This document shows positions 1-64,000 of a stretch of 64,000 nucleotides of DNA, piece after piece. A program made the position numbers and the translations under genes. The notes beneath the pieces are model-generated. The model saw only the letters and a list, made by a program, of their open reading frames with translations, was not told the origin of the DNA and searched no databases. Source of the stretch: Chelatococcus asaccharovorans (GTDB taxonomy: Bacteria > Pseudomonadota > Alphaproteobacteria > Rhizobiales > Beijerinckiaceae); contig NZ_QJJK01000001.1 of the NCBI RefSeq assembly GCF_003201475.1, forward strand, positions 322,501-386,500, given 5' to 3'. Within the stretch, counting starts at the first letter, position 1. Each line of letters opens with the position of its first letter.

Positions 1-59
1 TGCCCATCGGGGCTTCGGTCCTGTCACGCCTGGTCGAAAGCCGGCTGGCCGCGGGCTGA
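1..59 (+). CDS. 3' end of an unidentified gene (partial)
   Basis: An open frame enters from the left edge and stops with TGA at 57-59. The last 18 residues read PIGASVLSRLVESRLAAG. This is too short to assign a family, and it does not resemble the C-termini of the Trb proteins elsewhere in the window. It is followed within about 20 bases by a degraded trbG tail, so a deletion or insertion boundary lies close by. That it is coding is inferred only from the open frame. Confidence 0.3.
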   Translation, partial: PIGASVLSRLVESRLAAG

Positions 60-73
60 GATCCGGGGGGCGC

Positions 74-178
74 GGGTCCGGCCGTCTTGGCTGCCTGTGG
101 GCTGGTCCGGAGCGTGGCGCGGCGAAAGATCAGAAGCGCGTGCGTATCTCGCGCACCGACGGGAGGCCCGCATCGTGA
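74..178 (+). pseudogene. trbG: trbG 3' remnant
   Basis: The frame ending at TGA 176-178 gives RVRISRTDGRPAS at its C-terminus. This closely matches the end of the intact TrbG at 45840-46799 (VRIVRTDGRPQS). Upstream of about 110 the similarity fades, and the rest of the outer-membrane channel protein is missing. The stop overlaps a GTG start at 175 by four bases (GTGA), the same trbG-trbI coupling seen in the intact operon. This is a relic of a second conjugation module, not a working gene. Confidence 0.6.
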
Positions 179-620
179 GCGAGGAACATCCCGAAACGGA
201 GGAAGGTGCGACGCCTGCCGCACCACGTCCCGCCGAGACGTCCTAGAGCATTTTCGAGCGAAGTGGACACCGGTTCGCGTGAAGAAAATGCGCTAAAACA
301 AAGACATGGAGCATTTTCGCGATTCGGAGAAACGCGAAAATGCTCTAGCAGGAGTCCCGCCCGCTGACCGGTGAGCCGGTCGCGCCGATGCGGCTGCGGC
401 CCGAACCGCCACGCGTGACGCGCCTGTCGCGAAAGGTGCTGATCGCCCTCGGTGTGCTTGCCGGCACCGGTATCGGCGGCACCTTGATCTACGCGCTCCA
501 GACCCGGCACGGCGGCAAGACCACCGAGGAGCTCTATTCGACAGACAACCGGACGACGCCCGACGGCCTCGCCGGCCTGCCGAAAGATTATGCCGGTATC
601 CCGAAGCTCGGTCCGCCGCG
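175..620 (+). pseudogene. trbI: trbI 5' remnant split by a repeat element
   Basis: GTG at 175 has a good ribosome site (GGGAGG, 8 nt upstream). It opens a 23-codon acidic N-terminus (starting SEEHPETEEG) that stops at TAG 244-246, exactly where a 106-bp inverted-repeat element begins. After the element the frame resumes and from 388 reads RLRPEPPRVTRLSRK, a transmembrane stretch and IYALQTR. This mirrors the intact TrbI at 44692-45843 (RLRAEAPRVTRLSRK, IYALQTR). Similarity ends near 620, so at least two thirds of the roughly 380-residue VirB10-like protein is gone. Removing about 105 bases would restore one continuous frame, so the element probably inserted into a once-intact trbI. Confidence 0.72.
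243..348. repeat. 106-bp MITE-like palindromic element
   Basis: The element starts with CTAGAGCATTTTCG (243-256) and ends with the exact reverse complement CGAAAATGCTCTAG (335-348). The interior contains the sequence accggttcgcgtgaagaaaa. Elements with this kind of sequence recur in Rhizobiales genomes; that is from memory and not checked here. It carries no ORF. It lies inside the trbI remnant and creates its premature stop. Confidence 0.7.
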
Positions 621-730
621 GCCGCGAAGAAGGCCGCAGAGGCGCCAGCTTAGCGAGAGCCAATCCGGCTTGGATTGCCCGGTGGATCCAAAAACAGCAA
701 ATCAGGAAGGGAGGGAATGACTAAAGTCAT

Positions 731-807
731 TGGCGCGCCGGGGAAGATTCGAACTCCCGACCCCCAGATTCGTAGTCTGGTGCTCTATCCAGCTGAGCTA
801 CCGGCGC
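731..807 (-). tRNA. tRNA-Arg(ACG)
   Basis: Read on the minus strand, the acceptor stem GCGCCGG (807-801) pairs with CCGGCGC (741-735). The D arm is AGCTCAGCTGGATAGAGC. The anticodon loop CTACGAA lies between CCAGA and TCTGG and gives anticodon ACG. The T arm contains GTTCGAATC, and CCA is encoded at 733-731. The 77-nt cloverleaf is complete. Its 3' end faces the trbG/trbI relic, the usual position for an island integrated at a tRNA. Confidence 0.95.
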
Positions 808-1167
808 GCATCACTGCGATGAAGCAATATGTTGCTGTCATCAGGTGAGGTCGGTGAATTAGAACCTCCCGCCCCGCTTGGCAAGCCCCTTTAGCCCCAA
901 GTCCGCAAGAAAATGACCAATTGGGGATAACCCATTGTGACCCGTCCTGAAAGCGTCATGGTGCAAAGGCGATAAAGCGCGCCTTTGCCACGCGGGCGCC
1001 GGCCACAGTGGAAAAAGGCGCTAGCGCAAATCCGACTTGAAGGGAATCGTCCGACACCATCCAAGTCGGTGAATTTGCGCGTCAATTTTCGAACGGAGCA
1101 AGTCCGCAAAAGACGGACTTGCTCTGGCCGCCATCTGCCTCGGCGCCCGCGGGCCAGGGCCCCGCGA
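808..1167. other. Intergenic region with three hairpins
   Basis: No gene is supported in these 360 bases. There are three inverted repeats: GCAAAGGCG/CGCCTTTGC (963-971 and 980-988); a long one with arms at 1024-1039 and 1062-1080 (CCGACTTG/CAAGTCGG, GCGCAAAT/ATTTGCGC); and GAGCAAGTCCG/CGGACTTGCTC (1096-1106 and 1114-1124). The last may terminate the acetyltransferase gene that ends at 1168, though it lacks a clear T run. Confidence 0.55.
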
Positions 1168-1803
1168 TCAGCCGCTTGTGATGGACGCCCGCCAGTGGCG
1201 ATGGAGCGCCTCGACGTCCCCATCGGTCAGGAGCGGCATCGCCGCCGCCAGCCGATCATCGGGCCAGTCCCACCATTGCATGTCCAGAAGCAGCGCGATC
1301 TGATGGTCATCGAAGCGCTTGCGGATCGTCCTGGCAGGGTTCCCACCCACGATGGCATAGGGCTCCACATCGCGCGTCACCAGCGCGCGCGTGCCAATCA
1401 CCGCACCGTCGCCGATCCGAACCCCGGCCATGATGACAGCCTCGGAGCCTATCCAGACGTCGTTTCCGACCACGGTATCGCCTGCAGGCCGATATCCGTT
1501 CTCCGCCCCCGCGAAGGCGGGCACGTCCGGCATCCAGTAGAAGGGAAAGGTGCTGATCCAGTCGTTTCGGTGGCCTTGATTGCCCGCCATGATGAAGGCC
1601 GCGCCAGACCCGATCGAGCAGAAGCTGCCGATCACCAGTTTGTCGGCACCGTCGTCAGGGAGGAGATACCGGGCGCAATCGTTGAAGCTGTGACCGTGGT
1701 AGTAGCCGGAATAATAGCTGTAGCGGCCAACGATGATATTCGGGTTCGTGACCTGCTTGTCCAGCGTCACGCCCTTGAACGGGCTTTCGAAATAGTTGTT
1801 CAT
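1168..1803 (-). CDS. CatB/Vat-type hexapeptide-repeat acetyltransferase
   Basis: This 211-residue protein belongs to the xenobiotic acetyltransferase (XAT) branch of left-handed beta-helix enzymes, which move acetyl from acetyl-CoA to a hydroxyl of a small molecule such as chloramphenicol or streptogramin A. Visible features are the N-terminus [10 protein letters not shown], the region [15 protein letters not shown] with the family's catalytic His (about residue 79), and hexapeptide repeats ([20 protein letters not shown], then [12 protein letters not shown]), ending in [14 protein letters not shown] 1803 was chosen because it gives the family's usual length (209-212) and N-terminus; a longer frame reaches 1887. 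The true substrate cannot be inferred, and many chromosomal members confer no resistance. Confidence 0.88.
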
Positions 1804-2048
1804 CGCGGTTCTTTCTGCATGAGTTTGCTCGCCGCTCGCCTTCGTCCAAGCGGCAACGTCGCGAGAAGCCTCGGAGGCCTCGCGCACAGGCTCCTCGCGC
1901 GGGTCTGAGGTATCAGTCCCGCAGGGGCGCGATGCAGATGGTACTGGGTGCTGCCTTCATGCTGCTTTTCTAGCCGGGATGCGGCCGTCGTCCAAGACCC
2001 GCGCTCCGCGCAGCGCGGCAACCCCGCAGCAGTTCGTTTCGACGGAGG

Positions 2049-3518
2049 TCAGGCGGAGCGATCGGGGATAACGATGCGGAAATGCGCGCCCTTCTCTGAG
2101 GGTTCGAGCGTGATGTCTCCCCCATGGAGATGGACGAGCTCGGCCGCGATGGCGAGGCCGAGACCCGAGCCTCCCGCGCGTGTCGTGCCCTGGAACGCCT
2201 CGAACAGCGTTCCGCGGGCCTTGTCGGCAACACCGGGGCCATTGTCGATGACATCGATGGTGACCGCAGCCGGGTGCGCGTTGTCGCGCCGGGCCGCTAC
2301 CACAAGGCGGCGCGGCTCGCCGGAGGGCGGGGCCTGTTCCATGGCCTGGAGGGCATTGCGGCACAGATTGAGCAGCACGCGCGACATCTGCTCGGGATCC
2401 GCATCGATCACCAGGTCCGGCGCGACGTCCTGGACGAACTGAAGATCATCGCCGACATCGAGGAGATCACGCAGGTCCGATACCAGGGATGCAACCGGCA
2501 CTCGCCGACGCTGGGGCACGGGCTCGGCCGCCCCCCCATAGGCGAGCGTCGCCTGGCAGAAATCGATGGCGCGTCCGAGCGTCGCCACGAGCCGTGGCGC
2601 AAAGCGCGCCGTGGCCGGATCCGCGACCTGCGCCAGACGATCGGACAAAAGCTGGGCCGCCGTCAGCATGTTGCGCAGATCATGATTGATCTTGCTGACG
2701 GCCAGTCCGAGCGCGGCCAGATGCCGCTTCTGGCGCAGGACATCGGCGAGGCTGTGCTCCATCTCGGCCAGCGCCCGCTCGGCGATGCCGATCTCGTCGG
2801 TCCGCTCCGAGGGCACGATGATCCGGCTGGCGTCCTCCGGCGCTGCGGCGAAGGCTGCGACATTCGCGGACAGGCGCCGCACGGGACGGACAATCAGCCA
2901 GTGCAGGGCCAAATAAACCAAACCGCCCGTAATCGCCGAGATGATGAGAGACACAACGAGAATCCGGCGGGAGAAATCCAGCATCGCTGATCGCAGCGGC
3001 CGCGGATCGATGATCATTTCCACGAAGGCGGCGGCGCCCATACCGGGGCCAATCACGCGCACCGGCTCGTCGCCGGTCCCCAGCAAGGTGCGAAAGGCAT
3101 CAACAATGAGGGTCGGCCAGTCGGGCTCGCGCAGATCGATGGTCTCGGCCACCTCGGCCGGCGTATCGGCCAGCGCGACGAGGTGGCGGGCGCCGCCCAC
3201 TTTCACGGCAATGGCCTGCGCGCCGACGCCCGCGAGCAGCTTCTGCTCGAAGGCCGGATTGATGCCTCCCTCCGGCGCCGCCTCCAGCACGAGGCCCGCG
3301 ACCTGCGCGGTCGACAAGCGGTCGTTGAGCCACGAGACACGGAAGCTTGCGATCGAAGGCCCGTAGATCAGCACTTCGGCGATCATGACGAAGAGCCCGG
3401 TGAGAATCAGGAGGCGCGCCGAGAGCCCGAACAGAGGCACAACGGCGCCTCCCGGCTGAGGCCGCGACGCGCCCTCATCCCCGAGGACCGGCGGAAGTTG
3501 GGATCGCGAGCCCTCCAT
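2049..3518 (-). CDS. Membrane sensor histidine kinase
   Basis: A 489-residue two-component kinase. It has a transmembrane helix at about 31-52, a periplasmic sensor region, a second helix at about 186-210 followed by a HAMP-like linker, and the phospho-acceptor box SKINHDLRNML with His at about 279. The ATPase follows: N box LNLCRNALQAM (about 383-393), DNGPGV (425-430) and GGSGLGLAI (449-457). No response regulator lies nearby, so its partner must be encoded elsewhere. It starts 12 bases beyond the stop of the upstream flavoprotein gene, so it is probably the last gene of the yidC-engB-flavoprotein strand. The signal sensed is unknown. Confidence 0.9.
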   Translation of the reverse strand: MEGSRSQLPPVLGDEGASRPQPGGAVVPLFGLSARLLILTGLFVMIAEVLIYGPSIASFRVSWLNDRLSTAQVAGLVLEAAPEGGINPAFEQKLLAGVGAQAIAVKVGGARHLVALADTPAEVAETIDLREPDWPTLIVDAFRTLLGTGDEPVRVIGPGMGAAAFVEMIIDPRPLRSAMLDFSRRILVVSLIISAITGGLVYLALHWLIVRPVRRLSANVAAFAAAPEDASRIIVPSERTDEIGIAERALAEMEHSLADVLRQKRHLAALGLAVSKINHDLRNMLTAAQLLSDRLAQVADPATARFAPRLVATLGRAIDFCQATLAYGGAAEPVPQRRRVPVASLVSDLRDLLDVGDDLQFVQDVAPDLVIDADPEQMSRVLLNLCRNALQAMEQAPPSGEPRRLVVAARRDNAHPAAVTIDVIDNGPGVADKARGTLFEAFQGTTRAGGSGLGLAIAAELVHLHGGDITLEPSEKGAHFRIVIPDRSA

Positions 3519-3530
3519 CCGCTTGGTCCG

Positions 3531-4964
3531 TCAACCGAACAATCGCAGGAAACGTGCCATGCCTCTCACCCATCGGCTGCGCGTCTGCGGTGCATAGAAG
3601 CTCAAGGCCGCATCGCGCGAAACGGCGGAATAGGTCAATGTCGGCATCTCGAGCCGTGAAACCTGTGCGATCGTCAACCCTTCCGCTATGGCCAGTGTCC
3701 AGGGGATGATGAGTTCCCCCGCCGCCGCGCCGGCGATCGCGCAGCCGAGGATTCGGCCGCGCCTGGTCAGCACCACCTTGATCTCACCGGCCACCGCGCG
3801 ATCCGCCTCCGCACGTTCATTCTGCGCGAACGGCGCACGCAGGATCCGCACGTCGCCATGCCGGGCACGTGCCTCGGCTTCGCTGAGGCCGACCGTGGCG
3901 ATCTCCGGATCCGTCATCGTCAGGCGTGGAACGACCGGGGCTGCCGGGGCGGCGCGGAAGAGCATGCCGCGGACGATGCGGCGCGCTTCATCCTTGGCGA
4001 GATGCGCGGCAAAATGACTGTCGGCCCCCTCGCCCGAGGCAAGGCCCAGCGCATAGATGCGGCGGTTGCTGGTCGCGGAGCCGCGACCGAGCGCTATCCC
4101 CGCTCCGCCGGTGGCGACGCCGGCCGCCTGAAGGTCCAGCCCCCCGAACGTGGGCTTGCGGCCGACCGCGACACAAATGTGGCTCGCCTCGACAACGATA
4201 CTGCCATCAGCCTCGGTCTCGACGTCAACACGCTTTGCGTCGCGGGTCGCCTCCACGCGCTTGATCGTGGCACGCTCATGGATGGTGATGCCCTCCTGAC
4301 GCAACGCTGCGAGGGCAAAAGCTGCAATCTCCGCATCCTCGCGGCGCAGCGCCGGCCCACGATCGATCAGCGTCACCTCGGCTCCCAGGCGCCGCTGCGC
4401 CTGGGCCAACGTCACGCCGGTGCGGCCGGCGCCGATGATGACGAGGCGTTCAGGGTGATGGGTCGTATCGAGGATGCTGTCGTCGGTGAGCACGTCGATA
4501 TCGGCGAGGCCCGGAATATCCGGGATGACGGGCTCAGAACCGGTCGCGATCAGGAATCGCCGGGGCGTGACGGTGGTTTCACCGACGAGCAGGCTGCGAC
4601 GGTCGATGAAACGCGCCTCATCCTGCAGGACGCGCACGCCGAGTGCGGCGAGGCGATAGGGCGATTCTTCAGCGACGGAAGCCGCTACCACGCGCTGAAC
4701 ATGGGCATGAACGCGGGGATGGTTGATCCGTGCCGTACTGGTGCCCATGCCCAGAAAAGCGGAATCGCGCGCGGCCCGCACATGCGCGCCCGCATAGGAA
4801 AGGGCTGCCGACGCCGCAGCGCCGGCGCTGCGCCAAGGGCCATCAATCGCCTGGTTCGCCACCAGCACCACCGGCGCGCCGAACAGCGCAGCGGTCGCTG
4901 CCGCGGTAAAGCCCCCGGGTCCGGCGCCGACCACGCAGAGGTCGGGACGCAGGATCTCAGCCAT
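3531..4964 (-). CDS. Degenerate pyridine nucleotide-disulfide oxidoreductase family flavoprotein
   Basis: A 477-residue protein with the fold of dihydrolipoamide dehydrogenase and mercuric reductase: N-terminal FAD motif [12 protein letters not shown], a linker [14 protein letters not shown], a second Rossmann motif [22 protein letters not shown], and a C-terminal dimerisation domain ([12 protein letters not shown]). The redox CxxxxC after the first motif is absent; the segment reads [19 protein letters not shown]. The C-terminal His-Glu dyad (HPTxSE) is replaced by [10 protein letters not shown], and the usual YAxGD reads YALGL. It may bind FAD and NAD(P) but should not do thiol-disulfide chemistry. 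ATG 4964 overlaps the engB stop by 8 bases, implying translational coupling. Confidence 0.8.
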
Positions 4965-5631
4965 GACCGCCCCGCTCGGCAACGAGATCCGCGATGGCCT
5001 GCCGCAGCTGCGGGATGCCCGTGCCGCTGCGGCTCGAGGTGGGGACGATGCCCGGAAATGCAGCGGGGCGTTTCGCGATCGCCGCCTGCGTTTCCTCCAG
5101 CCGGGCAGCGAGTGCCGCGGCTGTGAGCTCATCGGCCTTTGTCAGGACAATCTGATAGGATACAGCCGCCACATCGAGCATGTTGAGCACGTCCGCGTCG
5201 ATATCCTTGATGCCGTGCCGCGCATCGATCAGCACATAGACGCGTCCCAGGGTGGAACGCCCCTTGAGATAGCTGCGAATCATGCGTGTCCAGGCTGCGA
5301 CCTTGTCCTTGCCCGCCGCCGCATAACCGTAGCCTGGCATATCGACCAGGGTAAAGGCGGGCCCCGCGCCGATGGTGAAGAAGTTGAGCTGCTGGGTGCG
5401 CCCGGGCGTATGCGATGTGCGCGCCAAAGTCTTGCGCCCCGTCAAGGCGTTGACGAGGCTTGACTTGCCCACGTTCGAGCGGCCGGCGAAGGCAATTTCG
5501 AGCCCGCCGAGCGGGGGCAGGCTATCTCGCGCGGCAGCCGCCCAGACGAAATCCGCGGGTCCCGCAAAGAGCTTGCGCCCGGTTTCGAGCAAGGTGGCAT
5601 CAGTGCTGGATGTCGCAAGGGTCATGCGCAT
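4957..5631 (-). CDS. engB: Ribosome biogenesis GTPase EngB (YihA/YsxC)
   Basis: A small TRAFAC-class GTPase needed for large-subunit assembly and often linked to division. Visible are G1 [10 protein letters not shown], the switch segment [12 protein letters not shown]3 DMPGYG and G4 TKAD, with the family's usual length near 220. The start is uncertain. ATG 5631 and ATG 5625 both follow a GGATAAG stretch, and the frame is open to a GTG at 5667. The gene sits downstream of yidC, as in many Rhizobiales, and overlaps the next gene. Confidence 0.92.
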
Positions 5632-5849
5632 CTTATCCAGCTTTGGCCGGAATTCTGCAAGCGCCACCGTCGCATAGGGTAATCAGGGTGTGCGTTTTTG
5701 GCAGAATGACCCTGCCGCCGTATGCAAAGTCCCATACGGCGCAGGGTATCGTCCCGATCGGCAAGGCGGTGCTTCAACGCTCCGGCGGCATGGAAGAACG
5801 AGCGGAGACAGGGCGCCCGGCGCATGACACCGGGCGCGGGGCGCAATGA

Positions 5850-7700
5850 TCAGGCCTTGGCCTTCTTCATGAACATGCCGCGCAGATTATCCCATAGTTC
5901 GATCTTCACGCCGTTCTTGCGCATGATCCAACCCTGCTGGAGCACTGAGAGCAGGTTGTTCCACGACCAGTAGATGACAAGACCGGCGGGGAACGACGCC
6001 AGCATGAAGGTGAAGATCACCGGCATCCACGAGAACATCATCTGCTGAACAGGGTCGGGCGGCGTCGGGTTCATCTTCATCTGGACGAACATCGTGAAGC
6101 CCATGATGATCGGCCAGGCGCCGAGCAGGAGGAAGTGCCCGATCACCGGCACCGTGCCCGGATCCCAGGGGATCAGGCCGAACAGGTTGAAGATCGTTGT
6201 CGGGTCGGGTGCCGACAGGTCCTTGATCCAGCCGAAGAACGGCGCGTGCCGCATCTCGATGGTGATGAAGAGCACCTTGTACAGCGAGAAGAAGACCGGA
6301 ATCTGGATCAGCATCGGCCAGCAGCCGGCGATCGGATTGATCTTCTCCTTCTTGTACAGCTCCATGAGGGCTTGCTGCTGCTTCATCTTGTCATCAGCGT
6401 AGCGTTCGCGGATGGCGGCCATTTCGGGCTGGACGGCCTTCATCTTGGCCATCGAGGCATAGGACTTGTTGGCCAGCGGGAAGAAGGCGAGCTTCACCAG
6501 CACCGTCACGGTGATGATGGCGATGCCGAAATTGCCGAAGAGCTTGTAGAAAAAGTCGATCAGCCAGAACATCGGCTTGGTGATGAAGTAGAACCATCCC
6601 CAATCGATCAGCAGGTCGAAACCCTTGATGCCGAGCGACGTCTCGTAGCCGCGGATGGCCGCCACTTCCTTCGCGCCGGCGAAGAGATGCGTGGTGGTCT
6701 GCGCCGTGGCACCGGGCGCGATCGTCAGGGGCCCGGCGAGAACGTCGGCCTGGTAGCTCGGCTGATTGTTGAACTGCCGCTCGGAGAAACGCCCGGTATA
6801 GGCTTGGCTTTGATCAGGAATGAGCGCGGTGGCCCAATATTTGTCGGTGATGCCGGCGAAGCCGCCGGTGACGTCGGGGAACTGGAGGCCCGTACCGCCG
6901 CCCGGCAGGGCCGGCTCCTTGGCGAGCTTGGAATAGCTCACCTCCTGCAGGCCCTTGTCGCCGAGCACGCCGACGAGGCCTTCATGCAGGATGTAGAAAT
7001 TCTGCGTCTGCGGCAGGCCGTGGCGTGAGATGAGCCCATAGGGGTGAAGCGTGAGGGGCGTCGTGCCCGTGTTCTCCACGCTATCCGTCACCGTGAACAT
7101 GGCATTGTCATCGACCGCGATGGTGCGGCGGAAGGTCGTCCCCTGGCCATTGTCATGGGTCAGCGTAATCGGCGTCTGCGGCGTGAGACGCGCCCCCTCG
7201 GGAGCCGTCCACAGCGTCTCCGCATTGGGCAACGCGGGTGCGCCTTCGCCGCTGCCGACCCAGCCGAACTCGGCGTAATAGGGATGCGGGCTGCCCGATG
7301 GCGACAGCAGGATGATGTTGGGGCTCTTGGGGTTGACCGTCTCGTGATAGGCCTTCAGCGACACATCGTCGATGCGCCCGCCGCGCAGGGCGATCGAGCC
7401 CGCAATTTTCGGTGTGTCGATGACGACACGCGGGCTGCGCGCAAGGGCCGCCTCGCGGCTGACCGGCGCGGAGGCGCCTCCGGCCTGTCCCGGCACCGTC
7501 TGCGCCGACCCGGCGTCGCCCGGAACGCCAGGCTGCGGTGCCGTGCTCGACGGCTGCCCGGGCGTCCCGGTCTGCTGCGTCTGGGTGGCCGCCTGCCGCT
7601 GCTGATCCACCTTCGGCATACCGAAGAAATAGTTCCAGCCCGTCAGCACCACGATCGATAGCACTATGGCGAGGATCAGGTTCTTGTTATCGCCGATCAT
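5850..7700 (-). CDS. yidC: Membrane protein insertase YidC
   Basis: A 616-residue inner-membrane insertase of the YidC/Oxa1/Alb3 family. It has an N-terminal anchor ([19 protein letters not shown]), a Pro/Gln/Ala-rich linker, a large periplasmic beta domain, and the conserved C-terminal insertase core with about five helices. That core includes the lumenal hairpin [20 protein letters not shown] and [15 protein letters not shown]. It inserts and folds inner-membrane proteins alone or with SecYEG. The start ATG overlaps the rnpA stop by four bases (ATGA), so rpmH-rnpA-yidC is an operon. A 180-base gap separates it from engB. Confidence 0.97.
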
Positions 7701-8254
7701 GAACGATCCGTTGTGTTGGCAGGACTGTGGGCGGAAGGCCGCTCTGCCCGCTTCCGCGTTGACGAGAATGTGGCGATGGCCCGCTTGAGATCAACCATAA
7801 GCGCATCAAAGGGTGCGGACAAAGCGCCGCGCCTGGCCACGACAACGACATCGAGCGCGGCGACCGGCCAGTCGGGCCTGAGCTCGCGCAGCACCTCCCG
7901 CAGGCGGCGCCTGATGCGGTTGCGCTCGACGGCGTTGCCGGTCTTCTTCGTCACGGTAAGGCCAAAGCGCGGCCCCGGAACCGGCCTCGCCGTCGCAGAC
8001 GTCCCCGAAAGGCCGGCATCAGCCTGCGACAAGCAACCAAAACCCGGCGCATTCACGACATCGTGCTCGGGAGCATCGGCGTCGGGAATAGGCCGGGCCA
8101 GCGATTTGCCGCGCTTGCGGTCGATCCACTGAACGCTCATGCGCTCAGTGTGAAACCGCTTGCCGCGCTGAGCAGCCAGAAACTCGGAACGCTTTGTGAG
8201 GCGCGGCAATTCGGCAGAGCGCCGTCCACGCTGAACCGCTGGGACGTCGCACAT
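7697..8254 (-). CDS. rnpA: Ribonuclease P protein component
   Basis: The protein subunit of RNase P, which trims tRNA 5' leaders. It has the N-terminal [33 protein letters not shown] and the diagnostic RNR helix [12 protein letters not shown]. It is longer than the usual ~120 residues because of an insertion of roughly 45 residues (from KRGKSLARP to ARPVPGPR) between the first strands and the RNR region. ATG 8254 starts 17 bases past the rpmH stop but has no good ribosome site. A TTG a few codons before RLTKRSEF, preceded by GGACGG, is an alternative. Confidence 0.9.
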
Positions 8255-8270
8255 GCCGGCCCGTGCCGTG

Positions 8271-8405
8271 TCAGGCCGACAGGCGCTTACGGCCCCGCGC
8301 GCGACGCGCAGCAATAACCTTGCGGCCGCCCTTGGTCGCGATGCGTGCACGAAAGCCATGCCGGCGCTTGCGCACGAGCTTGCTCGGTTGATACGTCCTT
8401 TTCAC
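8271..8405 (-). CDS. rpmH: 50S ribosomal protein L34
   Basis: A 44-residue basic ribosomal protein: [20 protein letters not shown], then [21 protein letters not shown]. This is the complete family. The only start that fits is GTG at 8405-8403, since the codon before KRTYQPSK is GTG. The gene heads the rpmH-rnpA-yidC cluster. It is missed if only ATG starts are considered. Confidence 0.95.
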
Positions 8406-8622
8406 GGCCCAGTCTCCGGTCCCGCAGGGGCGCGACAGCTCGTGAGCCCCGCGCCCGACATCGCCCCGGCATGCCGGTAACGACCTTGATGATGGCTTGC
8501 TGTCGGCTGCCGTCCCGGAACGATGAACGCCGAGACGACGACCAAGACGACGATCGGCGCCCGTGAAGAGCGCCGTCGACCTGAGCGGCTTATGGCGGAA
8601 GGCACTTCGAAAGTCAACGGCG

Positions 8623-9651
8623 TCAGACGGACGTCGCGGCCTCCTTTTTGGCCGCGTTGCCACCCTCCGCGGGCGTGCCGGCGTCCGGCGGACGACGCGC
8701 GGCATAACGCTGCGCCATGGCCGCGCAGACCATCAGCTGGATCTGATGGTAGAGCATCAGCGGCAGCACGATCGCGCCAACAGCTTGCGCGGGAAAAATG
8801 ACATTGGCCATCGGAATGCCGCTCACCATGCTCTTCTTGGACCCACAGAAGACAATGGTGATCTCGTCCTCCTTCGAGAAGCCGAGCAGGCGGCTGCCGT
8901 AGGTCGTCACCAGGATGACGCCGCCCAGAAGCACGATGTCGACGAGCGCCATGACGAGGAGAGTCGTGAGATCGAAGGTCTGCCACAGCCCGGCGACGAC
9001 CGCCTTGCTGAAGGCGCCGTAGACCACCAGCAGGATCGAGCTGCGATCGGTCAGGCCGAGGACGCGGTTGTGCCGGCGCACGAAGCCGCCGATGAGCGGC
9101 TGCAGGAGCTGGCCCGCGACGAATGGCGCCAGGAGCTGCAGCAGAATGGCGATGACCGCATTGCCGGAAACGCCCCCGCCCTGGGTATGCAGCAGCACGC
9201 CAACCAGGACGGGTGTGAGGACCATCCCTAGGATGTTGGAGGCCGATGCCGCGCAGATGGCCGCAGGCACATTGCCCCGCGCCATCGATGTGAAGGCGAT
9301 CGACGACTGCACGGTCGACGGCAGCACGCACAGGAACAGGATGCCGGAGTAGAGCGTCGGCGTCAGCAGGGACGGGGACAACGGCGCGAGCGCCAGCCCG
9401 ATCAACGGAAACACCACGAAGGTGACTGCGATGATCACGAGATGCAGCCGCCAGTGCCGCAAGCCGGCCACCACCGCATCCCGGGAGAGCCGCGCGCCAT
9501 GCAGGAAGAACAGCAGGGCGACCGCGAAATCGGTGAGATAGCCGAGATAGGCGACAAACCCGCCGCGTGCCGGAATGAGGGACGCGAGCAGGACGACCGT
9601 CAGCAGGATGATGATGAAGGTGTCGGGCCGGAAACGAAAACGCACGATCAC
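8623..9651 (-). CDS. BASS/SBF-like transporter (YfeH type)
   Basis: An approximately 342-residue inner-membrane protein with about nine or ten hydrophobic helices. It belongs to the bile acid:sodium symporter superfamily, YfeH/SBF-like branch: [58 protein letters not shown] and [20 protein letters not shown]. It probably moves an organic anion with sodium; the substrate is unknown. GTG at 9651 has an AAAGG site upstream. The frame stays open to 9789, but that extension runs through a palindromic repeat and is not protein-like. The gene diverges from map. Confidence 0.87.
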
Positions 9652-9672
9652 GGGCCTTTGTCGATGATCACG

Positions 9673-9840
9673 GGGTGGTGGTTCGCCTCCGACATTTGCA
9701 TCCGTCTCATACGGGCCTTGGAGCAAATGTCGGAGTCGAGAGCACCACCCGCAAGTTAATGGTTTTAGTGGAGCTTTTGAATTTGACATTTGATCGGGAG
9801 CCTCATGTCAGGCGGGACTCACATGTCAAATTCGCTCCCC
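9673..9840 (+). repeat. Double-hairpin repeat, copy A
   Basis: Two adjacent palindromes. Hairpin 1 has outer arms GGGTGGTG/CACCACCC (9673-9680, 9743-9750) and a perfect inner 13-bp stem CTCCGACATTTGC/GCAAATGTCGGAG (9687-9699, 9723-9735). Hairpin 2 has arms GGAGC/GCTCC and ATTTGACAT/ATGTCAAAT (9770-9838). Copies B (17029) and C (11299, inverted) share the inner cores, but the outer arms differ while staying self-complementary. It fills most of the 366-base gap between the transporter and map. Confidence 0.8.
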
Positions 9841-10017
9841 TAGCAATGATCAAGGGATAAGCCCGCACATAAAGCGCTTCAGACGCCCTTGTGAAGCCCT
9901 TGCCCGACACCTGCGGTATGCACCACATGCGCTGATGCATGCTGCCACGCGACGGCAGGAATGCTCGCGGGATAGTTGACGGCAACCGCATCGCAGCTAA
10001 TGAAGAGGCCCCACAAG

Positions 10018-10869
10018 ATGAACTCCCAGTATGAAGGGCTCGATGTGACGCTCCAGTATTCCACCCAGGTCGACGTGACAGGTCGTCCCGTTCCGATTCA
10101 TGGCGAGGAAGCATTTGCCGGCATGCGCCGCGCAGGCCGACTGGCGGCAGAAACTCTCGACTTCATCACGCCGGCTGTCCGGGCCGGGGTGTCGACGGCA
10201 GAGCTCGATGCCTTGTGCGAGGAATTCATGCGAAAGGCCGGCGCTGTGCCGGCGACGATCGGCTACAAGGGCTATCGTCACGCCAGCTGCATCTCGGTCA
10301 ACCACGTGGTGACCCACGGTATCCCCTCCGACAAGCTCCTCTCGGAAGGCGACATCCTCAATATCGACGTGACGCCCATCCTGGACGGCTGGTATGGCGA
10401 CTCGAGCCGCATGTATCTCGTCGGCGAGGTCCCTGTGAAAGCCGCACGCCTCGTGCACACCACCTATGAGGCGATGATGGCAGGTATAGCCCAGGTCAAG
10501 CCGGGCAACACCCTCGGCGACGTCGGCCATGCCATCGAGACCGTCGCGTTGCGCGAACGCTTCTCGGTGGTCGAGGACTTCTGCGGGCACGGGCTCGGAC
10601 AGGTCTTCCACGATGCGCCGCAAGTGGTGCACTATGGCGAGCCCGGCACGGGCGTCGTCCTCGAGCCCGGCATGCTCTTCACCATCGAGCCCATGCTGAA
10701 TGCGGGCAAAGCCGGCGTGAAGGTGCTGGGCGACGGCTGGACCGCCGTGACGCGTGACCGCTCGCTCTCTGCGCAGTTCGAGCACACCGTCGGGGTGACC
10801 GAGACGGGCGTCGAGATCTTCACCCTGTCGCCAAAAGGCTTCACCGAGCCCCCCTATCCCGCCACCTGA
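10018..10869 (+). CDS. map: Methionine aminopeptidase, type I
   Basis: A 283-residue enzyme that removes the initiator Met from nascent proteins after deformylation. Metal and catalytic residues are all visible: His in NHVVTHG, Asp in NIDVTP and YGDSSRM, His in GHGLGQVFHD, Glu in TIEPML and Glu in QFEHTV. ATG 10018 follows AAGAGG by nine bases; an in-frame ATG at 9976 exists but would add residues not typical of the family. The N-terminus is slightly long for the class (about 250-275). The DUF423 gene follows 25 bases downstream and may be co-transcribed. Confidence 0.96.
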   Translation: MNSQYEGLDVTLQYSTQVDVTGRPVPIHGEEAFAGMRRAGRLAAETLDFITPAVRAGVSTAELDALCEEFMRKAGAVPATIGYKGYRHASCISVNHVVTHGIPSDKLLSEGDILNIDVTPILDGWYGDSSRMYLVGEVPVKAARLVHTTYEAMMAGIAQVKPGNTLGDVGHAIETVALRERFSVVEDFCGHGLGQVFHDAPQVVHYGEPGTGVVLEPGMLFTIEPMLNAGKAGVKVLGDGWTAVTRDRSLSAQFEHTVGVTETGVEIFTLSPKGFTEPPYPAT

Positions 10870-10893
10870 CACCGGAGCGATGAGGTCTCACCC

Positions 10894-11271
10894 ATGCCAA
10901 TCTCGTTGATCGACCGGCTGTTCGTGGTTCTGGGTGCCGTCGCCGGCCTTGCCGGCGTCGTCGCAGCAGCGGCAGCCGCCCATGTCACCGGCACCGGCTC
11001 CCTCGGCACGGCGGCCGATTTCCTGCTGTTCCATGCACCGGTCCTGGTGGCGATTGCCATTGCCGACCACGTCGGGCTCGGCCGCGCCGGCCTGCTGCGG
11101 CTTGGCGGCGCGCTCGTCGTTCTCGGGCTCATCGGCTTCAGCGGAGACCTCGCCATGCGCGCGCTCACGGGTACGCCGCTCTTCGCCATGGCCGCCCCCA
11201 CGGGCGGCACGCTGCTGATGATCGGCTGGGTTGCCATCGGCCTGTCGGCGATCATTCCGCGACGCGCTTGA
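10894..11271 (+). CDS. DUF423 family membrane protein
   Basis: A 125-residue protein with four hydrophobic helices: VVLGAVAGLAGVVAAAAAAH, DFLLFHAPVLVAIAIADHVG, LLRLGGALVVLGLIGFSGDL and TGGTLLMIGWVAIGLSAI. The F(L)LFHA and GFSGDLAMRAL segments fit DUF423, small inner-membrane proteins of unknown function. An AAGACACGAC/GTCGTG(TG)TCTT hairpin right after the stop (11272-11296) may terminate it. No function can be assigned. Confidence 0.82.
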   Translation: MPISLIDRLFVVLGAVAGLAGVVAAAAAAHVTGTGSLGTAADFLLFHAPVLVAIAIADHVGLGRAGLLRLGGALVVLGLIGFSGDLAMRALTGTPLFAMAAPTGGTLLMIGWVAIGLSAIIPRRA

Positions 11272-11298
11272 AAGACACGACAAAGTCGTGTGTCTTCG

Positions 11299-11467
11299 CG
11301 CGTGGAATGGATTTGACATTCGGTACCCGCTCGATGTCGGTCTCGAGACCGAATGTCAAATTCGAAAATTCCACGCGAATCATAAACTCTTAGCGGTTCT
11401 CCCGCTTCCAACATTTGCCCTCGGGGCCTATACAAACGAGATGCAAATCTTGGAAGCGAACCGCTAA
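11299..11467 (-). repeat. Double-hairpin repeat, copy C (inverted)
   Basis: Same family as copies A and B, but on the opposite strand. On the plus strand hairpin 2 comes first: outer arms CGCGTGGAAT/ATTCCACGCG (11299-11308, 11368-11377) enclose ATTTGACATTCGG/CCGAATGTCAAAT. Hairpin 1 follows: outer arms TTAGCGGTTC/GAACCGCTAA (11390-11399, 11458-11467) enclose GCTTCCAACATTTGC/GCAAATCTTGGAAGC with one mismatch. It occupies the argB leader, ending 54 bases before the start codon. Confidence 0.8.
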
Positions 11468-11521
11468 AAGACTGCGCCATCCGCATCCTGCACCTGCATC
11501 CTGCCAACGGCGAGACATGCC

Positions 11522-12442
11522 ATGTCCGACACCAAAGCCGCTCCCTCCCCGCTCGCCGACCTGCCGGACGTGCACACCCGCGCCGAGGTGCTCGTGCAGG
11601 CCCTGCCCCATATGCAGCGCTACGACCAGGAGATCGTGGTCGTGAAATATGGCGGCCACGCGATGGGCAATCCCGCAGCGGCGGAGGATTTTGCCGAGGA
11701 CATAGTCCTCCTCGAGCAATCCGGCGTGAAGCCGATCGTCGTGCATGGCGGCGGCCCGCAGATCGGCCAGATGCTCACCAGGCTCGGCGTGAAGTCGGAA
11801 TTCGCGGCCGGCCTGCGCATCACCGACAAAGCCACCGTCGAGATCGTCGAGATGGTGCTCGCAGGCTCCATCAACAAGCAGATCGTCGGGACCATCGCGG
11901 CGGAGGGCGGCAAGGCGATCGGCCTGTGCGGCAAGGACGGCAATATGGTGACCGCGCGCAAGGTGACGCGCTCGGTCGTCGACCCGGATTCCAACATCGA
12001 GAAGGTGATCGACCTCGGCTTCGTCGGCGAGCCCGAACGGGTGGATCGCACGGTTCTCGATTCCGTGCTCGGCCAGGAAATCATCCCCGTGCTGGCACCG
12101 GTTGCGGCCGGCACCGACGGCGAGACCTACAACATCAACGCCGATACCTTCGCGGGCGCCATCGCCGGCGCCATGCGCGCCAAGCGCCTGCTGCTGCTCA
12201 CCGACGTCCCGGGCGTGCTCGACAAGAACAAGAACCTCTTGCCCGAGCTCACGGTGGAGCAATGCCGTCATCTCATCGCCGACGGCACCATCACCGGCGG
12301 TATGATCCCCAAGGTCGAGACCTGCATCTACGCACTCGAACAGGGGGTCGAGGGGGTCGTCATCCTCGACGGCAAGGTGTCGCATGCGGTGCTGCTGGAG
12401 CTCTACACCGACCACGGCGCCGGCACCCTCATCCGGCGGTAG
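11522..12442 (+). CDS. argB: Acetylglutamate kinase
   Basis: A 306-residue cytosolic amino acid kinase that phosphorylates N-acetylglutamate, the second step of arginine synthesis. Visible are the phosphate-binding [10 protein letters not shown], substrate loop [31 protein letters not shown] and [12 protein letters not shown], ending [17 protein letters not shown]. The N-terminal extension before VVKYGG is the kind found in arginine-inhibited hexameric enzymes, so feedback inhibition is plausible (inference). Its leader contains double-hairpin repeat copy C. Confidence 0.97.
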
Positions 12443-12505
12443 CAGGACGATCCTGCATGCGCAGCAGCGCCCTGAAGCCCCATCCGCGCAACCGGATCGG
12501 GGCGG

Positions 12506-12715
12506 TTACGGGCGCCTGTAAAGGACGCGATAGGCAGGCTTCACGAGCCGGCCGACGGGGTCGAAGAACGCCGGTTCGAACACGACCGCAACGATCCGCG
12601 CGGCATCGACCCGCTCTGAAGCCAGTGCAGCATTGAGCGCATCGAGGCTCGCCGCGCTCGTGAGCTCGGCGAGCGGCCGCATGAGGCGCGCATCATCATC
12701 GCCACTGTCCATCAT
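12506..12715 (-). CDS. Small hypothetical protein
   Basis: A 69-residue ORF convergent with argB. ATG 12715 has a good ribosome site (GAGGA, eight bases upstream). The composition is protein-like: an acidic N-terminus, then a helical LAELTSAASLDALNAAL and a hydrophobic tail RIVAVVFEPAFFDPVGRLVKPAYRVL. No family is recognised. Coding status is inferred from the start signal and composition; a homologue search in other Rhizobiales would settle it. Confidence 0.5.
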   Translation of the reverse strand: MMDSGDDDARLMRPLAELTSAASLDALNAALASERVDAARIVAVVFEPAFFDPVGRLVKPAYRVLYRRP

Positions 12716-13007
12716 CCGCTGGTCCTCAAATCAATCAAGCAACTGGCCAGACAATCCGCCATGGCCGACGGGGTTCCGGCCCCTGCGTCAGGAGCCAGCC
12801 TTTGCGCGGGATGACAGCCTTTTCACGCAGGCGCACATCCAACCTTGTATCTTCTGCCCGATGCCCCCATCTCAATCGGTTCCCCCTCAGCCAATCACAG
12901 AGGCCGAGGTCTAGAATCGGGAGCGTGATATCGACCAAAGGCAGCTTCGCCCCGTCAGGCCGGGCCGCGCCGCGCCTTCGACCTCATGCTCCGGGAACGG
13001 AGCCTCG

Positions 13008-13835
13008 ATGAACGTGTCCACCCCCAAGCCAACCAGCGACCGCAAGCTTGAAGAGAGCAGGCCCACCGACCTGCCATCCCTGCCGGACAACCTGTCCGAC
13101 GTCTTGCAACAAGGCCCCTCGCAGCACTCGCCGTTGCGGGAGACGCTCCTGCCCAAGCCATCGCTGACGCATGTCGACACCTGGATTTTTGATCTCGACA
13201 ACACGCTCTATCCGCATGACGCCAAGCTATGGCCGCAGGTCGACCTGAGGATCACCCTGTTCCTCGCGGAACTCTGCGGTCTCGACGGCATCTCCGCCCG
13301 CGCGCTGCAGAAATACTATTACCATCGCTACGGCACGACGCTCCGCGGCCTGATGGAGGAATACGGCATCGATCCCGAGGAGTTCCTCGATTTCGCCCAT
13401 AGCATCGACTATTCCGAGCTCCTGCCCAATCCGCCGCTCGGCGAGGCCATCGCCGCGCTGCCGGGCCGCAAGCTGATCCTCACGAATGGGTCGCGGGCGC
13501 ATGCGGAAGCGGTTGCGCTCAAGCTCGGGATCCGCGAGCATTTCGAGGACGTATTCGACATCGTCGCGTCCGGTTTCGTGCCGAAGCCCGAGCCAAGCAC
13601 CTATGAGCGCTTTCTCGATCGCCATCAGGTCGATCCCGCGGGCGCCGTGATGTTCGAGGACATCGAGAAAAACCTCGTCGTGCCGCATGCGCTGGGCATG
13701 GCAACCGTGCTCGTCCTGCCGAAAACGATCGACCCGTTCCGGGAGGCCGCGGAACAGGCCCCCAGCGTCGCGCCGCATATCGATTTCATGACCGACGACC
13801 TGGCCGATTTCCTCGTGCGCATGCGAGGCGGCTAA
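13008..13835 (+). CDS. HAD-family pyrimidine 5'-nucleotidase
   Basis: A 275-residue phosphatase of the SDT1/PYN-like HAD subfamily. After a disordered N-terminus of about 55 residues come motif I FDLDNTLYP (nucleophile Asp), an alpha-helical cap (YYYHRYGTTLRGLMEEYG), motif II LILTNGS, motif III Lys in FVPKPEPSTYERF, and motif IV MFEDIEKNL. It is predicted to dephosphorylate pyrimidine nucleotides. Genes of this type lie near argB and dapD/dapE in many Rhizobiales. A hairpin with T tracts (13911-13934) separates it from the convergent gene. Confidence 0.9.
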   Translation: MNVSTPKPTSDRKLEESRPTDLPSLPDNLSDVLQQGPSQHSPLRETLLPKPSLTHVDTWIFDLDNTLYPHDAKLWPQVDLRITLFLAELCGLDGISARALQKYYYHRYGTTLRGLMEEYGIDPEEFLDFAHSIDYSELLPNPPLGEAIAALPGRKLILTNGSRAHAEAVALKLGIREHFEDVFDIVASGFVPKPEPSTYERFLDRHQVDPAGAVMFEDIEKNLVVPHALGMATVLVLPKTIDPFREAAEQAPSVAPHIDFMTDDLADFLVRMRGG

Positions 13836-13910
13836 AAGACGGCGGACGGCGAGCGTCAGGCTCGCCATCCCGTACCGCCGCATGTCTATGGGTGACCTGC
13901 GCAAGCGAAA

Positions 13911-13934
13911 AAAGGGCGCCAGATGGCGCCCTTT
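13911..13934. terminator. Bidirectional intrinsic terminator
   Basis: The inverted repeat AAAGGGCGCC-AGAT-GGCGCCCTTT has a ten-bp stem including the A/T flanks. The A run continues to the left, so minus-strand transcription of the PRC-barrel gene meets GGCGCCC followed by six T. Plus-strand transcription of the nucleotidase gene gets only a short T run. It lies between the two convergent genes. Confidence 0.75.
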
Positions 13935-13963
13935 CTGCGTCGCTCGTTGAGAAGGATCTCGCG

Positions 13964-14356
13964 CTATTTCGCGAAACGACCTTCATATTTGAACTGTGGC
14001 GCGGCTTTCAGCTGGTCCTTCGTCGCGTTGATGCGCGCGTTCCACTTCTTGTCGGCCTCGCTCCACGTCAGCATGAGTGCTGCAGGGGACACCGCGACAT
14101 AATGCGTGCCCATCCCCAGAAAACCACCGACAGAGAGGATATAGGCGCGGATCGCAGTCCCATCGATAACCGCATCTTCAATTTCGCCGACGTTTTCGTC
14201 GCCAGCATTCCGGACGTTCAACCCCTTCAGTGAACTGGCCAATGCGCCTTGTTCAACAGTGACAAAATTGGGCGCTTGGCTTGGCGTGGGGGCAGTCTGC
14301 GCGAATGCCGCTGTTGAAATACCAATAGCTGCGATTAACGCTGCAACTCGAACCAT
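13964..14356 (-). CDS. Secreted PRC-barrel domain protein
   Basis: A 130-residue protein with a Sec signal peptide (MVRVAALIAAIGISTAAFAQ, likely cleaved after AFA). It is followed by a PRC-barrel-like domain: LKGLNVRNAGDENVGEIEDAVID and RAYILSVGGFLGMGTHYVAVSPAALML. PRC barrels are small beta modules of photosynthetic reaction centres and RimM; secreted single-domain versions are common in Rhizobiales with unknown roles. ATG 14356 was chosen because the preceding codon in the open frame is TTG. It diverges from the thiC leader. Confidence 0.85.
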   Translation of the reverse strand: MVRVAALIAAIGISTAAFAQTAPTPSQAPNFVTVEQGALASSLKGLNVRNAGDENVGEIEDAVIDGTAIRAYILSVGGFLGMGTHYVAVSPAALMLTWSEADKKWNARINATKDQLKAAPQFKYEGRFAK

Positions 14357-14573
14357 CAATCAACTCCAACTATGCGCTCCGAATGAAATATCCGGGGCTT
14401 CCGTTATTTAAAACGTCAATTCTATGATTTAGTTCCACTTTCCATCATGAAGTATCCAAACGATCCGCGATCAAGGCGCCATTTGGCAGGATCGTGGGCC
14501 GTCCGGCTATGGCCAACCCCGCCGACGCCCGCGCGTCCATTGACAGCGTGTCTGCAAACGCCCATGCTCGTCA
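14357..14573. other. Divergent intergenic region upstream of the thiC leader
   Basis: This stretch lies between the divergent PRC-barrel gene and the TPP riboswitch and must hold both promoters. It is AT-richer than its surroundings near 14370-14450. No operator-like repeat stands out, and no gene is supported. Confidence 0.4.
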
Positions 14574-14678
14574 TCTGTTCCGAGGGGGGCCCCGTGAGGG
14601 GGCTGAGATTCCGCCGGCTCGCCATGAGCACCGCGGTGACCCTTAGGACCTGATCCGGGTCATGCCGGCGAAGGGACG
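14574..14678 (+). promoter_or_regulatory. TPP (THI-box) riboswitch
   Basis: The leader of thiC carries the hallmarks of the thiamine pyrophosphate aptamer: the CTGAGAT segment at 14603-14609 after a G-rich stem, then CCCTTAGGACCTGATCCGGG and TCATGCCGGCGAAGGGA (about 14639-14676). The order and spacing fit the class. It is expected to repress thiC when TPP is abundant. About 240 nt of expression platform separate it from the start codon at 14922, so control could act on translation or by termination. Confidence 0.95.
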
Positions 14679-14840
14679 GAAAAAGGTGCAAAGCTCCTCA
14701 CGATTCCATCAGATCGCTGTCACCCGGATCTCCTCGAACCAGGAGTGCGTCCGCTTGCGGCCCGTTCCGATTCTGTCGAATCGGGATCGGGTTCGATCAA
14801 TTGCGTCGTCTTTACGCGAAACTGCTTTCATTTCGCCTGA

Positions 14841-16805
<1,965 letters not shown>

Positions 16806-16835
16806 GCGGGCGCTGGAGGCACGTGAAGATCGACG

Positions 16836-16953
16836 GTCATTCCGGGACGCGCATAGCGCGGGCCCGGAACCCATGCACTCCGATGGTCACCAGAGAGGAG
16901 CGATAGTGTTCATGGATCCCGGGCTCCCTGCTGCGCAGGGCCCCGGGATGACA
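16836..16953. repeat. Extragenic palindromic repeat (GTCATTCCGGG type)
   Basis: GTCATTCCGGG at the left and CCCGGGATGAC at the right are near-inverted copies around a centre containing ACCCATGCACTCCGATGG and GTTCATGGAT. Each half also forms its own hairpin (CCGGG...CCCGG, CCCGGGC...GCCCCGGG). The unit at 39058-39207 has the same design. With copy B it fills the 430-base gap after thiC, which holds no gene. Confidence 0.65.
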
Positions 16954-17028
16954 GGCAGGCACACCGCGACAGTCTGCGGGCGCGCGCGGCCCACCGTTCC
17001 CTTCATTGCCAACAGCAAAAAGGCGACC

Positions 17029-17194
17029 CGAGTGGTTCGGCGCCGACATTTGCATCCGCCTATTACGGGCCTCGGAGCAGATGTCGGAGCAACGAGAACC
17101 ACTCGCTAGTCATTGGTTCTCGTGGAGCTTTTGAATTTGACATTTGATCTGGAGCCCCATGTCAGGCGGGATTCAAATGTCAAATTCGCTCCAC
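17029..17194 (+). repeat. Double-hairpin repeat, copy B
   Basis: Hairpin 1 has outer arms CGAGTGGTTC/GAACCACTCG (17029-17038, 17096-17105) and inner stem CCGACATTTGC/GCAGATGTCGG. Hairpin 2 has arms GTGGAGC/GCTCCAC around GAATTTGACATTTGA/TTCAAATGTCAAATTC. It has the same order and strand as copy A and lies between the convergent thiC and cytochrome genes. Confidence 0.8.
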
Positions 17195-17235
17195 GAACGC
17201 CGCCTTCGACAGAAAACCGTGCTTGCGAGCGCCGA

Positions 17236-17793
17236 TCAGGGGTTGGGCAGCGGGGCCGGCGCATGGGACAGGCTGCGCAGATAGGCGATGACGTCGGCCC
17301 GCTCTTCCGGCTTGGCAATGCCGGCGAAGCTCATGATCGTGCCCTTCATATAGCTGCGCGGATTGGCGATGAAGTGGTCGAGCTCCTCATAGCCCCATTT
17401 CTCACCCTTGGCCGCATGCTCCTTCATCGCCGCGGAATAGCCGAAGCCCTCGACGGAGCCCTTCGCGCGATCGACGATGTTGTAGAGGTCGGGGCCGACC
17501 TTCGAACCTGCGCCTTCCACGAAATTGTGGCAGGCGGCGCATTTTGCCGCAGCCTTCTGGCCCCGGGCGGGGTCGGCGGTCTGCAGGCGAACGGCGATCG
17601 GCGTCACTTCCGCCGCTGCGGGCGCTGCAGCGCTCGCCCCTTCTTCCGGCGCCGGAAGGTCATAGCCGGGAACGGCGGGTGGATGTTGCGAGAAGATCGC
17701 GCTGGCCACAATGCCAAGGCCCATCGCAAATACACAGGTGCCAAGAATGGCGCCGAAGATCTTGTTGAGCTCAAAGGAATCTAGCTGATGCAT
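17236..17793 (-). CDS. Membrane-anchored c-type cytochrome (CycM-like)
   Basis: A 185-residue protein with an uncleaved N-terminal anchor (IFGAILGTCVFAMGLGIVASAI), an Ala/Pro-rich tether and a class I cytochrome c domain. The haem-binding motif is CAACH, the distal Met ligand lies in GTIMSFAG, and the C-terminal helix is RADVIAYLRSL. It would carry electrons from the bc1 complex to a terminal oxidase on the periplasmic face, as CycM does in Bradyrhizobium. ATG 17793 was chosen; the frame's first codon (17799) is TTG. It diverges from pheA across 227 bases, an arrangement common in Rhizobiales. Confidence 0.93.
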   Translation of the reverse strand: MHQLDSFELNKIFGAILGTCVFAMGLGIVASAIFSQHPPAVPGYDLPAPEEGASAAAPAAAEVTPIAVRLQTADPARGQKAAAKCAACHNFVEGAGSKVGPDLYNIVDRAKGSVEGFGYSAAMKEHAAKGEKWGYEELDHFIANPRSYMKGTIMSFAGIAKPEERADVIAYLRSLSHAPAPLPNP

Positions 17794-18020
17794 CGACAAA
17801 ACAGCGGCTCCGGTGCGGCCATAGGGCTAAGGCCGATTGGCAGACTTCAGGCGAAGGTTCATGCGACAGTGATGCTGCACGGCACGAAGACATGCAGCAA
17901 AGTCTGATTACCCGCTTTGAAGCCGGGTTGGCAACTCGTATAAGCGGCTTCCCCTTTGCTACCTTTTGCCGCTTTTCGGCACGAGCCGGCGGGGCGTGAT
18001 GATTTCGAGGAGACGAGCCG

Positions 18021-18881
18021 ATGTCCCTGCCCGACGTGATTTCCTACCAAGGCGAACCGGGCGCCAATTCGCATATCGCTTGCGACGATGTGTATCCGAC
18101 GTGGCAATCCTTGCCCTGCGCGACTTTTGAGGATGCGCTCGCAGCGATTGCCGACGGCACGGCCAGCCTCGGTATGATCCCGATCGACAATACGATCGCC
18201 GGCCGCGTGGCCGATATGCATCATCTCCTGCCGACCTCGGGGCTGCATATCGTCGGCGAATATTTCCTGCCGATCCATTTCCAGTTGCTGGCGCCGAAGG
18301 GCGCGACGCTCGCCACCATCAAGACGGTGCACAGCCATGTGCATGCGCTCGGCCAATGCCGGCGAATCATCCGCAAGCTCGGCCTCAGCGCTGTCGTTGC
18401 CGCCGACACGGCCGGCTCGGCACGGCAAGTCGCCGAATGGAACGACCCGACCCAGGCCGCGCTCGCACCACGCCTCGCCGCGCAGATCTACGGTCTCGAC
18501 ACGCTGATGGAGGATGTTGAAGACGAGGCCCACAACACGACGCGTTTCGTCGTGCTGGCGCGGGAGCCGCAATGGGCGCCGGCCGGAAACGGGCCGACGG
18601 TGACGAGTTTTGTCTTCCGCGTGCGCAACGTGCCCGCGGCGCTCTACAAGGCCTTGGGCGGCTTCGCGACCAACGGCGTGAACATGACCAAGCTCGAGAG
18701 CTATATGGTGGGGGGGCTCTTCCAGGCCACGCAGTTCTATGCCGAGGTCGACGGCCATCCCGAGGACCCGGCGCTCAAGAATGCGCTCGAGGAGATCGGC
18801 TTCTTCTCGAAGGAGCTGCGCATCCTCGGTGTGTACCCCGCACATCCGTTCCGCGCGACGCAGATCGACGCGGCCGAATAG
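18021..18881 (+). CDS. pheA: Prephenate dehydratase
   Basis: A 286-residue monofunctional enzyme that converts prephenate to phenylpyruvate in phenylalanine synthesis. It has the dehydratase domain (SYQGEPGANSHIA, IPIDNTIAGRVADMHHLL) with the catalytic threonine motif HNTTRFVVLAR, and a C-terminal ACT domain (NVPAALYKALGGFATNGVNM, then TKLESYMVGG) that binds Phe for feedback inhibition. The start has GGAG ten bases upstream. The window also encodes TyrC, HisC and a chorismate mutase fusion that looks like a degenerate relative of this protein. Confidence 0.97.
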   Translation: MSLPDVISYQGEPGANSHIACDDVYPTWQSLPCATFEDALAAIADGTASLGMIPIDNTIAGRVADMHHLLPTSGLHIVGEYFLPIHFQLLAPKGATLATIKTVHSHVHALGQCRRIIRKLGLSAVVAADTAGSARQVAEWNDPTQAALAPRLAAQIYGLDTLMEDVEDEAHNTTRFVVLAREPQWAPAGNGPTVTSFVFRVRNVPAALYKALGGFATNGVNMTKLESYMVGGLFQATQFYAEVDGHPEDPALKNALEEIGFFSKELRILGVYPAHPFRATQIDAAE

Positions 18882-19043
18882 GTCACGGCGGGCGGATCGA
18901 CGCGCGCAAGCTTTGCTGTCCAGGCAAGCATTTACCAAGCATTTTCAATGCGCACCGAAAAAAGGTGGCCGTCATCCCTTCGTCGCCCTTTTATGGCCTT
19001 TCTCTCACGCGAGTTTACCTCCGCACGATGAGAGGGAAGGCCA

Positions 19044-19640
19044 ATGACGCCCACGTTCAGACACGCAGACAGCTGCGACATGGCCAATGTCTCCCGCTTC
19101 TACGAAGACGTTTGGCATGAGACCTATCTCAGCCTCATGGACGATCGGGAACTCAAGAGCTGGCGTGCGCGTCGCGACTGGCGGGCGCTGCCCGCCGGCA
19201 ACGGCAGCGTCGTCATCGCGGAACATGAGGGCCGACTGGTCGGCTTCGGCGCCTGCGGTCCCGCGCGGGATGGTGAACTTGGCACTTTCGGCGAGATTTA
19301 CGCAGTCCACGTCGCGCGGCCGTTTCGTTCGCGCGGCATCGGCAGTGCGCTCATGGGACGGATGGCCCGGGAATTCGCCGAGCGTGACGTCTCCGGCGTC
19401 GGGCTCTGGGTGTTCCATCGCAACGTGACGGCCGTCGTTTTCGCCCGCTCGCTTGGTGCGATCGTCGCCGGCTCGCGCGGCGACACGCACGGCGCCGGTC
19501 ATACCGAGCTGGCGCTTGTCTGGCCGAAGGCCGGCGATCTCGCCCTGTTCGACGACGGCCAGCATCGGCTGGCCCAGTCTGGCTCGGGGCATGGACTTGG
19601 CCTGATGCCCTTTGCGCCCTGTATCCCGGCCTGCAAATAG
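19044..19640 (+). CDS. GNAT-family N-acetyltransferase
   Basis: A 198-residue GCN5-related acetyltransferase. Motif B/A elements are visible: VVIAEHEGRLVGFGACG, GEIYAVHVARPFRSRGIGSA (acetyl-CoA pyrophosphate loop RSRGIGSAL), and GLWVFHRNVTAVVFARSLGA. The substrate is unknown. A short purine-rich site (GAGGGAAGG) precedes ATG 19044. The C-terminal 40 residues after WPKAGDLALF look disordered. Confidence 0.88.
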   Translation: MTPTFRHADSCDMANVSRFYEDVWHETYLSLMDDRELKSWRARRDWRALPAGNGSVVIAEHEGRLVGFGACGPARDGELGTFGEIYAVHVARPFRSRGIGSALMGRMAREFAERDVSGVGLWVFHRNVTAVVFARSLGAIVAGSRGDTHGAGHTELALVWPKAGDLALFDDGQHRLAQSGSGHGLGLMPFAPCIPACK

Positions 19641-19687
19641 GCCCTTTGCCAAGAGGCTCCTTGTGCCGAGCCGGCGTCGGGTCCGGC

Positions 19688-20665
19688 TCAGAATTGCTCC
19701 TCCTCATGCACGAAGGCGTGGAGGAGGTGATGGGCAATGGCGAAGGGCTTCGGGGACATCAGCCCATCGGGATGGGTCCCGGCCAGGAGCCCCGCCGCTT
19801 CCTGGCGGGAGAACCAGCGCGCATCCTCGAGTTCCAGCCTGTCGATGGTGATGTCGTCGTGCAGCGCTTCCGCGATGCAGCCGATCATCAGCGAGGCGGG
19901 AAAGGGCCAGGGCTGCGATGCAAGGTAGCGAACCCGGCCGACGGCGAGCCCCGCTTCCTCCTTCGTTTCACGGCGCACCGCATCCTCGATCGTCTCGCCC
20001 GGCTCGACGAAACCGGCGAGACATGAATACATCTTGTCGGCAAAGCGCGGCTGCCGTCCGAGCAGGCAGCGCCCCTCCCGCACTGCGAGCATGATGACGA
20101 CGGGATCCGTCCGCGGAAAATGCTGGGCTCCGCACGCATCACAGATGCGCCGCCAGCCGGCGGCTTCAACCCGTGTCGCGGCCCCGCAATTGGCACAGAA
20201 ACGATGGCGCTGATGCCAATGGAGGATGGCCTTGGCCTCGCCAAGAGGCCCGAGGACATCCGGATCCAACAGACCTTGCGAGGCAAGCGACCTGAGATCG
20301 ACGGCATCGAGATGCGGCCGATCGGCGATGACGCTGGCCGCATCAGTCGCCAGCGCCGCCGTGAACAGGGGCACGCCGTCGATCGTCCCGAGGAAGATAC
20401 TCTCGCCATCGGCACCAAGAGCCGCGGCCTCCGCCAGCGTGAAGCGCGGATCGAGCGACGGCTGGCGTTTCAGGATCGGCACATCGCCGGCGAGCACGAA
20501 GGTTCCGGCATCGGGCCTTTGCCGAAACGCACCAACCGTATCGGCGTTTTCCCGCCCCTCCGAGTGGCGCTCCAGCCGATTGATGGCGAAGCCCACACGC
20601 GCGGAGCGGTCGCGCAGGCCAGCGAGCGGAACAACCGGCACGGCGTTGGAATCATCATGCGTCAT
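19688..20665 (-). CDS. nudC: NAD+ diphosphatase NudC
   Basis: A 325-residue Nudix hydrolase that cleaves NADH/NAD+ and, in E. coli, removes NAD caps from RNA. It has an N-terminal regulatory domain, a zinc ribbon (CANCG ... CDACG), the family segment QHFPRTDPVVIML, the Nudix box GFVEPGETIEDAVRRETKEEAG, and SQPWPFPASLMIG, which marks the NADH-specific branch. ATG 20665 gives the expected length. The frame is open much further upstream, but that part is antisense to dnaX and is not protein-like. Convergent with the GNAT gene. Confidence 0.95.
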   Translation of the reverse strand: MTHDDSNAVPVVPLAGLRDRSARVGFAINRLERHSEGRENADTVGAFRQRPDAGTFVLAGDVPILKRQPSLDPRFTLAEAAALGADGESIFLGTIDGVPLFTAALATDAASVIADRPHLDAVDLRSLASQGLLDPDVLGPLGEAKAILHWHQRHRFCANCGAATRVEAAGWRRICDACGAQHFPRTDPVVIMLAVREGRCLLGRQPRFADKMYSCLAGFVEPGETIEDAVRRETKEEAGLAVGRVRYLASQPWPFPASLMIGCIAEALHDDITIDRLELEDARWFSRQEAAGLLAGTHPDGLMSPKPFAIAHHLLHAFVHEEEQF

Positions 20666-20828
20666 GGCACTGCCTTTCGGCCCCTCTTCTACCTGAGCCC
20701 GGCGGCGGACAGAAGCACGTTTCGGGCATGGCCGGGAGCTGCGCCGTTCGCGCGGCCGCGGGGTCATGCACAGGCGTGCGAATTCCATTCCGGACGGCTT
20801 GCATCGGCCCCGTCTTTCCCCGATATAG

Positions 20829-20933
20829 GCGGTGGGAGGTTGGCGTTGGACGTTCCACTCGCCAACCGGGTCAGGTCCGGAAGGAAGCAGCCCTAACGAG
20901 AATCGGGCGGGTCTTCGTCCAGCCTCCCACCTT
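20829..20933 (+). ncRNA. ffs: Signal recognition particle RNA (4.5S)
   Basis: The conserved domain IV core GGTCAGGTCCGGAAGGAAGC, then AGCCCTAACGAGAA, is present at about 20869-20902. The ends pair as GGTGGGAGG (20831-20839) with CCTCCCACC (20923-20931), giving the single long hairpin of the bacterial small SRP RNA. It lies just upstream of dnaX, as in many alphaproteobacteria. Confidence 0.95.
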
Positions 20934-21049
20934 GTCCTCGTCGGATCTCCGGCGACAATCGTCCGCATGGGATCTTGCGCCAGGCACAGGCTCCCGCCGG
21001 CGCCAGGGCTCAGCCCTGACCGGCCCGATGAGATGACCGAACGGGTGCA

Positions 21050-22939
21050 ATGACCGATCAGCCGCGCACCAACGACGTGCCGAACGCCTCCGTCGAGGAT
21101 GAAGCAGGTCCCGCGTTGCCCGGCTTCGGTGCGCCGCAGCCGGCGGCATCCCCCGCCCCGGCCTACCGCGTCCTCGCGCGCAAATACCGCCCTCTGAGCT
21201 TCGATGATCTCATCGGGCAGGAGGCGATGGTCCGCACACTCTCCAACGCCTTCTCGACCGGCCGCATCCCGCAGGCCTGGATGCTGACCGGTGTGCGCGG
21301 CGTCGGCAAGACGACCACGGCGCGCATTCTGGCGCGCGCCCTGAATTACGAGCCGCTCGACGGCAGCCCCTCTCAGCCGACGATCCAGATGCCGACGCTC
21401 GGTCGCCATTGCGCCGCGATCATGGAATCGCGCCATGTGGACGTGCTGGAAATGGACGCCGCCTCCCACACCGGCGTCGAGGACGTGCGCCAGATCATCG
21501 ACGGCATCCGCTATGCACCGTCGTCGGCGCGCTACAAGGTCTACATCATCGACGAGGTCCACATGCTCTCGGAGAAGGCGTTCAACGCCTTCCTGAAGAC
21601 GCTGGAGGAGCCGCCGCCGCACGCCAAATTCGTGTTTGCCACCACCGAGATCCGCAAGGTACCGGTGACGATCCTCTCGCGCTGCCAGCGTTTCGACCTG
21701 CGCCGCATCGATGCCGGCGCGCTCGTCGCCCATCTCGGCCGCATCACCGAGGCGGAAGGCGTGAATGCGGACCCGGAAGCGCTGGCGCTCATCGCCCGCG
21801 CTGCCGAGGGATCGGCGCGCGACAGCCTGTCGCTGCTCGATCAGGCCATCGCCCATGGCGGCGGCGCGGTGACGACCGAGGAGGTGCGCACCATGCTCGG
21901 CCTCGCGGACCGAGCCCGCGTCATCGACCTCTTCGAGGCCGTCATGCGCGGCGATCTCGCCGCCGCGCTGGCCGAACTGACCGCACAATACGACGCCGGC
22001 GCAGATCCCTATGTCGTGCTGAACGACCTCGCCGGCTTCATCCACCTCGTCACCCGCTTCAAGCTCGTGCCCGACGCCGGCAAGGACGCCGCGCTGACGG
22101 AAGCCGAGCGCCTGCGCGGCGCGGATCTCGCGTCCCTCCTCTCCCTGCGTATCCTGGCGCGCAGCTGGCAGATCCTGATCAAGGGCCTTCCCGAGGTCCA
22201 GCAGGCCGCGCGGCCCATCGCCGCCGCCGAAATGCTGCTGGTGCGCCTCGCCTATGCCGCCGACCTGCCGACCCCGGACGAGGCGCTGCGCGCCCTGCGC
22301 GACGGCGCTCCAGCCGCTGGCGGCAATGGCGGCGGCGCCCGCCCAAGCGGTGGCGGCGGCAACGGTGGCGGGCCGCGTCTGGCCATCGCCAGCACCGGCT
22401 CCGCCCTGCTGGCCGATGCGACGCCGCGGCCGGATCCTGCCCAGGAGGCGCTGCGCGCCGCGGCCGAACCGCAGATCCGGCTCGCGCGCTTCGAGGACGT
22501 CGTGGCCCTGGCCGGCGAGAAGCGCGATATCGTCCTGAAGCGCGCGCTTGAGCAGGATGCCCATCTCGTTCATTTCGACGACGGGCATATCGAATTCGCG
22601 TTGCGCGAGGGCGGCAGCCGCACGCTTGCCGGCGACCTCGGCAAGCGCCTGCAGGAATGGACCGGCCGGCGCTGGATGGTGGCGCTGTCGTCGAAGCCTG
22701 GCGCACCGACGCTGCATGAAATGGCGCAGGCCCGTGAGGCCGAGCGCCGCAGCGGTGCGGAGGGGCACCCGCTCGTGCAAGCCGTCTTGTCGCGCTTTCC
22801 CGGATCCGCCATCGTCGATATCCGCGATATAGCCGCCGCCGAGGAGACCCAGCCACCGCCGGCCGGTACCGGCGAGGTCGCGGACGATGAAGGAAGCCTC
22901 GCATCCGACGACGACCTGTCCTATCTAGACGACATGTGA
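21050..22939 (+). CDS. dnaX: DNA polymerase III subunits gamma/tau
   Basis: A 629-residue clamp-loader ATPase. Visible are YRVLARKYRPLSFDDLIGQE, Walker A GVRGVGKTTTAR, Walker B IIDEVHMLS and the SRC motif LSRCQRF. The C-terminal half holds a Gly/Pro-rich linker (about 425-450) and the tau domain that contacts the polymerase. The zinc-binding cysteines of the E. coli protein are mostly replaced: the region reads PTIQMPTLGRHCAAIMESRH with one Cys. No obvious slippery A/T run was noted, so it is unclear whether a shorter gamma form is made. It precedes ybaB and recR. Confidence 0.97.
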   Translation: MTDQPRTNDVPNASVEDEAGPALPGFGAPQPAASPAPAYRVLARKYRPLSFDDLIGQEAMVRTLSNAFSTGRIPQAWMLTGVRGVGKTTTARILARALNYEPLDGSPSQPTIQMPTLGRHCAAIMESRHVDVLEMDAASHTGVEDVRQIIDGIRYAPSSARYKVYIIDEVHMLSEKAFNAFLKTLEEPPPHAKFVFATTEIRKVPVTILSRCQRFDLRRIDAGALVAHLGRITEAEGVNADPEALALIARAAEGSARDSLSLLDQAIAHGGGAVTTEEVRTMLGLADRARVIDLFEAVMRGDLAAALAELTAQYDAGADPYVVLNDLAGFIHLVTRFKLVPDAGKDAALTEAERLRGADLASLLSLRILARSWQILIKGLPEVQQAARPIAAAEMLLVRLAYAADLPTPDEALRALRDGAPAAGGNGGGARPSGGGGNGGGPRLAIASTGSALLADATPRPDPAQEALRAAAEPQIRLARFEDVVALAGEKRDIVLKRALEQDAHLVHFDDGHIEFALREGGSRTLAGDLGKRLQEWTGRRWMVALSSKPGAPTLHEMAQAREAERRSGAEGHPLVQAVLSRFPGSAIVDIRDIAAAEETQPPPAGTGEVADDEGSLASDDDLSYLDDM

Positions 22940-22964
22940 TCCGCGGATTCGACGGGAGTTACCC

Positions 22965-23288
22965 ATGCGCGACCTGATGGGACTGATGAAGCAGGCTCAG
23001 GGCCTGCAGCAGAAATTTGCCGACATGCAGGCCGAGTTCGAGGCGCTCGAAGTCACCGGCACGGCCGGCGGCGGCGCTGTCACCGTGGTGACGACCGCCA
23101 AGGGCCAGATGAAGAGCATCGCGCTCGACGAGAGCCTCATCGTTCCCGGCGAAAAGGAAATCCTCGAGGACCTCATCGTCGCCGCCGTCAACGATGCCAA
23201 AGGCAAGGCCGAGCGGCTGATGCAGGACAAGATGGGCGAGATGACCAAGGGTCTGCCGCTCCCGCCCGGCATGAAGCTGCCGTTCTAG
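22965..23288 (+). CDS. YbaB/EbfC nucleoid-associated protein
   Basis: A 107-residue dimeric DNA-binding protein: MRDLMGLMKQAQGLQQKF, the central VTGTAGGGAVTVVTTAKGQM, and the terminal GLPLPPGMKLPF. The family forms tweezer-like dimers and is nearly always placed between dnaX and recR, as here (25 bases after dnaX). Confidence 0.96.
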   Translation: MRDLMGLMKQAQGLQQKFADMQAEFEALEVTGTAGGGAVTVVTTAKGQMKSIALDESLIVPGEKEILEDLIVAAVNDAKGKAERLMQDKMGEMTKGLPLPPGMKLPF

Positions 23289-23309
23289 GATCAATCGCTT
23301 TCTCAGCCG

Positions 23310-23392
23310 TCATGGCCGGGCTTGTCCCGGCCATCCCGACATATTGAGGCGTCTTTCCGATCGGGATCACCGGGACAAGCCCGGTGATGACA
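23310..23392. repeat. Pair of extragenic palindromes between ybaB and recR
   Basis: Two short hairpins: ATGGCCGGG/CCCGGCCAT (23313-23335) and ATCACCGGG/CCCGGTGAT (23367-23389). Their central parts are inverted copies of each other (GGGCTTGTCCC and GGGACAAGCCC). This is a REP-like doublet and leaves dnaX-ybaB and recR about 230 bases apart. Confidence 0.65.
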
Positions 23393-23521
23393 GTGGGAAC
23401 TGTTGCAGCAAGTCCGTTAGCAGACGTCATCCGCTAAAAAACTGACGAGCATCTGAGACTCATATGGCATCAGATGATTCCATCTCAGCCGGATCGCTCT
23501 AGCAGGGAACCGTTCCACGTC

Positions 23522-24124
23522 ATGGCATCCCCCATCGGTCCCGAGATCGAGCGGCTGATCCAGTTGCTCGCCCGCCTGCCCGGCCTTGGGCCACGCTCGG
23601 CGCGGCGCGCGGCGCTGACGCTCATCAAGAAGAAGGAGCAGCTGCTCGTGCCGCTCGCCGAAGCGGCGCGCATCACGGCCGAGCGTGTGCTGGTCTGCAC
23701 ATCCTGCGGCAATATCGACACCGCCGATCCCTGCACCATCTGCTGCGATATGAGACGCGACCCGACGCTTCTCGTCGTCGTGGAGGACGTCGCGGATCTG
23801 TGGGCGCTGGAGCGGGCCGGCGTCATCAATGCGCGCTATCACGTATTGGGCGGCGTGATCTCCGCGCTCGACGGGATACGCCCCGAGGACCTCAACCTGG
23901 ACAGGCTCGTCGCCCGTGCGGCCGAGCCGGGCCTGACCGAGATCGTGCTGGCGCTGAACGCCACCGTCGACGGGCAGACGACGGCGCATTACATCACCGA
24001 CCTGCTATCCCCCTATCCGGTGAAGATCACCCGCCTCGCCCATGGCGTGCCTGTCGGCGGGGAGCTCGACTATCTCGACGAAGGGACGCTCGCCGCAGCG
24101 ATCCGCCAGCGCACGACGTTCTGA
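23522..24124 (+). CDS. recR: Recombination protein RecR
   Basis: A 200-residue DNA repair protein acting with RecF/RecO to load RecA at gaps. It has a helix-hairpin-helix ([18 protein letters not shown]), the four-Cys zinc finger [16 protein letters not shown], a Toprim domain ([15 protein letters not shown]), and the Walker-like [19 protein letters not shown] 23522 was chosen to match the family N-terminus; an in-frame ATG at 23474 is less likely. Confidence 0.97.
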
Positions 24125-24183
24125 AGGTCACGCGATCAGCGCAGGCGGCTTGCAGAAAAGCGCCCGTCTCCGGGCGTGCCGCC

Positions 24184-24705
24184 TCAGTCCACGGCTTCGC
24201 GCTTGGCCGCCTTGGTGAATTTCTTCATCACGCGATCGCGCTTCAGTTTCGACAGATAGTCGATGAACAGGACGCCATCGAGATGGTCGATCTCGTGCTG
24301 CAAGCAGGTGGCGAGGATCCCCTCCGCGTCGATCTCCAGCGTCTTGCCGTCGAGGTCCATGTAGCGCACGCGGATCTTCGCGGGGCGTTCCACCTCTTCG
24401 TAATAGTCGGGGATCGACAGGCAGCCTTCCTCGTGAATGCTGAACTCTTCGTCGGACGCCCAGGTGATCTCCGGGTTGATGACCACCATCGGCGCCCGCG
24501 GCTCTTCCTTGCCGGCGACATCGATGACGAGCAGACGCTTCATGACCCCGATCTGCACGGCAGCAAGGCCAATGCCCGGCGCGTCATACATCGTCTCCAG
24601 CATGTCGGCGGCGAGCGTCCGGATCTCGTCGGTGATATCCGTCACCGGCTCCGATTCCGTCTTGAGCCGCTGGTCGGGGATGAGGATGATCGGTCTTATA
24701 GCCAT
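24184..24705 (-). CDS. def: Peptide deformylase
   Basis: A 173-residue metalloenzyme that removes the formyl group from N-terminal Met before Map acts. All three motifs are present: [17 protein letters not shown] (metal Cys) and QHEIDHLDG (two metal His, catalytic Glu). The window also encodes Fmt and Map, completing the formyl-Met cycle, but the three genes are not adjacent. ATG 24705 matches the usual start [10 protein letters not shown]. Confidence 0.97.
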
Positions 24706-24864
24706 GGCGCGACTTGAATTGGGCTTTCTGGGCAAACGCCTTCAGCGGCAAGGGCCCTGAGGGCGGAAAACGATCGTGTAACAGCCACATAATCACTTGC
24801 ACCGCAAGGGTCAATGTGTTCTTCTTTTGTTCGCGATCGGGCGAAGGTGAGTCTCAGTTCCGTG

Positions 24865-26019
24865 ATGAATCAGACCCTGTTGACCCTGGGAGGATACCCG
24901 CTCACAGCGGGCGAGGTGATCATCGGGGCGACGGGGGCTCTTCTCCTTATTCTGCTGATGCTCGCGGTCTTTGTGGCGCGCACCAATCGCGACAGACGGT
25001 TTGAAGCCGCGGAAGCGGCTGAGCGCGCACGGGAGATGGACGACAAGGTCGCGGAGCTCAACCGCATCCAGGCCGAGATGACGGGCCGACTGCAGACGAT
25101 CGCCGAGATCTTCGGCTCCCGGCAGCAGGATTTCGCCCGCTTCGTCGCGGAGCGGCTCGACGGCCTGCAGCATCGCGTCGGGCAGGGGCTGGAGGTTTCT
25201 TCGCGCACCACGGGCGAACATATTGCGCGTCTCAACGAGCGTTTGGCGGTGATCGACGCCGCCCAGAAAAACCTGACCGATCTTACCGGCGAGGTCGTCG
25301 GCCTCAAGGATATCCTTGCCAACAAACAGGCGCGCGGCGCTTATGGCCAGGGCCGCATGGAGACGATCGTCCGCGATGGGCTGCCCGCCGGGCACTACGC
25401 CTTCCAGGCGACGCTGCGCAACGGCCGCCGGCCGGACTGCCTGATCCACCTGCCCGGCGATCATCCCCTCGTCATCGATGCGAAGTTTCCCCTTGAGAGC
25501 TTCCTCGCCTTTCGCGGCGCGACGAGCGACGAGACGCGCCGGGCTGCAGCGGCGCGGGTGAAGGCGGATGTCTCGGCCCATGTGAAGGACATTGCCGAGA
25601 AATACCTCGTGCCGGGCGAGACGCAGGATCTGGCGCTCTTGTTCGTTCCGTCGGAGGCGGTCTACGCCGACTTGCAGGAATATTTCGAGGATATCGTCGC
25701 GCGCGCCCACCGCGCCCGGGTGATCATCGTCTCGCCATCGCTTCTGGCGCTTGCCATCCAGGTCATGCAGTCGCTGGTGCGCGATGCGCGCATGCGTGAG
25801 GAAGCCGAGACCATCCAGCTCGAGGTGCGCCGCATCCTGGAGGATGTCGGGCGCCTGCGCGACCGGGTGGAGAAGCTCGACACCCATTTCCGGCAGGCCC
25901 AGGAGGACGTCGCGCAGATCCGCACCTCGACGGACAAGATCGTCAAGCGCGGCGAGCGCATCGAGGCGCTCGATTTCGACGAGGCGTCACCGTCGCGGGA
26001 TATTCGCGCCGCCGAATAA
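24865..26019 (+). CDS. rmuC: DNA recombination protein RmuC homologue
   Basis: A roughly 384-residue protein with an N-terminal membrane helix (IIGATGALLLILLMLAVFVA), a long coiled coil (about 45-150) and the RmuC nuclease-like domain: GAYGQGRMETIV, RPDCLIHLPGDHPLVIDAKF, LLFVPSEAVYADL and VIIVSPSLLALAIQVMQSL. RmuC limits inversions at short inverted repeats in E. coli. The start is uncertain: ATG 24865 or a longer form from 24814. It ends 11 bases from the convergent tyrC stop. Confidence 0.92.
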   Translation: MNQTLLTLGGYPLTAGEVIIGATGALLLILLMLAVFVARTNRDRRFEAAEAAERAREMDDKVAELNRIQAEMTGRLQTIAEIFGSRQQDFARFVAERLDGLQHRVGQGLEVSSRTTGEHIARLNERLAVIDAAQKNLTDLTGEVVGLKDILANKQARGAYGQGRMETIVRDGLPAGHYAFQATLRNGRRPDCLIHLPGDHPLVIDAKFPLESFLAFRGATSDETRRAAAARVKADVSAHVKDIAEKYLVPGETQDLALLFVPSEAVYADLQEYFEDIVARAHRARVIIVSPSLLALAIQVMQSLVRDARMREEAETIQLEVRRILEDVGRLRDRVEKLDTHFRQAQEDVAQIRTSTDKIVKRGERIEALDFDEASPSRDIRAAE

Positions 26020-26030
26020 CGGCATTGCGA

Positions 26031-26987
26031 TCAGCCGTCCTTGCTCTCACCCTGGCGGCGGCCGAAGTCCGGTGCCGCCGTCTCCTGGCCGAGATCGATG
26101 ATGCTGCGGCGGATGGCGCGGGTGCGGGTGAACAGGTCGAACAGCGCGTCACCGTCGCCCCAGCGTATGGCGCGCTGAAGCGCCGCGAGATCCTCGTTGA
26201 AGCGGCCGAGCATTTCGAGCACGGCGTCCTTATTGGTGAGGAACACGTCGCGCCACATGGTCGGGTCGGACGCGGCGATGCGCGTGAAATCGCGGAAGCC
26301 GCCGGCCGAGAACTTGATGACCTCGGACTGGGTGACGGTTTCGAGGTCAGCGGCCGTGCCGACGATGTTGTAAGCGATCAGATGCGGCACGTGGCTCGTG
26401 ATGGCGAGCACCAGGTCATGGTGCTGCGGCGTCATGATCTCGACCATGGCACCCATGGCCTCCCACAGCCCGCGCGTCACAGCGACGGCATCGGGATCGG
26501 CACCGTCCGGCGGCGTCACGATCGACCAGCGGTTGTGGAAGAGCGTCGCGAAGCCCGCGTCCGGGCCGGAATGCTCGGTACCGGCGACGGGATGGGCCGG
26601 CACGAGATGCACGCCCGCCGGCAGATGCGGCGCGACGGCGGCAACAACGGCACCCTTGACGGAACCGACGTCGGAGACGATCGCGCCGGGCTTGAGCGCC
26701 CCGGCGATCTCGGCCGCGACGGTGCCACAGGCACCAACGGGTACGCAGAGGATCACCATATCCGCGCCAGCCGCAGCCTCTGCCGCGGTGTCCGCCACCA
26801 CGTCGCCAAGGCCAAGCTCGCCAAGCCGCCTGCGCACGTCCGGCGAGGCGTCGCTGACGACAAGCGTGCCGGCAAGCTTGAGGTGGGAAACGGCGCGGGC
26901 GATGGACGAGCCGATCAGGCCAAGCCCGATGATGGCGAGCCGTCCGATCAGCGGTTCAGAGCGCGGCGGCCCGAGGCGGTCAGGCAT
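26031..26987 (-). CDS. tyrC: Prephenate/arogenate (cyclohexadienyl) dehydrogenase
   Basis: A 318-residue NAD(P)-dependent enzyme of tyrosine synthesis. It has the Rossmann motif [24 protein letters not shown], the catalytic [15 protein letters not shown], and [16 protein letters not shown]. Alphaproteobacterial members accept prephenate and arogenate; the preference here is not visible. ATG 26987 overlaps the hisC stop by eight bases; upstream GTG and TTG codons are less likely starts. Co-transcribed with hisC. Confidence 0.93.
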
Positions 26988-28092
26988 CCACACCCCCAAG
27001 GAAATCCTTGAGCGCAGCGACCACGCGGCGGTTGGCCTCCTCGTCGCCGACGGTCATGCGCAGGGCGTTGGGCAGCCCGTAGGACCCGACGGCGCGCAGC
27101 ACGAGCCCGCGCTTGGACAGGAAACTGTCCGCGGACTTGGCATCTCGGCCCGCCTCCGTGGGGAAATGGATCAGGACGAAATTGCCGACACTCGGCGTCA
27201 CCTTGAGGCCGAGCGCCTCGATCTCCTTCGTCAGCCAGGGCAGCCATGTCTCGTTATGCGCGATGGAGGCGGCGACATGGCCCTCGTCGGCGATCGCCGC
27301 GATCCCCGCCTCGATGGCGGGCGCGTTGACGTTGAAGGGACCGCGAATACGGTTGATCGCGTCGATGACATGGGCCGGGCCATAGACCCAGCCGAGGCGC
27401 AGCGCCGCAAGCCCGTAGATCTTGGAGAAGGTGCGCACCATGACGACGTTCTCGCTGGTCGAGACGAGCTCGAGACCCGAGGCATAGTCGTTGCGCCGGA
27501 CATATTCGGCATAGGCCGCGTCGAGCACGAGCAGCACATGCGGGGGCAGACCCGCATGGAGGCGCTTGACCTCGTCGAACGGCAGATAGGTGCCGGTGGG
27601 ATTGTTGGGATTGGCGAGGAAGACCACCTTGGTGCGCGGCGTGACGGCGGCCAGAAGCGCGTCGACGCTCGCCGTCAGGTCCGTTTCCCTGGCGACGACC
27701 GGCGTGCCGCCCGCGGCAGTGATGGCGATCTTGTAGACCAGGAAGCCGTATTCGGAATAGACGCCTTCGTCGCCCGGGCCGATATAGGCGTGCGTCAGGA
27801 GATTGAGGATGTCGTCGGAGCCAGCGCCGCAAACGATGCGCGCCGGGTCGAGCCCGAAGCGTGAGGCGATCGCTTCCCTGAGACGGGTGGCGGCACCGTC
27901 GGGATAATGCTCAAGGGTCTCCGCACCGCGCTTGTAGGCTTCGATGGCGGCCTTGCTCGGCCCAAGCGGCGTCTCGTTGGACGACAGCTTGTAGACCTTG
28001 TCGACGCCCGTGACGCTGCTCTTGCCCGGCACGTAGGCATCGATCGACAGAATTCCGGCCCGCGGGACGGGACGATCGGCCACAAGACCCAT
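26980..28092 (-). CDS. hisC: Histidinol-phosphate/aromatic aminotransferase
   Basis: A 370-residue PLP enzyme of fold type [37 protein letters not shown], and the PLP-lysine motif [15 protein letters not shown]. Its coupling to tyrC and the nearby chorismate mutase suggest it also transaminates phenylpyruvate, hydroxyphenylpyruvate or prephenate, as many HisC-like enzymes of alphaproteobacteria do (inference). ATG 28092 has GGAG eight bases upstream; a GTG lies at 28101. Confidence 0.93.
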
Positions 28093-28139
28093 GATAGACA
28101 CTCCGGATAAAGGACGAACGGAAGCCGCGCGATGGGAGA

Positions 28140-29030
28140 TCAGCCTCCCCTTCCCGGCTTGTCGAGCACGAAAACCTCGGCGTGGCTTCCGATTTCACTG
28201 AGGTCGATGCGCCCCAGATGCTCCGCCGTCAAGGCCTCATCGAGGGTTTCCAGCGTCACAGTGCCGGGAACGGAGATCAGAACCGACAATCCATCGCGCA
28301 CGCCGGCGGAGCCAAGCACCTCGCCGCCGAGCCGGCCGACGGCCTCCCGCGCCTGCTCCCGCCATCGCTCGACGGTCGCCGCGACGAGCCGCACCTCGCT
28401 GGAGCCGCCGTCGGTCAAGGGCTTCGCAATGACGAAAACCGGCGTCGCGGCGGGATGGTACGGCCGGTCGATGAACGGCAGCCGCGCAATGATCTTCGGG
28501 CTGTCCTTGCCGGCAAGCCCTGCCCACCACGGCCCTGATGCGGCGGCGCCGTCCGGCCGGAAAATACCGAGGTCGCCGCTCGACTCCGCCACGGCGCGGA
28601 TGACGTCCTCCGCGCTGGTATGCGCGATGTACGGCACCGTGAACCCGAAATGGAAGCGCGCGGAATCGCGCATCGGTCCGTCACCGCCGGAAATATCGGC
28701 ATGGACGCTGTACGGCGCCTGCACATAGGTGAACGTGCCGATGATGACGCGCCAGATGCTCTCCGCCGTATCAAGCGGCAGGATACCGCGATGGCGCTCC
28801 GCCAGCCTGCGCATCATGGCCGCTTCGCGTGCCGGCCGAAAGGCGGATCCCGGCCCCTGGGTGCGCTTGAAGGCGATCAACCTGTCGATGATGTCGCCCC
28901 GCTCCATCAGGAGTTCGTGCATGGCAGCATCAATGCGATCGATATCCGCGCGCAGGAGGGCAAGCTCGACGGGCGGCTCGGCGGAAGAAGCGGGAGCATT
29001 CGCTGCGGGTCTTGTCACCGGATTGGCCAT
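28140..29030 (-). CDS. Chorismate mutase with degenerate prephenate dehydratase-like domain
   Basis: A 296-residue protein. An AroQ-type chorismate mutase domain (about 20-110) is clear: [28 protein letters not shown] and [11 protein letters not shown]. The remaining 185 residues resemble a periplasmic-binding-like dehydratase domain ([39 protein letters not shown]) followed by an ACT-like end ([20 protein letters not shown]). The catalytic TTRF motif of PheA is not visible. It lies 47 bases upstream of hisC on the same strand and diverges from metX. Confidence 0.85.
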
Positions 29031-29233
29031 GCTTGTGAGTTCCGCGTCCCTGTAAAATGGATCCGGCCATAGGCCATTCGGCCCGTCCGAGCGGAACACT
29101 TTTAAGGCGCGGTCGCGCGAAGGCAAGACGTTGAAAGCGCACAACCAACCGGCCATCTCACAGAAGACGGCCGGGGGGGCCGGATCGCCACCATTCGCCG
29201 CAAGACCAGTTGCCGAAGAGGGGCTGTGTTCGA

Positions 29234-29251
29234 TATAGCGAACGCGCTATA
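29234..29251. promoter_or_regulatory. Palindrome in the metX upstream region
   Basis: TATAGCG-AACG-CGCTATA is a perfect seven-bp inverted repeat 47 bases upstream of the metX start codon, in the divergent region with the chorismate mutase gene. The position and AT-rich arms suit an operator or promoter-overlapping site. The regulator is unknown, and I found no SAM riboswitch consensus here. Confidence 0.35.
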
Positions 29252-29297
29252 GTTTTGCGGGGCGCGCGATCAAGGCGGAAAAGGGTTTACCAGTCTC

Positions 29298-30467
29298 ATG
29301 TTGGTTAGTGCTGACATTGCCCCGGTTCCCGCATCGCAGGTCGACGAACCGGACAGCCTCGTGGCCCGTTTCGGCGCTGACCGGCCGCTTGTGCTCGATA
29401 GCGGCGCAACGCTGGCGCCCTGGCAGATCGCCTATCAGTCCTATGGTACGTTGAACGCCGACCGCTCGAACGCCATCCTCATCTGCCATGCGTTGACCGG
29501 CGACCAGCATGTGGCCAGCCGCAACCCCATCACGGGCAAACCCGGCTGGTGGGAGAATATCGTCGGCCCCGGCCTTCCCATCGACACGGACCGGTTCTTC
29601 GTCCTGTGTTCGAATGTCATCGGCAGCTGTATGGGAACCACCGGCCCCGCGTCGCTCAATGCGGCAACGGGCGAGCCCTGGGGCCTGAGCTTTCCGCTCG
29701 TGACGATCCGCGACATGGTGCGCGCCCAGGCGATGCTGCTCGACCACCTCGGCATCGCGCAACTCTTCGCCGTCGTTGGCGGCTCCATGGGCGGCATGCA
29801 GGTGCTGCAATGGGCCGCGAGCTATCCCGACCGCGTTTTCGCGGCCATGCCGATCGCCACCGGCCCCATCCATTCCGCGCAGAACATCGCTTTCCACGAG
29901 GTCGGGCGCCAGGCCATCATGGCCGATCCCGACTGGCGCGGCGGCCATTACCTGCAGGCCGGCGTGCGTCCTGCAAAAGGTCTCGCCGTCGCCCGCATGG
30001 GCGCCCATATCACCTATCTCTCGGAGGCCGCGCTTCACCGCAAATTCGGGCGCCGTCTGCAGGATCGCGACGCGCCGACATTTTCCTTCGACGCCGATTT
30101 CCAGGTCGAGAGCTATCTGCGCTACCAGGGCGAGAGCTTCGTCGAGCGGTTCGACGCCAACAGCTATCTCTACATCACGCGCGCGATGGACTATTTCGAT
30201 CTGGCGGCCGACCACGGCGGCGTGCTGGCGAATGCCTTCCGCGGCATCAAGACCCGCTTCTGCGTGGCCTCCTTCTCGTCGGACTGGCTGTTCCCGACGC
30301 CGAACTCGCGCGCGATCGTCCACGCCCTCAATGCGGCCGCGGCCTCCGTCAGCTTTGTCGAGATCGAGAGCGACAAGGGCCATGACGCCTTCCTCCTCGA
30401 CGAACCCGTCTTCTTCGCGACCATGCGCGGCTTCCTCGATTCCGCCGCGCGGGCGCGCGGACTCTGA
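29298..30467 (+). CDS. metXA: Homoserine O-acetyltransferase
   Basis: A 389-residue alpha/beta-hydrolase that acylates homoserine, the first committed step of methionine synthesis. Visible are [41 protein letters not shown], the nucleophile elbow [10 protein letters not shown], and the acid and base of the triad in FSSDWLFP and DKGHDAFL. MetX proteins may use acetyl- or succinyl-CoA; the choice is not evident. metW follows after 51 bases, the usual alphaproteobacterial pair. Confidence 0.96.
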
Positions 30468-30518
30468 CGGCCTCCCGCGCCGGATCTTCCACCCCGAATT
30501 CCCGAAAGGCATTCTACC

Positions 30519-31145
30519 TTGGCCCATGATGATCCCATCGCGACACAACGCGTCGATCTCGTCCTCATGGCCGAGATGGTCGAGCGGGGCGCGCGCGTGC
30601 TGGACGTCGGCTGCGGCGACGGCACGCTCCTGTCTCTGCTCGCCGAGCGGCGCGGTGTGGACGGCCGGGGTATCGAGCTGTCGCGCGAAGGCGTCAATCA
30701 ATGCGTGGCGCGGGGGCTGTCCGTCGTCCAGGGCGACGCGGACACCGACCTCTTCGCCTATCCCGATGATGCCTTCGACTATGTCATCCTGTCCCAGACC
30801 ATCCAGGCGACGCGCCGGCCGCGCGTGGTGCTGGAACACATGCTGCGGATCGGCCGCCGGGCGATCGTCTCCTTTCCGAACTTCGGCCATTGGCGCGTGC
30901 GCGCGGATCTCGCGCTCTCCGGGCGGATGCCGGTGACGGACAACCTGCCCGAGAGCTGGTACGATACGCCCAACATCCATTTCTGCACGATCCGCGACTT
31001 TGTCGCGCTCTGCAACGAGCTGAACGCCCGAACCGAACGCGCGCTGGCCTTGAATTCCAGCGGCCAGCCGGTTCGGTTCAACATGCCCTGGTGGGTGTGG
31101 AACCTGTTCGGCGAGCAGGCGGTGTTCCTGCTGCGGCGGGGGTGA
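30519..31145 (+). CDS. metW: Methionine biosynthesis protein MetW
   Basis: A 208-residue class I methyltransferase-fold protein that pairs with MetX and is reported to be needed for its activity. Visible are RVLDVGCGDGTLLSLL (the SAM loop), DDAFDYVILSQTIQATRRP, VSFPNFGHWRVR and WYDTPNIHFCTIRDF. The start is TTG at 30519, about ten bases after AAAGG; the next Met (codon 17) would trim the conserved N-terminus. Confidence 0.94.
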   Translation: MAHDDPIATQRVDLVLMAEMVERGARVLDVGCGDGTLLSLLAERRGVDGRGIELSREGVNQCVARGLSVVQGDADTDLFAYPDDAFDYVILSQTIQATRRPRVVLEHMLRIGRRAIVSFPNFGHWRVRADLALSGRMPVTDNLPESWYDTPNIHFCTIRDFVALCNELNARTERALALNSSGQPVRFNMPWWVWNLFGEQAVFLLRRG

Positions 31146-31200
31146 CAGAGGCGAAGCCTCGCCGTCCTGGCTCCCGTTGTCTTGAAATCTCCTGGGCGCC

Positions 31201-31236
31201 GCGCCGATCCCTCCCCTGAAGGGGAGGGATCGGCGC
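31201..31236. terminator. Perfect 16-bp hairpin between metW and xerD
   Basis: GCGCCGATCCCTCCCC (31201-31216) and its exact complement (31221-31236) flank a TGAA loop. It lies between the convergent metW and xerD genes. The stem is strong enough to stop transcription, but there is no T run, so it could equally be an extragenic palindromic repeat. Confidence 0.5.
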
Positions 31237-31319
31237 GGCGGATGAGACAACGTAATCTAACGCACCGGAACTGCCTTGATGACGCAGAGCTTCGTCCACG
31301 CCTTCAATGCAGCTTTCCC

Positions 31320-32309
31320 TTAGTCCTGCGCGAGGGGGTGGAGGTCGCGCACCATCGCGGTGAGGCGCGCATCGAGCACGTGGGTATAGATCTGCGTCGT
31401 CGCGATATCGGCGTGGCCGAGCAACTCCTGCACCACGCGCAGATCGGCGCCGTTCTGCAGGAGGTGGCTGGCGAAGGCATGGCGCAGGACATGCGGGCTC
31501 AGGCGATCCGGTGCGATACCGGCGGCAATGCCAAGATCCTTGAGGTCGCGGGCGAAGGCCTGGCGGGTGAGATGTCCTTCGGCGCTGTCGGCGGGAAACA
31601 GCCAGCGCTTCTGCCGGGCAACCTCCCTGTCGGCGGCAATGAGCTCAAGATGCACGGTCGCCGCCTTCTGCGAGGCCTCGGTCAAGGGAACGAGGCGCTC
31701 CTTGTCACCCTTGCCGCGCACGAGGAGAAAGCGCTCGCGGGTCCTGGCGGCACTGCGCGGCAGCGAGACCAGCTCCGACACGCGCAGGCCCGTCGCATAG
31801 AGAAGCTCAAGAAGGCAGGTGAGACGCGCCGCGCGGCGGCGCTCGACAAGCGGCCGCTTCGGGTCGTCGATCCCCTCGCGCGCGGTCGCGAGAAGCCGGT
31901 CGACCTCGTCCACGCTGAGGACCTTGGGGAGCGGGCGCCCGATCTTGGGCCCTTCGATAGTGACTGTCGGATCGTCGCTGCGCAGGCCTTCGAGATAAAG
32001 GAACTTGTGGAACTGCCGCACCACGGACAGCCGCCGCGCCGCCGACGACGCCTTGAGCCCGCGGGAATGGATTTCGGCCAGAAAAGCACGGATATCGGGC
32101 TGGGTGCAGCTTGTCGCGGTCACGCGGGCGCGGGCGAGATAGCCGAGATAGTCCGCAAGGTCGCGCTCGTAGGCCTGCAGGGTGTTGCGCGCGGCACCGC
32201 GCTCTGCCGCAAGCATTTCCAGGAAACGCTCGGCAAGGCCGCCAGCGTGGGGTTCGCGCCGGTTCGCCGAATCAGTCGTTTGCGCCTGCAACGCGGCGGC
32301 CATCAGCAT
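31320..32309 (-). CDS. xerD: Tyrosine recombinase XerD
   Basis: A 329-residue site-specific recombinase that resolves chromosome dimers at dif with XerC and FtsK. It has an N-terminal SAM-like core-binding domain (FLEMLAAERGAARNTLQAYERD) and the catalytic set Arg in ATGLRVSEL, Lys in GKGDKERLVP, HVLRHAFASHLL, LGHADIATTQIYTHV (His and Tyr). ATG 32309 shares its A with the stop of a 51-residue membrane protein gene (TGATG), so the two are translationally coupled. Confidence 0.95.
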   Translation of the reverse strand: MLMAAALQAQTTDSANRREPHAGGLAERFLEMLAAERGAARNTLQAYERDLADYLGYLARARVTATSCTQPDIRAFLAEIHSRGLKASSAARRLSVVRQFHKFLYLEGLRSDDPTVTIEGPKIGRPLPKVLSVDEVDRLLATAREGIDDPKRPLVERRRAARLTCLLELLYATGLRVSELVSLPRSAARTRERFLLVRGKGDKERLVPLTEASQKAATVHLELIAADREVARQKRWLFPADSAEGHLTRQAFARDLKDLGIAAGIAPDRLSPHVLRHAFASHLLQNGADLRVVQELLGHADIATTQIYTHVLDARLTAMVRDLHPLAQD

Positions 32310-32464
32310 CACTTCTCGAATTTGGACGCTGGAACCGTTACGGTCACGGTGCGCGGCTTGGGCTCGACCAAGGTCGCGAGGGCATAGAGACCCGCATAGC
32401 CGAGGCCAGCGATGAGCCCGATGAACATGAGGAAGCGGAAGACGGTCGGCACAGCTATCTTCAA
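32309..32464 (-). CDS. 51-residue single-pass membrane protein coupled to xerD
   Basis: A short ORF: TTG start, then KIAVPTVFRFLMFIGLIAGL, a helix continuing through GYAGLYALATLVEP, and a basic/valine tail (KPRTVTVTVPASKFEK). The stop TGA overlaps the xerD ATG. TTG 32464 is the only plausible start because an upstream ATG is closed by TGA. Small proteins of this shape sit before xerD in other Rhizobiales (from memory). Function unknown. Too short for a default ORF caller that requires ATG. Confidence 0.7.
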   Translation of the reverse strand: MKIAVPTVFRFLMFIGLIAGLGYAGLYALATLVEPKPRTVTVTVPASKFEK

Positions 32465-32550
32465 CCCATCGCGTGATTTCGGCCCAAAGTACGGCCCGCA
32501 TCAAGTTACAGGAATGACGTAAACAAAAACTCCATGATAGTGAAAGCCGT

Positions 32551-33153
32551 ATGGACGAGTCGCGCAACACTGGGGTAGTCGACCCCGAGATCGAAGCCCT
32601 GCACCGGGCTCTCCGGGGCCGGTCACTGGTTCTCATCGGCATGATGGGGTCGGGCAAGAGCACGGTCGGGCGGCGTCTCGCCACGCGTCTCAACCTCAAT
32701 TTCGTGGATGCCGACCACGAGATCGAGCGTGCGGCGGGCATGACGATACCGGACATCTTCGCTAGCCAGGGGGAAGCGCAGTTTCGCGATGGCGAGCGCC
32801 GAGTCGTCGGCCGCCTGCTCGGCGAGGGGCCGCAGGTGCTGGCGACCGGCGGGGGTGCCTATATGAATGCCGAAACGCGCGCGCATATCGCCGAAGCCGG
32901 GATCTCGATCTGGCTGAAGGCCGACTTCGACGTGCTGTTCCGGCGCGTGCGCAAGCGGCCCGGTCGCCCGCTGCTGCATACTACGGATCCTGAAGGCACC
33001 CTGCGGCGCCTGATCGACGAGCGTTACCCGACCTATGCCGAGGCCGACATCACCGTGGTATCCCGCGATGCGCCGCACGAGGCCATCGTCGAGGAAATCG
33101 TCGAGGCCGTGCGTCGCTATCTCAACGTTTCCAAAGTGGATCTCGCCCGATGA
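32551..33153 (+). CDS. aroK: Shikimate kinase
   Basis: A 200-residue nucleoside-monophosphate-kinase fold enzyme that phosphorylates shikimate at O-3. Visible are the Walker A GMMGSGKSTVG, DADHEIE, FRDGERR, the shikimate loop ATGGGAYM and the lid RKRPGRPLL. It overlaps aroB by four bases (ATGA), the standard aroKB unit. Confidence 0.97.
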   Translation: MDESRNTGVVDPEIEALHRALRGRSLVLIGMMGSGKSTVGRRLATRLNLNFVDADHEIERAAGMTIPDIFASQGEAQFRDGERRVVGRLLGEGPQVLATGGGAYMNAETRAHIAEAGISIWLKADFDVLFRRVRKRPGRPLLHTTDPEGTLRRLIDERYPTYAEADITVVSRDAPHEAIVEEIVEAVRRYLNVSKVDLAR

Positions 33154-34289
33154 CGACTGCAATTCCTCCTTCTTCCGGCCGCGAGACCGTGCATGTTCCC
33201 CTGGGCGAGCGCGCCTATGACATCATGATCGGTCGAGGCGTCCTCAATGAGGCCACCGCGCGCATCGCGGGGCTGGCGCCGGGCGGCGCCGCAGCCATCG
33301 TCACCGATGCGAATGTCGGCGCGCTCTACGGCCAGGCCCTCAGCGACGCTCTCGCCGCGGCCGGGCTCAGGACCACGATCATCACCGTGCCGGCGGGGGA
33401 AGGCAGCAAGAGCTACCCGCGGCTGATCGAGGTGTGTGAGGCACTTCTCGCCGCCCGCATCGAGCGCGGCGATCTCGTCATCGCGCTCGGCGGCGGTGTT
33501 ATCGGCGATCTCGCCGGCTTCGCGGCGTCCATCGTGCGTCGCGGCCTGCGCTTCGTGCAGGTGCCGACGAGCCTTTTGGCTCAGGTCGATTCCTCGGTTG
33601 GCGGCAAGACGGGCATCAACTCCGCCCACGGCAAGAACCTGATCGGCGCCTTCCACCAGCCGAGCCTCGTCGTGGCCGACACCGCGCTCCTCGACAGCCT
33701 CAGCCCGCGCGAATTCCGCGCCGGCTATGCGGAGGTGGTGAAATACGGCCTCATCGACGATCCCGGCTTCTTCGCCTGGTGCGAGACCAATGCTGAAGGA
33801 ATCTTCGGGCCCGGTCCGGCGCGCGATCATGCGGTTGCCACAAGCTGCCGCGCCAAGGCCGCCGTCGTCGTGCGCGACGAGCGCGAGGACGGCGACCGCG
33901 CCCTGCTCAATCTCGGCCATACCTTCGCGCATGCGCTGGAGCGCGCCACGGGCTATGACGGCAGCCGGCTGGTGCATGGCGAGGCGGTGGCGGTCGGGCT
34001 TGCACTCGCCTTCCGTTTCTCGGTGGAACGCGGGTTGTGCCCCCCAGAAGATGCCGCGCGCGTCGCCGTTCACCTCGCCGGCGTCGCCCTGCCAACCCGG
34101 CTGCAGGATGTGCCGGGCGATATCGGCACCGCCGACAGCCTCGTGGAGGCCATGGCGCAGGACAAGAAGGTCAAGCGCGGCGCGCTGACCTTCATCCTGG
34201 CGCGCGGCATCGGCCAGAGCTTCATCGCCCGCGGCGTCGAGGCCGACGGCGTGAGGGCCTTCCTCGTCAAGGAACTGGCCGAGGCGTGA
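33150..34289 (+). CDS. aroB: 3-dehydroquinate synthase
   Basis: A 379-residue NAD- and metal-dependent enzyme that cyclises DAHP to 3-dehydroquinate in the shikimate pathway. Visible are GEGSKSYPRL, ALGGGVIGDLAGFAAS, VPTSLLAQVDSSVGGKTGIN, the metal ligands Glu in YAEVVKYGLI, His in LGHTFAHALE and His in LVHGEAVAVG. Translationally coupled to aroK. Confidence 0.97.
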   Translation: MTTAIPPSSGRETVHVPLGERAYDIMIGRGVLNEATARIAGLAPGGAAAIVTDANVGALYGQALSDALAAAGLRTTIITVPAGEGSKSYPRLIEVCEALLAARIERGDLVIALGGGVIGDLAGFAASIVRRGLRFVQVPTSLLAQVDSSVGGKTGINSAHGKNLIGAFHQPSLVVADTALLDSLSPREFRAGYAEVVKYGLIDDPGFFAWCETNAEGIFGPGPARDHAVATSCRAKAAVVVRDEREDGDRALLNLGHTFAHALERATGYDGSRLVHGEAVAVGLALAFRFSVERGLCPPEDAARVAVHLAGVALPTRLQDVPGDIGTADSLVEAMAQDKKVKRGALTFILARGIGQSFIARGVEADGVRAFLVKELAEA

Positions 34290-34359
34290 GTGGGGGCGCA
34301 TCGCGCGCCCCATGCATGCCAGGGTCCCGGCTCAAGGCCGGGACGATGCAGGCTCGTCG

Positions 34360-35205
34360 TCAGCCCCCCAGCCGCTCGGCGTGCCAGCGCAGATGATCGG
34401 CGATGAAGGTGGCGATGAAGTAGTAGGAGTGGTCGTAGCCCTCCTGCCGGCGGAGCGTCAGCGGAATCCCCGCCGTGCCGCAGGCCGCCTCCAGAAGCTC
34501 CGGCTTGAGCTGATTGGCGAGGAAGCCGTCGGCGGTGCCCTGATCGACCAGGATGTCGGCGACGCGCGCGCCATCCTCGATCAGCGCGCAGGCGTCATAG
34601 GCGCGCCAGGCCGCCTTGTCCGGCCCGAGATAGCCGCCCAGCGCCTTCTCGCCCCAGGGGCAGTTCGTCGGTGAGACGATCGGCGCAAAGGCCGACACGG
34701 CCTTGAACCGGCCGGGGTTCTTCAGGGCGAGCGTCAAGGCGCCATGCCCGCCCATGGAATGGCCGGTGATGCCCTGCCGCACCATGTCGGCCGGCAATTC
34801 CGCGCCGACGATCTCCGGCAGTTCCCGGCCGATATAGCTCGCCATACGGTAGTTGCGCGCATAGGGCGCGACGGTGGCATCCACATAGAAGCCGGCGCCG
34901 AGGCCGAAGTCATAGGCGCCGTCGGGATCGTCCGGCACGCCCTCCCCGCGCGGGCTGGTGTCGGGCGCAATCACCATGAGCCCGAGTTCCGCCGCCACGC
35001 GCTGGGCGCCGGCCTTCACGGTGAAGTTCTCCTCCGTGCAGGTAAGCCCCGAGAGGAACCACACCACCGGCACCTTGCCGGCGGCCGCCTGCGGCGGCAC
35101 GAAGGCGGAGAAGCGCATGTCCGTGCCGGTCTCGGCGGAGCGATGGGTGTAGACGCGCTGCTCGCCCCCGAAGGAGCGCGCGCTGGAGACGAGTGTAAGG
35201 GCCAT
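34360..35205 (-). CDS. fghA: S-formylglutathione hydrolase
   Basis: A 281-residue esterase-D family serine hydrolase that splits S-formylglutathione to formate and glutathione, the last step of GSH-dependent formaldehyde oxidation. It has VVWFLSGLTCTEENF, the nucleophile GHSMGGHGAL, Asp in DQGTADGFL and His in GYDHSYYFI. It begins 11 bases after the frmA stop and forms an operon with frmR and frmA. ATG 35205 was chosen over the TTG that opens the frame. Confidence 0.96.
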   Translation of the reverse strand: MALTLVSSARSFGGEQRVYTHRSAETGTDMRFSAFVPPQAAAGKVPVVWFLSGLTCTEENFTVKAGAQRVAAELGLMVIAPDTSPRGEGVPDDPDGAYDFGLGAGFYVDATVAPYARNYRMASYIGRELPEIVGAELPADMVRQGITGHSMGGHGALTLALKNPGRFKAVSAFAPIVSPTNCPWGEKALGGYLGPDKAAWRAYDACALIEDGARVADILVDQGTADGFLANQLKPELLEAACGTAGIPLTLRRQEGYDHSYYFIATFIADHLRWHAERLGG

Positions 35206-35216
35206 CCGCTCGGCCC

Positions 35217-36329
<1,113 letters not shown>

Positions 36330-36410
36330 GTCCTGTTCCTTCTTCCCTGAGGATGTCCCGCAAAGGTCGTTACGGCTTGTCGGTCAGACGGGGCTGACCG
36401 CTTGAAGCCA

Positions 36411-36704
36411 TTATTTCAGATAGGAGCGCACGATGCGCATGATCCCGTCGATCTCTGCCGCGCCGCCGTCGGCCAGCCTTCGCTGATCCGGCCCACGCCC
36501 GGCCTCCAGAAAGGTCTCGCGCAGGTGGCTTTCCAGCACCTCGGCCATCAACCCCGTTGCGGCGCCGCGCAGCGCGGCGATCTGCTGGAGCAGCGCGCCG
36601 CAGTCGGCCCCCTGCTCCACCGCAAGCTCCAGCGCCTCCGCCTGCCCCCTGATCCGGCGCAGACGGTTGATGGCACGCTTCTTGTCGTCCGGTGAATGCG
36701 GCAT
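36411..36704 (-). CDS. frmR: Formaldehyde-sensing repressor FrmR (CsoR/RcnR family)
   Basis: A 97-residue all-helical repressor very close in pattern to E. coli FrmR: PHSPDDKKRAINRLRRIRGQ, the reactive Cys in GADCGALLQQIAALRG, then GLMAEVLESHLRETF and the terminal IDGIMRIVRSYLK. Formaldehyde cross-links the Cys to the N-terminal Pro region and releases DNA (known for E. coli). ATG 36704 puts Pro at position 2, as the mechanism needs; an ATG at 36716 would not. The operator lies just upstream. Confidence 0.94.
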   Translation of the reverse strand: MPHSPDDKKRAINRLRRIRGQAEALELAVEQGADCGALLQQIAALRGAATGLMAEVLESHLRETFLEAGRGPDQRRLADGGAAEIDGIMRIVRSYLK

Positions 36705-36745
36705 GGCCGTCCACATACTGGAGCCGAGTATTCCACCTCGGCACT

Positions 36746-36770
36746 ATTATACTCCATGGGAGTATGTCAA
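36746..36770 (-). promoter_or_regulatory. FrmR operator and promoter
   Basis: ATACTCC-ATG-GGAGTAT (36749-36765) is a perfect palindrome about 45 bases upstream of frmR. On the minus strand it overlaps a TTGACA (36770-36765) and a TATAAT (36751-36746) separated by only 13 bases. The position implies that FrmR bound here blocks the frmR-frmA-fghA promoter. The short spacer suggests one of the two hexamers is not the true promoter element. Confidence 0.6.
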
Positions 36771-36863
36771 GCTGGTGACGGCGAGACCGTCGAGGCCTGC
36801 GGGCGTTCTCGGTCCCCTTCCCGGGCCGGACGTCCGATAGTCCTTTAAATTCCTGAGGATTCT

Positions 36864-37196
36864 ATGGTCATAGCAGACCGGACATTACGTCTTCGCCATC
36901 CCGATGGGGAGCTCGCCATACCCATCCGCATCTTCGCGCCCGAGCGGGACGCGACATCCTGGATGTGCCGCTACGAGATCGATTGGCCCGAGGGGCGGCA
37001 GAACGGCCGGGCTGGCGGGGCAGATTCCGTGCAGGCGCTCGTGCTCGCGCTACAGATGATCGGCGCCGACATCTATACGAGCAGCTATCATCAGTCCGGC
37101 AGGTTGACGACTGAGGTCCCGGGCGGCGGCTACGGCTTCCCGGTTCCAGCAGGCATCCGCGACCTGCTGCAAGGCGACGACGCCAAGTTCTTCTGA
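36864..37196 (+). CDS. Small conserved hypothetical (DUF6968-like)
   Basis: A 110-residue soluble protein: RTLRLRHPDGELAIPIRIFA, WMCRYEIDWPEG, then VQALVLALQMIGADIYTSSY and an end rich in Gly (PGGGYGFPVPAGIRDLL). The pattern matches small proteins annotated as DUF6968 as far as I can recall; not checked. Function unknown. It diverges from frmR and lies upstream of fmt. Confidence 0.7.
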   Translation: MVIADRTLRLRHPDGELAIPIRIFAPERDATSWMCRYEIDWPEGRQNGRAGGADSVQALVLALQMIGADIYTSSYHQSGRLTTEVPGGGYGFPVPAGIRDLLQGDDAKFF

Positions 37197-37348
37197 CCAC
37201 CGGGAAGAAGGGACCCTCGCGATGACGGCTCGCGTGCGATGTCCCTGGGCGCGAAGACCCGATTTCCCTTCTCCCCTCGCATCCGCTAAAAGCCCCCCTG
37301 AGCCATCAAGGCCTCAAGGTCGCCACCCGTCACGCCGAGTTCATCCCA

Positions 37349-38281
37349 ATGTCGCTGCGCATCGTCTTCATGGGCACGCCCGATTTCGCCGTGCCGGTCC
37401 TCGCCGAGATCATCGGCCAGGGGCACGAGGTCGTCGCAGTCTACACACGGGCGCCGGCGCAGAGCGGCCGGGGCCTCGCCGAGCGCCCCTCCCCCGTCCA
37501 TGCCATGGCCGAGCGCTTCGGCATCCCCGTCTTCACGCCGAAGACCCTGCGCACGGACGAGGCTACAGAGACCTTCGTCTCGCTTGAGGCCGATGCCGCC
37601 GTGGTCGTGGCCTATGGCATGCTCCTGCCCAAGGCGATCCTCGATGCGCCGGAACTCGGCTGCCTCAATCTGCATGCCTCGCTGCTGCCGCGCTGGCGCG
37701 GCGCCGCCCCCATCCAGCGCGCCATCATGGCCGGGGATGCGGAGACCGGCGTCGCCGTGATGAAGATGGAGGAAGGGCTCGACACCGGGCCCGTCGCCAT
37801 GGTCGAGCGCGTGACCATCGGCCAAGAGACCACCGCCGGCGAACTGCATGACACCCTCTCGCGCCTCGGCGCCGACCTGATGGCGCGGGCGCTCGCCGCG
37901 CTCTCCCGCGGCGCGCTGAACTTCGTGCCTCAATCCGAGGACGGCATCACCTACGCCAGGAAGATCACCAACGCGGAAGCCCGCATCGACTGGTCCCGGC
38001 CCGCCGGCGAGCTGCACAACCAGATCCGCGGGCTCTCGCCCTTCCCCGGCGCCTATTTCGAAGTCGATCTCGGCAAGGGCCCCGAGCGGGTGCGCGCCCT
38101 GCGCAGCACGCCCGCCGAGGGACAGGGCGCCCCCGGCACATTGCTGGACAGCCAGTTCACGGTGGCCTGCGGCGACGGCGCCATTCGCCTGTTGCAGGTG
38201 CAGCGCGCCGGCAAGGGCGCGATGAACGCCGAGGATTTCCTGCGCGGCGCGCGGCTTGCGCCCGGCGCGGTGCTCGCCTGA
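37349..38281 (+). CDS. fmt: Methionyl-tRNA formyltransferase
   Basis: A 310-residue enzyme that formylates initiator Met-tRNA with 10-formyl-THF. Visible are [15 protein letters not shown], the catalytic region [39 protein letters not shown], and the C-terminal OB-like domain ([26 protein letters not shown]). truA begins two bases after its stop, so they are co-transcribed. Confidence 0.97.
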
Positions 38282-38282
38282 T

Positions 38283-39023
38283 ATGCCGCGCTACAAGCTC
38301 GTCGTGGAATATGACGGCCGCGCCTATTGCGGCTGGCAGTGGCAGGACAACGGCCGCGCCGTCCAGCAGGCCGTCGAGGAGGCGATTGCGCGCTTTGCCG
38401 GCCATGCGGTGCGGGTGCAATGCGCCGGGCGCACAGACGCCGGCGTGCATGCGACGCATCAGGTGGTGCATGTGGACCTGGAGAAGGACTGGCGCACGGA
38501 CACCGTGCGTGATGCCACCAATGCCCATCTGAAGCCGGAGCCCGTGGCCATTCTCTCAGCGCTGCAGGTGGGCGATGCCTTCGATGCGCGCCATTCGGCG
38601 ATCAAGCGCCACTATCTCTACCGCATTCTCAACCGGCGCCCGCCGCCGGCGATCGAGATCGGCCGGGTCTGGCACGTGCCGCGTCCGCTCGACGCCGAGG
38701 CCATGCATGACGCGGCGCAGACACTGCTCGGCCGGCATGATTTCACGACGTTCCGCGCCGCCGACTGCCAGGCGAAAAGCCCCATCCGCACGCTCGACCG
38801 GCTGGATGTGGAACGGATCGGCGAGGAGATCCGCGTCTTCGCCGCGGCGCGCTCCTTCCTGCATCACCAGGTGCGTTCGATGGTGGGCAGCCTGGAGCGC
38901 GTCGGCACCGGCCAGTGGCCCGTGACCCAGGTGGCTGAAGCCCTCGCCGCCTGCCAGCGCGCCGCCTGCGGCCCCATGGCACCCGCCACAGGGCTCTATC
39001 TCATCGGCGTGGATTATCCCTAG
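38283..39023 (+). CDS. truA: tRNA pseudouridine(38-40) synthase
   Basis: A 246-residue enzyme that makes pseudouridine at tRNA positions 38-40. It has [16 protein letters not shown], the catalytic Asp in [15 protein letters not shown], and [22 protein letters not shown] 38283 lies two bases after the fmt stop. The fmt-truA-dapE neighbourhood is typical of Rhizobiales, though dapE is here on the opposite strand. Confidence 0.97.
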
Positions 39024-39057
39024 AGCATGCGGACGGTTGCCGCGGTGAAGGCAGAAC

Positions 39058-39207
39058 CTTCGTCGTCATTCCGGGGCAGGCCGCAGGCCTGAGCCCGGAA
39101 TCCATGAACACGCCCGCAGACGAATAGAGTATTGGTCCGACGCGTCTTCTTGTCCGGCGCGGTGTTCATGGTTTCCGGGCTCTTCGCTGACGCGAAGCCC
39201 CGGAATG
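39058..39207. repeat. Extragenic palindromic repeat (GTCATTCCGGGG type)
   Basis: GTCATTCCGGGGC at the left and GCCCCGGAATGAC at the right are exact inverted copies. Inside, GCCCGGAATCCATGAACAC and GTGTTCATGGTTTCCGGGC are also near-complementary, and a GCCGCAGGC hairpin lies at 39073. It has the same design as 16836-16953. It occupies most of the gap between convergent truA and dapE. Confidence 0.7.
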
Positions 39208-39259
39208 ACGGCGAGGCCGCGACAAGGTCGAGGCGACAAACCCTCTGCACGGCATCGAA

Positions 39260-40501
39260 CTACCGGGCGGGCGCGAAATAGTCCTGCAGCACGCGGCGGA
39301 AGATGGCCGTCAGCGCGTCGATATCGGCGGTGGCCACATGCTCATCGAGCTGATGCATCGTCTGCCCGACGAGCCCGAATTCGACGACCGAGCAATAGTC
39401 CTTGATGAAGCGCGCGTCCGATGTGCCGCCCGAGGTCGACAGGGCGGGCTTCAATCCCGTTTCCGCCTCGACAGCCCGCGACAGCACCGAGACGAAGGGG
39501 CCGGGCTCGGTCACGAAAGCCGTGGCGTTGGTCGGCCGGAAGGTCACGCGCGCGCGTTCGCCAAGGCCGGCTGCCGTGATCCGACGCCGGATCTCGTCGG
39601 CCAGCGTCTCCGGCGTCCAGATGTCGTTGAAGCGGATGTTGAAGGCGACATGCACCTCCGCCGGGATGACATTGGCCGAAGGGTTGCCGGTATCGATGGT
39701 CGTGAATTCGAGGTTGGACGGCGCGAAATGGGCCGTTCCCTCATCCAACGGGACCTCCTTCAGGGCCGCGATCAGGGCAGGGAGATGCTGGATCGGATTA
39801 TCGGCCAGATGCGGATAGGCGACATGGCCCGGCTTGCCCGAAAGCACGACGCGGCCGGAGAGCGAGCCCCGCCGGCCGATCTTGATCATCTCGCCGAGCA
39901 CATTCGGATTCGTGGGCTCGGCCAGAATGCACTGGTCGAACTTGTCGCCGCGCTCGTCGTTCACCCATTCGAGGAGCCTGACCGTGCCATTCACGGCCGG
40001 CCCCTCCTCGTCTCCCGTCAAGAGGAAGCCGACCGATCCCGGAAAGTTGGGATTGGCCTTGATGAATTCGAGCGCTGCCGCGACCATCGCCGCGACCCCG
40101 CCCTTCATGTCGGAGGCGCCGCGGCCGAAGATGAGCCCCTCCTCGATCGCACCGCCGAAAGGATCATGCCTCCAGCGGGCCTCATCACCCGGGGGCACCA
40201 CATCCGTATGGCCGGCAAACAGGAGAAAGGGCGCTTCGCGGCCATAACGCGCATAGAGATTTTCCACGTCGGGCGTATCGGGCGCCGAAAAGGTGAGCCG
40301 ATGCGTCGCGAAGCCGGCCTCCGCCAGCCTCTGGTCGATCAAAGCGAGGGCACCGCCTTCCTCAGGCGTCACGGACCTGCAACGGATGAGATCCTGCGCC
40401 AGGGCAACCGCCAGCGTCAGCTCCGCCGCCGGCGCGCCCGTCGGGGCAAGCGGCGTTTCCGAGGGATGGTCCGGGGTGGAGGATGTGCCAGATGACGACA
40501 T
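39260..40501 (-). CDS. dapE: Succinyl-diaminopimelate desuccinylase
   Basis: A 413-residue M20-family dizinc peptidase for lysine and peptidoglycan DAP synthesis. It has FAGHTDVVPPGD (metal His, Asp), GRGASDMKGGVAAMV, the catalytic Glu and metal Glu in LLTGDEEGPAVNGT, metal Glu in LAEPTNPN, NVIPAEVHVAFNIRF, and GGTSDARFI with the final His in QTMHQLDEHV. ATG 40501 gives an unusually long N-terminus (about 35 Ser/Pro/Ala-rich residues); a later start is possible. Confidence 0.95.
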   Translation of the reverse strand: MSSSGTSSTPDHPSETPLAPTGAPAAELTLAVALAQDLIRCRSVTPEEGGALALIDQRLAEAGFATHRLTFSAPDTPDVENLYARYGREAPFLLFAGHTDVVPPGDEARWRHDPFGGAIEEGLIFGRGASDMKGGVAAMVAAALEFIKANPNFPGSVGFLLTGDEEGPAVNGTVRLLEWVNDERGDKFDQCILAEPTNPNVLGEMIKIGRRGSLSGRVVLSGKPGHVAYPHLADNPIQHLPALIAALKEVPLDEGTAHFAPSNLEFTTIDTGNPSANVIPAEVHVAFNIRFNDIWTPETLADEIRRRITAAGLGERARVTFRPTNATAFVTEPGPFVSVLSRAVEAETGLKPALSTSGGTSDARFIKDYCSVVEFGLVGQTMHQLDEHVATADIDALTAIFRRVLQDYFAPAR

Positions 40502-40720
40502 GGACGAGGGGCCCGTGGACTGGAGGGACGGCGCGATTCGACCGATCACGCATTGTCCATGATAGCCCGATACGATGACAGCCCCCAGTGCCAAGGATGA
40601 AATTGATGACGGGCCGCAAATCCTCCCGCGATCCGCTCCGACGATCGGTTGCGTGGAAAGGGAACAGCCGAGCGCGAAATTCGTTCTTTCAGAAGATCGC
40701 AGACAACCAGGGAGAGTGCC

Positions 40721-41038
40721 ATGCCTCGCGGTGACAAATCAGCTTATACCGACAAGCAGAAACGGAAGGCGGAGCATATTGAAGAAGGTTACGAAAGCCG
40801 TGGCGTCAGCGAAAAGGAAGCCGAACGGCGCGCCTGGGCAACCGTGAACAAGGACAGCGGCGGCGGCAACAAGAGCGGTTCAGGCCGCGGCAAGGCCGAT
40901 ACCAACCTGTCCGCAAGGAAAGGCGGAAAGCGGGGTGGAGAGGTCGCGGCTTCCCGCAGCGCCGCTGAGCGCTCCGCCTCGGCCAAGAAGGCCGCAGCAA
41001 CCCGCAAGCGCAACGCCGAGGAACGCCGGGCGGGCTGA
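40721..41038 (+). CDS. Small basic 'plasmid stabilization'-type protein
   Basis: A 105-residue, highly basic and low-complexity protein: PRGDKSAYTDKQKRKAEHIE, GYESRGVSEKEAERRAWATV, then Gly/Ser/Lys/Ala-rich repeats (SGGGNKSGSGRGK, ASAKKAAATRKRNAEERRAG). Proteins of this pattern are labelled plasmid stabilization protein in databases, a weak historical name. The tail resembles histone H1 and implies nucleic acid binding (inference). ATG 40721 has GGAGAG upstream. It is the last core gene before tRNA-Arg(CCG). Confidence 0.8.
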   Translation: MPRGDKSAYTDKQKRKAEHIEEGYESRGVSEKEAERRAWATVNKDSGGGNKSGSGRGKADTNLSARKGGKRGGEVAASRSAAERSASAKKAAATRKRNAEERRAG

Positions 41039-41243
41039 GGGCAGCCCCGCCCCGCCGAGCCGCACCTCCCGGTGCACCTGCTCGACGGGCCGAAGGCACG
41101 CAATCCACAGGCGGCGGCAGCCCCGCCCGCCGTTCGTCCCCGTATGACGCCGATTTGCGATAAAGCCCATTTACAGGCGGGCCGTCGCTGGGCTAGGTTG
41201 CCGCCACGTTGCAAGGTCGGGGGCTATGCCCTGCAGGCTGGAA

Positions 41244-41320
41244 GCGCCCGTAGCTCAGCTGGATAGAGCGTTGCCCTCCGAAGGCAAAGGTCGCACGTTC
41301 GAATCGTGCCGGGCGCGCCA
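41244..41320 (+). tRNA. tRNA-Arg(CCG), attachment locus of the ICE
   Basis: The acceptor GCGCCCG (41244-41250) pairs with CGGGCGC; the D arm is AGCTCAGCTGGATAGAGC; the anticodon loop CTCCGAA lies between TTGCC and GGCAA and gives anticodon CCG. The T arm is CGCACGTTCGAATCGTGCC and CCA is encoded at 41318-41320. The element's recombinase gene ends inside this tRNA on the opposite strand, so the 3' part of the tRNA is probably the left junction of the element. A second copy of the junction was not found in the window. Confidence 0.95.
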
Positions 41321-42949
41321 TTTCAGTACAGAACTATGAACGCCGAACACCGCCGATTTCCCGCTGGAAGCGGCCACGAGCGTTCGCAGCAGTTCTGATT
41401 TCGATCCCATAATGCGAACTTCGTCATCTGCGACCTCGACGCGCTGAGCGAAAGCGCGCAGGTGATCCCGCCGATAGCCGCCCCCTTCGAGCCTCAGCCC
41501 GTCCCGGGCAGCACCGGAGAATGCGTCGAGCATATCGGGCGTGACAGCCTGATTGCCTGCGCTATCGAGCGTCAACTGAATACGTTCCGCATCGGCTGTG
41601 GCCTGATCCCTGATCGCCTTAAGACCGGCCATACGCTCCTTCAGCACCGAATCATTCAGATCGGCTAATCCGGCTTCGATAGCGTCGTAGAGGCGATTGA
41701 GCCGCTGGTCGGTTTCCGTGATTCGCCGATTGAGTTCTGCGAGTTGTTCGCGGCGGCGCTCGGTGCGGTCTTGGCGACGATCGAGAAGGCCACCGAGGAT
41801 GGTTACAAGGCGCTCCGGCTGGAGGAGCCGTTCCTCCAGATGGCCCGCGATCAGGTCATCCAGCTTGTCCATCGGGATCGTGCGCCCTGCGCAGCCTGTC
41901 TTGCCCTGCCGAGCCTTGGTCGAGCAGGTGTAGTAGCGATACGTCGCGCCTGCGCTCCCCCGCCCAGTGCGCAGCGTCATGGCCCCGCCGCACTTGGCGC
42001 AGAAGCAGATGCCCGTGAGCAAGGTCGGTCCGCTGGTGACGCGAGCCGGTACCAGATTGGGATTGCGGGATTTCAGCTTGGATTGCACCGTGTCGAAGAT
42101 GTCGCGGTCGATGAGCGGCGGCACTGCCATGATCGCAACCTCGCTCTCGGGTTTTTTCTCCCGATCCTTGTGCGAGCGCGTATTGAACCTGTGCTCGCCT
42201 ATGTAGGTCGTGCGGGTCAGGATCGCATGGATTTGCGCGAGGCCCCAGCGTCCGCCGTCGCGGGTGAAGATGCGGCGCTCGTTGAGATAGCAGGTGATCG
42301 CCTTGACACCGAGCGGGCCGGTCTTGCCGTCGCCGTCAAGGAAGAGCCGATAGATCAGCCGCACCGTGTCGGCGTGCAGCGGATCGACCTCCAGCTTCTT
42401 CTTGGTCTTCGATCCGCGCTGTTCGGCTGCGACGATGCGGTAGCCGATGGGCGGTAGCGCGCCATTCCAGAAGCCCTGTCTGGCGTTCTCATTCATGGCG
42501 CGCAGGACGTGCTTGGCGTTCTCCTTCGACTGGTACTCGTCGAAGAGAGCCATGATCTGGCGCATCATGACGTGCATGGGATCGTCGCCCATCTCCTGCG
42601 TGATGGAGACGAGCTTGACGCCATTCTTGGCGAGCTTGCGAACGTAGAATTCCAGCTCGAAGTGATCGCGGAAAAAGCGACTGAACGAGTGAACCACGAC
42701 GACATCGAACGGCGCGGGCTTCGATGTGCCGGCTTCGATCATGCGCTGGAATTCAGGGCGGCGGTCGTTGGTCGCGGACGCGCCGGCTTCCACGAAGGTA
42801 TCGACAAGCTGATAGCCGCGCGTGGCGCAATAGGTTTCGCCCTGCTTACGCTGGTCGGGAATCGACACGTCATGTTCGGCCTGACGGACCGTAGAGACGC
42901 GCAGATAGAGCGCGGCGCGTTGGGCGACATGGGAACTTTGAAGGTTCAT
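41255..42949 (-). CDS. Large serine recombinase (ICE integrase)
   Basis: A 564-residue site-specific recombinase. The resolvase domain starts ALYLRVSTVRQAE (nucleophile Ser about 19) and includes VVVVHSFSRFFRDHFELEFY. A recombinase domain follows (PPIGYRIV, LAQIHAILTRTTYIGEHRF), then a zinc ribbon (CFCAKCGGAM ... YYTCSTKARQGKTGC) and a coiled coil (about 400-465). The last 21 codons (WRARHDSNVRPLPSEGNALSS) are antisense to tRNA-Arg(CCG), and the stop comes from the tRNA D stem. ATG 42949 has a GGAGG site and overlaps the upstream HTH gene by four bases. Confidence 0.93.
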   Translation of the reverse strand: MNLQSSHVAQRAALYLRVSTVRQAEHDVSIPDQRKQGETYCATRGYQLVDTFVEAGASATNDRRPEFQRMIEAGTSKPAPFDVVVVHSFSRFFRDHFELEFYVRKLAKNGVKLVSITQEMGDDPMHVMMRQIMALFDEYQSKENAKHVLRAMNENARQGFWNGALPPIGYRIVAAEQRGSKTKKKLEVDPLHADTVRLIYRLFLDGDGKTGPLGVKAITCYLNERRIFTRDGGRWGLAQIHAILTRTTYIGEHRFNTRSHKDREKKPESEVAIMAVPPLIDRDIFDTVQSKLKSRNPNLVPARVTSGPTLLTGICFCAKCGGAMTLRTGRGSAGATYRYYTCSTKARQGKTGCAGRTIPMDKLDDLIAGHLEERLLQPERLVTILGGLLDRRQDRTERRREQLAELNRRITETDQRLNRLYDAIEAGLADLNDSVLKERMAGLKAIRDQATADAERIQLTLDSAGNQAVTPDMLDAFSGAARDGLRLEGGGYRRDHLRAFAQRVEVADDEVRIMGSKSELLRTLVAASSGKSAVFGVHSSVLKWRARHDSNVRPLPSEGNALSS

Positions 42950-43335
42950 CGCGCGCCTCCCTTCGCTTCACGTCGTTCGAGCAAGGGCAGTTCCAGGGCC
43001 ACGCGATCATGCAGCACTTTCGGCATGAGCTTCCGGCCCTGGCCGGGCTCCATGCTGATAAGACCGTAGTTCACCATCGTCTTCAGGGTTCGGGACAAGC
43101 TCGATTTGGCCCGGCCGGTGATCTCTGCCAGCTCCTCCAGCGAACCGGGGGCTTGTTCGTCTATGACGCGCAGCAGTTCGCGGTTTCCGCTGGAGAGGAT
43201 TTGCGCGAAGGATTCGGTCGAGGTGAACCACACTTTCGGGTCGTCCGCCGCCGGCTTCTCGTCGCCGCGCGCGATCCGCATGGTGCGGGCCTTCATCTCG
43301 TCGTAGTCGGCAATCCCGACTTTCAGGGTGGTCAT
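42946..43335 (-). CDS. HTH regulator, putative antitoxin partner
   Basis: A 129-residue protein: TTLKVGIADYDEMKARTMRI, then a winged helix-turn-helix (RELLRVIDEQAPGSLEELAE, ITGRAKSSLSRTLKTMVNYG). The pattern fits the HVO_A0114-like putative DNA-binding family. It overlaps the DUF6516-like gene upstream by four bases (43332-43335) and the recombinase downstream by four. Such HTH/DUF6516 pairs are annotated as toxin-antitoxin-like (from memory). It may also control the recombinase. Confidence 0.78.
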   Translation of the reverse strand: MTTLKVGIADYDEMKARTMRIARGDEKPAADDPKVWFTSTESFAQILSSGNRELLRVIDEQAPGSLEELAEITGRAKSSLSRTLKTMVNYGLISMEPGQGRKLMPKVLHDRVALELPLLERREAKGGAR

Positions 43336-43685
43336 AATACGCCTCGCTCCTTCAACACCGTGTCCACCGTCTGCCAGAAGTCGGCCAGCAGCGTGGCCGC
43401 ATCCTCCCAAGCGTATGGCTTCACGGTCTGGAGGCGATGACGATGATCCATCGGCTCGCCGCGTCTGCCCCGGCCGACCGGATGAGCGTTGTCGAAGCCG
43501 ACAAGCCGGTCGCCCGAAGGCCCGTGAAGCGTGAGCGAGTAATCGAGGCCATGCGGCTTCTCCGGCGAGACCGGAACGCGGGTGACAACGAACTTCACCC
43601 AATGACCGCCCTCGGGGTCGACTACGAGCACCTGACCGTCGAGGTCCAGAAGCGTGTCGAGGCTCGGGTCACGATCCTCGCTCAT
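43332..43685 (-). CDS. DUF6516-like protein, putative toxin
   Basis: A 117-residue protein: LDTLLDLDGQVLVVDPEGGHW, VKFVVTRVP, GLDYSLTLHGPSGDRLVGFDNAHP, RRGEPMDHRHRLQTVKPYAW, then LLADFWQTVDTVLKER. The central FDNAHP...DHRH stretch is typical of DUF6516. Family members sit next to HTH genes and are regarded as toxin candidates. Both ends overlap neighbouring genes by four bases, giving a four-gene unit ending in the recombinase. Confidence 0.75.
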   Translation of the reverse strand: MSEDRDPSLDTLLDLDGQVLVVDPEGGHWVKFVVTRVPVSPEKPHGLDYSLTLHGPSGDRLVGFDNAHPVGRGRRGEPMDHRHRLQTVKPYAWEDAATLLADFWQTVDTVLKERGVL

Positions 43686-44011
43686 GGCGTACTGTTAACA
43701 TCTGATGTTAACTTCCGCAAGGCCCCATTTGTGCTATCGGCCTCGTTCGGACTGAACAGCCTATCGAGCACTTCGCCGAAATAGCGCTCGAAGATATCGA
43801 TCTCGGCTTCCGTGACCGGCACGCGCTCAGGCCAATCGTCGATGACAGGTAAGCGCTCGATGTCGAAGCGACCGGGCGATGGATCGCGTCGCCGCGATGC
43901 CGACAATGGTGCGGGTTCGCCGCCACCATAATCGTACAGGTCATCGGGAAGTGTATGTGGGACTGGCCGCCGTTGCCGCCCCTTTCGGGCGCGGGAGTGT
44001 TGCCCGGACAT
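43682..44011 (-). CDS. Hypothetical protein heading the recombinase operon
   Basis: A 109-residue protein with a basic N-terminus (SGQHSRARKGRQRRPVPHTL) and an acidic/aromatic middle (IDDWPERVPVTEAEIDIFERYFGEVLDRLF). ATG 44011 has a strong GGAGG site five bases upstream; the ATG at 44023 is part of that site. No family recognised. Its stop overlaps the next gene by four bases, so it is the first gene of the operon that ends with the recombinase. Confidence 0.72.
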   Translation of the reverse strand: MSGQHSRARKGRQRRPVPHTLPDDLYDYGGGEPAPLSASRRRDPSPGRFDIERLPVIDDWPERVPVTEAEIDIFERYFGEVLDRLFSPNEADSTNGALRKLTSDVNSTP

Positions 44012-44323
44012 AGAGTCCTCCATAGTTCGCTGGTTGTTTCCGGACCTCGAGGCTCGGATTTATGCGAAGCATGGAGGAAGATCGGCGGGCGGTAGCGTGC
44101 CGCATTCGCGCATATGCGTCGGCAGCACCCCTTGAGATTCTTGCCTCAAGGCACCCAGCGACCTATCTACCGCGTGTGAGTCCTTAGCCTGACAGGTCTG
44201 GTGGGTTGGGGTTCGATTCCCCTTCATGTTCTCTGTCTCGGTGGCCTTCTTACATTCATGGCCCTTTGGGGCCTGGCCTATGCCGTTGCGCTGCTGTCGA
44301 CAACGAATGGAAAGGAGAACCAT
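44012..44323. other. Intergenic region between the recombinase operon and a small ORF
   Basis: No protein-coding gene is convincing here. The stretch must hold the promoter of the minus-strand recombinase operon and any promoter for the plus-strand small ORF. GGGGTTCGATTCCCC (44208-44222) looks like a tRNA T arm, but no matching D or anticodon arm was found upstream. Confidence 0.35.
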
Positions 44324-44440
44324 ATGAAAACAGAAACTGCCTATGAGACTGAGAAACCCAAACTGAAGCTGGCTTCGGCCATCAACACAACTTGGGCCAT
44401 CGGGACAGGCGCATGGTCTGGTTCGGCCCTGTCAGGCTAA
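44324..44440 (+). CDS. 38-residue orphan peptide ORF
   Basis: ATG 44324 has a near-perfect ribosome site (AAAGGAG, six bases upstream), better than most genes in the window, and the ORF runs opposite to all its ICE neighbours. The peptide has a charged first half (KTETAYETEKPKLKLA) and an uncharged second half rich in Gly, Ser, Thr and Trp (NTTWAIGTGAWSGSALSG). This leader/core contrast is reminiscent of modified-peptide precursors, but no maturation enzyme is visible nearby. It could also be a leader or signalling peptide. Function unassigned. Confidence 0.5.
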   Translation: MKTETAYETEKPKLKLASAINTTWAIGTGAWSGSALSG

Positions 44441-44470
44441 GCACTCACCCGCCATCGCCAGATGGCAAAA

Positions 44471-44689
44471 TTACTCTTTCGTTGCTCGTCGCGCTTTCGC
44501 AAATCCACGATCAGTCACGATGAATCGCTCCAACATTGGCACGACGAGCTTGGCGGGTTCGATTGCCGCGCCGCCTTCGGCGAGCAGGCGACCGTATTCG
44601 GTCAGATCGCGATGGAGCGCCGCCGGCAGCTCCACCGCGATCTTGACGGGCTTGTCGTCGGCGATAGGGCCGAGTTTCAGCTTGGTCAT
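44471..44689 (-). CDS. DUF2274 family protein
   Basis: A 72-residue protein: TKLKLGPIADDKPVKIAVEL, PAALHRDLTEYGRLLAE, then LVVPMLERFIVTDRGFAKAR. It fits DUF2274, which follows trbI in alphaproteobacterial conjugation operons. The ribbon-helix-helix-like pattern of the middle suggests DNA binding (inference). Its ribosome site AGGAGTTG overlaps the end of trbI. Confidence 0.85.
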   Translation of the reverse strand: MTKLKLGPIADDKPVKIAVELPAALHRDLTEYGRLLAEGGAAIEPAKLVVPMLERFIVTDRGFAKARRATKE

Positions 44690-44691
44690 GG

Positions 44692-45843
44692 TCAACTCCT
44701 ATAAGGTTCGAGCACCAGATCCCGCGTGACGATGACGCGGACCGGGAAGCCGGGCCGGATGGTCAGGGTCGGCGCGACGTTGAGCTGGCGGCGGACGATC
44801 TGCTGGCCGGCATCGTTGATGGTGTCCTGGCCACCGCTGCGGATTGCGCGCAGAAGCCGGTTCTCGTCGTTGACGGCAAGCTCGGCTCCGACGGCCAGCA
44901 GCGTCGAGAGGCCGGCGGCCTTGGCGAGATCCCACCAGTGATAATCGACGCCATCCTCCAGACCCGCATAGCCCTGCGTGTCCGCGCCGGGCTGGCGTTC
45001 GAGCACGATGGTGCGGCCGTTCGGCATGATGAGGCGGTTCCAGACGAGGAGCACGCGGCGCTGTCCGAACTGCACGTTGTTGTCGTACTGGCCGATGATG
45101 CGCGTACCCTGCGGCACGAGCAGGATGCGCCCGGTGGGGCTGTCATAGATCGGCTCCGTCACCTGGGCGGTGATCTGGCCGGGAAGATCGGAGCGGATGC
45201 CGGTGATGAGCGCGGCCGGAATGACGGCTCCTGCTTGAAGTACGAAGGGAGATGCGGGAACCGTGACGCGATCCGACGACGTGGTGCGCCGATCGACGGG
45301 ACCATTGAGGAAGGCCAGTTGCTTGTCCTGCGTCGTCGGTTGGCTGGCCTGTCCGGGCATGTCGAATCCGGCGAGCCCCGGCGTCGACATGCCCGCCGAT
45401 CCTGCCGGCGCGGGCGATCCGCCGCGCGCCTGGAAGAAGACGGTGCTGGTGCGGGCGGCTTCCTCCTCGGCCCGGCGACGCTGTTCGGCTTCGTCGACGC
45501 CCGATGTCGGCACGACCGGCGGCGCAACGGGCTGCCCCGCATTCTGCGCGCTCAGGATCGGGCGGCCGAGATCGCCGGGTAGCGCCGGGCCGAGGATCGG
45601 GCCGGTATAGTCGCGCGGCAATCCAACAAGACCATCGGCAGGCTGGCGGTTCGCCGTCGAATAAAGCTCCTGACCGTCATTGCCCGGCCCGCGGGTCTGG
45701 AGCGCGTAGATCAGCGCCCCGCCGATGCCGACCAGGGCGACGGCAGCGACGCTCGCGAGCATCTTGCGCGACAGGCGCGTGACGCGCGGGGCTTCGGCGC
45801 GCAGGCGCATCGGAGCGGCATTGCTGTTATCGGTTTCGATCAT
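44692..45843 (-). CDS. trbI: Conjugal transfer protein TrbI (VirB10-like)
   Basis: A 383-residue envelope-spanning protein of the mating-pair channel. It has a short cytoplasmic N-terminus (PMRLRAEAPRVTRLSRK), one membrane helix (MLASVAAVALVGIGGALIYAL), a Pro-rich periplasmic linker, and the conserved C-terminal domain (VPQGTRIIGQYDNNVQFGQR, then LIMPNGRTIVLERQPGADTQ, NVAPTLTIRPGFPVRVIV). It overlaps trbG by four bases. A truncated relative lies at 175-620. Confidence 0.96.
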   Translation of the reverse strand: MIETDNSNAAPMRLRAEAPRVTRLSRKMLASVAAVALVGIGGALIYALQTRGPGNDGQELYSTANRQPADGLVGLPRDYTGPILGPALPGDLGRPILSAQNAGQPVAPPVVPTSGVDEAEQRRRAEEEAARTSTVFFQARGGSPAPAGSAGMSTPGLAGFDMPGQASQPTTQDKQLAFLNGPVDRRTTSSDRVTVPASPFVLQAGAVIPAALITGIRSDLPGQITAQVTEPIYDSPTGRILLVPQGTRIIGQYDNNVQFGQRRVLLVWNRLIMPNGRTIVLERQPGADTQGYAGLEDGVDYHWWDLAKAAGLSTLLAVGAELAVNDENRLLRAIRSGGQDTINDAGQQIVRRQLNVAPTLTIRPGFPVRVIVTRDLVLEPYRS

Positions 45844-46799
45844 GATTGCGGCCTCCCGTCGGTGCGAACGATCCTGACGGTCTGCTGGCGGTCGCCGCCG
45901 CCAAGGCGCAGCTCGGCCGCGCCGAACAGGCGATCGACTATCAGGATGTGTTGATAGATGCGGCTGTTGGCGATCTGGGCTTCGCCCCCGGGGCCGATGA
46001 CGAACAGCGGCGGCATCTCGCCCTGCACGATACCGCGCGGGAACTCGACATAGACGCGGCGGCCGTCGTCATAGACGGCGACGGGCTTCCATGGAGGATT
46101 GGTGCTGCCTGTCAGGCTGTAGCGATAGTTGCGCGCTGCGACCACTGGGATAACAGGCGTGGCCGGAAGGGCCTGTCGCCCGCCTCCCGCCGGCTGCGGA
46201 TAGGCCCAGGCGACGGCGGGCATATAGGGCTTCTCGCCGGAGCGCAGCTCTACCATGTAGGTGCGCCGGTCGGTGGTGATGACGAGATTGGTGGCGATGT
46301 CGGCGCGCGACGGCTTCACCAGCACATGCACGCGGCGCGTCACGCCCGATCCGCTCTCGGTATCGCCGATGATCCAACGGGCCGTATCGCCCGCCGCGAT
46401 CGGTCCCGCGCCGGTCAGGCTTTCGCCGGGCTCGAGCGCGATATTGGTGATCTGACCGGGGGCGGCATAGACCTGATAGAGCGCGCCTTCCGACCACGGA
46501 TAGACCTGGATGGCGTTGAAGTAACCTTCGCGGCGCGGCTGCACGCGGGCGGCTGCGTTGGCATTCTCGACACGGCCGGTCGGTGTCGCCGCGGCTGTGC
46601 CGCCGCGCGCGACCGTCCAGGCTGGTGGAATATGCACCGGCTTCGGCCGATCGTCGGTGACGGCGGCGGGAATGGCCGGCAATGGCGGCACGCTGGCGTC
46701 GTAGGAGATTTCCGGGGGGCGGTTGGTGGCGCAGCCGGCGAGCGCTGTCGCGGACAAGAGAACAGCGGCCAATGCGGATTTAGGGAATGCCCGGCTCAT
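45840..46799 (-). CDS. trbG: Conjugal transfer lipoprotein TrbG (VirB9-like)
   Basis: A 319-residue outer-membrane channel component. A lipoprotein-like signal (LAAVLLSATALAGC, lipobox Cys about 23) is followed by a VirB9/CagX domain: IQVYPWSEGALYQVYAAPGQ, TNIALEPGESL, TDRRTYMVEL, VAVYDDGRRVYVEFP and the end VRIVRTDGRPQS. ATG 46799 overlaps the trbF stop. The longer open frame upstream is a shadow of trbF. Confidence 0.95.
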   Translation of the reverse strand: MSRAFPKSALAAVLLSATALAGCATNRPPEISYDASVPPLPAIPAAVTDDRPKPVHIPPAWTVARGGTAAATPTGRVENANAAARVQPRREGYFNAIQVYPWSEGALYQVYAAPGQITNIALEPGESLTGAGPIAAGDTARWIIGDTESGSGVTRRVHVLVKPSRADIATNLVITTDRRTYMVELRSGEKPYMPAVAWAYPQPAGGGRQALPATPVIPVVAARNYRYSLTGSTNPPWKPVAVYDDGRRVYVEFPRGIVQGEMPPLFVIGPGGEAQIANSRIYQHILIVDRLFGAAELRLGGGDRQQTVRIVRTDGRPQS

Positions 46800-47485
46800 T
46801 GGCCCAGCTCCCGCGACCAGTTGATGGCGTTGACGTAGATGCCGAGCGGATTGGCTTTCAGCCGCTCGGCGTCTCGGGGCCGCTGAAGGGCGATGGTCAA
46901 GATTGCCGTCCACCGCTCCGTCGTGGCGAGCTTGCCATCCTCGTAGTGGCGCTCGGTCCAAGCGACGCGAAAGCTGTCGGCCGAGGCGCGGATGACGCTG
47001 GAAACCTCGACGGCGATCTGCTGCTTGCCGACCTTGGCGAAGGGATCGTTGGTGCGGGCATAGTCGTTGAGCGCACCCGCGCCGCGATCGGTCGTCCATT
47101 CGTAGGCGCGAAGCCAGTTCTGGCGGACGATGACCGGATCGGCGGGAATGCTGCGCACCTGCTCGATGAAGCGGGCAAGATGCCATGCGATCTGCGGATC
47201 GGTCGGGCGATAGTCGGCGGTCGCCGGCGCAATGCTTTGTGCCTGGCCGAGATTGTCGACCTGCACCACCCAGGGCACGACGGTCCCGCGCGCCGACTGG
47301 ATGACTAGTGCGGCGGCGAAACCGGCTGACAGGAACAGCGAACCGAAGGCCATGTAGCGCCAGTTCTTGGCTTGGACGCGGGCGGAGCCAATGCGCTCGT
47401 CCCAGACCTGTGCGGCCTTCTGGTATGGCGTCTCGGGTTGTGGGGTCTTGCCGTAATGCGCGGCGGGTCGTCGAAACAGGTTCAT
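46796..47485 (-). CDS. trbF: Conjugal transfer protein TrbF (VirB8-like)
   Basis: A 229-residue bitopic inner-membrane protein: a cytoplasmic head (KTPQPETPYQKAAQVWDERIG), one helix (YMAFGSLFLSAGFAAALVIQ) and a periplasmic NTF2-like domain (VPWVVQVDNLGQAQ ... WTERHYEDGKLATTERWTAI ... NPLGIYVNAINWSREL). It overlaps both trbL and trbG by four bases. Confidence 0.95.
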   Translation of the reverse strand: MNLFRRPAAHYGKTPQPETPYQKAAQVWDERIGSARVQAKNWRYMAFGSLFLSAGFAAALVIQSARGTVVPWVVQVDNLGQAQSIAPATADYRPTDPQIAWHLARFIEQVRSIPADPVIVRQNWLRAYEWTTDRGAGALNDYARTNDPFAKVGKQQIAVEVSSVIRASADSFRVAWTERHYEDGKLATTERWTAILTIALQRPRDAERLKANPLGIYVNAINWSRELGQ

Positions 47486-48834
47486 GAGCGGTCACTTTCA
47501 GAGAGGTTGACGGAAGAGCCGGCGCCGTGGCTGTCGCCGGAGCGGACGGCGTGCGTTGTCGTCTGGACGCCGTGCGAGAGGCGCTGCGAGCGCTGCATCC
47601 GCCTCGCCCAATCGGGTTGCCCCTTGGCGGCCTGGACAGCGGAGCCGTCGCTTGCGGCCTCAGTCGCACCGCCAACGGTCCCCATGGTCGAGGAGCCGCC
47701 GGTGACGCCGAAGCCGCTCTTCACGCCATCGGAGAAGCTGGATTTGACGCTGGCCGCGGCGCGGCGCAGCGGCGACATGGCGGCGTTGCCAGCAGCGCGA
47801 CCGACACCGCCCATGCCCGATGCAACGCCGGACGCGCCGGACTGGCCGAGCGAACCGAGACTGAAGGCGGCCGACGCCGCGCCTGCGGCCGTCGCGCCGC
47901 CGCGCACGGCGGCTGCGCCCGTCGAGAGCGCTGCGGCGCCGCCCTTGGCGGCGAGGCCCGCAGCGCCAGCACCGGCGAGCACCACGCCGCCAGCGGCAAG
48001 GCCCGTGCCGACCGCGGCTCCTGCGCCGAGCTGCGGCCCGCCGGAGACGAGGCCGTTGGCGATGCCGGGGCCGAAGATGCCGAGACCGAGCAGCGACAAG
48101 GCGGCGAGCACGACGGCCATAGCGTCGTCGATGCTCGGTGCTTGGCCGCCGAACACTCGCGTGAACTGGCTGAACAGCGTCGAGCCGATGCCGATGATGA
48201 CGGCCAGCACCAGAACCTTGATGCCGGAGGAAATCACGTTGCCAAGCACGCGCTCGGCCATGAAGGCAGTCTTGCCGAACAGGCCGAACGGGATCAGCAC
48301 GAAGCCGGCCAGCGTGGACAGCTTGAACTCGATCAGGGTGACGAAGAGCTGGATCGCCAGGATGAAGAAGGCGAGGATGACCAGCGCCCAGGCGAAGAGC
48401 AGGCACGCGATCTGGATGAAGTTCTCGAAGAAGGCGACCCAGCCCATCAGGTGGGAGATTGATTCGAGCAGCGGCCGTGCGGCGTCGAGGCCGGTCTGCG
48501 CGACCTTGCCAGGACGCATCAGCTCGGCGGTCGAGAAGCCCGTGCCGCTTGCCTTGAGGCCAAGGCCGGCGAAGCTCTCGAAGACGATCTTGGCGAGGTT
48601 GCTCCAGTTGCCGATGAGATAGGCGAAGACGCCAACGAACAGCGTCTTCTTGACGAGGCGCGCGATGATGTCGTCATCGGCCGCCCAGGACCAGAAGAGT
48701 GCGGCGAGCGTCACGTCGATGACGATCAGGGTGGTTGCGATGAAGCCGACCTCGCCGCCGAGAAGGCCGAATCCGCTGTCGATGTATTTGGTGAATACGC
48801 CGAGGAAGTTGTCGATGACGCCTGCGCCGCCCAT
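47482..48834 (-). CDS. trbL: Conjugal transfer protein TrbL (VirB6-like)
   Basis: A 450-residue polytopic inner-membrane protein. About six helices occupy residues 25-270 (FIATTLIVIDVTLAALFWSW, LVILAFFILAIQLFVTLIEF and others), including the family segment FKLSTLAGFVLIPFGLFGKT. The C-terminal 170 residues are Ala/Gly/Ser-rich and probably cytoplasmic. It begins three bases after trbK. Confidence 0.95.
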   Translation of the reverse strand: MGGAGVIDNFLGVFTKYIDSGFGLLGGEVGFIATTLIVIDVTLAALFWSWAADDDIIARLVKKTLFVGVFAYLIGNWSNLAKIVFESFAGLGLKASGTGFSTAELMRPGKVAQTGLDAARPLLESISHLMGWVAFFENFIQIACLLFAWALVILAFFILAIQLFVTLIEFKLSTLAGFVLIPFGLFGKTAFMAERVLGNVISSGIKVLVLAVIIGIGSTLFSQFTRVFGGQAPSIDDAMAVVLAALSLLGLGIFGPGIANGLVSGGPQLGAGAAVGTGLAAGGVVLAGAGAAGLAAKGGAAALSTGAAAVRGGATAAGAASAAFSLGSLGQSGASGVASGMGGVGRAAGNAAMSPLRRAAASVKSSFSDGVKSGFGVTGGSSTMGTVGGATEAASDGSAVQAAKGQPDWARRMQRSQRLSHGVQTTTHAVRSGDSHGAGSSVNLSESDRS

Positions 48835-48837
48835 GGC

Positions 48838-49116
48838 TCACCGCCCTTCCGGGGCGGCCGGCGCGGGCGCGCGGCCAAGGAAGCGGTCACGGGTCTCGGC
48901 CCATACCGCCATGCAAGCGCTGTCGCTGGCCGCCGCTTGGCCGAGCCACTGGCATCGGCGTTGGCCTTCGCGCAGCGGATCGCGGTCGGGGGAATGAAGG
49001 GCGGCCGGCGAAGATGCCGGCGCGTCCTCCTTGCGGTTCAGTTCGATGACCGTCGCGGTGATGGCGATGGCGACGAACACGATAGCGCCGAGGCGGGCCA
49101 GCATCTTGCCGTCCAT
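48838..49116 (-). CDS. trbK: Putative entry-exclusion protein TrbK-alt
   Basis: A 92-residue protein with an N-terminal membrane helix (MLARLGAIVFVAIAITATVI) and a periplasmic part with two Cys (RRCQWLGQAAASDSACMAVW). It fits the alternative TrbK form encoded between trbJ and trbL in alphaproteobacteria. TrbK proteins reduce redundant transfer between cells with the same element. ATG 49116 has an AAGGAG site. Confidence 0.85.
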   Translation of the reverse strand: MDGKMLARLGAIVFVAIAITATVIELNRKEDAPASSPAALHSPDRDPLREGQRRCQWLGQAAASDSACMAVWAETRDRFLGRAPAPAAPEGR

Positions 49117-49136
49117 GGGAATGCTCCTTCTGGCGG

Positions 49137-49904
49137 CTACTTGCCGGTGTTGAACATCTGGGCGTTTCCGGGCGTGTAGCCCGAGCCCGGCGTCAGGAAG
49201 CGGCGGCGCTGTTCGCGGCCCTGTTCAGCGGCAGCGGCGCGCTCGGCCTCGGTCAGTGCGCTGGCGCGGCCATTGGAGGCGAGCAGCGCGACGAGATCGG
49301 AGAGCTGCTGCGATTGCAGTGCGAGGATCTGATTGCCGGCCTGCGTTGCCTGAAGCGCGCCGGTCGCGCCCTGGCTTTGGCTGACGAGCGCCGACATCTG
49401 CGTGCGGTTGCTGTCGATATTGCCAACGACGCCGGCCTGCACGCGCATGGCGTCCTGCAAGCCGCCGACCGTGTTCTTCCAGCGGTCGCGGGCATTGGCG
49501 ACGAGCTGGGTATCCGACGACGACATGGAAATGTTGCCGTATTTCTGGCTGAACATCTGGTCGATCTGCTGGACGTTGAACGCGATGCCCTGCGCTTGGC
49601 TCAAGAGCTGCTGTGTCTTCTGGACGTTCTGCTGCAAGGTCTGGAGCGCGGAGAACGGCAGGCTTGCGAGATTGCGAGCCTGATTGATGAGCATCTGCGC
49701 TTCGTTCTGGAGCGAGGTGATCTGGTGGGTGATCTGCTCCAGCGTGCGCGCGGCAGTCAGCACGTTTTGGGCGTAGTTACTGGGATCGAACACGATGAGG
49801 GCGTGCGCGGGCGTCACCATCATCGGCGACAGGGCAAGTGGCGTGGCCGCGAGCATGGTCGCGGCGAGCGCGACGGCGCGCGAGCGGAAGGTACGGGTCT
49901 TCAT
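49137..49904 (-). CDS. trbJ: Conjugal transfer protein TrbJ (VirB5-like)
   Basis: A 255-residue periplasmic or pilus-tip protein with a Sec signal peptide (ALAATMLAATPLALSPMMVTPAHA). A long helical region rich in Gln and Asn follows (FDPSNYAQNVLTAARTLEQI, THQITSLQNEAQMLINQARN, LQTLQQNVQKTQQLLSQAQG). It overlaps trbE by four bases. Confidence 0.95.
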   Translation of the reverse strand: MKTRTFRSRAVALAATMLAATPLALSPMMVTPAHALIVFDPSNYAQNVLTAARTLEQITHQITSLQNEAQMLINQARNLASLPFSALQTLQQNVQKTQQLLSQAQGIAFNVQQIDQMFSQKYGNISMSSSDTQLVANARDRWKNTVGGLQDAMRVQAGVVGNIDSNRTQMSALVSQSQGATGALQATQAGNQILALQSQQLSDLVALLASNGRASALTEAERAAAAEQGREQRRRFLTPGSGYTPGNAQMFNTGK

Positions 49905-52345
49905 GATTCAGTCTCCTTTTCGGCTTGGGGGAAGTTCGGGATGAGATCGACGGCCCAGGTCGCGCCGCGGGCGCGCAGCCACGCGGCGAGGAAACCTTCG
50001 CGGCCGTGCTCGGCGACAAGGTTGGCGATCAGGGTCTGGTCGGACTTGGAGGAAGCTGCGCAGAGCGCGAGGCCGACTTCGCTAAGGCCCAGCTCGAATA
50101 GGCGGTTGCCGCGCCGCGACTGGCAGTAATAGTCGCGCTTCGGCGTCGCTCTGGCCAAAATCTCAATCTGGCGGTCGTTCAACCCAAAACGCCTATAGAT
50201 CGCCGTGATCTGCGGCTCGATCGCGCGCTCATTCGGGAGCAGCAGCCGCGTCGGGCAACTTTCGATGATCGCCGGCGCGATGCTCGAATTGTCGATGTCG
50301 GACAGCGACTGTGTGGCGAAGATGACCGATGCGTTCTTTTTCCTGAGCGTCTTCAGCCATTCGCGGACCTGGCCGGCAAAGCCTTCGTCGTCCAGCGCCA
50401 GCCAGCCTTCGTCGATAATGAGCAGCGTCGGCCGCCCGTCGAGCCGGTCACCGATGCGGTGGAAGAGATAGGCCAGCACGGCGGGCGCAGCGCCCGTGCC
50501 GACCAGCCCCTCGATCTCGAACGCCTGCACGTCGGCGGCACCAAGATGTTCGGCCTCGGCGTCGAGCAACCGACCATAAGGACCGCCGACGCAATAGGGC
50601 CGGAGCGCCTGCTTGATGTCGTTGGACTGGAGCAGGACGGCAAAGCCGGTAACGGTGCGCTCCTCGACCGGTGCGGAGGCGAGCGAGGTCAGCGTCGTCC
50701 AGATATGCTCCTTCACCTCGGGCGTGATTGTGATGCCCTCGCGCATCAGGATCGCGACGATCCAGTCGGCAGCCCATGCGCGTTCGTAGGAATCGTGGAT
50801 GCGGGCGAGCGGCTGGAGCGAGACCGAAGCGTCGGAGCCTTCGGTCAGGCCGCCACCGAGATCGTGCCAGTCGCCGCCCATAGCGAGCGCGGCGGCGCGG
50901 ATCGAACCGCCGAAGTCGAACACGAAGACCTGGGACCGCTCGTAGCGCCGAAACTGCAAGGCCATGAGCGCCAGCAGCACGGACTTGCCAGCACCTGTCG
51001 GGCCGACGACAAGCGTGTGGCCGACGTCGCCGACATGAAGGGATAACCGGAACGGGGTCGAGCCTTCGGTCTTGCCGTAAAGCAAGGGGGGCGCACCGAA
51101 ATGCTCGTCCCGTTCCGGCCCCGCCCACACGGCAGAGAGGGGGATCATGTGAGCGAGATTGAGCGTCGAGACCGGCGGCTGGCGGACATTGGCGTAGGCA
51201 TGTCCGGGGAGCGAGCCGAGCCAGGCATCGACGGCGTTGACGGTTTCGATCATGGCCGTGAAGTCGCGGCCCTGAATGACCTTCTCGACCAGCCGTAGCT
51301 TCTCGTCGGCAAGACGCGGATCGGCGTCCCAGACCGTGATCGTGGCCGTGACATAGGCCATGCCGGCGACATCCTGCCCAAGCTCCTGCAAGGCCATGTC
51401 GGCATCGGCCGCCTTGTTGGACGCATCGGTGTCGACGAGGGCCGACGCCTCGTTGGTCAGGACTTCCTTAAGGATCGCGGCGATGGACTTACGCTTGGCG
51501 AACCACTGGCGGCGGATTTTGGTGAGGAGCTTGGTCGCGTCGGTCTTGTCGAGCAGGATCGCGCGCGTGCTCCAGCGATACGGGAAAGCGAGCCGGTTGA
51601 GATCGTCGAGCAGGCCGGGCGTCGTCGCGGTCGGAAAGCCGATGATGGTGAGGATGCGCAGGTGCTCGCTGCCAAGGCGCGGTTCGAGCCCGCCGGTCAG
51701 CGGCTGGTCGGCGAGAAGCTCATCGAGATAGATCGGCGTCTCGGGGACGCGGACGCGGTGCCGGTTGGTCGAGACGGTCGAGTGCAGATAGGTCAGCGTC
51801 TCGCTGTCATCGAGCCAGTCGCATTCGGGCATGAAGCCGTCGAGCAGGGCCAGCACGCGGCCGGTGCGGTCGGTGAAGGTGCGCAGGATTTCTTGGCTGT
51901 CGACGCCGCTGCGCTCGCGGCCCTCGTAGAGCCAGGCCTCAGTGCGGGCGGCTTCCTCGGCCGGCGGCAGATAGAGGAAGGTCAGATAATAGCCTGACAC
52001 GAAATGCGCGCCGGCTTCCTCGAAATCGGCCTTGCGCTCGGCGTCGACCAGGCCGGACGCCGGATCGGGAAGCACGCTGTCGGGATAGGTCGCAGCCTCG
52101 TGGCGCTGTGCCTCGACGAAGATCGACCAGCCGGAGCCGAGACGGCGGAAGGCGTTGTTGATGCGGCCGGCGACGGCGACCAGCTCGGCGGCGACGGCAC
52201 TGTCGAGATCGGGACCGCGAAAGCGCGCGGTGCGCTGGAAGCTGCCGTCCTTGTTGAGCACGACGCCTTCGGCGGCGAGCGCGACCCACGGCAGATAGTC
52301 GGCAAGGCGGCTGGCGGAGCGGCGATACTCGGCAAGATTCATCAT
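49901..52345 (-). CDS. trbE: Conjugal transfer ATPase TrbE (VirB4-like)
   Basis: An 814-residue ATPase that energises the type IV secretion channel. The N-terminus NLAEYRRSASRLADYLPW is followed by a CagE/TrbE-type domain, Walker A VVGPTGAGKSVLLALM (about residue 460) and Walker B PTLLIIDEGWLALDDEG, with VIFATQSLSDI behind it. ATG 52345 has GGAGG seven bases upstream. The open frame extends to 52504 but is trbD shadow. Confidence 0.96.
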   Translation of the reverse strand: MMNLAEYRRSASRLADYLPWVALAAEGVVLNKDGSFQRTARFRGPDLDSAVAAELVAVAGRINNAFRRLGSGWSIFVEAQRHEAATYPDSVLPDPASGLVDAERKADFEEAGAHFVSGYYLTFLYLPPAEEAARTEAWLYEGRERSGVDSQEILRTFTDRTGRVLALLDGFMPECDWLDDSETLTYLHSTVSTNRHRVRVPETPIYLDELLADQPLTGGLEPRLGSEHLRILTIIGFPTATTPGLLDDLNRLAFPYRWSTRAILLDKTDATKLLTKIRRQWFAKRKSIAAILKEVLTNEASALVDTDASNKAADADMALQELGQDVAGMAYVTATITVWDADPRLADEKLRLVEKVIQGRDFTAMIETVNAVDAWLGSLPGHAYANVRQPPVSTLNLAHMIPLSAVWAGPERDEHFGAPPLLYGKTEGSTPFRLSLHVGDVGHTLVVGPTGAGKSVLLALMALQFRRYERSQVFVFDFGGSIRAAALAMGGDWHDLGGGLTEGSDASVSLQPLARIHDSYERAWAADWIVAILMREGITITPEVKEHIWTTLTSLASAPVEERTVTGFAVLLQSNDIKQALRPYCVGGPYGRLLDAEAEHLGAADVQAFEIEGLVGTGAAPAVLAYLFHRIGDRLDGRPTLLIIDEGWLALDDEGFAGQVREWLKTLRKKNASVIFATQSLSDIDNSSIAPAIIESCPTRLLLPNERAIEPQITAIYRRFGLNDRQIEILARATPKRDYYCQSRRGNRLFELGLSEVGLALCAASSKSDQTLIANLVAEHGREGFLAAWLRARGATWAVDLIPNFPQAEKETES

Positions 52346-52358
52346 GGTTGCGCCTCCC

Positions 52359-52637
52359 TCAAACTGACAGGTGGCCGGGGATACGCAGATGCCTGCGCCC
52401 GACCTCGACAAAGAGCGGATCGCGCTTGGCTGCCCAGACCGCCGCGAAATGGCCGACGGCCCAGATAGCCAAGCCGACCAGCCAGAGGCGCAGGCCGAGG
52501 CCAACGGCCCCGGCCAGCGTCCCGTTGAGGATCGCGATGGAGCGCGGCGCGCCGCCGAGCAGGATGTGCTCGGTCAGCGCGCGGTGGACCGGCACGGTGA
52601 ATCCCGGCACGTCCAGTTGCTCGAACGCGACCGCCAT
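52359..52637 (-). CDS. trbD: Conjugal transfer protein TrbD (VirB3-like)
   Basis: A 92-residue inner-membrane protein: VPGFTVPVHRALTEHILLGG, a hydrophobic span LAGAVGLGLRLWLVGLAIWA, then AAKRDPLFVEVGRRHLRIPG. The ATG shares its A with the trbC stop (TGATG). The complete, typical length for the family. Confidence 0.93.
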   Translation of the reverse strand: MAVAFEQLDVPGFTVPVHRALTEHILLGGAPRSIAILNGTLAGAVGLGLRLWLVGLAIWAVGHFAAVWAAKRDPLFVEVGRRHLRIPGHLSV

Positions 52638-52969
52638 CAGACGAGCGCCCCGCCGCCGAACGAGAAGAACGACAGGAAGAAGCTCGACGCCGCGAAGGCG
52701 ATCGACAGGCCGAAGACGATCTGGATCAGCTTGCGGAAGCCGCCCGATGTGTCGCCGAAGGCGAGCGCCAGGCCGGTCGCGATGATGATGATGACCGCGA
52801 TGATCTTGGCGACCGGGCCTTCGATCGACTGGAGGATTTTCTGGAGCGGCGCTTCCCACGGCATGGAGGAGCCGGAGGCATGGGCGGCCGGGACTAGGAC
52901 GAGATTGACGTAGGCGAAGGTGGCGGCGGTCGCGATCGTGCGACGAATGCGCATGGTGGTGCGGATCAT
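52637..52969 (-). CDS. trbC: Conjugal transfer pilin TrbC (VirB2-like)
   Basis: A 110-residue prepilin with a long signal (TIATAATFAYVNLVLVPAAHA) and two hydrophobic helices (VAKIIAVIIIIATGLALAFG; FGLSIAFAASSFFLSFF) around the GDTSGGFRKL turn. In RP4 the mature TrbC is cyclised by TraF; no TraF is seen in this window. It overlaps trbB by four bases. Confidence 0.93.
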   Translation of the reverse strand: MIRTTMRIRRTIATAATFAYVNLVLVPAAHASGSSMPWEAPLQKILQSIEGPVAKIIAVIIIIATGLALAFGDTSGGFRKLIQIVFGLSIAFAASSFFLSFFSFGGGALV

Positions 52970-53949
52970 TCTGGTTCTCCTGTGCTGGTGGGGATGGCTT
53001 GGGTGACGCGGTAGTCGCCGTCCGACCCCAGCCCCTCGACGCGGGCGAGTTCGGCGAGCCGGCGCGCGGAACCGCGGCCGGAGAGGACGGCCACGAGGTC
53101 GATCGTCTCGGCAATCAGCGCGCGCGGGACAGTCACGACGGCTTCCTGAATGAGCTGTTCGAGCCGGCGTAGCGCGCCGATGCCGGTCCCGGCGTGGATG
53201 GTGCCGATGCCGCCCGGATGGCCGGTGCCCCAGGCTTTGAGGAGGTCGAGGGCTTCAGCGCCGCGCACCTCGCCGATGGGGATGCGGTCGGGACGCAGGC
53301 GCAGCGAGGACCGCACCAGATCGGAGAGCGTGGCGATGCCATCCTTGGTCCGCATGGCGACGAGGTTGGGCGCGGCGCATTGCAGCTCGCGCGTGTCCTC
53401 GATGATGACGACGCGATCGGCGCTCTTGGCGACCTCGGCCAGGAGCGCGTTGGTCAGCGTGGTCTTGCCGGTGGAGGTGCCGCCCGCGACGAGGATGTTG
53501 GCGCGGGCGGCGACGGCTTCGCGCAACGTCGCGGCCTGGTCCGCCGACATGATCCCGGTGGCGACATAATCGTCGAGCGTGAAGACGGCGACGGCGGGCT
53601 TGCGGATCGCGAAGGCCGGCGCGGCGACGACCGGGGGAAGAAGCCCCTCGAACCGCTCCCCCGTCTCGGGCAGCTCGGCCGAGACGCGAGGGCTTCGGGC
53701 GTGAACCTCCGCGCCGACATGGTGCGCGACCAGGCGCACGATGCGCTCGCCATCGGCGGGCGACATAATCTCGCCCGTATCGGCCAGTCCTTCGGAAAGC
53801 CGGTCGATCCAGATGCGCCCGTCGGGGTTCAGCATCACCTCGACGACGGCTGGGTCTTCGAGAAAGCGCGCAATGGCGGGACCGAGCGCGGTGCGCAACA
53901 TGCGCGCGCCGCGCTGGATCGCCTCCGGTTTCTGATGTGAAGAAGTCAT
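52966..53949 (-). CDS. trbB: Conjugal transfer ATPase TrbB (VirB11-like)
   Basis: A 327-residue hexameric ATPase. An N-terminal domain ([20 protein letters not shown]) precedes Walker [17 protein letters not shown], the Asp box [11 protein letters not shown], Walker B-like [20 protein letters not shown] and the His box [13 protein letters not shown] 53949 was chosen; the open frame's first codon is TTG at 53967. It is first in the trb gene run. Confidence 0.96.
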
Positions 53950-54090
53950 GCTGTCCCCAAAATCCAAGGGGACGCAGCAGACAGTTCCCCGATCGGGGAT
54001 GATTAAAAGAGCCTGAAATCGGGTCGCTTCAACAAGTATCTAGGCCCGTGCGGCGGTCGGCGGCGATCAGCGGTGAATGGGATGGATCGG

Positions 54091-54555
54091 TTATTCCGGC
54101 GAGCCGCCGTTCATCTGCGGCGCGGTGCCTTCACCGCCCGGTCGAACCGAGTCGAGATCACGCGAAAGTTCTTTCAGGATCCTGTCTCCGGTCGCCAGTC
54201 GCTTGCCGAGCGTCTGCATGAAGCCCTCGAACCGCTCAAGGCCCTTGGCGCGGCCCGAAGCTTGCGCGGCCTCGGGCAATGCCGGGGTGAAGGTGAGCCA
54301 ATAGCGGACGAACAGCGAGACGGCCTCGCCGAGTACGGCGAGATCCTCGTCGAGCGTGTCGATCTGGCGGCCGAGCTTGTCGAGGCGGCGCGACATGGCC
54401 GCCTCCAGTTTCTCGGTCGTATCGCCGGACAGGAATGACGCCATGGCTGCTTCGACGATGGCGGATTTCGAGATGTTCCGGCGCAGCGCCAGCGCCTCGA
54501 CCTGTTTGAGCAAAGCCGGGTCGAAATAGACATTCATGCGGGTGCGGGTCGTCAT
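54091..54555 (-). CDS. CopG/ribbon-helix-helix relaxosome accessory protein
   Basis: A 154-residue protein with an N-terminal ribbon-helix-helix domain (TTRTRMNVYFDPALLKQVEA, RRNISKSAIVEAAMASFL) and a helical C-terminal part with an aromatic segment (LGEAVSLFVRYWLTFTPALP). In this ICE family a CopG-like gene always lies between traG and trbB. A role in oriT binding or operon control is inferred. It starts 10 bases past the traG stop. Confidence 0.85.
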   Translation of the reverse strand: MTTRTRMNVYFDPALLKQVEALALRRNISKSAIVEAAMASFLSGDTTEKLEAAMSRRLDKLGRQIDTLDEDLAVLGEAVSLFVRYWLTFTPALPEAAQASGRAKGLERFEGFMQTLGKRLATGDRILKELSRDLDSVRPGGEGTAPQMNGGSPE

Positions 54556-54565
54556 GGCGCGGTCC

Positions 54566-56554
54566 TCAAAGCTCTATGCCGTCGCCGGGGTCGAGCGAGG
54601 CTTGCCGTGCGACCGTCCGCATACGGCTGCGCAGGGCGCTGGCCTTGGCGGCGTCGACATCGGGTTCGTCGTCCAGAAGCTCGAACTCCTGGGCGGGCGA
54701 CGGCGGCAGGGGTAAGATTTCCTCATGCTCTGGCAATTCCGGCTCGCGGCGGATGCCGGCATTGGCGGGATCGCCGCCGTCGGCGCCGACGCTGCCCGCG
54801 CCGGTCTGGCCCGCCGCCGCTACGACGCGGCCGGACCAATCATCCGTTGCGATGGCATTGACGGCGGAAGCCGCCGCCAGCTCGGGCGGCGTGATGATGC
54901 GCTCCTGCAAGCGCGCGTCCTCGAAATACCGGGCCTTGGCGGCGCGGATCGGCGGCGTGCCCGCGACCATGACGATTTCCTCGGAGGGTGGGAGCTGCAT
55001 GATCTCGCCTGGCGTCAGTAGCGGGCGCGCCGTCTCCTGCCGCGAGACCATCAGGTGGCCGAGCCAGGGCGACAGACGATGACCGGCATAGTTGGTGGAA
55101 TCGCGCAGCTCGGTCGCGGTGCCGAGCGCATCCGACACACGCTTGGCGGTGCGCTCGTCATTGGTCGCGAAGCTGACGCGCACATGGCAATTGTCGAGGA
55201 TAGCGTTGTTCGGCCCATAGGCGCGCTCGATCTGATTGAGCGACTGCGCGATCAGGAAGCCCTTGAGGCCATAGCCCGCCATGAAGGCCAAGGCGCTCTC
55301 GAAGAAGTCGAGCCGCCCCAGCGCCGGAAACTCGTCGAGCATCAACAGCAGGCGATGACGCTTGCCCACGGTCTTCAATTCTTCGGTCAGCCGCCGTCCG
55401 ATCTGATTGAGGATCAACCGGATGAGCGGCTTGGTACGATTGATGTCGGAAGGCGGCACGACAAGGTAGAGGCTGACCGACTGGCGGCATCCGACCAGAT
55501 CGGCAATGCGCCAGTCGCAGCGCGCGGTGACGCGCGCGACGACGGGATCGCGATAGAGGCCCAAGAATGACATGGCGGTGCTGAGCACGCCGGACCGCTC
55601 GTTATCGCTCTTGTTGAGCAGTTCCCGTGCCGACGACGCGATAACGGGATGAACGCCAGCTTCTCCCAGATGCGGCGTGTCCATCATCGCGCGCAGCGTC
55701 GCTTCGACGGGGCGGCGGGGATCGGAAAGGAAATTGGCGACGCCAGCCAGCGTCTTGTCGGGCTCAGCGTAAAGGACATGCAGGATCGCGCCGACCAGAA
55801 GCGAATGGCTGGTCTTTTCCCAGTGGTTGCGCTTCTCGAGACTGCCTTCAGGATCGACCAGAATGTCGGCAATGTTCTGGACGTCGCGGACTTCCCATTC
55901 GCCTTGCCGGACCTCTAGCAACGGATTGTATGCCGAGGATTTCGCATTGGTCGGGTCGAACAGCAGCACGCGGCCGTGCTTAGCGCGGAAGCCCGCCGTC
56001 AGCGTCCAGTTCTCACCCTTGATGTCGTGGACGATGCAGCTTCCCGGCCAGGTCAGCAGCGTTGGCACGACGAGGCCGACGCCTTTGCCGCTTCGGGTCG
56101 GTGCAAAGCACAACACATGCTCTGGGCCGTCATGGCGCAGATAGTTTTGGCTGTATCGGCCGAGCACGACGCCATCAGGACCGAGCAGGCCGGCGGCATG
56201 GATTTCTTTGTCGTCGGCCCATCGCGCGGAACCGTAGGTCGCGACGTTGTGCACCTCGCGGGCGCGCATGATCGACATCAGGATCGCGACGGCGATGGCA
56301 ATGATACCGCCCGACGCCGCAATGATACCGCCTTCGACGAAGATTGTCGGCGCGTAGGCGTCGAACGCATACCACCACCAGAAGAAGGTCGGAGGATAGT
56401 AGATGGGCCAGCCGGCCAACTCGAACCATGGACTACCGAGCTGGCCTTGAAAGCCGAGCCGCCATGCGGTCCATTGCGTCGCCGCCCAGATCGTCACCAT
56501 CACGATGGCAACGACGGCGGCGATCTGACCCCAAAGAATTCGGCCTCCACGCAT
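54566..56554 (-). CDS. traG: Type IV coupling protein TraG (VirD4-like)
   Basis: A 662-residue membrane ATPase that links the relaxosome to the mating channel. It has two N-terminal helices (about 8-30 and 70-95), Walker A FAPTRSGKGVGLVVP, HDIKGENW, Walker B RLLLMLDEFPALGRL, and FLIAQSLNQIERAYGPN. An acidic, Pro-rich tail ends the protein. GGAG five bases before ATG 56554 supports the start. Confidence 0.96.
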   Translation of the reverse strand: MRGGRILWGQIAAVVAIVMVTIWAATQWTAWRLGFQGQLGSPWFELAGWPIYYPPTFFWWWYAFDAYAPTIFVEGGIIAASGGIIAIAVAILMSIMRAREVHNVATYGSARWADDKEIHAAGLLGPDGVVLGRYSQNYLRHDGPEHVLCFAPTRSGKGVGLVVPTLLTWPGSCIVHDIKGENWTLTAGFRAKHGRVLLFDPTNAKSSAYNPLLEVRQGEWEVRDVQNIADILVDPEGSLEKRNHWEKTSHSLLVGAILHVLYAEPDKTLAGVANFLSDPRRPVEATLRAMMDTPHLGEAGVHPVIASSARELLNKSDNERSGVLSTAMSFLGLYRDPVVARVTARCDWRIADLVGCRQSVSLYLVVPPSDINRTKPLIRLILNQIGRRLTEELKTVGKRHRLLLMLDEFPALGRLDFFESALAFMAGYGLKGFLIAQSLNQIERAYGPNNAILDNCHVRVSFATNDERTAKRVSDALGTATELRDSTNYAGHRLSPWLGHLMVSRQETARPLLTPGEIMQLPPSEEIVMVAGTPPIRAAKARYFEDARLQERIITPPELAAASAVNAIATDDWSGRVVAAAGQTGAGSVGADGGDPANAGIRREPELPEHEEILPLPPSPAQEFELLDDEPDVDAAKASALRSRMRTVARQASLDPGDGIEL

Positions 56555-56723
56555 AAGGCTCCAATCGGCAAAAGAGATGGAGCCGATCAGAGAAAAGGCG
56601 TTTCCGCGCGCAGCAATAGAAAAAATGAAGCAGGAGGGCTGCTGGATACTGTGGCGTACAAATAGGACGGGTTACGGCATGCGCCCATTCGCTCGCAGGA
56701 TGCTGAATCGTTTCGTTCACAAA

Positions 56724-57701
56724 TCAGACGTGTCGAGCCGATCGACTCATTTTGTTTGCGAGGGCAAGAAGGTTCTGGAGCGCCGCGCTTCGATTGAACG
56801 GCGACCAGACGGCTGAGAATGTGATCGGCTCGGGCTCGTCGGCGATAGGCAGGAACGTCACGCCCGACGTTGGTAGCCACGACGTGGCTGCCCCAGCAAC
56901 GGTAATTCCGAAGTATTGTCCGACCATCGATAGCAGCGTGCTTCGCTCCACCGCAAAACGCAGGATCGAAGGCGCTGGCCAGCTCCCGGCGAGACGCAGG
57001 ACGATATGGTCATAAACCTGAGGCCCGGTGCCGCCATGGCGGACAAGGAACGTCTCTGCCGCCAGATCGGCCCAGGCGACAGCGGAGCGATCGGCGAGCG
57101 GATGACGATCCGGCAGCGCGGCCATGAGCGGTTCGGTCCATATCCGCCGGGAATGGCAGTCGGGCAGTTTCGGCGTGCCTACCACGAACGAAATGTCCAG
57201 CCGGCCGGCGCGAAGCTGCATGACCGCGTCGCGCGCTGTGCCCTCAGTGATCTCGACCTCTATACGAGAGTAGTCCTGTCGATACTGCCCGATCAGTTCT
57301 GCGAGGAAGCTCCCTGGGATCAGGGCATGGACGCCGATACGCAGGCAGCCGCAGTCACCATGCGCCGCCATGCCGGCAGTCTTCACCGCATGATCGAGTT
57401 GGTCGACGCCTGCGGCGACCCCTTCCACGAAATGCCTGCCAGCGTCCGTCAGCCGAACACCTCGCGTGTGATGCTCAAACAGGAGGATGCCCAGATCGTC
57501 CTCCAGAGTCTTCACTCGGGCGCTGACGCTTGACTGACTGACGCCGAGCGCATTCGCTGCATGACGGAAGTTCAGGTGTTCCGCCACCGCCAACGTCTGA
57601 ATCAATGCCGCCAGCGGAATGCGCGTACCGAGAGGTGAGCGGTAGCCATCACCAAGCAATAGCCTTTCATGGCCAGCGTGAACTGAAGATCGTCTTCGCA
57701 T
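56724..57701 (-). CDS. LysR-family regulator of the ICE
   Basis: A 325-residue regulator with an N-terminal winged HTH (AEHLNFRHAANALGVSQSSV, SARVKTLEDDLGILLFEHHT) and a periplasmic-binding-type effector domain (LDISFVVGTPKLPDC, ETFLVRHGGTG, LLSMVGQYFGITVAG). A LysR gene next to traG is typical of this ICE family. The first ~30 residues are unusual; a later start is possible. It follows the His/Asp-rich gene by 18 bases, so the cargo genes may now drive its transcription. Confidence 0.9.
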   Translation of the reverse strand: MRRRSSVHAGHERLLLGDGYRSPLGTRIPLAALIQTLAVAEHLNFRHAANALGVSQSSVSARVKTLEDDLGILLFEHHTRGVRLTDAGRHFVEGVAAGVDQLDHAVKTAGMAAHGDCGCLRIGVHALIPGSFLAELIGQYRQDYSRIEVEITEGTARDAVMQLRAGRLDISFVVGTPKLPDCHSRRIWTEPLMAALPDRHPLADRSAVAWADLAAETFLVRHGGTGPQVYDHIVLRLAGSWPAPSILRFAVERSTLLSMVGQYFGITVAGAATSWLPTSGVTFLPIADEPEPITFSAVWSPFNRSAALQNLLALANKMSRSARHV

Positions 57702-57719
57702 CGTCCGCTCAGTCGTTTG

Positions 57720-58124
57720 TCAGGCTGTGGCAGACCCGGCGCGCTCCGACAGCAGTTTCCCGGCGATCTCCATGGCCTCCTCGCGAGACGAGGCAAGCCT
57801 CATCGGATAGCCCCAGAATTTGGCGAAGGCTACACCGAAAGCCTTGAACGTCAGACGCTTGGCGGCGCTCGGCTCGATCACGATCATCGCCAGCACGAGC
57901 GTGCGTAGTTCTGCCTTGTGCTTCTTCATCCACAGCGAGGTGCGCTTCTTTTCTTCCTGGCTATGCTCGTGGTCTTCGGTCGGAGCGGAATCGGTCAAGA
58001 GCACGAACGGTGCGCCGCGCTTTAGATTCGCCTCGAACGCCTCGAAGTCCTCGTCGTGGTCGTGATCGGGACCTTCGTCATAACTCATCCAGACGAGCGG
58101 GAAGTTCGTGCTGTCCAAAGGCAT
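57720..58124 (-). CDS. Small His/Asp-rich cytosolic protein (cargo)
   Basis: A 134-residue soluble protein: PLDSTNFPLVWMSYDEGPDH, an acidic/His patch (GPDHDHDEDFEAF), FVLLTDSAPTEDHEHSQEEK, KHKAELRTLVLAMIVIEPSA, and a helical end (FWGYPMRLASSREEAMEIAG). The alternating strands and helices hint at a STAS-like fold, but no family is certain. The His/Asp/Glu clusters could bind metal (inference). ATG 58124 has AAGGAG seven bases upstream. Confidence 0.72.
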   Translation of the reverse strand: MPLDSTNFPLVWMSYDEGPDHDHDEDFEAFEANLKRGAPFVLLTDSAPTEDHEHSQEEKKRTSLWMKKHKAELRTLVLAMIVIEPSAAKRLTFKAFGVAFAKFWGYPMRLASSREEAMEIAGKLLSERAGSATA

Positions 58125-58153
58125 GTATTGTCTCCTTACGGGGATGGATGCTT

Positions 58154-58552
58154 TCAATTCGAGCGGATGTGCCGCCACGACATGATCAGCGCGACCGCGC
58201 CCGGAAGCGTGACTGCCAGCAGCTCCAAGGCAACGAGATGGCCGCCGTCGCGCAAGCCATCCGATACGCCGGCGAGCGTGCTCATGGTGAAAAGGAGACC
58301 GCCGAGGGCGAGCATGGCCCAGTCGCTCGCGCGCCTTCCTGCAAGCGCCAGCAACGGCGGGACGACCCAGGCGCCGTAAAAAATAGATACTCCCCACAAC
58401 GCGGCTGGGCCGAACGTAATGGCCTGCATCATCCCGCCGCTTCTGACGTAATCGTTCAGATAAGAGAAGCACTGGATCGTGACGAAGATCGCGGCACCGA
58501 CCGCTGGGACAAGCCACGCGAGTGCGAGCTTAACTGGTTTCTTTTCGATCAC
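58154..58552 (-). CDS. Four-helix inner-membrane protein (cargo)
   Basis: A 132-residue protein with four hydrophobic helices: LALAWLVPAVGAAIFVTIQC, AITFGPAALWGVSIFYGAWV, DWAMLALGGLLFTMSTLAGV and HLVALELLAVTLPGAVALIM. GTG 58552 was chosen because AGGAG lies seven bases upstream; the ATG at 58624 has no good site. No family recognised. It heads a minus-strand run with the His/Asp-rich gene and LysR and diverges from the AraC gene. Confidence 0.68.
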   Translation of the reverse strand: MIEKKPVKLALAWLVPAVGAAIFVTIQCFSYLNDYVRSGGMMQAITFGPAALWGVSIFYGAWVVPPLLALAGRRASDWAMLALGGLLFTMSTLAGVSDGLRDGGHLVALELLAVTLPGAVALIMSWRHIRSN

Positions 58553-58742
58553 GTCAACACTCCTATCCGAATTTGCTCGATAGGGCAGTTGAGCGCTGCC
58601 CCTCTCGAAGAGGAGCGTGATCATGATCGCCGCGTGTCCCTTCTGCCTGAAAGCAATAAGTCAGTCGGCTAGTGGCGTCATTGCGCAATCCTGCCATTGT
58701 ATGTTTTAATCCGGCCGAAATGGAAAAACGCCGAGGCCTTTG

Positions 58743-59564
58743 ATGTATGTAGATGTCCGCAGCGACTGGCTTTCCTATGTCGATGAGATTCCTCGCGCTC
58801 TCGTCGCGGCCAACGCCGTCGCCAGTCTTGAGACCTTGGAGCAATCGCCGCGGCACTCGCATCAGAAAGCGCAACTGCTTTTCACGGTCCGTGGCGTCAT
58901 CAACTGCGAGGTTGAAGACGCTGTCTGGATCGTGCCGCCGCAATGCGCCGTGTGGATTCCCGGCGGGCTGCCCCATACCGTTTTCGGCTCAGGCGAGGTG
59001 GAGTGCATCTCCCTCTTCATCGAACCTCCTGAGGCTCCGAACCTGCCGAACGAATGCTGCACGATCACGGTGTCGAACTTTTTTCGTCATTTGCTAATGC
59101 GGGCCAACGAGTTACCGGAGCGCTATGACGTCGACGGTCCGGACGGCCGCATCGTGTCCGTTATCTTCGATGAGCTGGCTGCGGCGCCGGTCGAAGACCT
59201 CCGCCTTCCAATCCCCAGCGATTCGCGCCTGAAGAAGCTCGCCGACCTGTTGATCGCGGCGTCGGCGGATCATGCGACCGTCGCGGAGTGGGCCTCCCGC
59301 ATCGCGGTCAGCGAGCGCAGCCTGAACCGTATGCTGGCGGAACAGGTGGGCATGAGTTTCGGCCGCTGGCGCCGGCAGTTGCATGTTGTCCTCGCCTTAC
59401 GGCATCTGAGCACCGGCCAGACGGTCCAGGCCGTCGCGATGGATCTCGGCTATGAAAGCGCCAGCAGTTTCGTGACCATGTTCCGAAAGATGGTCGGCAA
59501 GCCGCCAAGCCGCTATCTGCTCGAGCGGCTTAGGCCTGCACCTCACGATCACGGCGAGCGATAG
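58743..59564 (+). CDS. AraC-family transcriptional regulator (cargo)
   Basis: A 273-residue regulator with an N-terminal cupin (SPRHSHQKAQLLFTVRGVIN, VPPQCAVWIPGGLPHTVFGS) and a C-terminal double HTH: WASRIAVSERSLNRMLAEQV, GMSFGRWRRQLHVVLALRHL, then AVAMDLGYESASSFVTMFRK. ATG 58743 has GAGG six bases upstream. It is the only plus-strand gene in this part of the ICE and probably controls the divergent membrane protein and/or the TonB receptor. Confidence 0.9.
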   Translation: MYVDVRSDWLSYVDEIPRALVAANAVASLETLEQSPRHSHQKAQLLFTVRGVINCEVEDAVWIVPPQCAVWIPGGLPHTVFGSGEVECISLFIEPPEAPNLPNECCTITVSNFFRHLLMRANELPERYDVDGPDGRIVSVIFDELAAAPVEDLRLPIPSDSRLKKLADLLIAASADHATVAEWASRIAVSERSLNRMLAEQVGMSFGRWRRQLHVVLALRHLSTGQTVQAVAMDLGYESASSFVTMFRKMVGKPPSRYLLERLRPAPHDHGER

Positions 59565-59633
59565 GAACTGCTGGGTTTCATTCACGATCGCCGCATAGCG
59601 AGGTGGCCGTCCCGACACTCGAAATGTTCACGA

Positions 59634-61793
59634 TCAAAAGCTCTTGGTGATCCCGAGCCCGACGATGCGGCCCGGTCCGACCGCGACGGTTTCGAGGCCA
59701 CCATAGACCGAACCGAACGTCTCGTAGCGGTCGTCGAGGAGATTGCGCCCGAAGGCATAGAGCTCCAGGTCGCCGACATCGTTCTTCCACCCGATCCGGG
59801 CGTCCACAATATGGTAAGGCTTCAGATCGAATGAATCGTCGATATCGGCGGGACGGCTCCCGGTGAACTGATACTGCACCCCAAAGGACAACGAACCCGG
59901 CAGATTCAGGACGCTGGCTGAGGTATCGTATTGCAGCCCTGTCGTGACGGTCCATTTCGGCGTGTTGGGTACCCCGTTCCCCGCGACGGTGTTGGTGTTG
60001 GCACCATTGGCTCCCAGCTCGCTATGAGTGTAGCCGAGGCCACCCGTCAGGGTCAGCCCATCTGCGATGAGCATACGGCCCTGAAGCTCGAAGCCACTGG
60101 TCTCATAATCCTGATAGGTCGTGCGGAACGCCCCGAGCGCAGGATCAAGGTAGCTCATGACGCCATTCTTGATGTCGTTGTGATAGACGCTGGCACCGAG
60201 CTCAAGGCGGTCGTCGAACAGGCTCGCCTTTATGCCTGCCTCATATGTCCAGCCGGTCGCCGCCGGATATGGATCGGCCACCACGCCATTCACCGGGTAA
60301 CCGAACAACGGATAGACACGCGTGGCGTGGCCGCGCGCCAGCGAGACATAGGTCTGGACCTCATCCGTCCACTTGTAAGCCAGCGCCATTCGGCCCGTCG
60401 GATAGGTTTGCGAGGTCGAGTTTGAGCCTGTCAGATCGGCAATATCCCGCGAGTTCCCGCGCTTGAGTTCAATGTGATCATGGTTCAATCGACCGCCGAT
60501 CGAAAACTCCCATCGCTCCGCAAACGGGATCGAAATGTCACCGAACAGGCCAAGGTTGGTGCTGTTGAGGTCGGTGTCCATTCTAATGGCGTCGAAGTAA
60601 GGCGCGGGCGCGCATTGCGCGCTGACGCATGCACGGCTCCCCTCGGTGCGCGTGACGCTGGCGCCCATGACCCACCGGATCGGATCGCCTTCAAGCGAAT
60701 TCAGCCGAAGCTCCTGGCTGAAGATGTTCTCTTTATCGTCGAGGTGACCGCGAGAACTGAAAGCCGGAAATCCAATCGCGTCGTAGAGCAGCTTGTCGGC
60801 GTTGTCGGTCTTAGCGTCCATTTCGTTGTGCTGATAGGCGCTGACGGAGGTGAATCTGAAAGCGTCAAATTCGTGTTCCACGGTCAGCGTGGTGCCGCCC
60901 TGGGTCGCCACCGACTTCGGTTCGGTCAAGGTTCCGCTGATTGGAAATCGTGACGTATTGCGCAGGAGGTAGAACGGTGCGTTGCCTTCATCCCGCAGAT
61001 AGCTGCCAGTAAGCGTGACAGTCGTATTGTCGATCCCGGTGAAGCGCAGCCCGCCACGAAATGCCGCGATATCGCGCTCGCCGAGGTCATCGGTGAACAA
61101 GCTGCGGACGTCACCGTTCTGGTGACCGAAACGTACGGCCATGCGTCCATCAAGCGCATCTGGGATGATATTGCCGCCCAGAACCATCTCACCCATGCGA
61201 TAGCCGTTTGTGCCAATCTCGCTGGTCACATGGATATCGCGCGCCCCGTCCGGCTGATTGGTAACGACATTGATGGCGCCGCCGAGGGCATTGCTGCCCC
61301 ACAGTGTGCCCTGTGGGCCGCGCATAACCTCGATCCGATTGACATCGAGGAGAACGTTGGAGGCGCTCATCAAACTGTTCGGCACACCGTCGATATTGAA
61401 GGCGACCGTGCCATCGGAAAAATTGACAGGCGTTCCGAGCGAACTCACGCCACGAATAGAGAAAAACTGCGAACCTGTGGCTCTGTTGATCCACTGCACA
61501 TTCGGCGAATTGCGGGCAATGGCTGCGCCGGGATCGAATGGTGCAGCCATCAAACTTTCCGGGGGAACTACGGTGATGCTTTCAGGGATATTTTTAAGAT
61601 CCTCGTTAGTTTTTCTGGCCGTAACTACTATAGGATCGAGGACCGTAACGTCGGCCTCGGCATTCGTTTGAATGGGCTTTGTCTGTGCTGATGCCGTTTG
61701 CGCCTCTGCGACACAGCCCCATCCCGAAGCAAGGAACGTCGCGAGCAAATATATAGGGCTCGCCGACAGCTTATAATTATTCAAATCAGTCAT
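59634..61793 (-). CDS. TonB-dependent outer-membrane receptor (cargo)
   Basis: A 719-residue receptor. Signal peptide (about 1-32), TonB box region (VLDPIVVTARKTNED), plug domain (PESITVVPPESLM ... QFFSIRGVSSLGT ... IEVMRGPQGTLWGSNALGGA), then a 22-strand barrel ending in GRIVGLGITKSF with the terminal Phe. Two Cys in an extracellular loop (RACVSAQCAP) may form a disulfide. It resembles iron-complex receptors, but no siderophore or haem motif fixes the ligand. It is convergent with the AraC gene and interrupts the usual relaxase-traG order. Confidence 0.92.
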   Translation of the reverse strand: MTDLNNYKLSASPIYLLATFLASGWGCVAEAQTASAQTKPIQTNAEADVTVLDPIVVTARKTNEDLKNIPESITVVPPESLMAAPFDPGAAIARNSPNVQWINRATGSQFFSIRGVSSLGTPVNFSDGTVAFNIDGVPNSLMSASNVLLDVNRIEVMRGPQGTLWGSNALGGAINVVTNQPDGARDIHVTSEIGTNGYRMGEMVLGGNIIPDALDGRMAVRFGHQNGDVRSLFTDDLGERDIAAFRGGLRFTGIDNTTVTLTGSYLRDEGNAPFYLLRNTSRFPISGTLTEPKSVATQGGTTLTVEHEFDAFRFTSVSAYQHNEMDAKTDNADKLLYDAIGFPAFSSRGHLDDKENIFSQELRLNSLEGDPIRWVMGASVTRTEGSRACVSAQCAPAPYFDAIRMDTDLNSTNLGLFGDISIPFAERWEFSIGGRLNHDHIELKRGNSRDIADLTGSNSTSQTYPTGRMALAYKWTDEVQTYVSLARGHATRVYPLFGYPVNGVVADPYPAATGWTYEAGIKASLFDDRLELGASVYHNDIKNGVMSYLDPALGAFRTTYQDYETSGFELQGRMLIADGLTLTGGLGYTHSELGANGANTNTVAGNGVPNTPKWTVTTGLQYDTSASVLNLPGSLSFGVQYQFTGSRPADIDDSFDLKPYHIVDARIGWKNDVGDLELYAFGRNLLDDRYETFGSVYGGLETVAVGPGRIVGLGITKSF

Positions 61794-62124
61794 TTGTCAC
61801 CCCGCTTTGAGTAAACTGCGGTCGACAAATCGCGAATGATCCGCGTTAACGCCTGAATAAACTGGAGTCAGAGAAACAAGATTTCGCTGTCCCGCCAATC
61901 TGTTTGTCAATCCGGCCAAACTGCGGGCTCTCAGCTCTGCCGCCGCGGGGCGGAGATACCTCAGAAATGCTGCTGAGGGCCGATACTCATAGATATGTCC
62001 CTCTTCTCGTCGCCTTTCTCTTTCTCGGCCGGAGCCACGAGACAGTAGAGGATATCGACGACGAGGCAGAATTGGCCGCAGGCGCCGCGATGTCACCCGA
62101 CAAAGCAGGATTTTGCAGCCAGCC
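61794..62124. other. Intergenic region between the TonB receptor and the relaxase
   Basis: No gene with recognisable protein features is seen in these 331 bases. Composition near 61800-61880 is AT-richer, consistent with the receptor promoter. This is also where the cargo insertion must join the ICE backbone, but no terminal repeat was recognised. Confidence 0.35.
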
Positions 62125-63830
62125 CTAGCGGGCCAATCCCCGCTGCCGTCCAAGCTGCCACGACACCGAACCGCCCTGCATAACGCCCATAACCTCGCGG
62201 CCGAGCTGGCGGTCGATGACCGGCCGCCACGGGACAAGGGTGAACTCGTGCGCCTTCTCGACCACGGCGAATTTCCCGCTCGATAGCTGCACGGTGCCGG
62301 TGAACTTGCCGCTGACGGTTTCGCCGTCCGTTGCGGCGCGGAAAGGCAGCACCTTGCTCTCCGTCATCTCCGCGCCGACGTGGGCAACCTCCCGATCGCG
62401 CAACGTGGTGAGAAGGTTGCGCCGGTAGAAGACGCGACCGTCTTGCCGACGCGCAGCATCGCCGTGCTCGATGTGATGCTCGCGGCGCTGCTCCATCGCC
62501 TCCCGCACCTGCTGGCCGAAACCGGCCGGCACAAGGTCGGATGCATCGGGCGATACCAATCGCCGGTCGAGCCAGGTCGCACCGTCCGCGCCGATCTGGT
62601 TCTCAAGGTCGAGCACCGAAAGCACGCGAACGCTGGCCTGCCGATTGCGTCCGGCGTCATAGGCGGCGGCGCGGCTCTCGAAATCTTCGGGGATGCGCCA
62701 TTGGTCCGCGTCGATCCGCTCGACGATGCCGGCCCGGCGCAGCGCCTCCGTCGGCGCACATGGGCATCGACATAGCTTTCGTAGTCGCTGCTTGGAACGC
62801 GCCCCTCAAACTTCGCCTGCTCCAGATGGCGGCTCGGTTGATAGATGCCGTCTTTGGCGATGGCGGCAATAGTGCGGTCGGACGGCCGCTGCGTGGTGTC
62901 TACCGGACCTATCTCGATGACGCTGCCTAGCCGTGCATCCTCGACCCGGGCCGGGTCGATGCCGGCGACATGGTGCGTCCGGCCGTCGATCCCGTCCAGC
63001 ACGACGGTCAGGTTCTCGCCCAGCTCGTCAGACAGATACTTGTCCACGACGCGGCCGACGATAGGCGTCTCGGGCGGCCCTTCGTGGATGTAGAAGGTCA
63101 TGGGATCGCGCTCCAGGCCATCCGCCTTCAGCGCCTTGTGCATGTTGCGGATGATGTCGCCGCGCTCGCCCAGCTCGCGCAAGGTCGGCTCCATGCGCTC
63201 GCTCAACTCCCAAACACCGGGCGCGTGCTCGGTCGCCAGCCCCATCTTCTCCAGCTTGGCGAGACGGCGCAGGCGGAGCGTGCGATTGAACTGCCGCTTC
63301 GGTTCGGCCGGCTCATGGCGAAGGTCGAGGAACCTGTCGTCGGCCTCCTCGGTCATTGCCCGGTCGATGCGGGTGAAGCGGTCCTGATCGATTTCGGCCG
63401 AGAGCTTGCGGCTCTGCTCGATCTCGGTCACGGGGCCGAGTTCGAGCGTGGCGAGATCGCTCGCCCGCTCGCGGATGCCGTTGGCGAGGTAGTCGCCGTT
63501 GATGACAAGGTTCTCGCCCAGATCGTCCTTGCCCCGGACGATGACATGCACATGGGGATGGCCGGTATTGTAGTGGTTCACCGCCACCCAATCGAGCTTC
63601 GTGCCAAGGTCGGTTTCGATCCGGCTGATGAGGTCGCGGGTGTGTGCCGTGAGGTCGGAGAGGTCCTCGCCGTCCTCCGGCGAGACGATGAACCGGAACT
63701 GGTGTCGGTCCTCTTTGCCGCGCTCAAGGAAGGCATTGCCATCGGCGCGGTCCTCGGCCGCCGAATAGAGCTGGCCGCGCTCGCCATCGCGCGACGTGCC
63801 GTCACGCTGCGCCTCCGGCCAAACCACAAG
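62125..63830 (-). pseudogene. RlxS-type relaxase (DUF3363), frameshifted and 5'-truncated
   Basis: The N-terminal part carries QRDGTSRDGERGQLYSAAED, HQFRFIVSPEDGEDLSDLTA and the metal-binding three-His motif in HPHVHVIVRGKDD. It continues to YVDAHVRR near 62750. There the frame shifts, and the remainder (PEDFESRAAAYDAGR, VLSVLDLENQIGADGATWLD ... LGRQRG) lies in the next frame down to the stop at 62125. Adding one base near 62745-62752 restores a single frame. Upstream of about 63830 the expected arginine-rich N-terminus and HLxYL segment are replaced by unrelated sequence. The relaxase is probably inactive, unless the shift is a sequencing error. Confidence 0.82.
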
Positions 63831-64000
63831 AAAATCGGGCATTCGGCGGCCACGGTGCCGGTCGAAATCCAGCAAAGCCCGGGCTTTGCGCCAAATCGCG
63901 GCACGCGGGGTCCAAAACCATGGTGCCGCTCGCGGCCCACCTAAACAGTGTGCAGACAACAACAACTTCAGAAACCGGCCCAACGTGGTGCCGGTTTCCT
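63831..64000. other. Foreign sequence replacing the relaxase 5' end
   Basis: The minus-strand frame continues upstream of the relaxase homology as ARALLDFDRHRGRRMPDFLV, which does not look like any relaxase N-terminus I know. This implies an insertion or recombination junction near 63825. The segment may be the end of a mobile element that lies outside the window. It holds no recognisable transposase motif. Confidence 0.4.

Follow-up and report, generated by a model that had tools for sequence, protein, structure and literature searches.

Probable debris of a trb operon at an island edge beside tRNA-Arg(ACG), and a serine integrase family found at several tRNA genes

The 64,000-nucleotide stretch of Chelatococcus asaccharovorans DNA analysed here (the window, G000:C1:322501-386500) carries a broken trbG-trbI junction beside tRNA-Arg(ACG) and an intact ICE at tRNA-Arg(CCG). 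Taken as a whole, the broken junction is probably best explained as trb debris of an extinct element, at the edge of an island that ends in a copy of a monooxygenase 3' end, with the ICE being a separate lineage. Positions 116-619 would be what is left of a mating-pore (trb) operon of the RP4/Tn4371 type, carried by an integrated element that is now extinct; Tn4371 is itself a relative. Two shards survive, still arranged and oriented as in the operon: one holds the leader of trbB and ~70 of its codons, the other the end of trbG and the start of trbI. The ~8 kb between them is missing, and the 3.2 kb now found there encodes a peptide-binding protein and an amidohydrolase. The shards are the last pieces before the right edge of an accessory island of ~36 kb, whose entry, or last rearrangement, may have occurred at the monooxygenase 3' end instead of at the tRNA, and they are presumably now without function. 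The mirrored ICE at tRNA-Arg(CCG) would belong to a separate trb lineage, with a serine-integrase family whose members lie at tRNA genes for Arg, Ser, and Glu, at their CCA end.

The initial annotation had recognised the end of TrbG, the GTGA overlap, and the start of TrbI to the left of tRNA-Arg(ACG), with the trb genes aimed at the 3' end of the tRNA (position 731). Both points were confirmed (Table 1). Read directly from the sequence, the trbG stop TGA (176-178) overlaps the trbI start GTG (175-177) through GTGA. The DNA at positions 116-198 and 357-619 is homologous to the intact trbG-trbI of genome G008 (locus L111). TrbI has 421 codons in L111, and the relic preserves ~116 of them, the first ~28% of trbI, along with ~20 residues of TrbG. 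The trbI homology to L111 stops at 619, short of the tRNA. The frame at 388-720 has TrbI matches in 40 of the 149 family genomes, its own included; these are far beyond chance (best E-value outside the relic 3.5e-36) and fall mostly on residues 1 to ~80-100. The 80-residue TrbI piece alone gave no Pfam match, and the Pfam TrbI model describes the C-terminal part of the protein, which is gone from the relic. An internal stop is present in only one of the 69 other TrbI matches (G026:C34, 49% over 50 residues). The unbroken TrbI piece matches 220 of 72,556 plasmid records (best 73.4%), which indicates that this type of TrbI is widespread.

Table 1. Coordinates of the relic, its surroundings, and the intact ICE in the window
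Feature	Positions	Strand	Basis
3' end of trbG, ~20 codons, stop at 176-178	116..178	+	DNA alignment to L111 begins at 116; GTGA overlap
5' part of trbI, interrupted by a repeat, truncated at ~619	175..619	+	Homology to TrbI/L111
106-bp palindromic repeat within trbI, at least 40 near-identical copies	243..348		Copy scoring, inverted ends
Copy of the core FAD monooxygenase 3' end; exact 22-bp core at 628-649	615..649	+	Alignment and genome-wide repeat count
81 bp from island edge to tRNA	650..730		Weak, conflicting similarities; no serine-integrase tail
tRNA-Arg(ACG), intact	731..807	-	tRNA call
tRNA-Arg(CCG), 3' end overlapped by the ICE integrase gene	41244..41320	+	tRNA call, integrase frame
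Large serine integrase of the intact ICE (Resolvase, Recombinase, Zn-ribbon domains)	41255..42949	-	Domain search
Transfer genes of the intact ICE, trbI to traG	44692..56554	-	Gene comparison

The relic trbI is split by a 106-bp palindromic repeat with perfect inverted ends of 14 nt. In G000, 40 near-full copies that are 96-100% identical were scored (40 scored out of 117 candidates), and this high identity suggests that the insertion into trbI was probably recent. The repeat may represent a young MITE-like family that is possibly still moving. A further copy lies inside the same island (C1:298567-298671). A different palindromic repeat is found to the right of the tRNA at ~1018-1129, with ~40 copies in G000 that are 72-89% identical.

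An extension to the left in search of trb, traG, or integrase fragments, as proposed in the initial annotation, yielded a 5' fragment of trbB and no match to the traG or integrase of the ICE in the island. The ICE TrbB protein matches the fragment at 74% over 73 residues (E 5e-30). Fragment and leader occupy G000:C1:319103-319434, 3.1-3.4 kb left of window base 1; the homology to L111 begins ~120 bases before the ATG, at C1:319103, and stops at C1:319434. When 11 ICE proteins were compared with C1:243501-426400 (E 1e-3), the trbB and trbI shards were the only two trb matches besides the ICE itself, and the two lie on the same strand in the order of the operon. The distance between corresponding points is ~8.05 kb in L111 versus 3.2 kb in G000, where a family 5 solute-binding (peptide-binding) protein and an M20 amidohydrolase are encoded, and the shards can thus be read as the two ends of one operon whose middle has been replaced. 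The relic therefore consists of homologous trb genes in operon order (trbB, trbG end, trbI start) that lack the ~8 kb between trbB and trbG, and with this loss of the complete trbB-trbI set it is no working operon. Additionally, a simple gene-calling script gave 48 genes for the ICE and the flank to its right, and these were used as queries against the island (E 1e-5); just the two trb shards and cross-matches among ABC transporters were returned, with no match to an integrase, relaxase, or traG. Queries from a second trb locus of G000 (L047) match the same two shards. Three more genes of the TrbI family are present in G000 (C1:66456, C21:67444, and C19:81031), of which C1:66456 lies within a complete-looking trb operon. 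Relic and L111 share a conserved non-coding leader ahead of trbB, part of which is also found in the ICE (L006:15603-15725; L111:170 onward). It is a possible candidate for a regulatory or transfer-origin site.

Both shards are located in a ~36 kb island between a core FAD monooxygenase gene and tRNA-Arg(ACG) in G000. In G003, one of three other genomes of the genus, the end of the same monooxygenase gene lies ~340 bp from the tRNA. The collinearity of G000 with G003 stops at this gene end (C1 ~287.2 kb), and G000 thus has ~36 kb that G003 does not. The empty site in G003 marks an island, not the base of its entry. At the right edge there is a copy of the monooxygenase 3' end (36 aligned columns, with 0 of 500 shuffles as good), and its exact 22-bp core is repeated at C1:287178-287199, which gives one copy per island edge; these are the two copies present in the 7.25 Mb genome at up to 2 mismatches. 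We read the copy at 615-649 as the right boundary of the island. It is without the last codons of the monooxygenase gene, its 22-bp core ends ~80 bp before the tRNA, and it overlaps the end of trbI by 5 bp (615-619). The island is a patchwork of genes read as transport and catabolic, and its GC content (0.611, compared with 0.625 and 0.656 in the flanks) is not diagnostic. No second copy of the 3' part of the tRNA was found in the ~80 kb to the left (searched in C1:243501-426400), a result to be read in light of the fact that insertion by a serine integrase would leave just a short core. The proposal that the relic itself had inserted at the tRNA is not supported, given the monooxygenase-tail repeat at the edge (628-649), the missing tRNA duplicate on the left, and the missing serine-integrase tail. 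The relic was likewise rejected as a serine-integrase ICE of the window-ICE family because no clear integrase tail was found at tRNA-Arg(ACG).

Occupied and empty forms of the tRNA-Arg(ACG) site, a comparison suggested by the initial annotation, were both found among the four genomes of the genus (G000-G003). The site holds the island in G000, a prophage of ~17 kb in G001 (tail tape measure and integrase identified by PHROGs), and, in G002, other genes that fill the ~15 kb from a GST-like gene up to the tRNA; it is empty in G003. In the G001 prophage the tyrosine integrase adjoins the tRNA, and 45 bp of the tRNA are repeated exactly at the other end. The ~15-kb stretch of G002 has no trb, serine-integrase, or G001-integrase match. 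The 81 bp between the island edge and the tRNA do not align with the spacer of G003 (326 of 500 shuffles as good) and thus may not be native core; nor do they align with G002 (423 of 500 as good), and they weakly resemble the core spacer of G001 just after the GST gene (6 of 500 as good). On the other side of the tRNA, the minus strand at 1168-1803 carries a gene that NCBIfam assigns, with a score above its curated cut-off, to the type B chloramphenicol acetyltransferases (CatB), a widespread type; the stretch also has matches next to this tRNA in G001 and G003. A TPP riboswitch at 14573-14693 is no part of the finding.

The relic TrbI, used as query, is 63% identical to the TrbI of the window ICE (65% over 77 residues in the search with ICE proteins) versus 76% and 77% to its nearest relatives, L111 and L121, which bears out the earlier statement that it is too diverged to be a recent duplicate. 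In a tree built from 79 columns of 56 TrbI N-termini, with many of its forks unresolved, the relic groups with L111 and L121 with weak support (80/51) and falls outside a 23-row group (93/87) that includes the window ICE. AU tests gave p 0.044 when the relic was forced inside the window-ICE clade and p 0.09 when it was forced inside the 23-row clade; the constraint groups in these and the further AU test below were chosen after the tree was seen, and the p values are guides only. A TrbI tree with the relic had been called for, and it places the relic, albeit weakly, away from the window-ICE clade. We infer that the relic probably belongs to a trb lineage separate from that of the window ICE. 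The initial annotation had named two cases that would speak against its own reading. The same broken trbG/trbI fragment was seen nowhere else in the 149 family genomes, and an internal duplication of the window ICE is ruled out by the TrbI identity of 63% and, weakly, by the tree.

The reading frame of the window ICE integrase extends into tRNA-Arg(CCG), and the ICE trb genes mirror the geometry of the relic on the opposite strand, as originally described. Relatives of this integrase are present in 43 of the 149 family genomes at E up to 1e-60. The integrase match overlaps a tRNA 3' end in 24 of the 30 loci fetched, while the remaining 6, some of them near contig ends, show no tRNA. The overlapped tRNAs are Arg(CCG) (9), Arg(ACG) (5), Ser(CGA) (3), Ser(GGA) (3), Glu(TTC) (2), and Glu(CTC) (2), a tally that leaves out a second, non-overlapping tRNA-Ser in L139. 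Five additional overlaps were fetched, four at Arg(ACG) and one at Arg(TCG) (G097, ARAGORN). Overlap with tRNA-Arg(ACG) was thus found in nine of the 149 genomes (G059, G118, G060, G076, G140, G031, G032, G138, and G125). On a tree of 30 integrases, from which L095 (144 residues) was left out, the 24 labelled rows require a minimum of 12 changes when labelled by the six anticodons and of 4 when labelled by amino acid (Arg, Ser, Glu), counts made without a shuffled control. The integrase that G088 has at Arg(CCG) shares 95.7% identity with the one that G060 has at Arg(ACG), and identity between the two loci is 87.8% over 5.2 kb.

A tRNA 3' end faces trbI within 5 kb in 10 of 55 trb loci, these being the window ICE and 54 of the 68 TrbI matches other than the relic and that ICE. 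The tRNA is Arg(CCG) in the window ICE, L120, L122, L262, L263, L281, and L283, Arg(ACG) in L123, and Ser(CGA) in L112 and L119. L280 has Arg(CCG) at 10 kb, and the other 44 of the 55 show no tRNA downstream in the stretch examined, several stretches stopping early at contig ends. In L120 (G085) and L122 (G017) the trb modules face tRNA-Arg(CCG) without an integrase; a 22-residue match to the integrase end persists there, and a small toxin-antitoxin-like pair and a LysR-like gene intervene before the tRNA. In G003 (L294) the ICE family has left a relic at the other site, in the form of a decayed serine-integrase tail next to tRNA-Arg(CCG).

The far end of the window ICE at tRNA-Arg(CCG) was not found, as the G003 flank matched dispersed sequences of the genus. 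The insertion site of the family could be approached through a 52% integrase relative at tRNA-Glu(CTC) of G003, where ~69 kb is inserted relative to G002 and G001. This stretch has no match to the other ten ICE proteins (E 1e-8) and may not be an ICE. The native flank is followed by TGGCGC at the far end of the insert and the integrase end by TGGCGC at the tRNA; this core comes from one empty-site comparison, in which the G000 flank did not align and was left out. TGGCGC is the antisense of the GCGCCA end of the tRNA, and all 24 of the 24 integrase tails abut TGGCG. A short core at the CCA end would allow one integrase to fit several tRNA genes. Judging from these sequence comparisons, we lean slightly towards a reading in which the window ICE belongs to a family of large serine integrases that use the tRNA CCA end through a core as short as TGGCG(C) and for which the host tRNA gene supplies the final codons and the stop. 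Members of the family would hence move among tRNA genes for Arg(ACG), Arg(CCG), Arg(TCG), Ser, and Glu at up to 96% integrase identity, and the relic would be an older, unrelated occupancy beside one such interchangeable site.

Three other origins of the relic were considered. An ICE inserted in tRNA-Arg(ACG) and equipped with a serine integrase similar to the one of the window ICE is an improbable parent; in this case the integrase and far end would have been deleted later and the monooxygenase-tail copy produced by a subsequent rearrangement. The nine genomes with an integrase of this family at tRNA-Arg(ACG) speak for such a parent, as does G060, where trbG, trbI, an HTH protein, a serine integrase (82% to that of the window), and tRNA-Arg(ACG) show the geometry that the initial annotation described; however, a search for serine-integrase tails in 641-730 gave a best score of 14, equalled by 8 of 100 shuffles, versus 29.5 (0 of 100) for the decayed tail at tRNA-Arg(CCG) of G003, which means that the relic site has no clear trace of the window-ICE integrase. 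Forcing the relic next to the G060 TrbI gave an AU p of 0.036. We give an equally small chance to a parent with a tyrosine integrase at tRNA-Arg(ACG), like the G001 prophage; the last codons of the parent's integrase, at ~690-720, would be all that is left of that gene. Positions 697-735 resemble the end of the G001 tyrosine-integrase gene bordering the same tRNA (0 of 500 shuffles as good), and in G001, G049, and G054 an integrase of this family, whole or in part, lies next to tRNA-Arg(ACG). This likeness could mean that an integrase was lost at the tRNA and is a weak lead, but the match spans ~39 bp, some of which are tRNA and tRNA-side bases also present in G002, there is no second tRNA copy on the left, and the island-edge repeat lies inside; a search of G000 for a tyrosine integrase of the G001 type gave no match at E 1e-20.

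The least probable origin is that illegitimate recombination delivered the shards bit by bit and that no element ever stood at this site for them to mark. The patchwork of transport and catabolic genes and the 5-bp overlap at the joint of trbI and the monooxygenase tail would fit, but the shards are two ends of one operon, in order and 4 kb apart. Several observations count against the explanation that we prefer, debris of an extinct element at the island edge: positions 650-730 do not align with the G003 spacer, 697-735 resemble an integrase end, the right repeat copy is incomplete, and the AU test for the 23-row clade gave p 0.09. The observations of the initial annotation were confirmed and its interpretation is partly supported. 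The 40-kb segment is bracketed by two tRNA-Arg genes as stated, and this follows from the tRNA genes facing outward, the same pair being ~43-47 kb apart in G001, G002, and G003. The idea of mirrored, related elements at different Arg isoacceptors holds for the family of the intact ICE (Arg(CCG)/Arg(ACG)) and not demonstrably for the relic.

As a further case of a conjugation module that has decayed in a variable region next to a tRNA gene, the relic is ordinary debris. In the available text of PMC8627217, trb-type ICEs (e.g., ICEMlSym-R7A and relatives of Tn4371) have the gene order trbBCDEJLFGI and occupy several tRNA genes, tRNA-Arg included, with tyrosine recombinases in 73 of 79 elements. 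The relic has the same trb order as the elements described there, but with pieces of trbB, trbG, and trbI only, and no integrase or att site was found. The G001 prophage shares the tRNA-Arg(ACG) site with the relic, but has a tyrosine integrase and a 45-bp tRNA repeat and no trb genes. The main value of the relic is as a pointer to the intact ICE family, in which little-changed serine integrases are found at different tRNA genes, which is less usual. Our literature search found no account of a serine-integrase family alternating among Arg, Ser, and Glu tRNA genes; most subscription papers lay outside its scope and novelty is unproven. In M. abscessus, the accessible part of PMC10654092 reports tRNA or tmRNA overlap at 16 of 23 tyrosine-integrase sites and six more sites of the serine type. 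Insertion of serine recombinases into tRNA genes is called rare in the portion of PMC3218068 at hand, with phiRSM1 (tRNA-Ser) and mycobacterial AICEs (tRNA-Leu) as examples, and vB_PamS_Pami6 is the sole Paracoccus phage with a serine recombinase and a known site (tRNA-Met) in the corresponding list of PMC6536676. The window ICE resembles these elements, as far as those texts describe them, in having a serine integrase at a tRNA gene. Unlike them, its family, to which the relic may not belong, is found at Arg, Ser, and Glu tRNA genes with near relatives at different ones, and such near-identical serine integrases at different tRNA genes bear on how integrases change target.
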